Shown here: in pieces, positions 1 to 64,000 of the stretch
Layout of the letters: the number at the start of each line of letters is the position of its first letter
How positions within the stretch are numbered: position 1 is the first letter of the stretch
Made by a program: the position numbers and the translations under genes
The notes under the pieces: model-generated
Databases searched by the model: none
The model's input: only the letters and a program-made list of their open reading frames with translations
What the model was told of the DNA's origin: nothing
NCBI GenBank assembly: GCA_964035545.1
Contig: OZ037772.1
Location: forward strand, 10,741,318 to 10,805,317
DNA from: Bugula neritina
Lineage: Eukaryota > Bryozoa > Gymnolaemata > Cheilostomatida > Bugulidae
Length of the DNA: 64,000 nucleotides
Direction: 5' to 3'

Positions 1-798
1 AAGTTGAAATTATATTGTTCTAGTTAATACTATTTTTCTTTCAATAGCAATCTATTGCAATGACATCTTATAATATATTATACACAGTTATATCTTCAAA
101 CAATATTGCTTTCATAATTTGCAATTTTTTTGCTTATTGTAACTATATACTATGATTGCAGCTAAAAAATTAAATAATTTGGAAGAAAATATCTACAGTG
201 TCGACAGTTATCTATCATAACAATTAATCAGCTTCATCAGTCAATCTAAACACTATATACAACCATCCTATTGAAGATACCGGTGTATTATTAATATGGT
301 GACCATAGTTTTTTAATGTTAAGCTTTCTGTGGTATATAAATTAAGTAAGATATTATTATCGTTAATTTTATTTCCAGCTGCTCAAATATTTGTCACATT
401 TGTATCATAGTAATTCAGAAAAACAGGATTTTTATATTTCTAAGTTAACTACAACTTTTCTCAAAGGTAAAACATTTTTTTATTAAAAGCACGAAAGTAT
501 TTTTAACTTATGTTTACATTGTTACTCTATTTGAATATTGCATAAAAGTACTAAACAGTTTTTTATAAAAATTAAGGTATAAAATGTGACATTAAATAAC
601 ACAGTGCTATAGTATATATAAATGCACAGGATTTACTGACCTAGAGTTATCTTTCCTATCTATACACTTTATTCATTGAGCAGTGATTGATTTTTCTCAG
701 CACAAGTAGCTCTATAATTTTATTTATAGAAACTTCAGAATTACTGAGTCATGCTGAATACATGTTTTATAGAAACATCCTGTGATTATAAAAATTAG

Positions 799-835
799 GG
801 AACAGCCGTGGTCCAGTGCAGCTAGATAAAAATTA
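799..835 (+). repeat. SINE-head-like fragment in zinc-finger flank
   Basis: GGGAACAGCCGTGGTCCAGT resembles the head GGGAGTAGCCGTGGTCTAGG of the SINE at 52132. The B box and body are not recognisable. Sister fragments at 4833-4870 and 23038-23075 sit at the same place of the duplicated flank. Confidence 0.45.
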
Positions 836-1023
836 AGATGCTATACATATTATACTTACTTTTTATTTCATTTAAATATAAAGCATACAGAAACAAAACA
901 CCAATGTTATGCCTACAATGATTGTATAACCAGCTTTGATATACATAATTATATTGAAATGTTTTTTTAGCCAATGGAAAAAACTAGATTGGCTTGATTT
1001 TAGTCAATAATTACCATTGTGCA

Positions 1024-1226
1024 GTCAGCTTTAGATCGCAAGGCAGCTAACAGAATAGCAGAAGGCTTTAGTGAACACCTAACCTATGATATTTTCAATG
1101 GAGTAGTTGAAACATATTTTATCTTGTAAAATATCTCTCATAACTTTATAGTCAATATTTATTTATCTTAGTTTTATTTACACTAGTTTATATCAGTGTT
1201 TCTCAGCAATTTCTAGATCATCCAAC
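1024..1226 (+). promoter_or_regulatory. Conserved upstream block, unit 1
   Basis: About 200 bp just upstream of the ATG micro-exon, conserved in nine of the eleven units. It starts with TCAGCTTTA...GCAAGGCAGCTAAC, continues with a GAACA-CTAACCTATGATATT segment and a CAATATTTATTTAT stretch, and ends in TTTCTCAG followed by a short leader before the ATG. It is either the proximal promoter or 5' UTR plus a short intron: TTTCTCAG at 1197-1204 is a good acceptor, which would make the ATG exon an internal exon of about 45 nt. The conservation is visible; the role is inferred. Confidence 0.4.
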
Positions 1227-3181
1227 ATGTCTGTGTACCATCATGAATGTGAGTATATCATTCTGTAAAGCTTGCGACTTATATGTCAATATTTGCAACG
1301 GATAGTGTAAAGCACGTAGAGACAACTTCTTAGTTAGTTACCTTATGTATTTTATAAATATCTTTTTTACCATGTTACAGTTGTTGACCACCAGGAGATT
1401 ATTGAAACATCTTTTCACTACCAACAGAAAACATCTGATCATTTTGCTGACTGGGAGACTTTTTATGATAGTTTAGACTCTACAGAACAGTATAAACATC
1501 CAGTAAACTCAGACACTTCTACTTCTACTCTCACTGCAGACACTCAACCTGTTCTTAAGATGTCACCTGCTGTATTTGACACTTACCTACCAAATGGTGC
1601 TGTCAGGGAAAATTCTGATTGCTGGGAGAATATAACTGCAAACCAAAATTCCTCCACTGTAACCTTAGTTCTTTCAACTTCCACAATCAATGCAAGCAAT
1701 CAAAGCTCTGTCAGCACAGAAGCTACAGTATATGACAACTATCTACATCAAGAAGAACCTGATGTTTCTCTGTCTGAAGTTATCTCTGAGTCTTTTACAG
1801 TTTTAGGACTGAATATTTCATCAGATGCCAACTCAAGTGGTGAGTCTTTTGAATAGTTGTAAATTCGTTTTAATAACATTCAAAATAAATCTTCTAAAGA
1901 AAATTGTTTATGAGAAAATAGAATTACCATAAGTTTGATTAGGTAATTGACATGTAATTATAAAGTAATTGTAAAAATCAATTACATTAAATATGTAATT
2001 AAATACAATTATACAACTACAATTACACTTTTATACATAAGTTACAAATTACATTCAATTACTTGAAAAAATTTAAATGATTACAACCAATTACAATAAC
2101 AAATTACAATTACTTCAACCATGATATGTACTCTCTATAAATATTATCACTTATACTAGCATACATAACTTCAACAGTATTGGTAGCGTATAAGAAACTC
2201 GTGCAAGTTTACATTTATTAGTAATACTTTTTTAAAAGAAAATTAAATGAAATGTACTTTTATAACCACTTGCATATACTTGCGTAGCTTGCCTAAATCA
2301 AACTTTTTCCTATTCCGAGAATATGTCTACATAGCTGTACTGTATACAAAGAGTCTTCCATTAGCCAACAGAATTGCAGTAAAATTATCATTTACTAGTT
2401 TATCGAAAGCCTATAACGTAACACAGAATACTATAGTTTGTACTGATAAATTTGATTTGAACTAGAAGTGATGTTGAAATGTTACAGTTACTGTTTTACG
2501 TTTTGTTTTACAGATCAAACTCAAGCGGATTTAAAGATAAGAAACTTTTGTGTCAGTCTAGTTGATGCAATTTTTAAAATAGCAGATGACTCTAAGGTGT
2601 TTAACAGGTTATACAAAGATACAGAGCATAGTGCTTGTGATACACTGGGTACTGATAGAGCACCTTGTAGAGATGAACAGGATCAAAAAGATGCTCTGGT
2701 GAAAGATGTGAGAGCAAAATCTGATGCTAAACATAAGAAATTGCAGGCAAAGATAAAAGACTTTCAATGTCTTTTATGTACTTACAAGACTAAACACAAA
2801 AGTAAACTTACCCAGCATTTGAGAATACACACAAAAGAAAAACCATTTGTCTGTGAAGTCTGTGGTCACGCTTTTACTCATAAATGTAATCTCAAAGCAC
2901 ACATGAGAAGACATACTAGAGAAAAACCTTTTCAGTGCAATCAGTGTGACTATAAGACCAGATTTGAGAATAGTCTTACTCGGCACAAATGGAAACACAC
3001 TGGGAATAAACCATTTTTGTGCTATGTTTGCAAAAAGACTTTTACTCAACAATGTAACCTGACCATTCACATGAGGAAACACACTGGAGAGAAACCATTC
3101 CACTGTAAACTATGTGACTACAAAGCTGCTCGGAAAGGGCTAGTTGTTCGCCATGTAAAAAAGCACCACAATGAAACTTGA
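1227..3181 (+). CDS. C2H2 zinc-finger protein, unit 1 (type A exon 3, 5 fingers)
   Basis: Predicted 382 aa, exons 1227..1248, 1381..1839 and 2514..3181; phase 1 at both junctions. Exon 1 encodes MSVYHHE. Exon 2 is an acidic Ser/Thr/Asn-rich domain with the motif [11 protein letters not shown] near its start and a hydrophobic-helix motif near its end (here [19 protein letters not shown], a slightly diverged form). Exon 3 begins [12 protein letters not shown], has a charged linker, then five C2H2 fingers with TGEKP-like linkers. The first two linkers are TKEKP and TREKP. No KRAB, SCAN, ZAD or BTB domain is visible. It is probably a nuclear DNA-binding regulator; the target cannot be told. A single TGA separates it from a decayed second finger segment. 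The start was chosen because the micro-exon is conserved with GT donor and phase in every unit; an internal Met at 1560 is the alternative. Confidence 0.75.
1943..2122 (+). repeat. Intron 2 repeat rich in GTAATTG/CAATTAC, unit 1
   Basis: Nine of the eleven units carry in intron 2 a 105-190 bp stretch made of alternating GTAATTG and CAATTAC words. Its right end in most units is ACTCCAACCCTG. The words are complementary, so the RNA or DNA could fold back. The right end resembles the CAGGGTTGG terminus of many hAT-type non-autonomous elements, but no matching left end is seen. In this unit the right end has decayed to TTCAACCATG. Confidence 0.45.
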
Positions 3182-3640
3182 TTTGCTGCATGGGGATCTA
3201 TGCATGAGAACATGAATTTACAGTGCGGAACTACCAATGTATTTGTACACATATTTGATCAAAAACAAGATGTAGTGAGTCCAGCAAAAACAAACTGCAA
3301 CGAGAAGGAATTCGTACATAATACTGCTGAAGATAGATCTACAAAACAGATTAGACTCACTAAACACAGAAAATGGCAGACCAAGATAAAAAGTTTCCGA
3401 TGTCTTCTTTGTGTAGTCACAAAGCAGAAGGTAAAAGTAATCTAAACAGGCGTATGAGAGTACACACAAAGGGAAAGCCATTTGCCTTCAATATCTGTGG
3501 TCACGCTTTTACTCAGCAAGGTACTTTTACAGCGCACACATGAGGAAACCCACTAAAGAAAGCAATTCTACTGTATAAACTGTGTGGCTACAAGGCTGCT
3601 CAGAGAGTACATCTTGTTTGTCTTGTGAAAAAAGAATTTT
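3182..3640 (+). pseudogene. Decayed type B finger segment in the 3' UTR of unit 1
   Basis: Directly after the TGA of unit 1 the frame stays open (FAAWGSMHENMNL...) and resembles the linker and fingers of unit 2's type B exon: motifs FDQKQDVVSPAKTNC and TKHRKWQTK. A two-base insertion in the first finger (RCLLC, near 3410) breaks the frame. A later finger keeps only one Cys ([13 protein letters not shown]) and the His positions are damaged. It is a fossil zinc-finger exon, transcribed only if it is part of the 3' UTR. Confidence 0.65.
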
Positions 3641-4832
3641 GACTTGCTAGTGAAGTTTGAAAATGTGTGTTTACAAAGACGTGTTGTTATACAGTGAATT
3701 TATCATTTCGAACCCCAGTGAGGAGAACTAACATACTGCTATCTCTCTGTTAGACACAACACATTTGAGACTCTACAAGAAACCGCATCTGTCTGCAAAG
3801 GGTTTGTGGAACTGCATTAGAACATACAACTTAAACATATTTGTAAAAATAGATGATATAAATTATAAAATTCAGATTGGCCTAAATGCAGATGTAGACA
3901 CATTATAATTAGCTATGTCTAATATCCAGTTAGACAAGAGACTTATTGCTTGTACCCTAACTTATTCAATAATATTATATATATGAATCTTTTTGCACTC
4001 CATGTCAGGTTTTAACTTTCAACTTTGAAGTCTATATGGTGTCTTAGCAAAATAATTACGTATCTGTAATATCCATTGGTTCGAATTATGCTCTTTTTAC
4101 CAGTTTAAAGCGTTTTAACTATATTTATATATTATTTATATTTATAGTGAGTCATAAACTTAAATTATTACTGTTTTAGTTGATTATATTTCCTATTTAT
4201 TATTGATATATTATTTTGATAGTTTCAATTCTGATATTGTCCCCACTTCTTCATACCAGAGTAACATCTGTATTGCAACAGATTTAACTCATATATTATA
4301 GTTTTTTAAGTCTAATCAAAACATCTTTCTACATTAAAATTGATTTCACCAAGTAATATATACGTCTTATATAATATATTCATGTAGAATACTTTAATGA
4401 ACCCCCCCCCCCCCTATAATATGCACACAATATCTATATTAGTATATCATATGTTGGGTTTTCTTGTTGTATAACAAGTGGCAGCCTGATTTTGATAATG
4501 CAAACAATGAATTTACACCTTATAATGACACTAATATCCAGACTATACATGAGTAATCATTGCTTTAGAATTGGGTTTCCATAGTTATAACAATGTACAT
4601 TATTACTTTTAACTTTAGAATTATATAACACAGCCCAAGTATATAGGCAGAGGATTTACTGACTTAGAGTTATCTTTCCTATCTATAAACTTTTGATTCA
4701 TTGAGCAGTGATTGATATTTCTCAGCACAAGTAATTCTATAATTCTATTTATATATATAGCAACTTATAAATTACTGAGTCATGTGGAATACATTTGCTT
4801 TATATAAAAAACATTGTGTGATTATGACACTT

Positions 4833-4870
4833 ACGGAGCAGCCATGGTCCACTGCAGTTAGATGAAAATT
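4833..4870 (+). repeat. SINE-head-like fragment, unit 2 flank
   Basis: CGGAGCAGCCATGGTCCACT; same position in flank type I as the fragment at 799. Confidence 0.4.
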
Positions 4871-5150
4871 AAGATGCTACAAATTATATCCATCTTCATC
4901 AGAAATTATATAGATTTTTCCATACGGTGGGGGAATATTTTGTGGGTAGAATTCTGTCCACTTGAATTATTTAATAATGTAATCATCACAATTTATTTTC
5001 ATTCAGTATCGCTTTCTATGGCCAATGTTTTTGATCCATGTTTATAATATAAACTTTTGCCAGTAATGATTACCATATTATAATAAAATGTTTCATCAGT
5101 CAATGAAAAACCTCCTGGCTTAATTTTAGTTAAATATTACCATTGTGCAA

Positions 5151-5313
5151 TCAGCTTTAAACTGTAAGGCAGCTAACTGAATAGCAATAAAATGCTTTAG
5201 TAAACAGCTAACCTGCGATATTGTCAATGAAGGATTTATAGCATATTTTATCTTGTAAACTATTTATCCTAATTCTTTTAACGTTATTTACAATAATTTA
5301 TATCATTGCTACA
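5151..5313 (+). promoter_or_regulatory. Conserved upstream block, unit 2 (shortened)
   Basis: Carries the TCAGCTTTAAACTGTAAGGCAGC core and the CTAACCTGCGATATTGTC segment but lacks about 25 bp right before the ATG, including TTTCTCAG and the CTAGATCATCC leader. If the leader intron is real in other units, this unit must use a different 5' end. Confidence 0.35.
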
Positions 5314-7083
5314 ATGTCTGTGTACCACCATGAATGTAAGTATATCATTCTGTAAAACTTTCATACTATATGTCAATATTTGCAACAGACAGTGTAAAGC
5401 ACGTAGAGACAACTTCTTAGTTAGTTTACTTATGTATGTTATAGGTATCTTTGTTACCATGTTACAGTTGCTGACCACCAGGAGATTCTTCAAAGATCTA
5501 ATCACTACCAACAGGAAACATCTGATCACTTTGCTGACTGGGAGACTTTTTATGATAGTTTAGACTCTGCAGAACAGTATAAACATCCAGTAAACTCAGA
5601 CACTTCTACTTCTACTCTCACTGCAGACACTCAACCTTTTCTTAACATGCCATCTGCTGTATCTGACACTTACCTACCAAATGCTACTGACAGGGAACAT
5701 TTGGATTGCTGGGAGAATATAACTGCAAACCAAAATTCCTCCACTGTATACTTAGTTCCTTCAACTTCCACAATCGATGCAAGCAATCAAAACTCTGTCA
5801 GCACAGATGCTACAGTGTATGACAACTATCTACCGGAAGAACCTGATGTTCCTTTGTCTGAAGTTATCTCTGAGGCTTTTACAGTTTTAGGACTAAATAT
5901 CTCACCACAGGTCGACTCAACTAGTGAGTATATTCTATGTATTAAGATATATTTAGAACAATCTCTTTCTTTCAAAACTCTAATGTTCGTGTGACATTAT
6001 AATCAACTTCATTCTTTTAGATTTTTTAATTAGTTTTGGGATAAATACAAATTATACCATACTTTATAGAATTACAAGTTTCTCATTTAATAAATTAACC
6101 AAATCATTTTGATTTAAATTCTCATTTTAATCTACAAAAAATTTATTACCAGGTGCATTATTTAAAATTAATTTATTGTCTTTATCAACTGAACTAATGT
6201 CTTTATATGACAACAATGAATTACCTAAAGTACAATCTACAAATTGATCAGTAAATTTTAGAAGCAAGTTTTTTCATGTTTTATAGACAAAATTCAAATA
6301 GAAGTTGATAAAAGAGATCCTGCTGATAACTTAGTAGATGTATTGTGTACAGGAGCACATGAATACAACGCAAACAAAATTACAGAAATTCACACTAGAA
6401 AAAATCAGAGTGATACTGCCAACATATTTAGAGTTGTACTTGATCAAGAAGAAAATGTAGTGAATCCAGTAAAATCAAATTGCAAAAAGAGGGAACTTGT
6501 TGATAACACTTGTGAAAATGAATCTCAAAGACAGGTCAGACTTGTTAAGCATAGAAAACGGCGAACCGAAAAGAAAAGTTTTCAGTGTCCGCTCTGTAAT
6601 CACAGAGCTGTATATAAAAGTGGTCTTACCCAGCATTTGAGAACACACACAAGTGAAAAGCCATTTATCTGTGAAGTCTGTGGTCATGCTTTTACTCATC
6701 AAAGTAGTCTCACAGCACACGTGAGAAAACATACTGGAGAGAAACCTTTTAAGTGTGGTCACTGTGACTACAGGTCAGCAGAGCAAAGCAACCTCATGAG
6801 ACACATGAGAATACACACTAAAGACAAACCTTTTCAGTGCAATCAGTGTGACTATAAGACCAGATTTAAGAGTGGTCTTATTCAGCACAAATGGAAACAC
6901 ATTGAGAATAAACCATTTTTCTGCTATGTTTGCAAAAAGACTTTTACTCAACAATGTAACCTGACCATTCACATGAGAATACACACTGGGGAGAAACCAT
7001 TCCACTGTAAACTATGTGAATACAAGGCTGCTCGGAAAGAGCATCTTGTTCGCCATGTAAAAAAACAAAACAAAGAAACGTGA
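5314..7083 (+). CDS. C2H2 zinc-finger protein, unit 2 (type B exon 3, 6 fingers)
   Basis: Predicted 424 aa, exons 5314..5335, 5468..5923 and 6287..7083, phase 1 introns. Exon 2 is the family N-terminal domain, ending in PQVDST in place of the usual SSDVNST. Exon 3 is unlike the type A exon: it begins KIQIEVDKRDPADNLVDVL, followed by a linker with LDQEENVVNPVKSNC and VKHRKRRTEKK, then six C2H2 fingers (first Cys pairs CPLC, CEVC, CGHC, CNQC, CYVC, CKLC). Intron 2 is also unrelated to that of the other units and lacks the GTAATTG repeat. This unit shows the intact form of the segment that survives as a fossil behind units 1, 4, 5, 6 and 7. Likely a nuclear DNA-binding protein. Confidence 0.75.
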
Positions 7084-7545
7084 TTTGCTGCATGGGGATC
7101 TATGCATGAAAACGTGAATTTACAGCGCGGACTATCAATGTATTTGTACACATATTTGATCAGAAACAAGATGTAGTGAGTCCAGCAAAAACAAACTGCA
7201 ACGAGAAGGAGTTTGTACATAATACTTCTGAAGATAGATCTACAAAACAAGTTGGATTCACCAAACACAGAAAATGGCAGACCAAGATGAAACATTTCCG
7301 ATGTCTTCTCTGTAGTCACAAAGCAGAAGGTAAAAGTAATCTAATCAGGCGTATGAGAGTACACACAAAAGAAAAGCCATTTGCCTTTAAAGTCTGTGGT
7401 CATGCTTTTACTCAGCAAGGTAACTTTACAGTGCACACATGAGGAAACACACTGGTGAAAAACTATTTAACGTATAAACTGTGTGGCTATAAGGCTGCTC
7501 AGAGAGTACATCTTACCGTCATATGAAAAAAATACAAACAAGAAA
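7084..7545 (+). pseudogene. Decayed type B finger segment after unit 2
   Basis: A second type B-like segment follows the intact type B exon. A one-base deletion (GCGGACTATC where others read GCGGAACTACC, near 7125) breaks the frame, so the similarity (FDQKQDVVSPAKTNC-like, [22 protein letters not shown]) resumes in another frame from about 7140. The second finger has Phe in place of its first Cys. A stop follows the VHT at 7442. Confidence 0.6.
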
Positions 7546-9388
7546 CCTGACTTGCTGGTGAAGTTAAAAAATGTGTATTTATAAAGACATGTTGTTATAC
7601 AGTGAATTTCTCATTCCCAACCCCAGTGCAGGAGAACTAACATAGTGCTATCTCTAAGTTAGACATAACACATTTGGGACTCTACAAGAAACAGCATCTG
7701 TCTGCAGATGCCTTGTGGAACTGTATTAGAACATACAGCTTGAACATATTTGTAAAACTGTTGAATAGATATAAATTATAAAATTCAGATTGGCCTATAA
7801 ATGCAGTATAGACACAATATAATTATCTATGTATAATATCCAGTTAGAAAAGAAACAGATTGCTTGTACCTTAACTTATTCATCATCTTATCATATATAC
7901 ATCTTATTGCATGCAATGCCAGGTTTTACCTTTCAACTTTAAAGTCTGTAAGGTGTCTTAGCAAAATAATTATGTATCTGCAATATCCATTGGTTCGAAT
8001 AATGTTCTTTTTATCAGTTTAAAGCGTTTTTTATCTATATTTATAGTGAGTCATAAACTTGAATTAGTATTGTTTTAGTTGATTACATTTCCTAGTTATT
8101 ATTGATAGATTATTTTGATAGTTTCAATTCTGATATTGTCTCCAATTAAAACATCTTCATGTCAGAGTAACATATATGTTGCAACATTTTTAACTCATAT
8201 ATCAGTTTCTTAATTCTAATTAAAATATCTTTGTACATTAAAATTTATTTCACAAAGTAATATATACGTTTTATATATATTCATGTATAGTATTTTAATT
8301 AAAACCCTATAATATGCACATGCAATATTTACATTAGTACATCATATATCGGGTTTCCTTGTTGTATAACAAGTGACAGCATGATATTAATAATGCAAAC
8401 AATGAACTTACACCATATGACACTGGTATCCTGCCTATACATAAGTGATCACTGCTTTAGAGTAAGGGTTCCATAATTATAACAATATGCACTATATTGC
8501 TTTTAACTCTATAATTATATAACACAACCCGAGTATATATGGCAGAAGATTTACTGACTTAGAGTTATCTTTCCTATCTATATACTTTTTATTCATTGAG
8601 CAGTGATTGATATACAAAATTTTAGTCAAATACATGAACTGCATGGCATATTCTATACCAGCATGTATCAATGGTAGCTCCAAATATACAAACAATATAT
8701 GAAAGCGGTTTTTCTCAATATTTAAATCTTTTTAAAATTATGTTCATAAATATAGCAAGATATAATTATATATAACTCTTAGCCCCGAAGTTAAACCACA
8801 GCACAAGTATGTATGCAGAGGAACAGCTGACTTAGAGTTATCTTACTTTTAATTTTAGTTTTCAGTTATTGAGCAGTGATTTATTTAACTCAGCACAAGG
8901 CAGTAATGGAAATTCAACAAATAACAATTAGGAATACTGATGTTTTTTTTATAAAATCAGACTATCAGCTGCTTGATAATCTGTTGACTTAAGCCATTTA
9001 ATATTAATGTCGCCATCAGAATTTGTTTCATTGAATGTTGCTTTCTATTGCCCATTTGTTTTTGTATTTGCTTATAATATTTTAATAAACAAACTTCGAA
9101 ATACTTATAATAAAATGTTCTATTGCAGTGAATGGAGAAAAATATTGGCTTGATTTTAGTCAGAGATTCATACTATTGTGCAATCAGCTTTAAACTGCAA
9201 GGCAGCTAACTAGCTGTAGTAAAATGCTTTAGTGAACAGCTAACCTATTATATTGTCAATGAAGTATTTATAGCATATTTTATCTTGTAGAATATCTACC
9301 CTAATGCCATAGTCAATATTTATTTATTTCAACTTTATTTACATTATTAATTATCATTTTTTTCTCAACAGTATCTAGATCATCCAAC
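7546..9388. other. Spacer between units 2 and 3
   Basis: No gene seen. The first kilobase is flank type I. From about 8610 (ATACATGAACTGCATGGCATATTC) it switches to sequence similar to the flank type II found after units 3, 8, 9 and 10, so this spacer is a mosaic of the two types. The conserved upstream block starts at 9184. Confidence 0.5.
9184..9388 (+). promoter_or_regulatory. Conserved upstream block, unit 3
   Basis: Full-length block with the TCAGCTTTAAACTGCAAGGC core, a GAACAGCTAACC segment, the CAATATTTATTTAT stretch and the final TTTCTCAAC (here the acceptor-like AG is AAC-AG a few bases on). It sits directly before the ATG exon. Confidence 0.4.
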
Positions 9389-11329
9389 ATGTCTGTGTAC
9401 CACCATGAATGTAAGTATATCATTCTGTAAAACTTGCAAACTGCATGTCAATATTTGCAACCGACAGTGTAAAGCATGTAGAGACAACTTCTCAGTAAGT
9501 TTACTTATTTATGTAAATTTCTTTGTTATCATGTTTCAGTTATTGACCAACAGGAGATTCTTCAAGCATCTAATCACTACAAACAAGAAACATATTACTA
9601 TGCTGACTGGGAGACTTTTTATGATAGTTTAGACTCTGTAGAACAGTATAAACATTCAGTAAACTCAGACACTTCTACTAATTCTACTCTCACTGTAGAC
9701 ACTCAACCTTTTCTTAAAATGCCATTTGCTGTATCTGACACTCACCTACCAAATGGTACTGACAGGGAAAATTCTGATTGCTGGAAGAATGTAACTGCAA
9801 ACCAAAATTCTTCCACTGTAACTTTAGTTCCTTCAACTTCCACAATCAATGCAAGTAATCAAAGCTCTGTCAGCACAGAAGCTACAGTGTATGACAACTA
9901 TCTACATCGAGATGAACCTGATGTTCCTCTGTCTGAAGTTATCTCTGAGGCTTTTACAGTTTTAGGACTGAATATTACATCAGATGTCAACTTAACTGGT
10001 GAGTTTTTATGAATAGTTGTAAATTCATTTTAATGACATTCAAAATAAATTTTCTAAAAAAGATTGTTCATATGAAATTAAAATAGAATTACCATAATTT
10101 TGATTAGGTAATTGACATTTAATTATAATTTTGGAAATATGTCTACATAGCTGTACTATACTTAAGGAGTTTTGCATTAGCCAACAGAATTGTAAAATTA
10201 TCATTTACTATCATCTATCGAAAGCCTATAATGTAATGCAACATAATATCACTTGTACCAAAGTTTGATCAGTCAGAAGTGATGTTAAAATGTTACAGAT
10301 ACTGTTTTATGTTTTTGTTTTACAGATCACACTCAAGCGGATTTAAAGATAAGAAACTTTTGTGTCAGTCTAGTTGATACAATTTTCAAAATAGCAGATG
10401 ACTCTAAGGTGTTTAGCAGGTTATACAAAGATACAGAGTGTAATGCTTGTGATACACTGGGTACCCCGAGAGCACCTTGTAGAGATAAACAGGATCAAAA
10501 AGATGCTCTGGTGAAAGATGTGAGAGGAAAATCTGATGCTAAACATAAGAAATTGCAGGCAAAGATAAAATACTTTCAATGTCTTTTATGTACTTACAAG
10601 ACTCAACATAAAAGTAATCTTACCCGGCATGTGAGAGTACACACAAAAGAAAAACCATTTGTCTGTGAAGTCTGTGGTCACGCTTTTACTCAGCGAAGTA
10701 ATCTCAAAGCACACATGAGAAGACATACAGGAGAAAAACCTTTTCAGTGTGATCACTGTGACTACAAGTCAGCAGAGCAAAGTAACTTCATAAAGCACAT
10801 GAGAACGCACACTGGAGAAAGACCTTTTCAGTGTGATCAATGTGACTATAAGGCTGTACAGCAAGCTAGTCTTACAGCACACATGAGAAGACACACTGGA
10901 GAGAAACCTTTTCAGTGTGATCAATGTGACTATAAAACCAGAGTTGAGAGTGCTATTATTGTGCACAAAAGAAGACACACTGGATGTAAACCATTTGAGT
11001 GTAATGTTTGTAAAAAGTCTTTCAGTCATAAACTCTCTCTACTTTCACACATACGCACTCATACAGGTGAGAAACCATTTGAGTGCAATGTATGTGACTA
11101 TAAAACTGGAAGAAAAAGTAATCTTATTCAGCACATGAAAAAACACACCAGAGAAAAACCTTTTTATTGCACACATTGTGAATACAAATCAGCACATAAA
11201 AATGATATCACTAGTCACATGAGAATACACAGTGGAGAGAAACCATTCCACTGTAAACTATGTGACTACAAGGCTGCTCGGAAAGAGCATCTTGTTCAAC
11301 ATGTAAAAAAACACAACAAAGAAACTTGA
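9389..11329 (+). CDS. C2H2 zinc-finger protein, unit 3 (type A, 9 fingers)
   Basis: Predicted 494 aa, exons 9389..9410, 9540..9998 and 10326..11329, phase 1 introns. Intron 2 is only about 330 bp because the GTAATTG repeat and its surroundings are deleted. Exon 3 has the type A start and linker, then nine C2H2 fingers; finger 6 is introduced by the odd linker TGCKP. The finger block is almost identical to that of unit 10, 25 kb away, with only scattered changes (for example VESA here, VKSA there). No decayed type B segment follows; the 3' flank is type II with AATAAA at 12026..12031. Confidence 0.75.
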
Positions 11330-12897
11330 CTTCCTGCATGGGGATGTATGCATGAAAACGTGCATTTACAGAAGCATGTTATTTTACAGTAAGTAGATTT
11401 TACATGTATGATGGTAGAAAAACTTCTTAACTGCTATCTTTGAGTTTGACACATATTATAGTATTTCACGCTGTACAGAAAGAAATATGTATCTGTATAA
11501 CAATTACATCTTAGAAGCTCCCTATAGATAGTGCTCTTTGCTTTCTGTCAGAAGTTTGTATTTTTAACAATAGCTGTAAAACTGCTTAATAGAAGTTGCT
11601 ACAACCAAACTTTATTCCAGACAATATTATAGTAATCTACAAAACTAAGTTGAGATAATCTTTCTAAACTAACCTATCCATGAATTTGTATAAATCTATT
11701 TACAACTGCATGTTGGCTCTCTGCTTTTAGCCATTGAAAAGTTCTTCAGTTTCATGACAGACCATGTGTACAGGTGACTGATTAGAATTCTGTTTTTTTT
11801 GCCAAAATTGGGTGATTAGTTTGAGAACCTAATTTTATATGATGTTAGTTTTTATTTAAATTGGAAAGATATAGCTTTAGTTGATTAAATTATAACTGCA
11901 TCATTTCTGCTATAAAATTCACCTGGTGGGAGCAGTTTTTTTAAGTAAATTATAGTGCTCATTCAATCAGAAAATGTTATATCAGTTTTATTGCTTGTAA
12001 TTTAAATACTTTTGTTATAAAACTGAATAAATATTATTTTAAATAACTACATAAACAGCATGGCCTATTCTATATCAGCATGTTTCAATAAGAGCCCCAT
12101 GTATACAATCAATATATGAAAGTAGGTTATTCAATTTTCGGATTCCTACGTTTTTTTTCAAAAGTATTTCCATAATTATAACAAGATACAATATTACTCT
12201 TAGCACGGAATTTAAACCATAAAACAAGTATATATGCAGAGGAACAGCAGATTTAGATTTATCTTTTTTTTGATTGTAGTTTTCAGTTATCAAGCAGTAA
12301 TTTTTTTACTCAGCACAAGTAATTCGATAATTTTACTTAGAAAACTGCTAAATCAGTAAATAGTGATTGCAAAGAATACTTATTTTATATAAACATATCC
12401 TTATAAAAGTCAAAATGGTACTTTACTTTGACGTTTTACTTCATCGATACATTAGGCATAAAAACAAAAGACTTTTTGTTGCAAAGTCAAGAAATGAGAC
12501 AAATTGGCAATACTGAACATCCTTTATAACAGTAGAAAACTTTTTGTTTAAAATTGTTTGTTTTAAATCATGTGATAATGTCCTCATCACATTTTATATT
12601 TACTGAATATTGCTTTCTTTTGCGAATGATGTTTGTATATATTTAACAAAATGTTCTACTGCAGTCGATAGAAAACACTCCTGCATGGCTTTATTTCAGT
12701 TAAAAATTACCATTGTTCATTCAGCTTTAAACTGCAAAGCAGCTTATTATATATATAGCGGAAGGTTTTAGTGAACAGCTAACCTATGATATTGTCAATG
12801 AAGTATTTAGAGCCTATTTTATATTGTAAACTATTTATTCTAATGCTTTAGTCAATACTTAATTTTAAATTTGAATTTAACCTATAGGTGATCCAAC
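11330..12897. other. Spacer between units 3 and 4 (flank type II)
   Basis: No gene seen. The first part (GGGGATGTATGCATGAAAACG then AGAAGCATGTTATTTTACAG) recurs after units 8, 9 and 10. A polyadenylation signal AATAAA lies at 12026..12031 in a segment conserved between these flanks. The conserved upstream block of unit 4 starts at 12721. Confidence 0.55.
12721..12897 (+). promoter_or_regulatory. Conserved upstream block, unit 4
   Basis: The TCAGCTTTAAACTGCAAAGCAG core and GAACAGCTAACCTATGATATT segment are present. The last part differs from the other units: it ends TTTAACCTATAG-GTGATCCAAC, so the acceptor-like site is TATAG. Confidence 0.35.
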
Positions 12898-14845
12898 ATG
12901 TCTGTATGTCCACTATGTAAGTATAACATTCTGTAAAATTTGCAAACCATATGGTAATATTTGAAACAGACAGTTAGAAACATGTAGAGAGAACTTCTTA
13001 GTAAGTTTACTTATGTATTTTATAAGTATCTTCTTTACCATGTTACAGTTGCTGACCACCAGGAGATTCTTCAAAGATCTAATCACTACCAACAAGAAAC
13101 ATCTGATCACTATGCTGACTGGGAGACTTTTTATGATAGTTTAGACTCTGCAGAACAGTATAAACATCCAGTAAACTTAGACACTTCTACTTCTACTCTC
13201 ACTGCAAACACTCAACCTTTTATTAACATGCCACCTGCTGTATTTGACACTTACCTACCAAATAGTACAGTCAGGAAACATTTGGATTACTGGGAGAATG
13301 TAATTGCGAATCAGAATTCCTCTACTGTAACCTTAGTTCCTTCAACTTCCACAATCAATGCAAGCAATCAAAGCTCTGTCAGCACAGAAGCTACAGTATA
13401 TAACAACTATCTACATCAAGATGAACCTGATGTTCCTTTGTCTGAAGTTATCTCTGAAGCTTTTACAGTCTTAGGACTGAATAGTACATCAGATGTCAAC
13501 TCAACTGGTGAGTTTTTTATGAATAGTTGTAAATTCATTTTAGTGACATTCAAAGTAAATCTTCTAAAAAGAATTGTTTATGAGAATATAAAATTACCAT
13601 AAGTTTGATTAGGTAATTGACATGTAGTTATAAAGTAATTGTAAAAATCAATTACATTAGATATGCAATTAATTACAATTACAACTACAATCACATTTGT
13701 ATACATCAGTTACAAATTACAATCAATTACTTGAAAAAAATGTAAACAATTACAACCAATTGCGATTACAAATTACAATTACCCCAACCCTGATATGTAC
13801 TCTCTATAAATATTATCACTTATACTAGCATACATAATTTCAACAGTATTGTTTGCATAGAAACTCATGCAGTTTTGCATTTATAAGTAATACTTTTTTG
13901 TGAAAATCATAACGCCTATATGAAATGTACTTTTAGAACCACTTCTATGTACATACATAACTAACTTAAATAAAATGTTTTTCTATTTTGAAAATACGTC
14001 TACATAGCTGTACTAAACAAAGAGTCTTGCATTATCAGTTTTGCAAAATTATTTTCTATACTAGTTTATCAAAAGCCTATAATATAATGCGTCATACTAT
14101 AGTTTGTACTGATAAATTTGATGAGCCAGAAGTGATGTTGAAATGTTACAGATACTATTTTACGTTTTGTTTTACAGATCAAATGCAAACGGATTTAAAG
14201 ATAAGAAACTTTTGTGTCAGTCTAGTTGATACAATTTTCGAAATGGCAGATGACTATAAGGTGTTTAGCAGGTTATACAAAGATACAGAGCATAGTGCTT
14301 GTGATACACTGGGTACTGATAGAGCACCTTGTAGAGATGAACAGGATCAAAAAAATGCTCTGGTGAAAGAAGTGAGAGCAAAATCTGATGCTAAACATAA
14401 GAAATTGCAGGCAAAGATAAAAGACTTTCAATGTCTTTTATGTACTTACAAGACTCAACATAAAAGTAATCTTACCCAGCATGTTAGAATACACACAAAA
14501 GAAAAGCCATTTGTTTGCAAAGTCTGTGGTCACGCTTTTACTCAGCAAAGTAATCTCACAGTGCACATGAGAAGACATACAGGAGAGAAACCATTTCAGT
14601 GCAATCAGTGTGACTATAAGACCAGATTTAAGAATAGTCTTATTCAGCACAAATGGAGACACATTGAGAGTAAACCATTTTTCTGCTATGTTTGTAAAAA
14701 GACGTTTACTCAACAATGTAACCTGACCATTCACATGAGAATACACACTGGGGAGAAACCATTTCCCTGTACACTATGTGACTACAAGGCTGCTCGGAGA
14801 GAGCATCTTGTTCGCCATGTAAAAAAACACAACAAAGAAACTTGA
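12898..14845 (+). CDS. C2H2 zinc-finger protein, unit 4 (type A, 5 fingers)
   Basis: Predicted 381 aa, exons 12898..12916, 13049..13507 and 14178..14845, phase 1 introns. The micro-exon is 19 nt and encodes MSVCPL, not MSVYHHE, but keeps phase. Exon 2 is the full N-terminal domain ending [19 protein letters not shown]. Exon 3 is type A with five fingers, the last one with the pair CTLC. The intron 2 frame upstream of exon 3 is open for about 190 bases, so an alternative start there cannot be excluded, but the acceptor TTTTACAG is conserved. A long, mostly open fossil finger segment follows the stop. Confidence 0.75.
13613..13792 (+). repeat. Intron 2 GTAATTG/CAATTAC repeat, unit 4
   Basis: Well preserved copy ending CCCCAACCCTG. 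It lies at the same place in intron 2 as in unit 1, so it was present before the units duplicated. Confidence 0.5.
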
Positions 14846-15569
14846 TTTGCTGCATGGGGATCTATGCATGAAAACGTGAATTTAGAGCGCGGAACTACCA
14901 ATGTATTTGCACACATATTTGATCGGAAACAAGATGTAGTGAGTCCAGCAAAAACAAACTGCAACGAGAAGGAATTTGTACATAATACTTCTGAAGATAG
15001 ATCTACAAAACCGAATAGATTCACTAAACACAGAAAATGGCAGACCAAGATGAAAAATTTCCGATGTCTTTTCTGTAGTCACAAAGCGGAAGGTGAAAGT
15101 AATCTAACCAGGCGTATGAGAGTACACACACAAGAAAAACCATTTGTCTTCAAAATCTGTGGTCATGCTTTTACTCAGCAAAGCCATTTCACAGTGCACA
15201 TGAGGAGACGTACTGGAGAGAAACCTTTTCAGTGCATGTGATCAGTGTGATTATAAGTTTGTGCGGCAATGGGAACTCACTGTACACATGAGAGTACACT
15301 CTAAAGAGAAACCTTCTCAGTGCAACCAATGTGACTATAAGACCAAATTTAAGAGTAATATTGATATGCACAAAAGGAAACACACTGGAAATAAACTATT
15401 TTTCTGCTCTGTTTGCAAAAAGATTGTTACTCAACAAAGTCACCTGACTACTCACATGATAATACACACTGGAGAGAAAACATTTAGATGCAGTGTATGT
15501 GACTACCTTGATTTGCTTGTGAAGTTGGAAAATTTAAGTATTTACAAAGACATGTTATATATGCAGTGA
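14846..15569 (+). pseudogene. Decayed type B finger segment after unit 4 (longest copy)
   Basis: In-frame with unit 4 across its TGA for 396 nt, up to 15241. Motifs: FDRKQDVVSPAKTNC, TKHRKWQTK, then a finger whose first His is replaced (NLTRRMRVH) and one whose first Cys is Phe (FVFKICGHAF). A four-base insertion near 15236 shifts the frame (TGCATGTGATCAG); further fingers continue to 15569 in another frame (CNQC, CSVC, CSVC pairs). This is the most complete copy of the fossil segment and shows it once had at least six fingers. Confidence 0.65.
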
Positions 15570-17355
15570 ATTTCTCATTCCAAACACCAGGAGAACTTCC
15601 ACACTGCTATATCTCTAAGTTAGACGCATCTTATTTGAGACGTTCTACAAGAAATAGCATCTGTCTGCAAAGGCTTTGTATAACTGCATCAGAACATACA
15701 GCTTGAACATATGTGTAAAACTGTTAAATAAATATAAATTATGAGAATCAGACTGGCCTATAAATAAAGTAGACACAATATAATCACCATCTGTGTATAA
15801 TATCCATGGTTAGACAAGAAACACATTGCTTGTACCCTAACTTATTCATCATCATAGATACATCTTATTGCGTGCAACGCCAGGTTTTAACCTTCAACTT
15901 TGAAGTCTGTATGGTGTCTTAGCAAAATATGTATGCATCTGCAATATTTATTGGTTTAAATCTTTCTCTTTTTAATAGTTAAAAGCGTTTTTTACCTAAA
16001 TTTATAGTGAGTCATAAACTTGAATCAGTATTGTTTTAGTTGATTACATTTCCTAGTTATTATAGATATATTATTTTGATAGCATCAATTATGATATTTT
16101 CTCTAATTAAAACATCTTCATGCCGGAGTAACATCTACAGTATGTTGTAACAGATTTAACTCATATATTAGTTTCTTAATTCTAATTAAAATATCTTTGT
16201 ACATTAAAGTTAATTTCACCAAGTAATACATATGTCTTATATATATTCATGTATAGTATTTCAATGAAAACCCCATATAATATGCACACAATATTTATAT
16301 TAGTACATCATATGTTGGATCTTCTTGTTTTATAACAAGTGACAGCATAATATTAATAGTTCAAACAATGAATTTACACCATATGACTCTAGTATCCAGA
16401 CGATACATGAGTGATCATTTCTTTATAGTTGGGTTTCTATAATTATAACAATATACACTATTGCTTTCAACTCTAAAAATATATAACATAATATGCTGAT
16501 TATATAGGCAGAAGCTTTACTGATCTAAAATTATATTTTTATCTATACACTTTTTATTCATTGAGCATTGATTGATATACAAAATTTTAGTTAAATACAT
16601 AAACTGCATGGCATATTATATACCAGCATGTATCAATGGTAGCTCCAAATATACAAACATTATATGAAAGTGGGTTTTTCTCGATATTTAAATCTTTTTA
16701 AAATTATTTTCATAAGTACAGCAAAATACAATTATATATTACTCTTAGCCCTGAAGTTAAACCACAGCACAAGTATATATGCAGAGAAACAACTGACTTA
16801 GAGTTGTCTTACTTTTAATTGTAGTTTTCAGTTATCGAGCAGTGATTCATTTATAAACTCAGCACAAGGCAGTAATGGAAATTCAACAAATAACAATCAG
16901 GAATACTGATGTTTTTTTTATAAAATCAGACTATCAGCCGCTTAATAATCTGTTGACGTAAGCCATTTAATATTAATGGCACAATCATAATTTTTTTATT
17001 GAATATTGCTTTCTATTGCTAATTTGTTTTTGTATTTGCTTATAATATTTTAATAAACCAACTTTGAAATACTTATAATAAAATGTTCTACTGCAGTGAA
17101 CAGAGAAAAATCTTGGCTTGATTTTAGTCAGAGATTATTATTGTTCAATCAGCTTTAAACTGCAAAGCAGCTAACTAGCTGTAGTAAAATGCTTTAGTGA
17201 ACATCTAACCTATGATATTGTCAATGAAGTATTTATAGCATATTTTATCTTGTAGAATATCTACCTTAATGTCATAGTCAATATTTATTTATTTTAATTA
17301 TATTTACATTGTTAATCATCGTTTTTTTTCAGCAGTATCTAAATCATCCATCAAC
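15570..17355. other. Spacer between units 4 and 5
   Basis: No gene seen. Flank type I with AATAAA at 15727..15732, then from about 16590 the type II-like segment also seen at 8610. The conserved upstream block starts at 17149 and ends TTTTTTTCAGCAGTATCTAAATC before the ATG. Confidence 0.5.
17149..17355 (+). promoter_or_regulatory. Conserved upstream block, unit 5
   Basis: Complete block; a three-base insertion (ATC) lies in the leader just before CAACATG. Confidence 0.35.
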
Positions 17356-19213
17356 ATGTCTGTGTACCACCATGAATGTAAGTATATCATTCTGTAAAAC
17401 TTGCAAACTATATATGTCAATATTTGTAACAGACAGTGTAAAGCATGTAAAGACAACTTCTTAGTAAGTTTATTTATGTATGTTATAAATATCTTTTTTA
17501 CCATGTTACAGTTGCTGACCACCAGAAGATTATTGAAACATCTAATCACTACCAACAGGAAACATATCAATATGCTGACTGGGAGACTTTTTATGATAGT
17601 TTAGACTCTGCAGAACAGTATAAACATCCAGTAAACTCAGACACTTCTACTTCTACTCTCACTGTAGACACTCAACCTGTTCTTAAGATGCCACTTGCTG
17701 TATCTGACACTTACCTACCAAATAGTACCACAAGGGAGCTTTCGGATTGCTGGGAGAACATTAGTCTAAATCAAAATTCTTTTCCTGTAAACTCAGTCGA
17801 TCTATTCCAAACAATTATAGATGCAAAATATCAAAGCTCCGTTGAAACAGAAGATTTAGTATGTGACAACTGTGTAACAGAAGAACCTGATGTTCCTCTG
17901 TCTGAAGTTATCTCTGAGGCTTTTACAGTCTTAGGACTGAATACTACATCAGATTTTAATTTAACTGGTGAGTCTTTCTGAATAGTTGTAAACTTATTTT
18001 AATGACATTCAAAATAAATCTTCTAAAAATAATTGTTCATGGGAAGCTAGAATTACCATAAGTTTGATTAAGTAATTGACATGTAATTATGAAGTTATTG
18101 TAAAAATCATTTTCAATAGATATGTAATTAATTACAATTACAACTACAATTACATTTGTATACATCAGTTACAAATTACATTCAATTACTTGAAAATATT
18201 GTAAATAATTACAACCAATTACAATAACAAATTACAATTACTCCAACCCTTATATGTACTTACTATAAATATTATCACATGTACTAGCATACATAACTTC
18301 AACAGTATTGTTCGCAAAGAAACCCATGCAGTTTTGCATTTATAAGTAATACTTTTTTTAAAAAAATTAAATGAAATGTACTTTTATAACCATTTGCATA
18401 TACTTGCATAACTAACTTAAATGTAATGTTTTCTTATTATGAGAATATGTCTACATAGCTGTACTGTACAAGGAGTCTTGCAATAGCCAACAGAATTGCA
18501 GTATGTTGAAATGTTACAGATACTTTTCTACATTTTGTTTTACAGATCAAATGCAAACTGATTTCAAGATAAGAAACTTTTGTGTCAGTCTAGTTGATAC
18601 AATTTTCAAAATGGCAGATGACTATAAGGTGTTTAGCGGGTTATATAAAGATACAGAGCATAGTGCTTGTGATACACTGAGTACTGATAGAGCACCTTGT
18701 AGAGGTGAACAGGATCAAAAAGATCCTCTGGTGAAAGATGTGAGAGCAAAATATGATGCTGAACATAAAAAATTGCAGGCAAAGATAAAATACTTTCAAT
18801 GTCTTTTATGTACTTACAAGACTCAACATAAAAGTAATCTTACCCAGCATGGTAGAATACACACAAAAGAAAAACCATTTGTCTGTAAAGTCTGCCATCA
18901 CACTTTTACTCATAAATGTAATCTCAAAGCACACATGAGAAGACATACTGGAGAAAAACCTTTTCAGTGCAATCAGTGTGACTATAAGACCAGATTTAAG
19001 AATAGTCTTATTCAGCACAAATGGAGACACACTGGGAATAAACCATTTTTCTGCTATGTTTGCAAAAAGACTTTTACTCAACAATCTAACCTGACCATTC
19101 ACATGAGAATACACACTGGAGAGAAACCATTCCACTGTAAACTCTGTGACTACAAAGCTGCTCAGAGAATACATCTTGTTCGCCATGTAAAAAAGCACAA
19201 CAAAAAAACTTGA
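17356..19213 (+). CDS. C2H2 zinc-finger protein, unit 5 (type A, 5 fingers; divergent exon 2)
   Basis: Predicted 381 aa, exons 17356..17377, 17512..17967 and 18546..19213, phase 1 introns. Exon 2 starts and ends like the others, but the middle is strongly changed: after CWENI the sequence reads SLNQNSFPVNSVDLFQTII and CDNCVTEEPDVPL in place of the usual TANQNSSTV...[19 protein letters not shown]. Exon 3 is type A with five standard fingers. AATAAA lies at 19755..19760. Confidence 0.75.
18072..18250 (+). repeat. Intron 2 GTAATTG/CAATTAC repeat, unit 5
   Basis: Same position as in other units; ends CTCCAACCCTT. Confidence 0.45.
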
Positions 19214-19540
19214 TTTGCTGAATGGGGATCTATGCATGAAAACGTGAATTTACAGCGCGGAACTACCAATGTATGTGTACAAATATTTGATCAGAAACAA
19301 GATGTACTTAGTCCAGCAAAAACAAACTGCAACGAAAAAGAATTCGTACATAATACTTCTAAACATAGATCTACAAAACAAGTTAGAGTCACTAAATATA
19401 TAGGAAATGGCAGACCAACAGTGCACACATGAGGAAACACACTGAAGGAAAACAATTCTACTGTATAAACTGTGTGGCTACAAGGCTGCTCAGAGAGTAC
19501 ATCTTGTTTGTCGTGTAAAAAAGCACAAACAAAAAACCTG
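19214..19540 (+). pseudogene. Decayed type B finger segment after unit 5 (internal deletion)
   Basis: Opens in-frame after the TGA (FAEWGSMHENVNLQRG) and keeps FDQKQDVLSPAKTNC. The finger part is removed by a deletion joining GGCAGACCA to ACAGTGCACACATGAGG near 19415, so only the last remnant of a finger is left. Confidence 0.6.
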
Positions 19541-19937
19541 ACTTGCTGGTGAAGTTAGAAAATGTGTAATTATAAAGACGTGTTGTTACGCAGTGAATTT
19601 CTCATTCCGAACTCCAGTGCTTGAAAACTAACATACTGTTATTTCTTTGTTAGACACAACACATTTAAGATTCTACAAGAAACAGCACCTGTCTGCAGAA
19701 GCTTTGTAGAACTGCATCAGAACATACAGCTTGAACATATTAGTAAAACTGTTAAATAAACATAAAATATTATGAAAATCAGATTGGCCTAAATGCAGAT
19801 GTAGCCACAATATAATTATCTATGTCTAATATCCAGTTAGACAAGAAACATATTGCTTGTACCCTAACTTATTCATCATCATATATACATCTTATTGCAT
19901 TTAATGCCAGGTTTTAAGTTTTATCTTTAGAGTCTAT
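19541..19937. other. Short spacer between units 5 and 6
   Basis: Flank type I cut off at about 19960: in other units AAAATAATTATGTATCTGCA continues, here AAAATAATTAT runs straight into exon 2 sequence (CTACATCGAGACG). A TAT shared by both sides marks the join. Everything from the rest of the flank through exon 1 and most of exon 2 of unit 6 is missing. Confidence 0.65.
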
Positions 19938-21498
19938 ATGGAGTCTAAGCAAAATAATTATCTACATCGAGACGAACCTGATGTTCCTCTGTCTGAAGTT
20001 ATCTCTGAGGCTTTTACAGTCTTAGGACTGAATATTTCATCAGATTTCAACTCAAGTGGTGAGTCTTTTGAATAGTTGTAAATTCGTTTTAATGACATTC
20101 AAAAAAAGTTTTCTAAAGAACATTGTTTATGAGACAATAGAATTACCATAAGTTTGATTAGGTAATTGACATTTAATTACAAAGTAATTGTATAAATCAA
20201 CTATATTACATATACATTACATTACAATTACAACTATATACAATCACACTTTCATACATCAGTTACAAATTGAGTTCAATTACTTGAAAAATTGTAAATA
20301 ATTACAACCAATTAAAATCAAAAATTACATTACTCTAACCTTGATATGTACCCCCTATATATTATAAGTATAATTATACCATATACTAACATGCACAAAT
20401 TCAACAGTATTGGTAGCATATAGAAACTCATGCAAGTTTGCGTTTAAAAGTAATATATTTTTGTAAAAATCGTAATGCGTAACTAAAATGTACTTCTACA
20501 GCCACTTGTATATACTTGCATCACTAACTCAGATAAAATGTTTTCCTATTTCAAGAATATGTCTACATAACCGTGCTATACAAGGAGCCCTATATTAGCC
20601 AACAGAATTGCAGTAAAATTATCATCTTCTTATATAGTTTATTAAAATCCTATAACGTAATGCGACATACTATAGTTTGTGCCACTTTGATGAGCCAGAA
20701 GTGATGTTGAAATGTTGCAGATGCTGTTTTACATTTTGTTTTACAGATCAAATGCAACTGGATTTCAAGACAAGAAACTTTTGTGTCAGTCTAGTTGATA
20801 CAATTTTCAAAATGGCAGATAACTATAAGGTGTTTAGCGGGTTATACAAAGATACAGAGCGTAGTGCTTGTGATACACTGGGTACCGATAGAGCACCTTG
20901 TAGAGATGAACAGGATCAAAAAGATGCTCTAGTGAAAGAAGTGAGAGCAAAATCTGATGGTAAACATAAAAAATTGCAGGCAAAGATAAAATCCTTTCAA
21001 TGTTTTTTATGTACTTACAAGACTCAACGCAAAAGTAGTCTTACTCGGCATGTGAGAGTACACACAAAAGAAAAACCATTTGTCTGTAAAGTCTGCGATC
21101 ATGCTTTTACTCATAAATGTAATCTCAAAGCACACATGAGAATACATACTGGAGAAAAACCTTTTCAGTGCAATCAGTGTGACTATAAGACCAGATTTAA
21201 GAATAGTCTTACTCAGCACAAATGGAAACACACTGGGAATAAACCATGTTTCTGCTATGTTTGCAAAAAAACATTTACTCAACAATGTAACCTGACAACT
21301 CACATGAGAATACACACTGGAGAGAAACCATTTCTCTGTACACTATGTGACTACAAGGCAGCGCAGCAAAGTGATCTCACTATACATATGAGGAAACACA
21401 CTGGGGAGAAACCATTCCACTGTAAACTATGTGACTACAAAGCTGCTCGAAAAGGGCATCTTGTTCGCCATTTAAAAAAACACAACAAAGAAACTTGA
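19938..21498 (+). CDS. 5'-truncated zinc-finger unit 6 (type A, 6 fingers) with a possible new start
   Basis: Exon 1 and about three quarters of exon 2 are deleted. The remaining exon 2 end (from about 19960 to 20058) keeps [19 protein letters not shown] and the phase 1 donor. Former spacer sequence supplies an in-frame ATG at 19938, giving [16 protein letters not shown]. Spliced to 20747..21498 this makes 290 aa with six fingers, one more than unit 5 (an extra finger with AAQQSDLTIH). It may be a working short gene, or its exon 3 may be used as an alternative last exon by unit 5, whose donor phase fits; or it may not be expressed. The finger exon has no defect. AATAAA at 22166..22171. Confidence 0.5.
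20162..20343 (+). repeat. Intron 2 GTAATTG/CAATTAC repeat, unit 6
   Basis: Degenerate copy ending CTCTAACCTTG. Confidence 0.4.
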
Positions 21499-21966
21499 TT
21501 TGCTGCATGGAGATCTATGCATGAAAACATGAATTTGCAGTGCGGAACTACCAATGCATTTGTAAACATATTTGATCAGAAACAAGATGTCGTGAGTCCA
21601 GCAAAAACGAACTGCAAGGAGCAGGAATTCGTACATAATACTTCTGCAGATAGATCTACAAAACAGGTTAGATTCACTAAACACAGAAAATGGCAGACCA
21701 AGATGAAAAATTTCCGATATCTTCTCTGTAGTAACAAAGCGGAAGGTAAAAGTAGTCTAAATAGGCGTATGAGAGTACACACAAAAGAGAAGCCATTTGT
21801 CTTCAAAATCTGTAGTCACGCTTTTACTCAGCAAGGTAATTTCACAGTGCACACATACGGAAACACACTGAAGGAAAACCATTTCACTGTATAAACTGTG
21901 TGGCTACAAGGCTGCTCAGAGAGTACATCTTGTTTGTTGTGTGAAAAATCCCAACCAAGAAACTTG
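21499..21966 (+). pseudogene. Decayed type B finger segment after unit 6
   Basis: In-frame with unit 6 across the TGA and open for 396 nt to 21894. The first finger has Tyr for its first Cys (FRYLLC) and Arg for its first His; the second has Phe for its first Cys (FVFKICSHAF). So the frame is open but neither finger could bind zinc normally. Confidence 0.6.
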
Positions 21967-23448
21967 ACTTGCTAGTGAAGTTAAAAAATGAGTCATTACA
22001 AAGACATGTTATACAGTGAATTTATCTTTCCGAACCCCAGTGCAGGAGAACTAACATACTGCTATCTCTTTGTTAGACACATCACATTTGAGACTCTACA
22101 AGAAACAGCATCTGTCTGCAGAGGCTTTGTAAACATACAACTTGAACATATTAGTAAAACTGTTAAATAAATATAAAATATTATGAGAATCAGATTGGCC
22201 TAAATGCAGTTATAGATACAATATAATCATCTATGTATAATATCCAGTTTATAGACAAGAAATATATTGCTTGTATCTTAACTTATTCATCCTCATATAC
22301 AACTCTTTTTGCATTCGATGCCAGGTTTTAGGTTTCAACTTTACAGTCTATAAGGTGCCTTAGCAAAATATGTATTTTATATATCTGTAATATTTAATGG
22401 TTCGAATGGTGCTCCTTTCACCAGTTACAAGCGTTTTTACCTATATATTTTATAGTCAGTCATATATTTGAATCATTATTGTTTTAGTTAATTACATTTC
22501 TTATTTATTATTGATAGATTGTTTTGATAGTTTCAATTCTGATATTGTCTCCAATTAAAACATCTTCATGCCAGAATAACATCTATGTTGCAACATTTTA
22601 AACTCAAATATCAATTTTTTAGTTCAATTATTTCAAAAAGTAATATACACGTCATATATATTCATGTATAATATTTTATTTCAATGAAAACCTTATAATA
22701 TGCACACAATATTTATATTAGTACATCATATGTCGGGTTTCTTGTTGTATAACAAGTGACAGCATGATATTAGTAATCCAAAAACTGAATTTATACCATA
22801 TGACACTAGTATCCAGACTATACATGAGTGATCACTGCTTTAGAGTTGGGTTTCCATAATTATAACTTTGTACATTATCACTTTTAATCCTAGAAATACA
22901 TAACACAGCCTGAGTATATAGGCAGAAGATTTACTGACCTAGAGTGATCTTTCCTATCTATAGCAACTTATAAATTACTGAGTCTTGTGGAATACATGTT
23001 TTATATAAAAAACATGGTGTGATTATGAAACTTAGGGAGCAGCCGTGGTCCAGTGCAGTTAGATGAAAATTAATATGCTACAAATTATATCCATCTTTTT
23101 ACTTTGTTTAAATATGAAGCATATGGAGACAAAATATCAATTTTTGCAAAGTCAACAATAAATACTCGCATGGAATACTAAGGACTTTCTATACGATAAG
23201 TGGAATATTTTGTGGATAAAAATTCTGTCCACTTGAATTATTTGATAATGCGATTATCACAATTTATTTTTATTCATGCATATTAATATAAACTTTTGCC
23301 AGTAATGATGAACATATTATAATGAAATGTTTCATCAGTCAATGGAAAAATTCAGGGCTTGATTTTATTTAAATATTACCATTGCCATTACCAATTGCAA
23401 AATTTTATTTCATCTGCTTCTCAACTGTATTAAGCTAGGTCATCCAAC
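21967..23448. other. Spacer between units 6 and 7
   Basis: No gene seen. Flank type I, with a tRNA-SINE-like head at about 23038-23075. The conserved upstream block present in nine other units is missing here: the sequence passes from TATTACCATTGCC directly to a short AATTGCAAAATTTTATTTC and the leader TAAGCTAGGTCATCC before the ATG. Confidence 0.6.
23038..23075 (+). repeat. SINE-head-like fragment, unit 7 flank
   Basis: GGAGCAGCCGTGGTCCAGTG; the copy closest to the intact SINE head. Confidence 0.45.
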
Positions 23449-25423
23449 ATGTTTGTGTGTCCACCGTGTAAGTATACAACGTTATAAAAAACTTGCAAGC
23501 TAATTGTCAATATTTGAAACAAACACTGTAAAACATGTAGAGACAATGCAATGTGTTAGTAATTTGGTTTAAGTATAAATCTGTAATAAGTTTCTTTATC
23601 TATTATTTTGCAGTTGTTGACCACCAGAAGATTATTGAAACATCTAATCACTACAAACAAGAAACATATCAATATGCTGACTGGGAGACTTTTTATGATA
23701 GTTTAGACTCTGCAGAACAGTATAAACATCCAGTAAACTCAGACACTTCTACTTCTGCTCTCACTGCAAACACTCAACCTTTTATTAAAATGCCACCTGC
23801 TGCATTTGACACTTACCTACCAAATAGTACTGCAAGGGAGCTTTCGGATTGCTGGGAGAACATAACTGCAAATCAGAATTCCTCCTCTGTAAACTTAGTT
23901 ACTTCAACTTCCACAATCAATGCAAACAATCAAAGCTCTGTCAGCACAGAAGCTACAGTATATAACAGCTATCTACATCAAGATGAACCTGATGTTCCTC
24001 TCTCTGAAGTTATCTCTGAGGCTTTTACAGTTTTAGGACTGAATATTACATCAGATGTCAACTCAACTGGTGAGTCTTTCTGAATAGTTGTAAATTCAAT
24101 TTATTAATAACATTCAAAATAAATCTTCTAAAAGAATTGTTCATGAGAAGATAGAATTACCATAAGCTTGATTAGGTAATTGACATGTAATTATAAATAA
24201 TAATTGTAAAAATCAACTACATTAGATATGTAAATAAATACAATTACAACTACAATCAAACTTTCATACATCAGTTACCAATTACATTCAATTACTTGAA
24301 AAAAATGTAAATAATTACAACCAATTTAAATTACAAATTACAATTACTCCAACCCTGGTATGTACTCTCTATAAGTATTATCACGTATACTAGCATGCAC
24401 AAATTCAACAGTATTGGTAGCATAGAAACTCATGCAAATTTGCGTTTAAAAGTAATATATTCTTGTAAAAATCATAATGCTTAAATGAAATGTACTTCTA
24501 CAGCCACTTATATATACTTGCAACACTAACTCAAATAAAAGGTTTTCTTATTTCAAGAATATGTGTACATAGCCGTGCTATACAAGGAGCCTTATATTAG
24601 CCAACAGAATTGCAGTTAAATTATCATTTACTAGTTTATCAAAAGCCTATAATGTAATATACTATACTATATTACTATAGTTAGTACCAAAGTTTGATAT
24701 GAGCTAGAAGTAGCGTTGAAATGTTACAGATACTGTTTTACGTTTTGTTTTACAGATCAAACGCAAACGGATTTAAAGATAAGAAACTTTTGTGTCAGTC
24801 TAGTTGATACAATTTTCAAAATGGCAGAAGACTATAAGGTGTTTAGCAGGTTAAACAAAGATACAGAGCATAGTGCTTGTGATACACTGGGTACTGATAG
24901 AGCACCTTGTAGAGATGAACAGGATCAAAAAGATGTTCTGGTGAAAGATGTGAGAGCAAAATCTAATGCTAAACATGAAAAATTGCAGGCCGATATAAAC
25001 AACTTTCGATGTCTTTTATGTACTTACAAGACGAAACATAAAAGTAATCTTACCCAGCATGTTAGAATACACACAAAAGAAAAACCATTTGTCTGTGAAG
25101 TCTGTGGTCACGCTTTTACTCAGCGAAGTAATCTCACAGTGCACATAAGAAGACATACTGGAGAAAAACCTTTTCAGTGTGATCACTGTGACTATACAAC
25201 CAGATTTAAGAATAGTCTTACTCAGCACAAATGGAAACACACTGGGAATAAACCATTTTTCTGCTATGTTTGCAAAAAGACTTTTACTCAACAATGTAAC
25301 CTGACCATTCACATGAGAATACACACTGGAGAGAAACCATTCCACTGTAAACTATGTGACTACAAGGCTGCTCGGAAAGGGCATCTTGTTCGCCATGTAA
25401 AAAAACACAACAAAGAAACTTGA
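23449..25423 (+). CDS. C2H2 zinc-finger protein, unit 7 (type A, 5 fingers)
   Basis: Predicted 380 aa, exons 23449..23467, 23614..24069 and 24756..25423, phase 1 introns. The micro-exon encodes MFVCPP, shared only with unit 8, and intron 1 also matches unit 8 rather than the others, with acceptor TATTTTGCAG. Exon 2 and the type A exon 3 are intact; five fingers. The linker lysines vary ([11 protein letters not shown]). Because the conserved upstream block is deleted, its transcription may differ from that of its neighbours. Confidence 0.72.
24176..24357 (+). repeat. Intron 2 GTAATTG/CAATTAC repeat, unit 7
   Basis: Well preserved, ends ACTCCAACCCTG. Nearly the same as the unit 8 copy. Confidence 0.5.
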
Positions 25424-25875
25424 TTTGCTGCATGGGAATCTATGCATGAAAACGTGAATTTACAGTATTTGTATTTGTATTTGATCAAAAACGAGGTGTA
25501 GTGAGTCCAGCCAAAACAAACTTCAACGAGAAGGAATTCGTACATAATACTTCTGAAGATAGATCTACAAAACAGGTTAGGCTCACTAAACACAGAAAAT
25601 GGCAGACCAAGATGAAACATTTTTGATGTCTTTTCTGTAGTAACAAAGCTAAATGCAAAAGTAATCTAACCAAGCATATGAGAGTACAAACAAAAGAAAT
25701 GCCATTTGCCTTCAAAATCTGTGGTCACGCTTTTACTCAGCAAGGTAATTTCACATTGCACACATGAGGAAACACACTGAAGAAAACAATTCTACTGTAT
25801 TAACTGTGTGGCTACAAGGCTGCTCAGAGAGTACGTCCTGTTTGTTGTGTGAAAAAACACAAACAAAAAACCTGA
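25424..25875 (+). pseudogene. Decayed type B finger segment after unit 7
   Basis: Opens in-frame after the TGA but has lost bases around 25465 (CAGTATTTGTATTTGTATTTG). A TGA sits inside the first finger (ATTTTTGATGTC at about 25620). The second finger reads [13 protein letters not shown], again Phe for Cys. Confidence 0.6.
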
Positions 25876-26891
25876 CTTGCTGGTGAAGTTAGAGAATGTG
25901 TGTTTACAAAGATGTGTTGTTAGGCAGTGAATTTCTCATTCCGAACTCGATGCAGAAGAACTAACATACTGTTATCTCTTTGTTAGACACAACACATTTG
26001 AGAATCTACAAGAAACTGCATCTGTCTGCAAAGGCTTTGTGGAACTGCATTAGAACATACAACTTACACATATTTGCAAAAATAGATGATATAAATTACA
26101 AAATTCAGATGTAGACACATTATAATTATCTATGTCTAATATCCAGTTAGACAAGAGACTTATTGCTTGTACCCTAACTTATTCAATAATATTATAAATG
26201 AATCTTTTTGCACTCCATGCCAGGTTTTAACTTTCAACTTTGAAGTCTATATGGTGTCTTAGCAAAATAATTATGTATCTGCAATATCCATTGGTTCGAA
26301 TTATGCTCTTTTTACCAATTAAAACGTTTTTTATCTATATTTATAGTGAGTCATAAACTTAAATCATTATTGTTTTAGTTGATTACATTTCTTAGTTATT
26401 ATTGATAGATTATTTTGATAGTTTCAATTCTGATATTGTCTCCAATTAAAACATCTTCATGCCAGAGTAACATCTACGTTACAACAGATTTAACTCATAC
26501 ATTAGTTTTTTAATTCTAATTAAAAAAAATCTTTGTGCATTAATATTCATTTCACCAAGTAATACATACGTCTTATATATATTCAATTAATAATGCAAAC
26601 AATGAATTTACACCATATGACACTATAGTATCCTGACTATACATGAACGATCATTGCTTTAGAGTTGGGTTTCTATAATTACAACAGCTTTAAATTGCAA
26701 GGTAGCTAAATGAATAGCAATAAAATGCTTTAGTAAACAGCTAACCTGTGATATTGTCAATGAAAGATTTAAAACATATTTTATCTTGTTAACTCTACAT
26801 CTTAATTTTATAGTCAATATTTAACTTTAAATTTAAATTGCAAGATATTATTTCTTCTTCTTCTCAGCTGTGTTAAGCTAGGTCATCCAAC
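25876..26891. other. Spacer between units 7 and 8
   Basis: No gene seen. Flank type I, shortened: TTCTATAATTACAA is fused directly to CAGCTTTAAATTGC at about 26685, removing the part that carries the SINE-like head elsewhere. Confidence 0.5.
26685..26891 (+). promoter_or_regulatory. Conserved upstream block, unit 8
   Basis: Core CAGCTTTAAATTGCAAGGTAGC, the AAACAGCTAACC segment and a TTCTTCTTCTTCTCAG pyrimidine tract before the leader TAAGCTAGGTCATCC. Unit 7 shares that leader but not the rest. Confidence 0.35.
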
Positions 26892-29139
26892 ATGTTTGTG
26901 TGTCCACCGTGTAAGTATACAACATTATAAAAAACTTGCAAGCTAATTGTCAATATTTGAAACAAACATCGTAAAACATGTAGAGACAATGTGTTAGTAA
27001 TTTGGTTTAAGTATAAATATGTAATAAGTTTCTTTATCTATCATGTTACATTTGCTGACCAACAGAAGATTCTTCAAGCATCTAATCACTACAAACAGGA
27101 AACATATCACTTTGCTGACTGGGAGACTTTTTATGATAGTTTAGACTCTGCAGAACAATATAAACATCCAGTAAACTCAGACACTTCTACTTCTACTCTC
27201 ACTGCAGACACTCAACATTTTTTTAAAATGCCACCTGCTGTATCTGACACTTACCTACCAAATAGTACTGCGATAGAACTTTCTGATTGCTGGGAGAACA
27301 TAACTACAAATCAGAATTCCTCTACTGTAACCTTAGTTACTTCAACTTCCACAATCAATGCAAACAATCAAAGCTCTGTCAGCACAGAAGCTACAGTGTA
27401 TGACAACTATCTACATCGAGAAGAACCTAATGTTCCTCTGTCTGAAGTTATCTCTGAGGCTTTTACAGTTTTAGGACTGAATATTACATCAGATTTCAAC
27501 TCAACTGGTGAGTCTTTCTGAATAGTTGTAAATTCAATTTATTATTAACTTTCAAAATAAATCTTCTAAAAGAATTGTTCATGAGAAGATAGAATTACCA
27601 TGAGTTTGATTAGGTAATTGACACGTAATTATAAATAATAATTGTAAAAATCAACTACATTAGATATGTAAATAAATACAATTACAACTACAATCAAACT
27701 TTCATACATCAGTTACCAATTACATTCAATTACTTGAAAAAAATGTAAATAATTACAACCAATTTAAATTACAAATAACAATTACTCCAACCCTGATATG
27801 TACTCTCTATAAGTATTATCTTGTATACTAACATGCACAAATTCAACAGTATTAGTAGCATAGAAACTCATGCAAATTTGCTTTTAAAATTAAGTAATAC
27901 ATTTTTGTAAAAATCATAATGCTTAAATGAAATGTACTTTTACAACCACTTGTATATACTTGCGTAACTAGCCTAAATCAAATTTTTTCTTATTTTGGAA
28001 ATATGTCTACATAGCTGTACCATACTTAAGGAGTTTTGCATTAGCCAACAAAATTGTAAAATTATCATTTACTATCATCTATCGAAAGCCTATAATGTAA
28101 TGCAACATAATATCACTTGTACCAAAGTTTGATTAGCCAGAAGTGATGTTAAAATGTTAGAGATACTGTTTTATGTTTTTGTTTTGCAGATCAAACTCAA
28201 ACGGATTTGAAGATAAGAAACTTTTGTGTCAGTCTAGTTGATACAATTTTCAAAATGGCAGATGACTATAAGGTGTTTAGCAGGTTATACAAAGATACAG
28301 AACATAGTGCTTGTGATACACTGGATACTGATAGAGCACCTTGTAGAGATGAACAGGATCAAAAAGATGCTCCGGTGAAAGATGTGAGAACATGGTCTAA
28401 TGCTAAAACACCTGCGTGTGACACCTGGAAAAGCAAATTAACTGAAAAACCTTCTGAAAAGAAAACAGTTTCTTTTCGTGTTTTAAATAATTCATTTGCT
28501 CAAAATTATTGCACAACTTCAAATATGAACCAACGCATTGGAAAGAAGCCCTTTGAATGTGATGTCTGTAAGAAGAAATTTATTTGCAAAAAATCTTTAA
28601 AATCACACAAGAGAAAACACACTATCGATAAACCATTTGATTGTGAAGTCTGTGGTGAAACCTTTACAAAGAAATCTCATCTTACTAAACACAGAAGAAC
28701 TTACACAGGAGAGAAGCCATTTGTCTGTGAAGTTTGTGGTCATGCTTTCACTCAGAAACCTCATCTCACCAAACATTTAAAAACACATTCTGGAGAGAAG
28801 CCATTTGTTTGTGGAGTTTGTAATTATGCTTTTGCTTTGAAAGGTAATCTCACTAAACACATGAGAATCCACACTGGTGAGAAGCCATTTGTCTGCAAAG
28901 TCTGTGGTCACGCTTTTACTCGTCAAAGTACTCTCATAATACATGAGAGAAGACATACTGGAGAAAAACCTTTTCAGTGCACTCAATGTAACTATAAGTC
29001 AGTGCGGCAGGCTGACCTCACTCTGCACATGAGAATACACACTGGAGAGAAACCTTTTCAGTGTAAACTATGTGACTACAAAGCTGCTCAGAAAGGAAGT
29101 CTTGTTCAACATATGAAAAAACACAACAAAGAAACTTGA
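26892..29139 (+). CDS. C2H2 zinc-finger gene, unit 8 (type C, 7 fingers; intron 1 acceptor lost)
   Basis: Exons by homology: 26892..26910 (MFVCPP), about 27052..27507, and 28190..29139. The acceptor of intron 1 reads GTTACAT where the others have GTTACAG, so the AG is gone. The next AGs (after CAACAG and CAGAAG) would put a stop in frame. Translation may instead start at ATG 27228 in exon 2, giving a protein without the [11 protein letters not shown] part, or the gene is impaired. Exon 3 is type C: after the common start it switches to TPACDTWKSKL and NNSFAQNYC, then seven fingers beginning CDVC and CEVC. With exon 1 joined it would be 474 aa. The rest of the frame is undamaged. Confidence 0.6.
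27614..27795 (+). repeat. Intron 2 GTAATTG/CAATTAC repeat, unit 8
   Basis: Well preserved, ends ACTCCAACCCTG. Confidence 0.5.
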
Positions 29140-30770
29140 AATGCTGCATGGGGATATATGCCTGAAAACATGCATTTTCAGAAGCATGTTATTTTACGGT
29201 AAGTAGATTTTACATGTATGATGGTAGAAAAACTTCTTCACTTCTTTTTTGAGTTTGACACATATTATAGTAATTCACACTCTACAGGAAAGAACATGTA
29301 CGTGTATATAACCATTACATAGAAGCTCTATAGTGTTTTTTTCTTTCTATCAGAAGTTTGTATTGCTAACAATATTTGTAAAACTGCCTAATGAAAGTTG
29401 CTGAAACCAAACTTCATTCCACACAATATTATAATGGTGATATACAACATTAGGTGGAGATAATCTTTGTAAACCAACCTACCCATGAATTTATATAAAT
29501 CTATTTATAACTGTTTACTCTCTAGTTTTAGCCATTGAAAAGTTCTTCAGTATCATGACAAGTCACATGTAGCCTACAGATGATTGCTTCCAATTCCGCT
29601 CTTCTTTTTTGCCAAAATTTGGTGATTATAGTTTGAGAACCTAGTTCTATATGATGTTAATTTTTATTTAAATTGGAAAGATATAGCTTTAGTTGATTAA
29701 ATTATAATTGCATCATTTCTGCTATAAAATTCACCTGGTGGGAGCAGTTTTTTTTAAGTAAATTATAGCGTTCATTTATTCAAAAAATGTTATATCAGTT
29801 TTATTGCTTGTAATTTAAGTACTTTTGTTATAAAACTGAATAAATATTATTTTAACTAACTACATAAACAGCATGGCCTATTTTATATCAGCTAGCATGC
29901 TTCAATGAGAGCCCCATGTACACAAACAATATATGAAAGTGGGTTATTTAGTTCTCAGATTCCTACATTTTGTTTTCAAAATTGTTTCCATAATTATAAC
30001 AAGATACAATATTACTCTTAGCACGGAATTTAAACCATAAAACAAGTATATATGGAGAGGAACAACTGATTTAGAGTTATCTTTCTTTTCAGTTATCAAG
30101 CAGTGATTTTTTTACTCAGCACAAGCAGTTCAATAATTTTACTTAAAAAACTGCTAAATTAGTAAATATTGATTGCAAAGAATACATATTTTATATAAAC
30201 ATATCCTTATAAAAGTCAAGATGGTACATTACTTTGACGTTTCACTTTATTGAAACATCAGGCATAAAAACAAAGGACCTTTTTGTTGCAAAGTCAAGAA
30301 ATGAGACAAATTGGCATGCAGTACTGAACATCTTTTATAACAGTAGAAAACTTTTTGTTTAAAATTGTTCGTTTTAAATTATGTGATAATGCCCTCATCA
30401 CATTTTATATTTACTGAATATTATTTTCTTTTGCCAATGTTTTTTGTATATCTTTATAATAATTCTGTAAGTCAACTCTGATAAACACACATAACAAAAT
30501 ATTGTCCCACAGTCAATAGAACAATTTCTTGGCTTGACTTTAGTCAGAGATTACCATTGTTCATTCAGCTTTAAACTGCAAGGCAGCTAACTAGCTGTAT
30601 AGCAAAATGCTATAGTAAATGGCTAACCTTTAAGATTGTCAATAAAAGATTTATAGCATATTTTATCCTATGAAATATCTACTCTCATGTCATAGTCAAT
30701 ATTTATTTGTTTTAATTTTATTTACACTAATTTATATCCTTGTTTCTCAGCAATAGCTAAATCATCCAAC
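29140..30770. other. Spacer between units 8 and 9 (flank type II)
   Basis: No gene seen. Matches the spacers after units 3, 9 and 10 along most of its length; AATAAA at 29839..29844. Conserved upstream block of unit 9 from 30565. Confidence 0.55.
30565..30770 (+). promoter_or_regulatory. Conserved upstream block, unit 9
   Basis: Complete block ending TTTCTCAGCAATAGCTAAATC before CAACATG. Confidence 0.4.
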
Positions 30771-33051
30771 ATGTCTGTGTACCACCATGAATGTAAGTAT
30801 ATCATTCTGTAAAACTTGCAAACTGCATGTCAATATTTGCAACAGACAGCGTAAAGCATGTAGAGACAACTTCTTAGTAAGTTTACTTATGTATGTAAGT
30901 CTCTTCTTTATCATGTTTCAGTTGTTGACCAACAGGAGATTATTGAAGCATCTAATCACTACAAACAGGAAACATATCACTTTGCTGACTGGGAGACTTT
31001 TTATGATAGTTTAGACTCTGCAGAACAATATAAACATTCAGTAAACTCAGACACTTCTACTTCTACTCTCACTGCAGACACTCAACCTGTTATTAACATG
31101 CCACTTGCTGTATTTGACACTTACCTACCCAATGGTGCTGTCAGGGAACATTCTGATTGCTGGGAGAATGTAACTACAAATCAAAATTCCTCCACTGTAA
31201 ACCTAAATACTTCAACTTACACAATCAATGCAAGCAATCAAAGCTCTGTCAGCACAGAAGCTACAGTATATAACTACTATCTACATCGAGAAGAACCTGA
31301 TGTTCCTCTGTCTGAAGTTATCTCTGAAGCTTTTACAGTCTTAGGACTGAATATTACATCAGATGTCAACTCAACTGGTGAGTCTTTCTGAATAGTTGTA
31401 AATTCATTTTAATAACCTTCAAAATAAATCTTTTAAAAAGAATTGTTTCTGAGAATATAGAATTACCATAAGTTTGATTAGGTAATTGACATGTAGTTAT
31501 AACGTAATTGTAAAAATTAATTACATTGGATATGCAATTAATTACAATTACAACTACAATCACATTTGTATACATCAGTTACAAATTACAATCAATTACT
31601 TGAAAAAATGTAAATAATTACAACTAATTTCGATTACAAATTACAATTACCCCAACCCTGATATGTACTCTCTATAAACATTATCACTTATACTAGCATG
31701 CACAAATTCAGCAGTATTGTTTGCATAGAAACTCATGCAGTTTTGCATTTATAAGTAATACTTTTTGTGAAAATCATAATGCCTATATGAAATGTACTTT
31801 TAGAACCACTTCTATGTACATACATAACTAACTTAAATAAAATGTTTTCCTATTATGAAAATACGTCTACATAGCTGTACTATACAAAGAGTCTTGCAAT
31901 ATCAGTTTTGCAAAATTATTTTCTATACTAGTTTATCAAAAGCCTATAATATAATGCGTCATAACATAGTTTGTGCTGATAAATTTGATGAGCCAGAAGT
32001 GATGTTGAAATGTTACAGATACTGTTTTATGTTTTATTTTACAGATCTAACTCAAGCGGATTTAAAGATAAGAAACTTTTGTGTCAGTCTAGTTGATACA
32101 ATTTTCAAAATGGCAGATGACTATAAGGTGTTTAGCAGGTTATACAAAGATACAAAGCGTGGTGCTTGTGATACACTGGGTACCGATAGAGTACCTTGTA
32201 GAGATGAACAGGGTCAAAAAGATGTTCTGGTGAAAGATGTGAGAGCAAAGTCTAATGCTAAACACCAAAAATTGCAGGCAAGGATAAAATACTTTCAATG
32301 TCTTTTATGTACTTACAAGACTCAACATAAAAGTAGTCTTACCCAGCATTTGAGAGTACACACAAAAGAAAAACCATTTGTATGTAAAGTCTGTGGTCAT
32401 GCTTTTACTCAGCGAAGTAATCTCACTACACACATGAGAAGACATACTAGAGAGAAACCTTTTCAGTGTGATCAATGTGACTATAAGGCTGTACAGCAAG
32501 CTAGTCTTACAGCACACATGATGAAACATACTAGAGAAAAACCTTTTCAGTGTGATCAATGTGACTATAAGACCAGAGTTAAGAGTGCTATTATTAGGCA
32601 CAAAAGGAGACACACCGGGTGTAAACCATTTGAGTGTAATATTTGTAAAAAGGCTTTTAGTCAAAAACCCACCCTACTTTCACACATACGCACTCATACA
32701 GGAGAGAAACCATTTGAGTGCAATGTATGTGACTATAAAACTGGAAGAAAAAGTAATCTTATTCAGCACATGAAAAAACACACTGGAGAGAAACCATTTG
32801 AGTGCAATGTATGTGACTATAAAAGTGGAAGAAAAAGTAATCTTATTCAGCACATGAAAAAACACACCGGAGAAAAACCTTTTCATTGCACACATTGTGA
32901 ATACAAATCAGCACATAAAAGTGATATCACTGTGCACATGAGGAAACACACTGGGGAGAAACCATTCCACTGTAAACTATGTGACTACAAGGCTGCTCAG
33001 AAAGTACATCTTGTTCACCATATTGTAAAAAAACACAACAAAGAAACTTGA
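30771..33051 (+). CDS. C2H2 zinc-finger protein, unit 9 (type A, 9 fingers, internal finger duplication)
   Basis: Predicted 494 aa, exons 30771..30792, 30922..31377 and 32045..33051, phase 1 introns. Nine fingers. Fingers 6 and 7 are almost the same at protein level: both read CNVCDYK(T/S)GRKSNLIQH, and the DNA repeat spans about 32707-32874 as two 84-bp copies. Compared with unit 3 it lacks the CDHC finger, so the count is kept at nine. The last finger has an extra residue between its histidines (HHIVKKH). No fossil type B segment follows; flank type II. Confidence 0.75.
31482..31660 (+). repeat. Intron 2 GTAATTG/CAATTAC repeat, unit 9
   Basis: Well preserved, ends CCCCAACCCTG like the copy in unit 4. 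Confidence 0.5.
32707..32874 (+). repeat. 84-bp tandem duplication of one zinc finger
   Basis: Two consecutive 84-bp segments encode one finger plus linker each; they differ at only a few bases (ACTGG versus AGTGG in TGRKSN/SGRKSN). It is exactly one finger module long, so the frame is kept. Confidence 0.8.
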
Positions 33052-34442
33052 CTTGCTGCATAATTATGGGGATGTATGCATGAAAACATACATTTACAGA
33101 AGCATGTTATTTTACAGTAAGTAGATTTTACATGTGTGATATGGTAGAAAAACTTCTTCACTGCTATCTTTGAGTTTGACACATATTATAGTATTTCACA
33201 CTGTATAGGAAAGAATATGTAAGTGTATAACAATTACATCTTAGCTCCCTATAGATAGTGCTTTTTTCTTTCTGTCAGAAGTTTGTATTGCTAACATTAG
33301 CTGTCAAACTGCCTAATGGAAGTGCTAAAACCAACCTTTATTCCAGACAATATTATAGTAATCTACAAAATTAAGTTGAGATAATATTTGTAAACTAACC
33401 TATCCATGAATTTATATAAATCTATTTATAACTGTTGGCTCTCTGGTTTTAGCCATTGAAAAGTTCTTCAGTATCATGACGAGTCACATGTACAGATAAC
33501 TGCTTCCAATTCCGCTCTTTTTTTTTGACGAAATTGGGTGATTAGTTTGAGAACCTAGTTTTATATGATGTTAATTTTTATTTAAATTGGAAAGATATAG
33601 CTTTAGTTGATTAAATTATAATTGCATCATTTCTGCTATAAATTTCACCTGGTGGGAGCAGATTTTTTTAAGTAAATTATAGTGCTCATTCAATCAAAAA
33701 ATGTTATATCAGTTTTATTGCTTGTAATTTAAGTACTTTTGTTATAAAACATAATAAATTTTATTTTGAAAAACTACATAAACTGCGTGACCTATTCAAT
33801 ACCATAATTATAACAAGATACAATATTACTCTTAGCACCAAATTTAAACCATAAAACAAGTATATATGCAGAGAACTATATAGCAGATTTAGAGTTATCT
33901 CTCTTTTTATTATAATTTTCAGTTATTGAGCACAAGTTGAAATTTGAAATTTTGCTTCACGGAAACATTAGGCATAAAAACAAAGGACATATTTTTTGTT
34001 GCAAATTCAAAAAATGAGACAAGTTGGCAATACTGAGTATCTTTTATAACAGTAGAGAAATTTTTGCTTAGAAATGTTGTCATATTTTCACTGAGTATTG
34101 CTTTCTATTGCCAATGTTTTTTCGTATATCTTTATAATAGTTCTGTAAGCCAACTCTGATAAACATATAACAAAATGTTCTAATGCAGTCAATAGAAAGA
34201 ACTCCTGGCCTGATTTCAGTTAAAAATTACCATTGTTTAATCAGCTTTAAACTGCAAAGCAGCTAACTGAATAGCAAAATGCTGTAGTGAACAGCTAACC
34301 TATAATATTGTCAATAAAGGATTTATAGCATATTTTATCCTGAAAAATACCTACCCTAATGTCATAGTCAATATTTATTTATTTTAATTGTATTTACACT
34401 AATAATTATCATTGTTTCTCAGCAATATCTAGATCATCCAAC
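33052..34442. other. Spacer between units 9 and 10 (flank type II)
   Basis: No gene seen. Shorter than the other type II spacers because of deletions around 33795-33800 and 33930. The conserved upstream block starts at 34241. Confidence 0.5.
34241..34442 (+). promoter_or_regulatory. Conserved upstream block, unit 10
   Basis: Complete block ending TTTCTCAGCAATATCTAGATC before CAACATG. Confidence 0.4.
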
Positions 34443-36642
34443 ATGTCTGTGTACAACCATGAATGTAAGTATATCATTCTGTAAAGCCTACAAACTATAT
34501 GTCAAGATTTGCAACAGAAAGTGTAAAGCATGTGGAGACAACTTCTTAGTAAGTTTACTTATGTATTTTATAAATATCTTTGTTACCATGTTACAGTTGC
34601 TGACCACCAGGAGATTCTTCAAACATCTAATCACTACCAACAGGAAACATCTCACTATGCTGACTGGGAGACTTTTTATGATAGTTTAGACTCTGCAGAA
34701 CAATATAAACATCCAGTAAACTCAGACACTTCTTCTTCTACTCTCACTGCAAACACTCAACCTGTTCTTAAGTTGCCACCTGCTGTATCTGACACTTACC
34801 TACCAAATGGTACTGTCAGGGAAAATTATAATTGCTGGGAGAACATAACTACAAATCATAATTCTTCCTCTGTAACCTTAGTTCCTTCAACTTCCATAAT
34901 CAATGCAAGCAATCAAAACTCTGTCAGCACAGAAGCTACAGTATATAACAACTATCTACATCAAGATGAACCTGATGTTCCTCTGTCTGAAGTTATCTCT
35001 GAGGCTTTTGCAGTTTTAGGACTAAATATTTCATCAGATGTCAACTCAAGTGGTGAGTTTTTATGAATAGTTGTAAATTCATTTTAGTGACATTCAAAAT
35101 AAATCTTCTAAAAAAAATTGTTCATCAAAGATGAGAAGATACAATCACACTTTCATATATCAGTTACAAATTACATTCAATTACTTGAAAAAATGTAAAT
35201 AATTAAAAACAATTAAAATTACAAATTACAATTACTCCAACCCTGATATGTACTCTCTATAAATACTATCACTTATACTGGTGTACATAACTTCAACAGT
35301 ATTGGTAGCATATTAGAAACTCGTACAAGTTAGCATTTATAAGTAATATATTTTTAAAAGAAAATTAAATGAAATGTACTTTTATAACCACTTGCATATA
35401 CCTGCGTAACTTGCCTAAATCAAACTTTTTCCTATTCCGAGAATATGTCTTCATTATAGCTGTACTATATACAAAGAGTCTTGTATTAGCCAACAGAATT
35501 GCAGTAAAATTATCATTTACTAGTTCATCGAAAGCCTATAACGTAACACAAAATACTATAGGTTGCACTGATAAAATTGATATGAACTAGAAGTGATGCT
35601 GAAATGTTACAGATACTGTTTTACGTTTTGTTTTACAGATCAAACTCAAGCGGATTTAAAGATAAGAAACTTTGGTGTCAGTCTAGTTGATACAATTTTC
35701 AAAATGGCAGATGACTCTAAGGTGTTTAGCAGGTTATACAAAGATACAGAGCATAGTGCTTGTGATACACTGGGTACTGATAGAGCACCTTGTAGAGATG
35801 AACAGGATCAAAAAGATCCTCTGGTGAAAGATGTGAGAGCAAAATCTGATCCTAAACATAAAAAAATGCAGGCAAAGATAAAAGACTTTCAATGTCTTTT
35901 ATGTGCTTACAAGACTCAACATAAAAGTAATCTTACCCGGCATGTGAGAGTACACACAAAAGAAAAACCATTTGTCTGTGAAGTCTGTGGTCACGCTTTT
36001 ACTCAGCGAAGTAATCTCAAAGCACACATGAGAAGACATACAGGAGAAAAACCTTTTCAGTGTGATCACTGTGACTACAAGTCAGCAGAGCAAAGTAACT
36101 TCATAAAGCACATGAGAACGCACACTGGAGAAAGACCTTTTCAGTGTGATCAATGTGGCTATAAGGCTGTACAGCAAGCTAGTCTTACAGCACACATGAG
36201 AAGACACACTGGAGAGAAACCTTTTCAGTGTGATCAATGTGACTATAAAACCAGAGTTAAGAGTGCTATTATTGTGCACAAAAGAAGACACACTGGATGT
36301 AAACCATTTGAGTGTAATGTTTGTAAAAAGTCTTTCAGTCATAAACTCACTCTACTTTCACACATACGCACTCATACAGGTGAGAAACCATTTGAGTGCA
36401 ATGTATGTGACTATAAAACTGGAAGAAAAAGTAATCTTATTCAGCACATGAAAAAACACACCAGAGAAAAACCTTTTTATTGCACACATTGTGAATACAA
36501 ATCAGCACATAAAAATGATATCAATAGTCACATGAGAATACACACTGGAGAGAAACCATTTCACTGTAAACTATGTGACTACAAGGCTACTCAGAAAGTA
36601 CATCTTGTTTATCATATAAAAAAACACAACAAAGAAACTTGA
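34443..36642 (+). CDS. C2H2 zinc-finger protein, unit 10 (type A, 9 fingers)
   Basis: Predicted 493 aa, exons 34443..34464, 34597..35052 and 35639..36642, phase 1 introns. Exon 1 reads MSVYNHE. The exon 2 Met found in all other full units (MPPAV or similar) is changed to Leu here (LPPAVSD), so this copy must start upstream; this supports the micro-exon start for the family. Exon 3 is nearly the same as in unit 3, including the order of all nine fingers and the TGCKP linker. The last finger differs ([11 protein letters not shown]). Confidence 0.77.
35140..35245 (+). repeat. Partial intron 2 repeat, unit 10
   Basis: Only the right half of the repeat remains, from ACAATCACACTTTC to CTCCAACCCTG; the left half is deleted. 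Confidence 0.45.
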
Positions 36643-38280
36643 CTTCCTGCATGGGGATGTATGCATGAAAACGTGCATTTACAGAAGCATGTTATTTTAC
36701 AGTAAGTAGATTTTACATGTATGATGGTAGAAAAACCTCTTCACTGCTATCTTTGAGTTTGACACATATTATAGTATTTCACACTCTACAGGAAGAAACA
36801 TATACGTGTATAACCATTACATAGAAGCCCTCTATAGTGTTCTTTTCTTTCTATCAGAAGTTTGTATTGCTCACAATATTTGTAAAACCGCCTAATAAAA
36901 GTTGCTAAAACCAAACTTCATTCCACATAATATTATAATAGTGATATACAACATTAAGTTGAGATAATTTTTGTAAACTAACCTATCCATGAATTTATAT
37001 AAATCTATTTACAACTGTTGGTTCTCTGCTTTTAGCCAGTGAAAAATCGCTCAGTGTCATGACAAGCCATGTGTGTACAGATGACTGATTAGAATTCTGT
37101 TAGTTTTGCCAAAATTGGGTATTAGTTTGAAAACCTAATTTTATATGCTGTTAATTTTTCATTAAATTGGAAAGATGTAGCTTTAGTTGATTAAATTATA
37201 ACTGCATCATTTCTGCTATAAAATTCACCTGGTGGGAGCAGTTTTTTTAAGTAAATTATTATAATGCTCATTCAACCAGATAATGTTATATCAGTTTTAT
37301 TGCTTGTAATTTAGGTACTTTTGGTATGAAACATAATACATTTTATTTTGAAAAACTACATAAACTGCGTGACATATTATATACCAGCTTGTTTCAATAT
37401 GCTCCCCTCCCCCAGTATACAATCAATATATGAAAGTATATAGGTTAATTATTCTTGAATTCCTGCATTTTCTTTTTGAAATTGTTTCCAAAATTATAAC
37501 AAGATACAATATTACTCTTACCACAAAATTTAAACCATAAAACAAGTATACATGCAAAGAAACAACTGATCTAGAGTTATCTTTTTTTATTATGATTTTC
37601 AGTTATCAAGCAGTAATTTTTTTTTACTCAGCACAAGTAGTTCGATAATTTTACTTAGAAAACTGCTAAATTAGTAAATATAGCAATTGCAAAGAATACA
37701 TATTTTATATAAACATATCCTTATAAAAGTCAAAATGGTACATTACTTTGACGTTTCACTTCATTGAAACACTAAGCATAAAAACAAAGGACCTTTTTGT
37801 TACAAAGTCAAACAATGAGACAAATTGGCAATACTGAACATCTTTTATAACAGTAGAAAACTTTTTGTTTAAAATTGTTTGTTTTAAATCATGTGATAAT
37901 GTCCTCATCACATTTTATATTTACTGAAGATTGCTTTCTTTTGCCAATAATTTTTGTATATCTTTATAATAATTCTGTAAGTCAACTCTGATAAACATAT
38001 AACAAAATGTTCTACTGCAGTCGATAGAAAACACTCTTGGCTTGATTTTAGTCAGAGATTCACACTATTGTTCAATCAGCTTTAAACTGCAAAGCAGCTA
38101 ACTGTATAGCAATAAAATGCTTGAGTGAACAGCTAACCTATGATATGGTCAATGAAGGATTTATAGCATATTTTATCTTGTAAACTATATATCCTAATGT
38201 CATAGTCAAGATTTAATTCTTTTAACATTATTTACAATAATTTATATCATTGTTTCTCAGCAATATCTAGATCATCCAAC
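36643..38280. other. Spacer between units 10 and 11 (flank type II)
   Basis: No gene seen. Close to the spacer after unit 3. Conserved upstream block of unit 11 from 38076. Confidence 0.5.
38076..38280 (+). promoter_or_regulatory. Conserved upstream block, unit 11
   Basis: Complete block ending TTTCTCAGCAATATCTAGATC before CAACATG. Confidence 0.4.
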
Positions 38281-40601
38281 ATGTCTGTGTACCACCATGA
38301 ATGTAAGTATATCATTCTGTAAAACTTGCAAACTATATGTCAATATTTGTAACAGACAGAGTAAAGCATGTAGAGACAACTTCTTAGTAAGTTTACTTAT
38401 GTATGTTAGTATCTTTGTTATCATGTTACAGTTGTTGACCAACAGGAGATTCTTCAAACATCTAATCACTACCAACAAGAAACATATCAATATGCTGACT
38501 GGGAGACTTTTTATGATAGTTTAGACTCTGCAGAACAATATAAACATCCAGTAAACTCAGACACTTCTACTTCTATTCTCACTGCAAACACTCAACCTGT
38601 TCTTAAGATGTCACCTGCTGTATCTGACACTTACCTACCAAATGCTATTGTCAGGGAACATTCGGATTGTTGGGAAAACATAACTACAAACCAAATTTCC
38701 TCCTCTGTAAACTTAGTTACTTCAGCTTCCACAATTAATGCAAGCAATCAAAGCTCTGTCAGCACAGAAGCTACAGTGTATGACAACTATCTAGATCAAG
38801 AAGAACCTGATGTTCCCCTGTCTGAAGTTATCTCTGAAGCTTTTACAGTTTTAGGACTGAATATTACATCAGATGTCAATTTAACTGGTGAGTCTTTTGA
38901 ATAGTTGTAAATTCATTTTGATAACATTCAAAATAGATCTTCTAAACAAAATTGTTCATTAGAAGATAAACTTACCATAAGCCTGATTAAGTAATTGACA
39001 TGTAATTATAAAGTAATTGTATAAATTAATTACATTATATATGTAATTAATTACAATTACAACTACAATCACACTTTCATGCATCAGTTACAAATTACAT
39101 TCAATTACTTGAAAAAAATGTAAATAATTACAACCAATTTAAATTACAAATTACAATACTCCAACCCTGATATTTACGCCCCTATAAGTATTATCACTTA
39201 TACTAGCATACATAACTTCAACAGTATTGTTCGCAAAGAAACTCATGCGGTTTTGCATTTATAAGTAATAATTTTTTTGTGTGAAAATCATAATGCTTTA
39301 ATGAAATGTACTTTTATAACCATTTGTGTATACTTGCGTAACTAACTTAAATGTAATGTTTTCTTATTATAAGAATATGTCTACATAGCTGTACTGTACA
39401 AGGAGTCTTGCAATAGCCAACAAAATTGCAGTATGTTGAAATGTTACAGATACTGTTTTACATTTCATTTTGTTTTACAGATCAAATGCAAACAGATTTC
39501 AAGACAAGAAACTTTTGTGTCAGTCTGGTTGATACAATTTTTAAAATGGCAGATAACTATAAAGTGCTTAGCAGGTTATACAAAGATACAGAGCATAGTG
39601 CTTGTGATACGCTGGTTACTGATAGAGCACCTTGTAGAGATGAACAGGATCAAAAAGATGTTCTGGTGAAAGATGTGAGAGCAAAGTCTGATGCTAAGAC
39701 AACTGCCTGTGACACTTGGAAAAGCAAATTAACTAAAAAACCTTCTGAAAAGAAAACATTTTCTTCTGGTGTTTTAAATAATTCATTTGCTCAAAATCAT
39801 TGCATAACTTCAAATATGAACCAAAGCATTGAAAAGAAGCCTTTTGAGTGTGATGTCTGTAAGAAGGATTTTATATGCAGAAGTTCTTTAAAATCACACA
39901 AAAGAAAACACACTAATGATAAACCATTTGTTTGTGAAGTCTGCGGTGGAACCTTTACTCAGAAATCTCATCTAGCCAGACACAGAAGAACTCACACGGG
40001 AGAGAAGCCATTTGCTTGTGAAGTTTGTGGTCATGCTTTCACTCAGCAGGGCAATCTCAGCAAACACATGAGAATACATATAGCAGAGAAACCTTTTCAG
40101 TGCAATCAGTGTGACTTCAAAACATCACATCGAAATAATCTCACAGCACACATAAGGAGACATACTGGAGAGAAACCTTTTCAGTGTGATCAATGTGATT
40201 TCAAATCAGCACAACAAACTACTCTCATAACACACATGAGAAGACACACTGGAGAGAGGCCCTATCAGTGCAATCAATGTGACTACAAGTCAGCGCAACG
40301 AAGTAACCTGAGAACACACATGAGGAAACACACTGGAGAGAAGCCATTTATCTGCGAAGTCTGTGGTCACGATTTTACTCATCAAAGTACTCTCATAACA
40401 CACATGAGAAGACATACTGGAGAGAAACCTTTTCAATGCAATCAATGTGACTATAAGTCAGTGCGGCAAAGTGAGCTCACTGTGCACATGAGAAAACACA
40501 CTGGAGAGAAGCCATTTCAGTGTAATTTATGTGACTATAAATGCAGTATAAAATATGGCCTTACCAAACACATGAAAACACATCAGCAAAAAGGCATTTA
40601 A
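38281..40601 (+). CDS. C2H2 zinc-finger protein, unit 11 (type C, 9 fingers)
   Basis: Predicted 532 aa, the longest of the cluster; exons 38281..38302, 38432..38887 and 39481..40601, phase 1 introns. Exon 3 is type C like unit 8 (TTACDTWKSKL, NNSFAQNHC) with nine fingers and canonical TGEKP/TGERP linkers; one linker is IAEKP. It ends in HQQKGI rather than the HNKET ending of the others. It closes the array: the sequence after it matches neither flank type. Confidence 0.77.
38991..39169 (+). repeat. Intron 2 GTAATTG/CAATTAC repeat, unit 11
   Basis: Ends ACTCCAACCCTG; one of the better preserved copies. Confidence 0.5.
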
Positions 40602-41524
40602 CTAGAGCTTAAAAGCAAGCAGAGATGTGAAGTCAATCCCTCATTACCTCTTTATAGTTTTTTTCTCAAAGAACATTCTGATAGCTATAACTCCATCGCG
40701 CAGCGTTTTTTTATACGAGGTATCACACAGATGGAGAGACACTATCTTTAAGCATTTAGGCTGCAGAGGCTTATTAACTCAAAATAGTAACCACGCATGA
40801 GAAAACACTGTGTGATAGAGGGCTGTGGTGTAAAATAACTTTTATTGTAATTCCTATAAGTTGTGCGTATTAACAAAACCACATTTCTGCACAGTAGATA
40901 CGTACAACTGGCACTAGGGAGAAATTTTCGGTTTAATTGCCATATAAGTGGATGCTTCGTGGGTTTGGTCTTCGTCTAAAACTGCTTCCTATTAATAAAA
41001 TGAACAAATTTGGTGTTTTACTTATATATGTGGTTGCCATGTTATATTTTACTGATACATTGATTTGTATAATTAATAAAATGAATCTACAAAATGCAAA
41101 TATGCTTTACCTCCAATTTATTTTCCAGTTTTCAGTTTTTAATTTGGATTTTTCGATTTTAAAAATAAATTTCAATGGTATATAGAGATACAATATAAAA
41201 CTTATGTACTTAAAATTCAATCACTATAATATTTGGCATTTAAACTTGCCACATGCTTTAAAAGTTAGCGAGATGTTAGCATGCTCCTGATTGGCTGAGT
41301 TTACACCACCTATTCAAAGAATCATAATAATTATTCCTATTGGAGCATGCAAGTAATGCTTGTGTAGGTTTATATAGGAAATGCATTGTTAAAGTCCCAT
41401 CTCTTTGCATATTGTATTTGCAAGGTTTTGCAGCTACAACAAGTTTTTTGAAAACCAGCATTGTGCTTACAAATAGGCATTGAAGTAATATAGTATTTTT
41501 AGTTTGCCTTTTGGTGCAGTAATA
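40602..41524. other. Spacer between the zinc-finger array and the transposase
   Basis: No gene seen. AT-rich unique sequence. I looked for a terminal inverted repeat matching the 3' side of the transposase ORF and did not find a clear one. Confidence 0.4.
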
Positions 41525-43360
41525 ATGCCTAAATTAAAGAAACGAAGTTTTCGTGGAAACCAGTATTCTTGTGATACTAAAGCTCTAACTATAACTGAGA
41601 CAGCTGACACTACTACTGCTATTGAAACTTCTACGGCTACAAGTATTGACGCTTCTAAACCTACAGTCTTGGAAAATTTTACACCTACAGGTACAACTAT
41701 TGAAACTTCTACAGGTACAACTATTGAAACTTCTACAGATGTTGACCCTGTTTCAGCTACAACTATGAACGCAAATACATCAGCAAGTTTGGCCAAGCTA
41801 GGTACTAGTCTACATAAATCTGCACAAAGTTTTACATCCAAGACTCTGATAAGACCCGATAGCGTGATAGTTCAGACTAAATTGATTCTAAGGCTGATGA
41901 AACGGTTGGCATCTGGTAAAATAGCCTGCCCGGATCATCTGACAGCGCCCCTTACCATAACTGTGGAGCCCTCTAGTGGAATAGTCTGCGAGTTCAAGTT
42001 TACTTGTTCCTATTGTGACGTCTTAGTTGAGAGTAATAAAATGAGTGAGAGAGATGCAAATAATCGATTCACCTTGAATACACAACTAGCTTTTGGCACC
42101 ATTCTAGCAGGCGGCCATAGAAGTACAGCTGAAACAATCGCGGTTCATTTAGGTTTACCCCCACCTGTCGCACATAGTGAATGGGCAAAAGATATGGAGT
42201 ATCTCAGAGAAGTGACCTCAAAGGTCGCTGACAGATCCATGTATCAAGCTGCCGAGGAAGCCGTTGAAGCAGTCAACGATACGGACATCACTGTGTCTTG
42301 TGATGGTACGTGGCAGCGCCGCGGGTTCAGCAGTAAAAATGGAGTAGCCACAGTTATTACGCACTCTAAAGACAAACCAGGAAAAGTTATTGACGTAGAG
42401 GTAATGTCTAGTTACTGCTTCACTTGCTCTCGCTATGGCGATGATGCTCCGGAACATAACTGTACAAAGAATCATCAGGGAACAGCTGGTAGCATGGAGA
42501 CTACTGGAATGGTTCGGATCTTTTGTCGCTCTCTTGAAAAAAGAGGAACCAGGTACTTAAACTATTTAGGTGACGGAGACTCCAAAGCTTTTAGTGCTGT
42601 GAAAGATGCTATGCCTTATGGACCTGACACCACCATTGAGAAGCTGGAGTGTGTCGGCCATGTTCAAAAGCGGATGGGTACGATGCTGCTCAACAAAGTT
42701 GAGCAATGCAAAGGTAAAGAGTTCTCCTGGGGAGGGCGCAAACACAGAGGTATAGGAGGCTTGGGGAAACTAAACAAATCAACTATTATGGCGATTCAGA
42801 TTCAATATGGAATAGCAATAAGGAATAACATTGGAGATTTGAAGGGAATGAAACGTTGTATTTGGGCAATTTGGCATCACAAAAACAAAAACCATAGTAA
42901 TTGTGGAACCTCTTGTCCAGCAGTGAATGGTACAGGTGATGGAAACGCTAACAGCTTACCAATGTTTGTTTTGAATGAAATTAAACCTGTATTTGAAACT
43001 CTTTCTGAAGAGTCGTTGTTAAAAAAATGCTTGCATGGTGGTACGCAAAACAACAATGAGTCCTTCCACAAGATCATTTGGTCCTATTGCTCAAAGAACC
43101 AGTTTGTGCAAAGATGTAGACTAGAGCTGGCTGTTAACTGTGCAGTGGTGCACTTCAACGATGGGGTTACGAATCTCACTTCTGTCTATAATTATTTGAA
43201 TATATCTGTTGGACAACAGCTAGCTAAGCATCTCTATGGGAAAGATCTTCTCAGAGTAGGCTCTGCGCAAAAAATTCTTGAGAAAGAAGGAAAAGGCAGA
43301 CGGAAAAGGAAAATATCATCCAAACCCAACAACCAGGATTACCAAGCTGGGGCCTTTTAG
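41525..43360 (+). CDS. Mutator-like transposase, intact intronless ORF
   Basis: 611 aa without introns. Residues 1-100 are Thr/Ser-rich, with a tandem repeat of ETSTGTTI. The core matches the Mutator-like transposase family found in many invertebrate genomes, whose members cut and paste DNA with a DDE catalytic domain. Candidate catalytic residues are D260 (SCDGTWQRRG), D350 (YLGDGDSKAF) and E512 (GGTQNNNESFH). A Cys/His cluster lies between the first two (CFTCSRYGDDAPEHNC), and another near residue 460 (HSNCGTSC). The tail is basic (KGRRKRKISSK), perhaps a nuclear signal. GC content is visibly higher than around it. AATAAA at 43614..43619. The start is the first ATG in the open frame. It could be an active element or a captured host gene; no TIR or target duplication was found. 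Confidence 0.8.
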   Translation: MPKLKKRSFRGNQYSCDTKALTITETADTTTAIETSTATSIDASKPTVLENFTPTGTTIETSTGTTIETSTDVDPVSATTMNANTSASLAKLGTSLHKSAQSFTSKTLIRPDSVIVQTKLILRLMKRLASGKIACPDHLTAPLTITVEPSSGIVCEFKFTCSYCDVLVESNKMSERDANNRFTLNTQLAFGTILAGGHRSTAETIAVHLGLPPPVAHSEWAKDMEYLREVTSKVADRSMYQAAEEAVEAVNDTDITVSCDGTWQRRGFSSKNGVATVITHSKDKPGKVIDVEVMSSYCFTCSRYGDDAPEHNCTKNHQGTAGSMETTGMVRIFCRSLEKRGTRYLNYLGDGDSKAFSAVKDAMPYGPDTTIEKLECVGHVQKRMGTMLLNKVEQCKGKEFSWGGRKHRGIGGLGKLNKSTIMAIQIQYGIAIRNNIGDLKGMKRCIWAIWHHKNKNHSNCGTSCPAVNGTGDGNANSLPMFVLNEIKPVFETLSEESLLKKCLHGGTQNNNESFHKIIWSYCSKNQFVQRCRLELAVNCAVVHFNDGVTNLTSVYNYLNISVGQQLAKHLYGKDLLRVGSAQKILEKEGKGRRKRKISSKPNNQDYQAGAF

Positions 43361-44688
43361 TTGCATGAAACTATTGTAAAGTAAGATATATAAGATTCTG
43401 TCAAACAGGAGTGTAGTGAGCAAGGGGTCTACTTAATGCTGCTAAGTTATTTCTTCAAAATTTTTAGTCTTAAAATCAACATGCCCCATCATATAGTAGG
43501 AAGTTATAAGCAGTATTAGAGAATACGTCTTTTAACTATTCATCATAAAAAACTTTGAAAGCAAAATATATGTGACTTGTGTAGACTGAGATACATTTTC
43601 AGTACTTAGAAACAATAAATTCTTAGGTTTTTAATTACTTTTTCATTATACTAAACATGTTTTTCTAATTTGCATATCAACTAATATATGTACACTTTTA
43701 GCAGTAGGCAGTCAAGCATGGCACAGTAGTAACTAATTTATTATGTTGACAGAAAGCAAATAAAATGCTGCATATGTGTCATTGAAAAACTTGTGAAGTT
43801 TTGTTTTTGACACCTGCACCTTGCAAAGCAATAAAGAATGGAATAATTAATCACATAGCATGGTTATTTATGACAGTAGAAGATCTCACCAGCTTGCTGT
43901 AGAGAGCAAGTATTGATTTCATCAACTTATTGATTAGTACTTGTGTATACCTGCATATAGTGTCATTTATATTATTGATTATAATGAACAAGTTCAAGCA
44001 CTTGTTTGAATACAGTTTGCAGGTGTTTGCAAGGTACTGTGACTCATTTGATTGGTGTAACAAGATTTGCTACTTGCTGTTAAATTAAAATACATTCGTT
44101 TATTCATTTAACTTACAGATGGAATTTTAGCTAGTTATGCTGTTAGAAATAATGATGAGCTGCAAAATAAAACACAATTTATATTATGTTGCAAGCTGCG
44201 CTCTAAAAATAAATAAATAAAGATGCAATTATTGCTTCAAAACAAAGTTTGGTGTAGATTGTGTGTATGGCAATTTGGATTGATGCCAACTTAAATGCAG
44301 TTAAAAGTGGAGAGCTTTAAATAGCAGCATAATACAAAAGTGTTGAGCAATAAGTTTTATCATGTACTGTTGGTGTGAGCTGGCTGTATTCAGTGGCAAT
44401 CAGGGATTGCTAACAATCAATCGTTTTTACAAACTTGATTGCCATTTCTCCGATGATAAGCGTTGCATTTTACAACATGTCTACTAGTTGCGCACTTAAA
44501 TAACTAGTTGAATACTATTTAATTTTTTATTGAGCAAATCTATTGTTAAAGTGGGTGGAGCCTATTTCACCTTATCCAAACATGACAAAGGGTTATCTAT
44601 TAGGCTGTGAAGTTGTTCATTATTTCTAAGGCTGAGCAGTTTCGCTTTGCAACTACTTCAGGGCTTACAACTTAAAGTGGCCTAGTTC
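43361..44688. other. Spacer between transposase and kinase gene
   Basis: Apart from polyadenylation signals near 43614 and 43759 nothing is recognised. AT-rich. Confidence 0.4.
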
Positions 44689-45944
44689 ATGTATGCAAAG
44701 CTAAAAAAAGGTAAGGTGGGGCTGATATAATTGAATTAGCAGCATTTTTTATTTGAATATACCAAAACTATTAATACATGATTGCATATTATAGTTATAC
44801 TGTACCCTTTGTTATATCAACCATTTTATCCTATGCGTATTCATAAAACTAACTACAAAGTATGATGCAGATCATTCATTAAGTAAAAGTATTATTTCAC
44901 ACTTTTAAGTAGGCATGGAATCGGCAAATATATTTATGCATTTTCCAGGCTTCAGAAGATTTAGTCATACATGTGCTGAAATAAGAAATTAACAGAAATT
45001 TAAAATAAACGCTGCGTAAAAACAGATGTATTAAGTTAAGCCTAAGTCATGAGCAGGTGATGATTTTTAGGCTTATATTTAGCCTAAAGTCAGTAAATTA
45101 CAAGCCAAAACCAGTCTTTATTATTACCAGTAAGTTTCTTCAATGACTTCCGTGCTTCAACATTTAAGCCTTAACCCCTTCAACATCCAACTTCATAAAA
45201 AGTCTAATACATGGCAAATCAGATATCAGTAAGCATATTGCAAGAGAGTGAGCATTTGAAGAAATGTCTAAACTCACTACTATAAGTTAAACCATTTCTA
45301 TTAGAATTCTGTTCAATTTCATTTCGTTATAGTTATACATACATACCTATATATTTGTAAATTCTTTAGATACCATTTTGCGCTATATACAACAGCAAGT
45401 GAGCAGATTTACATTTGAGATATTAATTTTAATGCAATTTATAGTAATTGATAAAAGATCAACCATGCTTTATCCAATAAGAATGCACATTCAGCACCTA
45501 CTTTAGATTTATACAACCCTCTCACCTAAATCACAAATTACCCCCCCCCCCCCCGTGTATTAGGTTCAGATCAGTATCGCAGCAAATAAACATAATAGTT
45601 TTATTTTATTCATGGTCTAAGCTTTTTGACAAGTTTCAAGAGTTTCCAAATTCTATTGCAGCTTAGCTAATACTTTTGCATTCATATTATATTATAAACA
45701 TTAAATGAAAACTTGTTTATCTTTCTCTTGAAGTTATACTCTCTCCATTTCAATTCATTTTCATGAAGTAAAATAGTAATAAAACAATCAATGCTCATAT
45801 ATTACAGTAAAATGCATTCAATGTTATTTGCTTTTCCGTTTTTCAGTTGATGGGCAAGTTATTTCTGAGAATATGACTGCAGGTGAGTGTGGCTTGAAAC
45901 CTATAATAAAAAAATACACGCGCACACACGTACGCACAGCACAG

Positions 45945-45976
<32 letters not shown>

Positions 45977-48900
45977 AACATATATATATAAACATATATA
46001 TAAACATATATATAAACACACACACACACACATATAAAAACATATATAAACACATATAAACACACATAACCACGTATACACACGTATACACACGTATACA
46101 CACATATACACACATATACACACATATACACACATATACACACATATATATACACACATATATATACACACATATATATACACACATATATATACACACA
46201 TATGAGTCAGTTTACTTCATTTAGTACACACCAGCAACTTAAGACCTAACATTAAAGTTTGCTCAAAATCAATTGAAATTTATTTTACATGATATTTTTA
46301 TGTGCTGGTTTTAACTACGCATAACAGAAAAGGCTGGGAGGGGATTCCCCAACATTAAAGCACAGGTCATTGTCATATGCACTTAACATTCTATATGTGC
46401 GGACCGTTACGAAAAAACCGTAACGGCCCGTAACCAAAACGAGCTGAATAATTAGGGAAAACATTGGAAATGAAGCAAAATTAAAAAGAACGTTGATTGT
46501 TTAGGTGTATTTATTGGTGTTTTACTAGTTTTGGCCAAAAAACCATGTTCATTACCAGCTAAATTGTGAAAAATAGCCAAAAACTGAAGATATCCAGTGT
46601 GTACTAAATTAAGTAAAATGAGACATATATAATATATTATTTTTTTATTTATTTATTCATTTATTTTATATAGCTAATTTACCCAGAGACCAACTTATAG
46701 GACAAGGGGGCTTTGCAAAAGTCTACTGGATGAGGAATAGCGAAGGAGAAAAAATAGCAGTGAAAAAGATTGATATTGAAACTGTTAAAGATCCCAGTGA
46801 TTCTCAAGAACTGGATATGGTAAAATTTTCAATTTGAAATACTTACATTTTTTACGATATAATAAAATGTAATAGATATATAACAAAATATATACCATAT
46901 TATATAATATATGCTGTATATTATATAGATTATAGTACATAGATTATATTAAAATTAATATAATCTATGTATTGAAATGAACTTTTTTAGATATGTTTTA
47001 AAAAATACTCAGAAGGAGTACCAAACTGTATTGTTTCTATTTATATATGAGCATTTGAGCAATTTGTGAAAATCAATTTATTAGCTTCAACAATTATTTA
47101 AAATTTAAAGTTATAAATGCATTTCGCTAACAGGAAATGAAAAACATTCACAGAGAAGTGCAAGTGATGAGTCAGTTGAATCACAAGAGGATAGTAAAGT
47201 ACTTTGGGTCAGAGGTCATTGACTGTGAACTTTTCATCTACATGGAATATCTCCCTAGAGGTTCCATTAAGGATGAGCTTCGGAGGAGACAAGCCCAGTT
47301 TTGTGAGTTGGAGGCAAAGAACTACATGCGGCATCTTCTAGAAGGTTTGACCTACCTTCATGAGAAGAAGATTATACATCGAGATATCAAAGGTACGGCT
47401 TCGTTAATGAGTCACTTCTCATTAATTCAAGCTATGATCAACTTACTCATATTGAGTGTTTATGAATAAATTGTGCCTTTAATATGTCATAAAAGTTGTT
47501 GGCTTACAAATACAACTTCAATCATATTTTGTGTTACTTTGATTTGCAACTTTAGGCTGCAACTATTTCAGCGAGAATTATAGTCCAAGAATTGTTGGAA
47601 AGATTTAGTGGTTAGAGCACTGACCTTGTAATTAAATACAAGGTCGGTGGTTTGATCCTCAGTCAAACTTATTGGTGATATTAAGAAGAGCATTCAGTCA
47701 TAATCTATATTAAATTTAAAAAACCTATTGCTATCAGGGATTCTCACAAGGGTGGTGACTAAATAAACTCATGCGTGTTTTTTTTTTATTGAAAAGTTTA
47801 TTCACTCGTCTAAATATTATTTAGGTATAATCTCTTTCAAAATGCAGGTTCCAACATTTTACTTGATGAGGACGGAAATGCAAAGTTGGCAGATTTTGGC
47901 CTTTCAAAGCGAATACAAACTGTGAAAACTAAAAGCACGGGAAACACAACTTTTACTGGAACAGCTCATTGGATGGCTCCGGAGGTCATTGTGGGGAATA
48001 CCTACAGTTTCAGAGCTGACATCTGGTGAGCTTTTGTCTAGAAACAAATTATTAAATTCAAAATATAATATTGCTTTGAAAAATTGTAGAAGTTGTAAAA
48101 ACAATATAAAAAATAATTTACAACTAATTTATTTTATCTAAAAAGTACGTTCTACATTTAAAAAATGACTCAAAGGGAAAATGAGTGAAAATAAAGCGTT
48201 TTAAGTAAAATGTGTCACACGATGTGATTCAGAAAAAAGGTTATTGCAAATAAGCTTTTGTCATCAGTTGACAGTTATTAAATAAGAAAGAAATGGCACT
48301 CAGATTGGGTTGTAGATAAGCAAATTATTAAATTGAACTTTTGTTAAATTTTCTTAAAATTTATAGTTTTCTTTACAGTTGGTTTATTAAAATGAATTGT
48401 AAAAATTAGAAATAAGAATAATTATTCTTATTATTTTTGAAATAAAATATATTTGTGAACTGTGGTACAGTTCTCATGTAATTATTTACAGCATATATAT
48501 TAGTATATTATAGTGTAAAAAGTTCAAAATGTGTGATTTATAGACCCTTGTGAGAAATTCTTTTGCTGGAATTGAGTTCATTTCATTGCATGGCCAACTA
48601 AAAACTACTTAATTCTAGTTTTAGCTTTATTGAAGATTAACTAGCTCTATACAAATCAATTGCAGCACATAGAAAAGGAATTTATTGCAATATTTACAAT
48701 ATTTCGCTATAATACTAAACAAATAAATCTTTAATGTGACATGTATAAGTTCCGTAATAATCAAAGAAAAAGTGATGTGTTGTTTTAGGAGTGCTGGTGC
48801 GACAGCAGTAGAAATGCTGACCGGAAACCCACCATATGGCATGAGCTGGAGGTCTACCAAGCAATATTTAAAATAGGAACCACCAGGACTGCTAAATACC

Positions 48901-49019
48901 TGCTGCATCCAAATCCCAGCAGCCAACTTCTTGATTTCCTGGAGAAAACCTTTAAGCCAATGGAAGAAGATCGTCCAACAGCAGTTGAGCTTACTGCTCA
49001 CCCTTGGCTAAGTGGTTAA
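44689..49019 (+). CDS. MAP3K-like (STE11-type) protein kinase, frameshifted in the last exon
   Basis: Exons 44689..44710 (tentative), 45847..45882, 46674..46819, 47134..47392, 47848..48025 and 48789..49019; all phases agree. The product is little more than a kinase domain: Gly loop GQGGFAKVY (residues 29-37), K50 in AVKK, helix C Glu76 (HREVQVM), catalytic loop HRDIKGSN (150-157), DFG (170-172), APE (198-200), then ADIWSAGATAVEML. HRDIKGSNILLD and the overall pattern are typical of MEKK/STE11 kinases, which phosphorylate MAP2Ks. No PB1 or other regulatory domain is seen. In the last exon the frame breaks after GNPPYG near 48838: reading on gives a stop at 48874..48876, while one base over the C-lobe continues to a stop at 49017..49019 (HELEVYQAIFKIG ... 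ELTAHPWLSG). Pseudogene, recent mutation or sequence error are all possible. AATAAA at 49318..49323. Confidence 0.65.
45541..45554. repeat. Poly-C run
   Basis: Fourteen C in a row in kinase intron 1, like the one at 4402-4416 in the first spacer. Confidence 0.8.
45913..46206. repeat. CA/TA microsatellite in kinase intron 2
   Basis: About 290 bp of alternating purine-pyrimidine sequence built from CACATATATA and CACGTATACA units. Long apparent reading frames on the - strand here are products of the repeat, not genes. Confidence 0.9.
47594..47790 (+). mobile_element. tRNA-derived SINE in kinase intron 4
   Basis: tRNA-like head with an A-box-like TTAGTGGTTAGAG and a B-box-like GGTTTGATCCT, followed by the body ATTGGTGATATTAAGAAGAGCA, CATTCAGTCATAAT, CTCACAAGGGTGGTGACTA and a T-rich tail. 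Same family as the copy at 52132. Confidence 0.75.
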
Positions 49020-49897
49020 CATTTTAGACTTGTACTATGTATTTTATTATTTATTACTTTCATATGGTATAGATATCTATTCATTTAAAGTAAAATGTTG
49101 TTGAGGTTGCATATATTTTATGATTACAATGTCTTACCGTGAAGTAATTTTAGTTTATATCTAATATATGTAGGCTATTTTATTTTTCAACGTGTTTTTA
49201 TATGTTTCCTCATTTCTGTAAGCAAAATTTTATGATTGTTTATTTTACTAAAATATATGATTACCTTTACTTCAAACTTTTTACTTCCTTTATCAAATTT
49301 AACAAAATTTTTATGCTAATAAAAAGAAACAAATTGATTTTTGAACATTGTTATTTATTGGCATTCTCACATATATTATATAACACAATATAAAGAATAT
49401 ATAATATATATAGCTGAAACACACATATAATATAGATCATAATATGTATTTAACACAGATTTTCTATTACATCATTTACGTACAGAAACCAAACTGTTCA
49501 TTTTACTTTTAATTCAACTAACAGATAACAAACAAACTGGTAAATTAAGGATGAACAAATATCTAGCAACAAACAAAAATGCCATATTGTATTTTCAATG
49601 TAGAAGAGCAGAGTTGTCTGCACTACAATCACTGTACTAGGGTCATGTTTCAACAGTTCTTCAACTCAATAACTTTAGTCTACAAGAAAACAATATTCAA
49701 TGTTATTCAATACAAAATATAATACTTTGTATCTGCATATAAATTATTAATACATGGCAGCTGGTATTCGAAAACAGCAAATGCTGATTCTATATTTTAA
49801 AACACCTGAACTATGCAATACCTGTCGAAATAAACAGCTTAAAGAATACAGTTTAAAATCATAATACTACTCCATGTTTAAGGCATCTGCAACTTCA

Positions 49898-50045
49898 GTT
49901 TTTTTTAAGTGGGCTAAAGACTTGTGTCTAAATGGCACAGACCCTATTATGACTGAATTCCCTTCCTCAAATCACATAAGTCTGGCCGAGATTTGAACCC
50001 ATGACCTCGTACGCACACTAGGTGGCGCTGTATCCACTAATACTT
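49898..50045 (-). mobile_element. tRNA-derived SINE, reverse orientation
   Basis: Read on the - strand: head with TTAGTGGATACAGCGCC, B box GGGTTCAAATCTC, body TTCAGTCATAATAGGG, CTGTGCCATTTAGACAC and TTTAGCCCACTT, poly-A-like end. Lies just downstream of the Bcl-2-like gene. Confidence 0.7.
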
Positions 50046-50063
50046 TTAGATGGTAACTATACG

Positions 50064-50215
50064 TGCAGGAAACAGAGTGTTGGCCCAATACAAGCAAGGT
50101 CATGTAGGGTTTGAACTTTGACAAAGCCATTGGTGATATGAGGAAAGGCATTTAATTACTTCTGTGCCTTAAGACTATGTCACCATCGTTATGACTAGCA
50201 AAGTCTTTAGCCTAA
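50064..50215 (+). mobile_element. Diverged SINE copy
   Basis: Head GGTCATGTAGGGTTTGAACT-TTGACAAAG, body CCATTGGTGATATGAGGAAA, CTTCTGTGCCTTAAG and TCTTTAGCC. It lies next to the reverse copy at 49898 and ends at the stop codon of the Bcl-2-like gene. Confidence 0.6.
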
Positions 50216-53200
50216 TTAAATTAAACTTTTAAAATGTGAATTCGTTAGTGGTACAGTTACCAAACCCACCCATCCTCCACTTGACTGAATCCAGGCATGG
50301 AAATGCTGATTCACAAACTCGGTTGCTATCTGGACAATGTCATAGAGTCTGCGGAGCTGGCAGTCTACTATTGGTTCTTTCAACTTACTCACTGCATGCG
50401 CAATGTCTGCAGTGAACACCAGTAGCTACAAGTACATCAACAGCTACAGGTACATAAACAACTACAAGTACAACAGCATTTACAGACACAACAGTATCTA
50501 CAGGTACACAAACAACTACGCGTATAGAAACAATTAGAGGTATATAAACAACTACAGGTAATTTACAGTATCTACAGGTACATCAATAACTACAAGTAGA
50601 AGTGTATAGTTATTTATTATATAATTATTATTATTAGCAATTATTGCAACAATCATTATTATAGCTAATTGTCATGTTATATAATATTTATTTCATCTGT
50701 ATAAATATTATATAACTTACAGATTTATTTATAATTAGCTAAATATTATATTGCATAACAACAAACACGACTTTTTCTTATATCAGAATGATATAATTAT
50801 ATTGTAGAGTAATTATTTTTATATTATTTAATGTTAATTTGCTGTTGAAGGTATTATTTATAATTTTGCTAATAGATATATTAGCCTATATATGGTATTT
50901 ACTTTCGCTAACTGTTATATTATATAACACCAAACAAAGATTTTTATTACATCACATAATATTATTATTATAGCTAGTTATTATATTGTTATTATATATT
51001 TATTTTTATAGTATTTGTAATATTTCAAATTACATGATAATTATTATAGTTTATTTTTTATCAAATTATAATATAATGAATGTACTATAGTTTATTATTG
51101 TAATATCATATTATATTATAATGTATTATAGCTTAATATTGTAATAATTATTATGTTGTACTATATAATGTATTATAGTTTAATATTTTAATATATTATG
51201 TAATATATTATAGCTTAATATTGTAATATCATATTATATTATATATTATAGTTTAACATTGTAATATCATATTAAAGATCGTGATAATATAATATCATGT
51301 ATTATGTTTACCATGATGATACGCTGCCAGGAGATGCCCTGCTGACCCCCAATCAGCCAGGAGTACATTACTTTATTGAACTTCATGCCTACGTGCTCTT
51401 TCGACTCCTCCACGTTCTTCATGCTGCACAACTCCATGTGGAATCTATCACAGAGCATTTGGTATTGGTCCTTTAATAAGTTCTTCAGTTCTTTACCTGA
51501 CAGTAAATATTAATACAGTTATACAGGGGTTAAAAACAGTAATATCGTAATTATACAGTAATGTCGTAATTTACACTAATTATACAGTAATACAGTTATA
51601 CAGTGTTACAGCGTTACAGTAATACAGTGATAGAGTAATAAGTGATATAACAGTAATATATATGCCTACATGCAACACTACACAACAATATATTGTTATA
51701 TTGAAGATGTAAATATTACTATTACTGTAATGTTATATTATTATACCTGGTCATTAGTGACTTGATATGCAATTATGTACTATAGTCACAGTTAGCAGTT
51801 GTAGTAATTAATATAGTCACAGTTATAACTATAACAGTTAGAATAACTAGACTGCAAATATAGTTATTATGGGCTTTGTAATTTTATCATGATAGCGGTA
51901 CAGCTAGCGTGAATAAATTATATTTGAAGAAAAATAAAATGTTGCAATACATTAACAGAACTTGAATACTTGCCAAGTTCGAGCATCACTTTGACTAGTT
52001 CTGTTTGACTGTAGTCACTCTCTACACCTTTTAGCATCTGCATGATTTTAGGCAGAGTAAAGCTCAAGGAACCTTCAGTACACACTTTATCTTTCAGACT
52101 GAAAAAATATCATTATAGCTTCAATATTCGTAGGGAGTAGCCGTGGTCTAGGGGTTGAAGCGTTTGCTTTGTGAACATGAAGTCATGGGTTCGAACCCAA
52201 CAAAGGCCATTGGTGATGTTAGGAAGAGCATCCAGTCATAATTGCTCCTGTGCCTCATTTAAATAAGCTCTTAGCCCACTTTAACAAAAACCCTCACAAT
52301 TTCTCACAGGGATGGTGACTATAAACTTGCGTGAGCTTTTTAGCTTTAAAATTCATCAATTGATATTTTTGCGTATTGTTTTTTAAATAAAGGTGCTCAA
52401 AATGAAATATGAATAAATTTATTTTAGTTACTGACCTTTCTCTCACGTAGGCAGAAATTACATCAAAGTTGACATGATTGAAACATCCTGGTTTTTCTTT
52501 TTGTTCAGGACTTTTGGTTTTTTTCTCCGGGGATTTATAGTCTGGAAAACGAACCAGCTTTACAATTCGTCTTGCCGCATTCGGGATATCAAACTCACAT
52601 TGCTTTACCAAATTTTTGCAGTTTGGTTTTAGGCCATTCTAAAACAAGTTTGATAAAAAAATATTATGTTAATGTTATTATTAGTCAATTACAATAAAAA
52701 ATATGAATCTTTTCACGTAAATTCTTGCATAACCTATCGATCACTATTGATCATAAGCATGTTATACTGAAATATAATGTGCCAGATAAAGCAATTAAAT
52801 TTTGTTTTAAATTTATTATTTTGAAGTTGTAATAAAATAAAGTTTTATAATATATAGAGCTATTTGCATTTGTTAAAATTTAGGTTCCATAGCATATTAC
52901 AATAGAAACAGGTTCTTTTTAGTATATAAAGCTATTTACATATAACACATCATTAGGCTTGGTCAATCAAAGTTAATTGTACATTATATTAAGTGAAATA
53001 ATTAACACTATAAATACCAATTACTAGAAAATAAATTGCAGAATAAAAGGCGTCTAAAAATCAACGTCTTTTGCTCTTTATAATTAAACTGACTTAATTT
53101 CAATAAAATGCGGCAATTAAACTTAAGTTGATTTGTCAAAGCTTCACTATAGTGATTATTGACAGAACAAGGTAAAAGCGCAAGCACATAGTAGTTGTCT

Positions 53201-55387
53201 TCTCTCAACAGTTGTCTAATGACTTACCCAGCCTCCTTGCTGTAGTAGAAAGTCACTTGCGTATTTATCAATGAAGTTGACACCTAGACTGACTAACTGC
53301 TGAATCTTATTCCCCACGTCACAGGGATCTCTTCTAATACTCTGTGTGACCATGGACAGCGTAAACGCCCACACCTACAGCAAACAGTTCAGCATATTGC
53401 ATTATATTACAGGATATTGCAGTATTTTGCTGTATATTACAGTTGACTACAGTAGTATATTACAGTAGTATATTACAGTTATTGATAACTTAAACAGTTT
53501 ATAAGGCTGTTGATTGAAAATTTTACCAGTTGTGATTAAAAGATATTACATTAAAAATAAAATCACAATAGAAATTATCTTATTCTTTATTGTTTTAATT
53601 TCTCAAAACTTTATAATGCATAACTTGATTTTGAGCACAATTATCAAATATATTTAATTTATGCAGTAATATTATATTGTTTAATATAGTTGAAGAGCGT
53701 GGATAGTTATGCATTATACTATTATTTCAAAGTATTCTCCCATTTGAAACACTTAATAATATTCACATCACATATCTTCTTTTATGTCAACTTATGAACA
53801 TATAAAGTACAAAACATATTATACAAAGTAGTACATATAGAACATTCTATTTGTTGGCAGTTCCACATAAACAGGAAATGACATACCACCAGCAATCTCT
53901 CCCATGTCATTGGATGGTCATCATCAATAAGCCACGCCCTTAGTATCTCGTTGAATACACTCGACACTACTGGTGGGTTAGAGTACTTGTCCGTAATGTA
54001 CTTGATTTGCTCTTTTAGTTCTGTTGTCACCTTTTCAACTGTTTTGGAGCATTTCTGCACAACGAAATTTACTGAAATAAACAGAAAAGTATTGTTAGTG
54101 TGTCATAATGCTTTAACTTTGGCTTAAAAGGACAACTTTCAACACTTAATGTAGACTGTGTTATGCTATTTCCCAAATTTCTAAAACAAGTCTATATCAA
54201 TATAGATGACCTACCAGTTTAATCTAATTTAATAGAGATTAATTATATGATACAAATGATTAATTATATGCATGACAGAATAGATGCAGCTTACAAAAGA
54301 ATTGAAGTTATTTTCAATAATTAGCAATATGTTTGTATAAAATGACGTAGGTATCAAACCACAATGCAATAATCATGCATAACCAATATTTATGAACTTC
54401 CAATTATAAATATAATCAAATTAGCATAATATAAATTGTCACTGAATAGTGGAAACAGTTTGAAGTATTAAACTACGTATAACTGCCATTCTAAATTATA
54501 ATCGGTTGAACAATTTTAAGCTCTCACCCACTTGTCCAATAGCCATCTGACCCGCATCCTGCTCTAAATCCTCCTTGTGCACTGGTAGTAGCTGGTCTAC
54601 CACTTTATCAGCTAGGGACTGAGTGCACTTCAAACTGCAAGTTAAGTGAAACTGATACGTGAACCAATAAAGCATGTTAAATGTATTTGAATGAACTGTA
54701 TATATGTAAAGTTGAAATAGAAATAGCTATATATAGAATGCTGGCTTATAAGTTATAGACGCTAGCTCATAGTATAAGTATTATAATAAGCTAAACAGAT
54801 ATTAAACCTTGCATAATATCTTACATCATTATAATTATGTAGTTTGACAGATCGAATATGCAATTTAAAATTAGCTAGTATAAAATGCTCAACTCATTGC
54901 TTTCAAACTTTGTCCATATAAATTAAATATTTTACATAATGCATTAATTTAGATTAAGCTAAATTTCTCATCACTAAAATAAGTAATAATTTTAATATTG
55001 GTCATTACTATTATTTCAAAAACAAGAGTTTTTTTTTTTCAAATATAAGCTCAGTTTTAGAAGCTGCACAATATATTATGTTTATATAATATATTATATG
55101 AATATAATATGATATTACTATAATTGTTCAGATATTATATTATATAGGTGAGATTATATATGTTCTAATATATATTATAATATATTATATATAGTATAAT
55201 TGTTTATCATATATATTTATGCATTATGTATGGCAATCTTCAGCTGAACAGTTGAACCGCATGTCAAACAAACAGGATATTAAGTTATAAAAGAAAGAAA
55301 TAAAACCCACTGTGTTCTAACGTATGCAGAGATTAGGTCATATGTACTCGGCTCCGAGGAGCAAGTAGGACTTTCCCGTCTTGGCAT
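50216..55387 (-). CDS. Protein with two tandem Bcl-2-like domains (BH1/BH2 in each)
   Basis: Eight exons, reading from the right: 55387..55311, 54634..54528, 54071..53887, 53374..53228, 52638..52436, 52098..51974, 51496..51312, 50425..50216; all phases agree and the product is 412 aa. Domain 1 (about 16-180) has a BH4-like start YDLISAYVR, a BH1 motif MTWERLLVVWAF (W118, R120) and a BH2 motif LLQQGGWNGL (W172). A lysine-rich linker follows. Domain 2 (about 230-400) repeats this: FDVISAYVRE, BH1 ISWQRIIMLLVF (W338, R340), BH2 HAWIQSSGGWVGL (W395). A BH3-like helix may be LVKVMLELGKEL in domain 2, with Lys where BH3 usually has Asp. No C-terminal membrane anchor. Bcl-2 proteins control mitochondrial outer membrane permeability in apoptosis; whether this one promotes or blocks death cannot be told. 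Intron 5 carries a SINE and intron 6 has a GC donor (TTG-GCAAGT). Confidence 0.7.
50430..50600. repeat. Imperfect minisatellite in Bcl-2-like gene intron 7
   Basis: Irregular tandem copies of a unit like ACAACTACAGGTACATAAAC. It begins right at the acceptor of the last exon. Confidence 0.7.
50640..51290. repeat. TATA-rich low-complexity tract in Bcl-2-like gene intron 7
   Basis: Long run of TATTATAT, TTATAGTTTAATATTGTAAT and similar words, including several imperfect repeats of about 50 bp between 51060 and 51270. No coding signal. Confidence 0.6.
52132..52350 (+). mobile_element. tRNA-derived SINE, best preserved copy
   Basis: Head with A box TGGTCTAGGGG (52144-52154) and B box GGGTTCGAACCC (52188-52199), as in a tRNA gene promoter for RNA polymerase III. 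Body: CCATTGGTGATGTTAGGAAG, CATCCAGTCATAATTGCTCC, TTAGCCCACTTTAAC, CACAGGGATGGTGACTA. It lies in intron 5 of the Bcl-2-like gene in antisense orientation. Head alone recurs in decayed form at 799, 4833 and 23038. Confidence 0.85.
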
Positions 55388-56541
55388 TTTTATGTTTTAC
55401 CCGAAGTTATTTTTTATACATATTTTAGAAAAACCAAACTACATTACATTTACTACAGAAAAAGAATGTATGAAACCACTCTACTTAGTTGCTACCAAAA
55501 GTGATGATGTAATCTATAGCGTAGAACCATAACTTAATTTTAAATAAGAAAAGCAATTAATAAAATATAGTCAAATATAAAATAGTATGCAATAATCAAA
55601 AATAGTAATAAAATAACAGGGGTTTTCTCAGGGGATGGAGGCTTTAAAAACAAACAGGAGTTTTATTAAATCTTGCTTTGCTATTAGGCTTTAAATAATT
55701 CTGCTTCTATGTGACACATTTATTAGATTATCTCACACTTTCATATATTCCTGTGTTTGTATAGTATTCTACAATTAGAGAAAATAATTTTGTGCTTTTA
55801 CTTTGACAATTACCACATTATATTTTATAAAATTAGCTAAACAAATTTGCTTTCTATATATGTCTATGATAGAGAAAAAAGTTACTGATTTACATGATAC
55901 TGTGTAATCAAAATTCAGTTCATTATTTGCGCATGGCTTCGATCACTACATAAAGTACATACCACTGCAATGTTAATGTACATTTAATGTATGCATGTTA
56001 TATGTAGATTGAGGTGTATTCACTTTATAATATTATAGTAGTATATATTATAATCAACATTTTGTAATAGGCTTCATAATAAATTGGGAATTCAATTATG
56101 TACTACAATCAAGAAACTTGTTAATATTAATTATTTAGATTTTAGAATTCTTTGTAATACGCAGAAACTATGGACAAACATTATTTCATTTGGAATTGCT
56201 GTGAATTAATTTTCAAGAGTTGTCTTCACAATTTGAAATGTAGGCGGCTCTGGAAATTTTATCCAACCAATAAAACAGCCTAACGACGCAATTCATCCAA
56301 TCAGAGGTTTGGTAAATAATATCCAATGATCTCTCTAAATCATGTATGGGTTTGTTAATTAGAATATTGCTGCGTTTCGCGTGATAAATATAAGTATGGT
56401 ATCAATTTGAGAGAAAAAAATGATTAAAATTTAAATTATTTCATAAATTATTTCAATTTACACGTCACCAATTGTTTTACACGAGTGGCTGCAACTTCTT
56501 ATTTATCTTTGAAAAAAAGCCGACTAAAACTTACTCTCATC
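55388..56541. promoter_or_regulatory. Shared intergenic region between divergent Bcl-2-like and Pin1 genes
   Basis: The two start codons face away from each other across 1.15 kb, so promoters of both genes and their 5' UTRs should lie here. CCAAT-like words occur near 56265-56330 (ATCCAACCAATAAAAC, CATCCAATCAG, ATATCCAATG) shortly upstream of Pin1. No clear TATA element could be chosen in this AT-rich sequence. Confidence 0.45.
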
Positions 56542-59500
56542 ATGAGTGGGACAAACGTTGAGGCAGCAAAAAAGGAGAGTGCATCCTCACTCAAGAAGGC
56601 CAGTAACTCATCCGTCAATAAAAAAGAAAGCCAGGAGAAAGATCAAACTGATGCTGAAGCAAAGCCAGGATCTTCTAGTAATGTAGCACCTGGTACTCAA
56701 GGCGAAGCAGCAGCACCTGCAGCTGCTGAACCTGATACTAGTGGCCCACCGCCACTGCCAGAAGGATGGGAAGAAAAAACTAGTAGATCGACTGGTAAGT
56801 CTTAACTTTAATTGCTAGCAACAATGAAAAATAATTAGATACTAGATACAGTACTAGATATTCATAATCCTAAATCATAATGATAATAAATTTGAAGCGA
56901 TAATAAAAAAGTTTTTGTTTACTTATATTTTTGATTATGTTACGGTTATTATTGTTAAGTGGGTATTATTATTATATTTATAATTTAGTGTATTTTATTA
57001 CTGACTATATTGAGTGATTGTGTGTACATTAATGATAATTACAGTGGTCATCATATATTTGTAAATAATAACTGTAATTATAATCATAATGATGATCATA
57101 ATGATTATATTTATGGTGTTATACTTATAGTTATAATATAAAATAGCTGTTAAATTATAGAATCATTTATTGCTAAGGGGTTTCTGGTTAAATAGATGAG
57201 AATAAAATAAAATTTATATCTTGTAGTCATGTGATTGCATATAAGGGCTGACCAACCCTGGCAGTTTTAATAATTGAAGTCAAAGCAATCAAATACTTGA
57301 ATTGATTCAAGTGAATTTTACATGATTTGCAAATTTTTATTTGGCCAATATTTACAAATTTCCAGATAATTTTATATTTGTCTAAAATCTAAACCTATAA
57401 AATTTATTCAGTAGTTACATGCAAATCAAAGTTCAAATGAAACCAAAAAATTGCATGCATTTTGATTTATATTTATTTTTATATTTATATTAATCTAATG
57501 GACATTAATGAATAACAAAATTAATATCCATGACAAAAACAAAGCTTTCAAATAGCTAAATTACTATACAACCATTGAAATGAAAATTGATTTTTTTTCT
57601 AACAAAAAGTAAAGCTAACCTATAATGTCATTCATAATTAACTTGCTTTTGACTCAAAAATTAGTTGATATTTTAATCAAAAATGAAAATCATCAATTTT
57701 AATTTGTTGAAGTTTTAAAGAATTTTTAGCAAGCTAAATTTGGTCAATTAATTGAGCACATCACATCAATAATTACCAGTTATTCATGTCAATTTGACTG
57801 TAACTCAGGGAAGGCCTACTCAATGACATTCTAACTCTGTTATTTCCCGCCGATCGTTGATAGATTAAATTCACGTCTGCTACTGCTGCCACCAAATTGG
57901 CTCCTGTGATTTGCTCATACATATTTCATGCCTTGTGACTAAGCATCTCTGGCCCTCTATTATTACTTATTTATGCCCCTGGAGTATTCTAGAATGTTCT
58001 ATTTGGATACTGCACAAGTAAATTTAGGCAGCGAGTTTTCAACAAATTAATCAAATCTTTGAATGATGAAACTATGAAAGCGAAGTTAACCAACTTGATA
58101 GAAACTAACCCCTTCCCCCACCCAGTCACACAGTAATTTAACAATCCACCACTTGACTGCTGTAAGAAAAGTCTGACTATTGCTTGTATTGTGGTGCAAA
58201 TTCAACTCTTATTAAGATATTAGACAAAGCTTCTGTCATTGCAGAGTGCGTCACCAATTATTTTGGTCCATGCTGTAAAGTTAGTTTATTCTGGTTGTTA
58301 ACGATACACAGCCCCACAAGGAAGAACTCGCGTCTCGCGGCCTGCTAGGAGCTGCAGTTTTTTTAATATTAAAATCTTATCACCACATTTTGACATGACT
58401 GAAAATCCGCTATGCCGCTCTACTTGCTATTATTGCATTATTACCTCAGAAATTACCTGATTGTTACTATTTATCAATCAATACTCTACACCACACCATG
58501 TATTGTGTCGTAAATGGGAATTGTTTGCCCCAGTAACCATTATAATGGTCAATATTGATTGCAAACAAATCATCTATTCACTTGTAGTAACTGTAAATAC
58601 TAGCAGTATCTGTTGGGACTTCTTTCACATGAGCTAAGCTGATGTCTTTAACAACTGTATAAAATTGAGATATGGAGTTGTTCCCACGTTGAAATTCCGT
58701 AGGCTAGTATTTGCTGGTTTTTAGAAATCTTCCATGATGCTGTCATTACAGTAATAAGTGACCTTGACCTAGCTCAGTGTCTGTGAGTGATGATTCACTA
58801 GAGTCTGTCTGCACACACCTCAAATCTTCAATGTATTCATAGACTATTAGCATAAAGTAACTTTAATATTGTTTAAAATGAACCTCAAGTAATGCTGAAT
58901 AAAATGAATATCTAATTAAGAAATTAATATTTTTGTGACTGGCCACTGTATTTAATTATTCACAAAGCATAGGCTGTGGATTAAATGCTCTGATACAATT
59001 TACAGGGTGGTGTGTTGAGTACCCCCACCCTAAGCATTGTTTATAGTAGGTTCAGGCTGATACTGTCTCTCTTTCTGTTGTAGGTAAGCAGTACTATGTC
59101 AACACCTATACCAAGGAGAGCATGTGGGAGAGACCCACTGAGCCGGCTCAGCCGAGTTCTGAACAGGTACCCAGTTGTTGACCTATTTCTAGCTAGCATA
59201 CAAAGGGTGGAAGTTTGTTAGTTGATTTAACCTCACTGTAGCATCATTATGATATTTTCGGATCTTTCGAAGGAAAACATCATTTGCAACCTTCTATCGA
59301 GTCTAAATTTCTCTGTAGTCGTGCTTATTTCTAGTAAGAGTTGCATTCTCTTTGATTAGTTCCCATTTCACTAAGTAGGAGTGCATATAAAGACATTCAT
59401 ATAATAAGTATATGATTCAGTAGTTGAAGTTGTTTCCTCTTTTCTCCAGTTTTATCGTGTCTGATATTGGTAGGCATATTTTGATTACATGACACTATTT

Positions 59501-62500
59501 TCAGCTAAATCTACTATTAGTTCAATCTAAATGTGCAATCAGCCTTGTTAGTAGAATAACTAAGGTGTGAACAGTTTATGCTGAGCTGTTTAATCTCCCA
59601 GCATGCTTACCATGAGCTCAACTTGTCTGATTCTTGGTTGACATTGAGTTCTCGGGTAGCTGAATTTGATCTCATGTAACTTATGGATGTGTACTTCATG
59701 TTTTTCATTAAACTAAGCGCACATGCTTTAGATAGAATGGACCTCCCTAAGTTAATTTGTAGGCTTCTTGCTAAAAGTGTGACTTTTTTAAAAAAATAGT
59801 TGTGTTAAAATAGCGGCACTGCCCCAGGCGTTTTGTACATCAGTATGACAACTCTTGAAATATATAGGAAAACTAGTAAGGTCTTGATGGCAGCGCAACG
59901 TCAAATAATTACATCTTTCACCAGTAACAGGTAGGTAGGTTGCATTAGTTAGGGTTTCAGAAAGTTTGTGTTAGTTGAGGTTGGTCTGTTATTGCCACAA
60001 ACTAGAGTTTGTAAAAGAACTTAGAGCTTAAGCTTTATTCTCGTAAAGGTAAAGTCAATTGCATATCTGCTCCATTATTCACTGTTTAGCCTGTGGGGAG
60101 AATAAAAAAGGTAGACCCGCTGTATGGGCATGGCAATTTGTTGCGAGAGCCATCATAATGTTATAAGTTGGCTTTTGCTTAGCTGAGTGGTAGTTTTAGA
60201 TGGGTGGCTCGCTAGTTTGCTAGTAGTAAGTAGAACGGCACGTGAGTCTTTATGCGGTTTCGTTCAGCCAATGATATTAGAGCACTTGCACGTTTTGCGC
60301 TACATTTAATTGCTAACTATTATCATTCAATTTAGACAAAGCTAGTACAGTGACTGTGTCTAGTAATAGTAGTAGTAGTAAGCTTTGTTTAAACTGTAAG
60401 TTTAAAGACGATCTATTCAGTATGGCTCAGGTAAGTCTTATGGCTTAATGAAAATATAGGCTGCTTAAGATGTCTTGCTTTGAAATTGATAATTACTTGG
60501 TCTTGTGGTAGGTATAGCTTGTGCCACTGCTAGTCCTAGTGCTGCCTGCTAGTATCAAAATGAAAATTGATAATAAAATTATTTATTGTAAGTGTTACTG
60601 TTAGTGTAGGACTCGTACTCATAGTCATACTGATTTGACTGAATCAATCGAGCTCTGTCTTCAGTCATACTCATAGTATTTCATTATAACTATAAATATA
60701 AACTTGTATAACTACAAGTGATTGTTAGCATCGTTATCATTGTCATTGTGATTTTCAGCATCATTGATCATTGTGATTAATTACAATTAGTTATACTATT
60801 GGGTAGATTTGCAATTTTATCAGCAAGATGGATGTCAAACTGCACTAGTTTTAAGTTGACAATTATCTTCTCAGTACAAAGTGATCATAACAAGATATCT
60901 CTAAGTTTGAAATTGGTCTCCGCTAAATTAATTGCTCAACGTTCCTAGAGAACATTGCATCAGGAATCTACTTTTATTTAATCATAATTCGGATATAGTC
61001 TGTGTTAGCATTTATCTTGTACAAAGCTGTTCCCTTTGCGATTGCTTAGGTTTCTTAGATTAGCTCCAATCTTTTAGCTCTTCTACTACAATGTTTGTTA
61101 AAAATGGTTGGAACCAACCAAGTTTGGTTTGTTTCCTGTGTGATGGATTGTAAAAAGCCAATATTTAATTATAGGTGAACTTTTAAGCCTGTATGATAAC
61201 TCTATTACTATTAGTAGACATTTTCAGTCGTTATCCATTTCAATTTTGCTTCCTTAAATTATGAGAATTATGAATTTGATTAGACTCAATGCCCATAACT
61301 AAAGTCTAACTATTTCCTACTTGTACAGGTGCAATGTTCACATCTGCTAGTTAAGCATGCTGGTAGCAGAAGACCATCCAGTTGGAGGGAGGAGAAGATT
61401 ACTAGAACTAAGGAAGAGGCCATAGAACTGCTGCAATGTACGTCTGCTATACTTACATAACCTATTGTAGTATATGCTCACTTACTCTCTAGTTAAAATG
61501 TCTGTAGAACACAAAGCTATAGGATAAATTTAAAAAATTCTCACTTTGAAAACAGCAATTTAATAACGCCTTTACTTTCTTGAGAGTTTATTTCATGTCA
61601 AGACTGAAAAAATGAGTGTTTTTTTAACCTGGGGCTTTATTTCCATAAAACATGATGTATGCTTTTGTACTATGCTTATCATTTGAGTTTTGGCTATATT
61701 TATTATCTGGTTATGCTGGGTTTTCTCAACTCTAAAGATGGAAGAGGGAGGGTGGCCTGTTAGACACCCTTTAAGCTCTCTGTGGTGTTTCTGGTTTGTC
61801 AACCTCTAGCTGAGTACTATACTTGTATAACTTGTATACTCTGTACTTATATACTTATATACTCTGTGCTTGTATACTCTGTACTGTATACTCGATGCTT
61901 GTATACTTTATACTCTATACTTATAGCATATAGAAAACAAATACAAGAAGGAACCGAGACATTTGAAGCTCTGGCCTCCAAGTTCAGTGACTGCTCCTCA
62001 GCCAAGAGAGGTGGTGACCTTGGCCCATTTGGTAAAGGTCAAATGCAGCGCGCCTTTGAGACTGCTGCCTTTGCCCTGGAGGTTAGTTGAGCAGCTGCTA
62101 TTTTTAGTCAGTAGCAGTTCTCTTGTTTTTTGTAGGCACTTGACTTGAGTCAGAGTTTTGGTTCAGTGTCAAGGTGAAACTCTCGATAGCAATTTCAATT
62201 TGCCAATTTACTAGGATTTCATTGCCGAAAAAAACAAATTTTCAGTGCTTCATGCAAATTACTAAGAAATTTTGCTTTTGAGATTGTCAACTTGCCTGTA
62301 ACTCGCTATGGGGCTAGGTTTAAATATTTGTAATGTAGCATGTGTCCTATATTCTTTTTTATTATTTATATGCCCACAATTTTAGTAAAATAACATGTAA
62401 AAAAACTTTGGGTTTATGAAGGTTTTAAATTTCAGCTTTTGATGTAGTGTTTTCATAAATCAGTTCAATGCAATGGATATTTTTTGCCAATGCAGCAGTT

Positions 62501-62725
62501 GGTTACTAGTTGCTGTTTATATTTGCCATTTGTTGTTTATATTTGCCATTTGCTACTTATATTCGCCATTTGCTACTTATGTTTGCTGGTTGCTACTTAT
62601 ATTTGCTAGTTGCTACTTATGTTTGCTAGTTGCTCACATATTGCCTGTTCATAATGTAGGTTGGACAACTGAGCGACGTTGTGGAAACTGACTCAGGTGT
62701 TCACATTATCAAGAGAACAGCATAA
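56542..62725 (+). CDS. PIN1: Peptidyl-prolyl cis-trans isomerase Pin1
   Basis: Exons 56542..56794, 59084..59166, 61329..61437, 61927..62081 and 62660..62725; all phases agree, 221 aa. The enzyme isomerises phospho-Ser/Thr-Pro bonds in the nucleus and cytoplasm. Residues 1-69 are a low-complexity Lys/Ser/Ala/Pro-rich extension absent from human Pin1 (163 aa). The WW domain spans about 70-103 (W76, Y88, Y89, W99, P102). The parvulin domain begins [20 protein letters not shown]; expected active-site residues are H117, K121, R126 and R127 (phosphate binding), C171 in [13 protein letters not shown], and H215 in [11 protein letters not shown]. All key residues are present, so it should be active. 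AATAAA at 62903..62908. The ATG follows a purine-poor ATC context but is the first in the open frame. Confidence 0.95.
56795..59083 (+). other. Pin1 intron 1
   Basis: 2.3 kb, AT-rich, no coding signal or recognisable repeat family. The last 60 bases are pyrimidine-rich before the acceptor CTGTTGTAG. Confidence 0.6.
60422..60430 (+). other. Possible alternative first exon of Pin1 without WW domain
   Basis: Inside intron 2, ATGGCTCAG is followed at once by a strong donor (GTAAGT) in phase 0, the phase of the exon 3 acceptor. Joined, it would give [10 protein letters not shown], a parvulin-only protein. A CCAAT word lies about 150 bases upstream. This is speculation from sequence only. Confidence 0.25.
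61830..61926. repeat. Tandem repeat next to Pin1 exon 4 acceptor
   Basis: Repeated CTTGTATACTCTGTA-like units run up to the TTATAG acceptor and supply its pyrimidine tract. Confidence 0.65.
62510..62637. repeat. 20-bp minisatellite in Pin1 intron 4
   Basis: Six copies of a 20-bp unit like TTGCTACTTATATTTGCCAT plus a partial one, ending about 22 bases before the exon 5 acceptor. Confidence 0.85.
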
Positions 62726-63406
62726 TATCCATGTACCTTCTACTCTACAAACATTACCAATACTATAATAGCTCTAATGCAACCAACCACACCTCTATTT
62801 GCTCTTTATTCCTCATGTGCATCTTCATTATTTTGTCTTTCTGTTATGGTTGATCACAAATACATACTATATTAAAATATTTTCAAACTTTGTGTTGATT
62901 TGAATAAACCGACTTGTTAATTAGGATAGAGTTTTGTATTTTGATAATTTTAAACTCGTTTGTTATATAAGCAACGTCAGTTACACGCAACGGGAATGTC
63001 AGCTCAATACAAACATGGCCGACTGAGCATTGACAAAAAATCATGTAAAAATATAATTTGAAAATATATGGCAAGATCTGGTTAGTAGATTAGTAATACT
63101 AAATGTGGTGAAGTATAAAAATATATTAAAACAAACTGCAAATCCACAAACTAGCATCCCAGTGCAATGCTTAGCAGGTGCTCAAAAGGGATTTACAAAT
63201 TGGAGAGATAATTTTAGGGGCTATAATCTACCCTCAGTGATAAATATATCTAGGCTACCATGTACATAATGAAACTGGAAGAATGACAAAGGGTACACAG
63301 GCTACAAAAATATCTGCCTTAGACTAAACTCAATCTACTATGTACACAAATAAACAGGGAGCAACTGCTGTACATGAATTGTAAAAAGTCATTACAAGAA
63401 TAGTCA
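62726..63406. other. Region between convergent genes
   Basis: 3' UTR of Pin1 up to about 62930, then the 3' UTR side of the - strand gene. No further coding signal. Confidence 0.5.
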
Positions 63407-63601
63407 TTAAAATGTGACGGCCAAGTCAAGATCTTCCAGGAGGTGGGGGTTGTTTCCCCATGTTACATCCGGGTCACTGTAGGGCATTATACAACACATG
63501 AACCTCTTCTGTGTGTGTAGATTGAACGCAAAGAGGGAGACTGGCGCAAAGGCTTTTCCCGACGTAACGTATTGACATAGTGCATTGTATACATCAGGAT
63601 A
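63407..63601 (-). CDS. Last coding exon of an unrecognised gene (partial)
   Basis: On the - strand an acceptor (CATTTTAG) at 63602-63609 is followed by an open frame of 64 codons and TAA at 63407..63409. The frame begins YPDVYNALCQYVTSGKAF, contains NLHTQKRFMCC and MPYSDPDVTWGNN, and ends PHLLEDLDLAVTF. Codon use and the higher GC content contrast with the surrounding AT-rich sequence, so it looks coding. It must be the C-terminus of a gene whose other exons lie beyond the right edge. I do not recognise the family. The frame at the acceptor is phase 0 as drawn. Confidence 0.6.
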   Translation of the reverse strand, partial: YPDVYNALCQYVTSGKAFAPVSLFAFNLHTQKRFMCCIMPYSDPDVTWGNNPHLLEDLDLAVTF

Positions 63602-64000
63602 CTAAAATGATACAAATATTAACTTAACTATGCTTTACTATTACATATTCTACTATAAATTTATATATAATGAGTTATGATAACATTGACAAACTAAAAA
63701 GCAATTATTTCCTATATTGTATAACTCAGCACATAAAACACACACATGCGCACATAAAATATACATCATATCATGCTTTTCTATTATATTCAAAACTAAT
63801 ATATTATGTTATAATAATAGAAATGTGTAAACACATTAGAGCAATCAGCACAATAATGTTGAGTTTTAAATAAAAACCATAAACCATATTAAATTGTGTT
63901 ATTATAAAATATATTAAGAAACAATACGTTTTACTATTATATATCATACTATAAATTTGTATACTGAGTTATAATACATTAAAACCCAAACAAATATAAT
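63602..64000. other. AT-rich intron sequence at the right edge
   Basis: Probably the intron upstream of the - strand exon. No coding signal seen. Confidence 0.4.

What the first reader, a model, noticed from the sequence alone, without database searches (positions are those of the whole stretch)
50216..55387. One protein with two tandem Bcl-2-like domains
Two halves of a 412-aa protein each show a BH4-like start (YDLISAYVR / FDVISAYVRE), a BH1-like W-x-R motif (TWERLLV / SWQRIIM) and a BH2 GGW motif (LLQQGGWNGL / WIQSSGGWVGL). Known Bcl-2 family proteins normally carry one such domain. The BH1-W to BH2-W spacing is nearly equal (54 and 57 residues). A fused tandem could act as a built-in dimer or have one domain regulating the other.
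Basis: partly seen in the sequence, partly recalled or inferred. Interest (0 to 1): 0.85.

Follow-up and report, generated by a model that had tools for sequence, protein, structure and literature searches.

The report
Protein with two linked Bcl-2 domains
An invertebrate gene joins two Bcl-2 cell-death-control domains into one protein without a membrane anchor, and a diverged sister gene elsewhere in the same genome has the same build, so the pairing looks like an old, kept design rather than a misread of two genes.

Summary
The minus-strand gene has nine exons (55387-49650, 404 aa), not eight. Each half, searched alone, passes Pfam's Bcl-2 cut-off (40.8 and 50.2 bits; cut-off 31.4). Both halves share one exon plan (intron phases 2,1,0,0; 185-nt third exon), also found in a single-domain Bcl-2 gene of this genome, L018b, apart from that exon's length (155 nt). 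Domain 2 has no in-frame methionine before its BH4 helix, so it cannot be an intact separate gene. A second, diverged gene (L022, 558 aa) has the same nine-exon, two-domain layout; by pairwise scores first matches first and second matches second best, so the pairing most simply predates that duplication. Neither tandem protein has a membrane anchor, and all four domains lost the BH1 glycine while keeping W-x-R; some single-domain relatives share each of these losses. Best mechanism, inferred: a soluble covalent Bcl-2 pseudo-dimer that regulates rather than forms pores. My paper searches listed no tandem Bcl-2 protein. Transcripts, a fold model and other species were not examined.

The parts
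55311..55387 (-). exon 1: start codon and BH4-like helix 1 of domain 1 (YDLISAYVR); donor GTGGGT, phase 2
   Evidence: in-frame TAA 12 nt upstream of the ATG
54528..54634 (-). exon 2: domain 1, helix 1-2 region; phase 1 donor splits the codon at the inferred BH3 glycine position (Val here)
53887..54071 (-). exon 3 (185 nt): domain 1 core up to BH1 (MTWERLLV); phase 0 donor
   Evidence: Pfam Bcl-2 over residues 76-172 when domain 1 is searched alone, 40.8 bits
53228..53374 (-). exon 4: domain 1 helix 5 to BH2 (LLQQGGW); donor GTAAGT directly after GGW
   Evidence: exon end at GGW is a Bcl-2 gene hallmark (PMC8998228 section 6)
52436..52638 (-). exon 5: joins the domains: 57 residues from GGW to FDVIS, without Met, then BH4-like helix 1 of domain 2; phase 2 donor
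   Evidence: no Met between residues 131 and 259
51974..52098 (-). exon 6: domain 2, helix 1-2 region; GC donor (GCAAGT), phase 1, splits the Gly codon at the inferred BH3 position
51312..51496 (-). exon 7 (185 nt): domain 2 core up to BH1 (ISWQRIIM); phase 0 donor
50270..50425 (-). exon 8: domain 2 helix 5 to BH2 (WIQSSGGW); acceptor at the edge of an 18-bp repeat array, so its start is the least certain boundary; donor directly after GGW
   Evidence: FTAD register shared with the paralog; repeat array
49650..49679 (-). exon 9: short tail TKVIELKNC and stop; too short for a membrane anchor
49650..55387 (-). whole tandem Bcl-2 gene, 9 exons, 404 aa

Best explanation
Supported by sequence: a nine-exon invertebrate gene encodes one 404-aa protein with two Bcl-2 domains in tandem, each built on the four-exon Bcl-2 plan that single-domain gene L018b of the same genome has before its anchor exon; the pairing is most simply old, because a diverged paralog on another contig has it too. 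Inferred (about 35% for this mechanism): the protein is a soluble, covalent Bcl-2 pseudo-dimer that regulates cell death, or a pathway derived from it, by binding partners. It is probably not a membrane pore former, because it has no C-terminal anchor and its BH3-like helices lack the Gly-Asp signature. Domain 2 is the better preserved, probable partner-binding unit; domain 1 is the more diverged and most likely modulates it or adds a second binding surface.
For: Pfam Bcl-2 for each half alone, above the curated cut-off. A profile of the four tandem domains finds Bcl-2, A1 and Bax structures at about 1e-6. Intron phases 2,1,0,0 in both halves with a 185-nt third exon, repeated in the paralog: 16 of 16 introns of the two genes in matching phase, 4 of 4 third exons 185 nt. 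The single-domain gene L018b has phases 2,1,0,0 as well, with a separate tail exon after GGW. No start codon for domain 2 before its BH4 helix. Pairwise scores first-first 169 and second-second 217 against 93-129 for the four other pairs. Domain 1 against domain 2 profiles E 6.8e-14 over 161 columns. No hydrophobic tail in either tandem protein. BH1 W and R kept and glycine replaced in 4 of 4 tandem domains.
Against: No transcript data. Domain 1 of the paralog alone stays below Pfam's cut-off (25.5 against 31.4 bits). Trees are sensitive to row choice and none recovers A2 with B2 as a pair. Loss of the anchor and of the BH1 glycine is not special to the tandem proteins: L021a and L021b show both. 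Function is wholly inferred; loss of the BH1 glycine could mean that neither groove binds BH3 peptides.
Confidence: 0.6

Rival explanations
1. Two separate neighbouring Bcl-2 genes, wrongly joined by the reader. Adjacent head-to-tail Bcl-2 genes do exist in this genome (L018, L021).
For: L018 and L021 each hold two adjacent single-domain Bcl-2 genes on one strand. The AT-rich introns could hide a poly(A) site; a message ending in intron 4, or a domain 2 started at Met259 without its BH4 helix, is not excluded.
Against: Domain 2 has no in-frame Met before its BH4 helix; exon 5 opens right after an acceptor and joins exon 4 in phase 0; no anchor exon or stop lies between the domains in the model, unlike in L018, where an anchor exon and stop precede the next ATG (by eye); a second gene has the same joined layout, though its own exon 5 does hold two Met.
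Confidence: 0.05
2. A pro-survival Bcl-2 protein with two usable grooves, binding two BH3 ligands at once (avidity trap in the cytosol).
For: BH1 W-x-R and BH2 G-x-W kept in 4 of 4 tandem domains; domain 2 best matches Bcl-2 structures.
Against: The BH1 glycine is E, Q, D, D in the four domains; for Trichoplax Bcl-2L4, which lacks the same glycine, the authors thought a working BH3 groove unlikely (PMC8998228 section 6). Domain 1's best structure hit by profile is Bax, not a pro-survival protein.
Confidence: 0.2
3. A Bcl-2-fold protein moved to a job outside apoptosis (for example immune signalling or scaffolding).
For: Degenerate BH3 and BH1, no anchor, a 145-residue tail in the paralog, many Bcl-2 matches in this genome (28 at E<=10; lower ones may be chance).
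Against: No positive evidence for another pathway; Pfam names no other domain in either full-length protein.
Confidence: 0.3
4. Decaying pseudogene.
For: One GC donor; domain 1 diverged.
Against: Nine exons without internal stops and with AG acceptors and GT or GC donors in two diverged paralogs; in the window gene the coding frame is the only open one in exons 1-8; BH1 and BH2 tryptophans invariant in the four domains.
Confidence: 0.04

Closest known systems
Multi-motif Bcl-2 family proteins (Bcl-2, A1/BFL-1, Bax, Bok)
   Same: Each half: Pfam Bcl-2, BH4-BH1-BH2 order, exon end directly after the BH2 GGW codon; an intron inside the inferred BH3 region, as reported for mammalian Bok (PMC8998228 section 6).
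   Different: Two domains per protein, no membrane anchor, BH1 glycine lost in both, BH3 Gly-Asp absent.
Single-domain Bcl-2 genes of the same genome (L018a, L018b)
   Same: L018b has the same intron phases 2,1,0,0 and ends an exon at GGW.
   Different: One domain each, a C-terminal hydrophobic segment (2.36 and 1.48 on the Kyte-Doolittle scale), BH1 glycine present.
Single-domain relatives L021a and L021b
   Same: BH1 glycine lost and no hydrophobic tail.
   Different: One domain each, long tails, BH1 arginine lost too.
Trichoplax Bcl-2L4
   Same: BH1 W-x-R without the glycine (SWRR; PMC8998228 section 6).
   Different: Described there as one Bcl-2 protein, with BH3 present.
Coral Caspase-X (double caspase)
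   Same: A cell-death protein with two copies of its domain, one of them inactive and suggested to modulate the other (PMC4715348, abstract and passages).
   Different: Different domain family; there cell-killing activity was tested in HeLa cells.

Membership tests
Bcl-2 family (multi-motif) | Pfam Bcl-2 domain over curated cut-off | tested here: met
   Domain 1 40.8, domain 2 50.2 bits; cut-off 31.4
Bcl-2 family (multi-motif) | BH2 motif G-G-W | tested here: met
   Both halves; paralog domain 1 has G-D-W, its domain 2 G-G-W
Bcl-2 family (multi-motif) | BH1 motif N-W-G-R | tested here: inconclusive
   W and R kept, glycine replaced by E and Q
Bcl-2 family (multi-motif) | BH3 motif L-x-x-x-G-D (motif from recall) | tested here: not met
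   At the intron-split codon domain 1 has V-N and domain 2 G-K; the BH3 position is inferred, from the alignment of single-domain relatives with Bcl-xL
Bcl-2 family (multi-motif) | BH4-like helix 1 | tested here: met
   Domain 2 profile aligns from helix 1 with four single-domain relatives and domain 1 with domain 2 from helix 1; against it, domain 1 with those relatives aligned only from BH1 on
Bcl-2 family (multi-motif) | Exon end directly after the BH2 GGW codon | tested here: met
   Both halves, phase 0; hallmark from PMC8998228 section 6
Bcl-2 family (multi-motif) | C-terminal membrane anchor (common, not universal) | tested here: not met
   Tail is nine residues
Bcl-2 family (multi-motif) | Helical-bundle fold by structure | not tested
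   No fold job was sent; sequence-profile evidence only
Pore-forming Bax/Bak effectors | BH3 able to enter another groove, plus anchor | tested here: not met
   BH3 Gly-Asp absent by inference and no anchor; pore activity itself was not testable

The most novel reading that the evidence does not exclude
An ancient family of naturally tandem Bcl-2 proteins: a covalent Bcl-2 heterodimer in which a fast-evolving, groove-altered first domain holds or tunes the second, comparable in logic to Caspase-X or to c-FLIP with caspase-8, giving a soluble, anchor-free switch in an animal with an expanded Bcl-2 set.
Probability: 0.25. Interest if true: 0.75.

Novelty: new variant of a known kind. Interest (0 to 1): 0.55.

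Why it matters
Bcl-2 proteins are known to work by groove-to-helix contacts between separate molecules. A natural protein with two such domains in one chain, kept in two diverged genes, offers a direct test of how Bcl-2 domains contact each other and whether a linked pair can regulate without a membrane anchor. It also suggests how adjacent Bcl-2 gene copies can become a single gene.

Tried and rejected
Two-gene reading: rejected because domain 2 has no start codon before its first helix and because the paralog has the same layout. L018 and L021 as further tandem proteins: rejected; in L018 an anchor exon and stop precede the next ATG, and in L021 a stop and a new ATG lie between the two domains (read by eye; L018b and the L021 tails checked). 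An alternative exon 8 acceptor at 50406: rejected, it breaks the frame. Homologues in the protein collection: none at E<=1 (2777 candidates) or at E<=0.01 with both tandem proteins (7989 scored); no relative of any kind came back, so this says nothing about other animals.

Tree of exon 3+4 cores: with 12 rows the four tandem domains form one side of a branch at 95/97 and A1 groups with B1 at 83/85, with a long-branch warning. With A1 dropped the other three are unresolved; with B1 dropped the three group at 92/98, but with A1 beside B2 (89/88); with L021a and L021b dropped the four still stand apart from the six single-domain rows (92/87) and A1 groups with B1 (97/97), but B2 sides with them against A2 (96/94). 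No tree shows A2 paired with B2, so that pairing rests on the scores and on the shared layout.

Species: not named by any tool. The COX1 on contig C295 has nine in-frame TGA and reads through under table 5, which I chose; this fits an invertebrate animal.

Paper searches for a tandem Bcl-2 protein: (15 of 12,370 listed; 15 of 36; 11 of 11; 6 of 6; 1 of 1; 3 of 3; 10 of 18; 8 of 55) for bryozoans; none of the listed titles or abstract starts names one. The library lacks most subscription papers.
Full report
What is there. On the minus strand of the window lies a nine-exon gene model (55387-49650). Exon ends, phases and splice sites are: seven introns with GT donors and one with a GC donor, all with AG acceptors. 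The protein has 404 residues: domain 1 at about 15-176, a linker (57 residues from GGW to FDVIS), and domain 2 from about 229 to the end. An in-frame stop lies just upstream of the start codon. Exons are GC-richer than introns (0.435 against 0.261), and in exons 1-8 only the coding frame is free of stops.

Its last exon was extended past the second GGW into the intron. The likely junction follows the GGW codon, exactly as after the first GGW, and a 30-nt ninth exon ends the protein. An exon that ends at the GGW tryptophan is a reported hallmark of Bcl-2 genes (PMC8998228, section 6 read).

Both halves are Bcl-2 domains. Pfam Bcl-2: 84.2 bits for the whole with two stretches; 40.8 and 50.2 bits for the halves alone; cut-off 31.4. 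Against solved structures, domain 1 alone gives only weak hits (best A1/BFL-1, E 0.019) and domain 2 gives Bcl-2 (a Bcl-2/Bcl-xL chimera) at 1.4e-6. A profile of the four tandem domains reaches Bcl-2, A1 and Bax at 8e-7 to 1.7e-6. The domain 1 profile (two sequences) has Bax as best hit, 2.6e-4; the domain 2 profile has Bcl-2, 1.5e-7.

It is one gene. The four introns of each half sit at matching places with phases 2,1,0,0, and exons 3 and 7 are both 185 nt. Exon 5 carries the linker and the first helix of domain 2 without a methionine: none lies between residues 131 and 259, so domain 2 has no start of its own that would include its BH4 helix. A message ending in intron 4 cannot be excluded without transcripts.

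It is not alone. Searching the same genome with the protein gave nine matches: eight from the gene itself and one on contig C5 (39% identity). The region around it (L022) holds a second gene of nine exons with the same phases and again 185-nt exons 3 and 7: 558 aa, with a 145-residue tail. Pfam finds Bcl-2 in it in two stretches (57.2 bits); its domain 2 alone scores 37.9 bits, its domain 1 alone 25.5 bits, below the cut-off. Domain 1 of one gene matches domain 1 of the other best (score 169) and domain 2 matches domain 2 (217); the four other pairs score 93-129; in all six comparisons 0 of 1000 shuffles reach the observed value. The simplest reading is that the two-domain form existed before the two genes separated. 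Trees do not settle it: A1 groups with B1, but A2 with B2 is never recovered.

Origin. Each half has the plan of a Bcl-2 gene before its last exon: the single-domain gene L018b has phases 2,1,0,0 and then a tail exon with a hydrophobic segment. Domain 1 and domain 2 profiles match each other (E 6.8e-14) better than either matches four of the single-domain Bcl-2 proteins of this genome (1.4e-5 and 5.5e-9), so the halves most likely came from one duplicated unit. The genome has many Bcl-2 matches (28 at E<=10, several of them exons of one gene and the weakest possibly chance), including adjacent head-to-tail single-domain genes (L018, L021), the kind of arrangement from which such a fusion could arise. 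I did not model all of these loci.

What it may do. Neither tandem protein has a C-terminal hydrophobic anchor: the window tail is nine residues, and the L022 tail peaks at 0.26 on the Kyte-Doolittle scale, against 2.36, 1.48 and 2.25 for L018a, L018b and L020 (1.48 is hardly above the 1.44 of an internal helix of the window protein). This is not special to tandem proteins: the tails of L021a and L021b peak at 0.68 and 0.47. The BH1 glycine is E, Q, D and D in the four tandem domains, W and R being kept in all four. Among eight single-domain relatives that I read out, the glycine is kept in four (L001, L002, L018a, L018b) and lost in four (L021a, L021b, L028, L033); other loci, such as L024 and L034, which show W-G, were left out of that count. 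Authors thought a working BH3 groove unlikely in Trichoplax Bcl-2L4, which lacks the same glycine (PMC8998228, section 6). By the intron-split codon, the BH3 Gly-Asp pair is V-N, G-K, G-T and G-N in the four domains; the BH3 position is inferred. I infer a soluble regulator rather than a pore former. The pseudo-dimer idea has a parallel in coral Caspase-X, where an inactive caspase domain is suggested to modulate the active one in the same chain (PMC4715348, abstract and passages).

What is missing. No transcripts, no fold model, no other species, and no completed search for a third tandem gene with the L022 protein. Term searches inside PMC8998228, PMC2246300, PMC5550854, PMC7022251 and PMC4715348 returned no passage on a tandem Bcl-2 protein; of these I read only passages, plus section 6 of the first. 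PMC6540150 was looked at only for BH1 mutants and dimers (passages).

Noticed in passing
L022 (G000:C5:17542800-17552700), exons 6121-603 on the minus strand: Second tandem Bcl-2 gene, 558 aa, nine exons, with a 145-residue tail.
   Followed up: yes
L018 (G000:C3:19923000-19932900) and L021 (G000:C8:9877000-9886900): Adjacent head-to-tail single-domain Bcl-2 genes; the second L021 gene is followed by a 618-codon proline- and serine-rich open frame. The genome seems to have an expanded Bcl-2 set with several diverged copies on contig C8.
   Followed up: partly
window 1338-40598, plus strand: Array of C2H2 zinc-finger genes: ten open frames of 95 aa or more share an ADWETFYDSLDS-type exon, with finger-bearing frames between them by eye; one finger frame was checked with Pfam, and one ADWETFYDSLDS frame gave no Pfam hit.
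   Followed up: no
window 41489-43357, plus strand: 623-codon open frame with a Mutator-like transposase domain (PF20700, E 5.1e-58), next to the zinc-finger array.
   Followed up: no
window 47131-47466, plus strand: Exon of a protein kinase (PF00069, E 6.6e-21).
   Followed up: no
window 56428-62087, plus strand: Probable Pin1-like gene: a start exon with a WW-like motif (recalled; no Pfam hit for that frame) and a rotamase exon (PF00639, E 1.8e-13), head to head with the tandem Bcl-2 gene.
   Followed up: no
G000:C6:11174072-11175412 and G000:C17:12213-13505: Besides the COX1 on contig C295, a near-equal match lies on large contig C6 (nuclear copy or assembly join), and contig C17 holds a COX1 without any TGA, perhaps from a bacterial associate.
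   Followed up: no
window 50416-50560: 18-bp repeat array directly beside the exon 8 acceptor; the acceptor TTGTAG itself resembles the repeat unit.
   Followed up: partly
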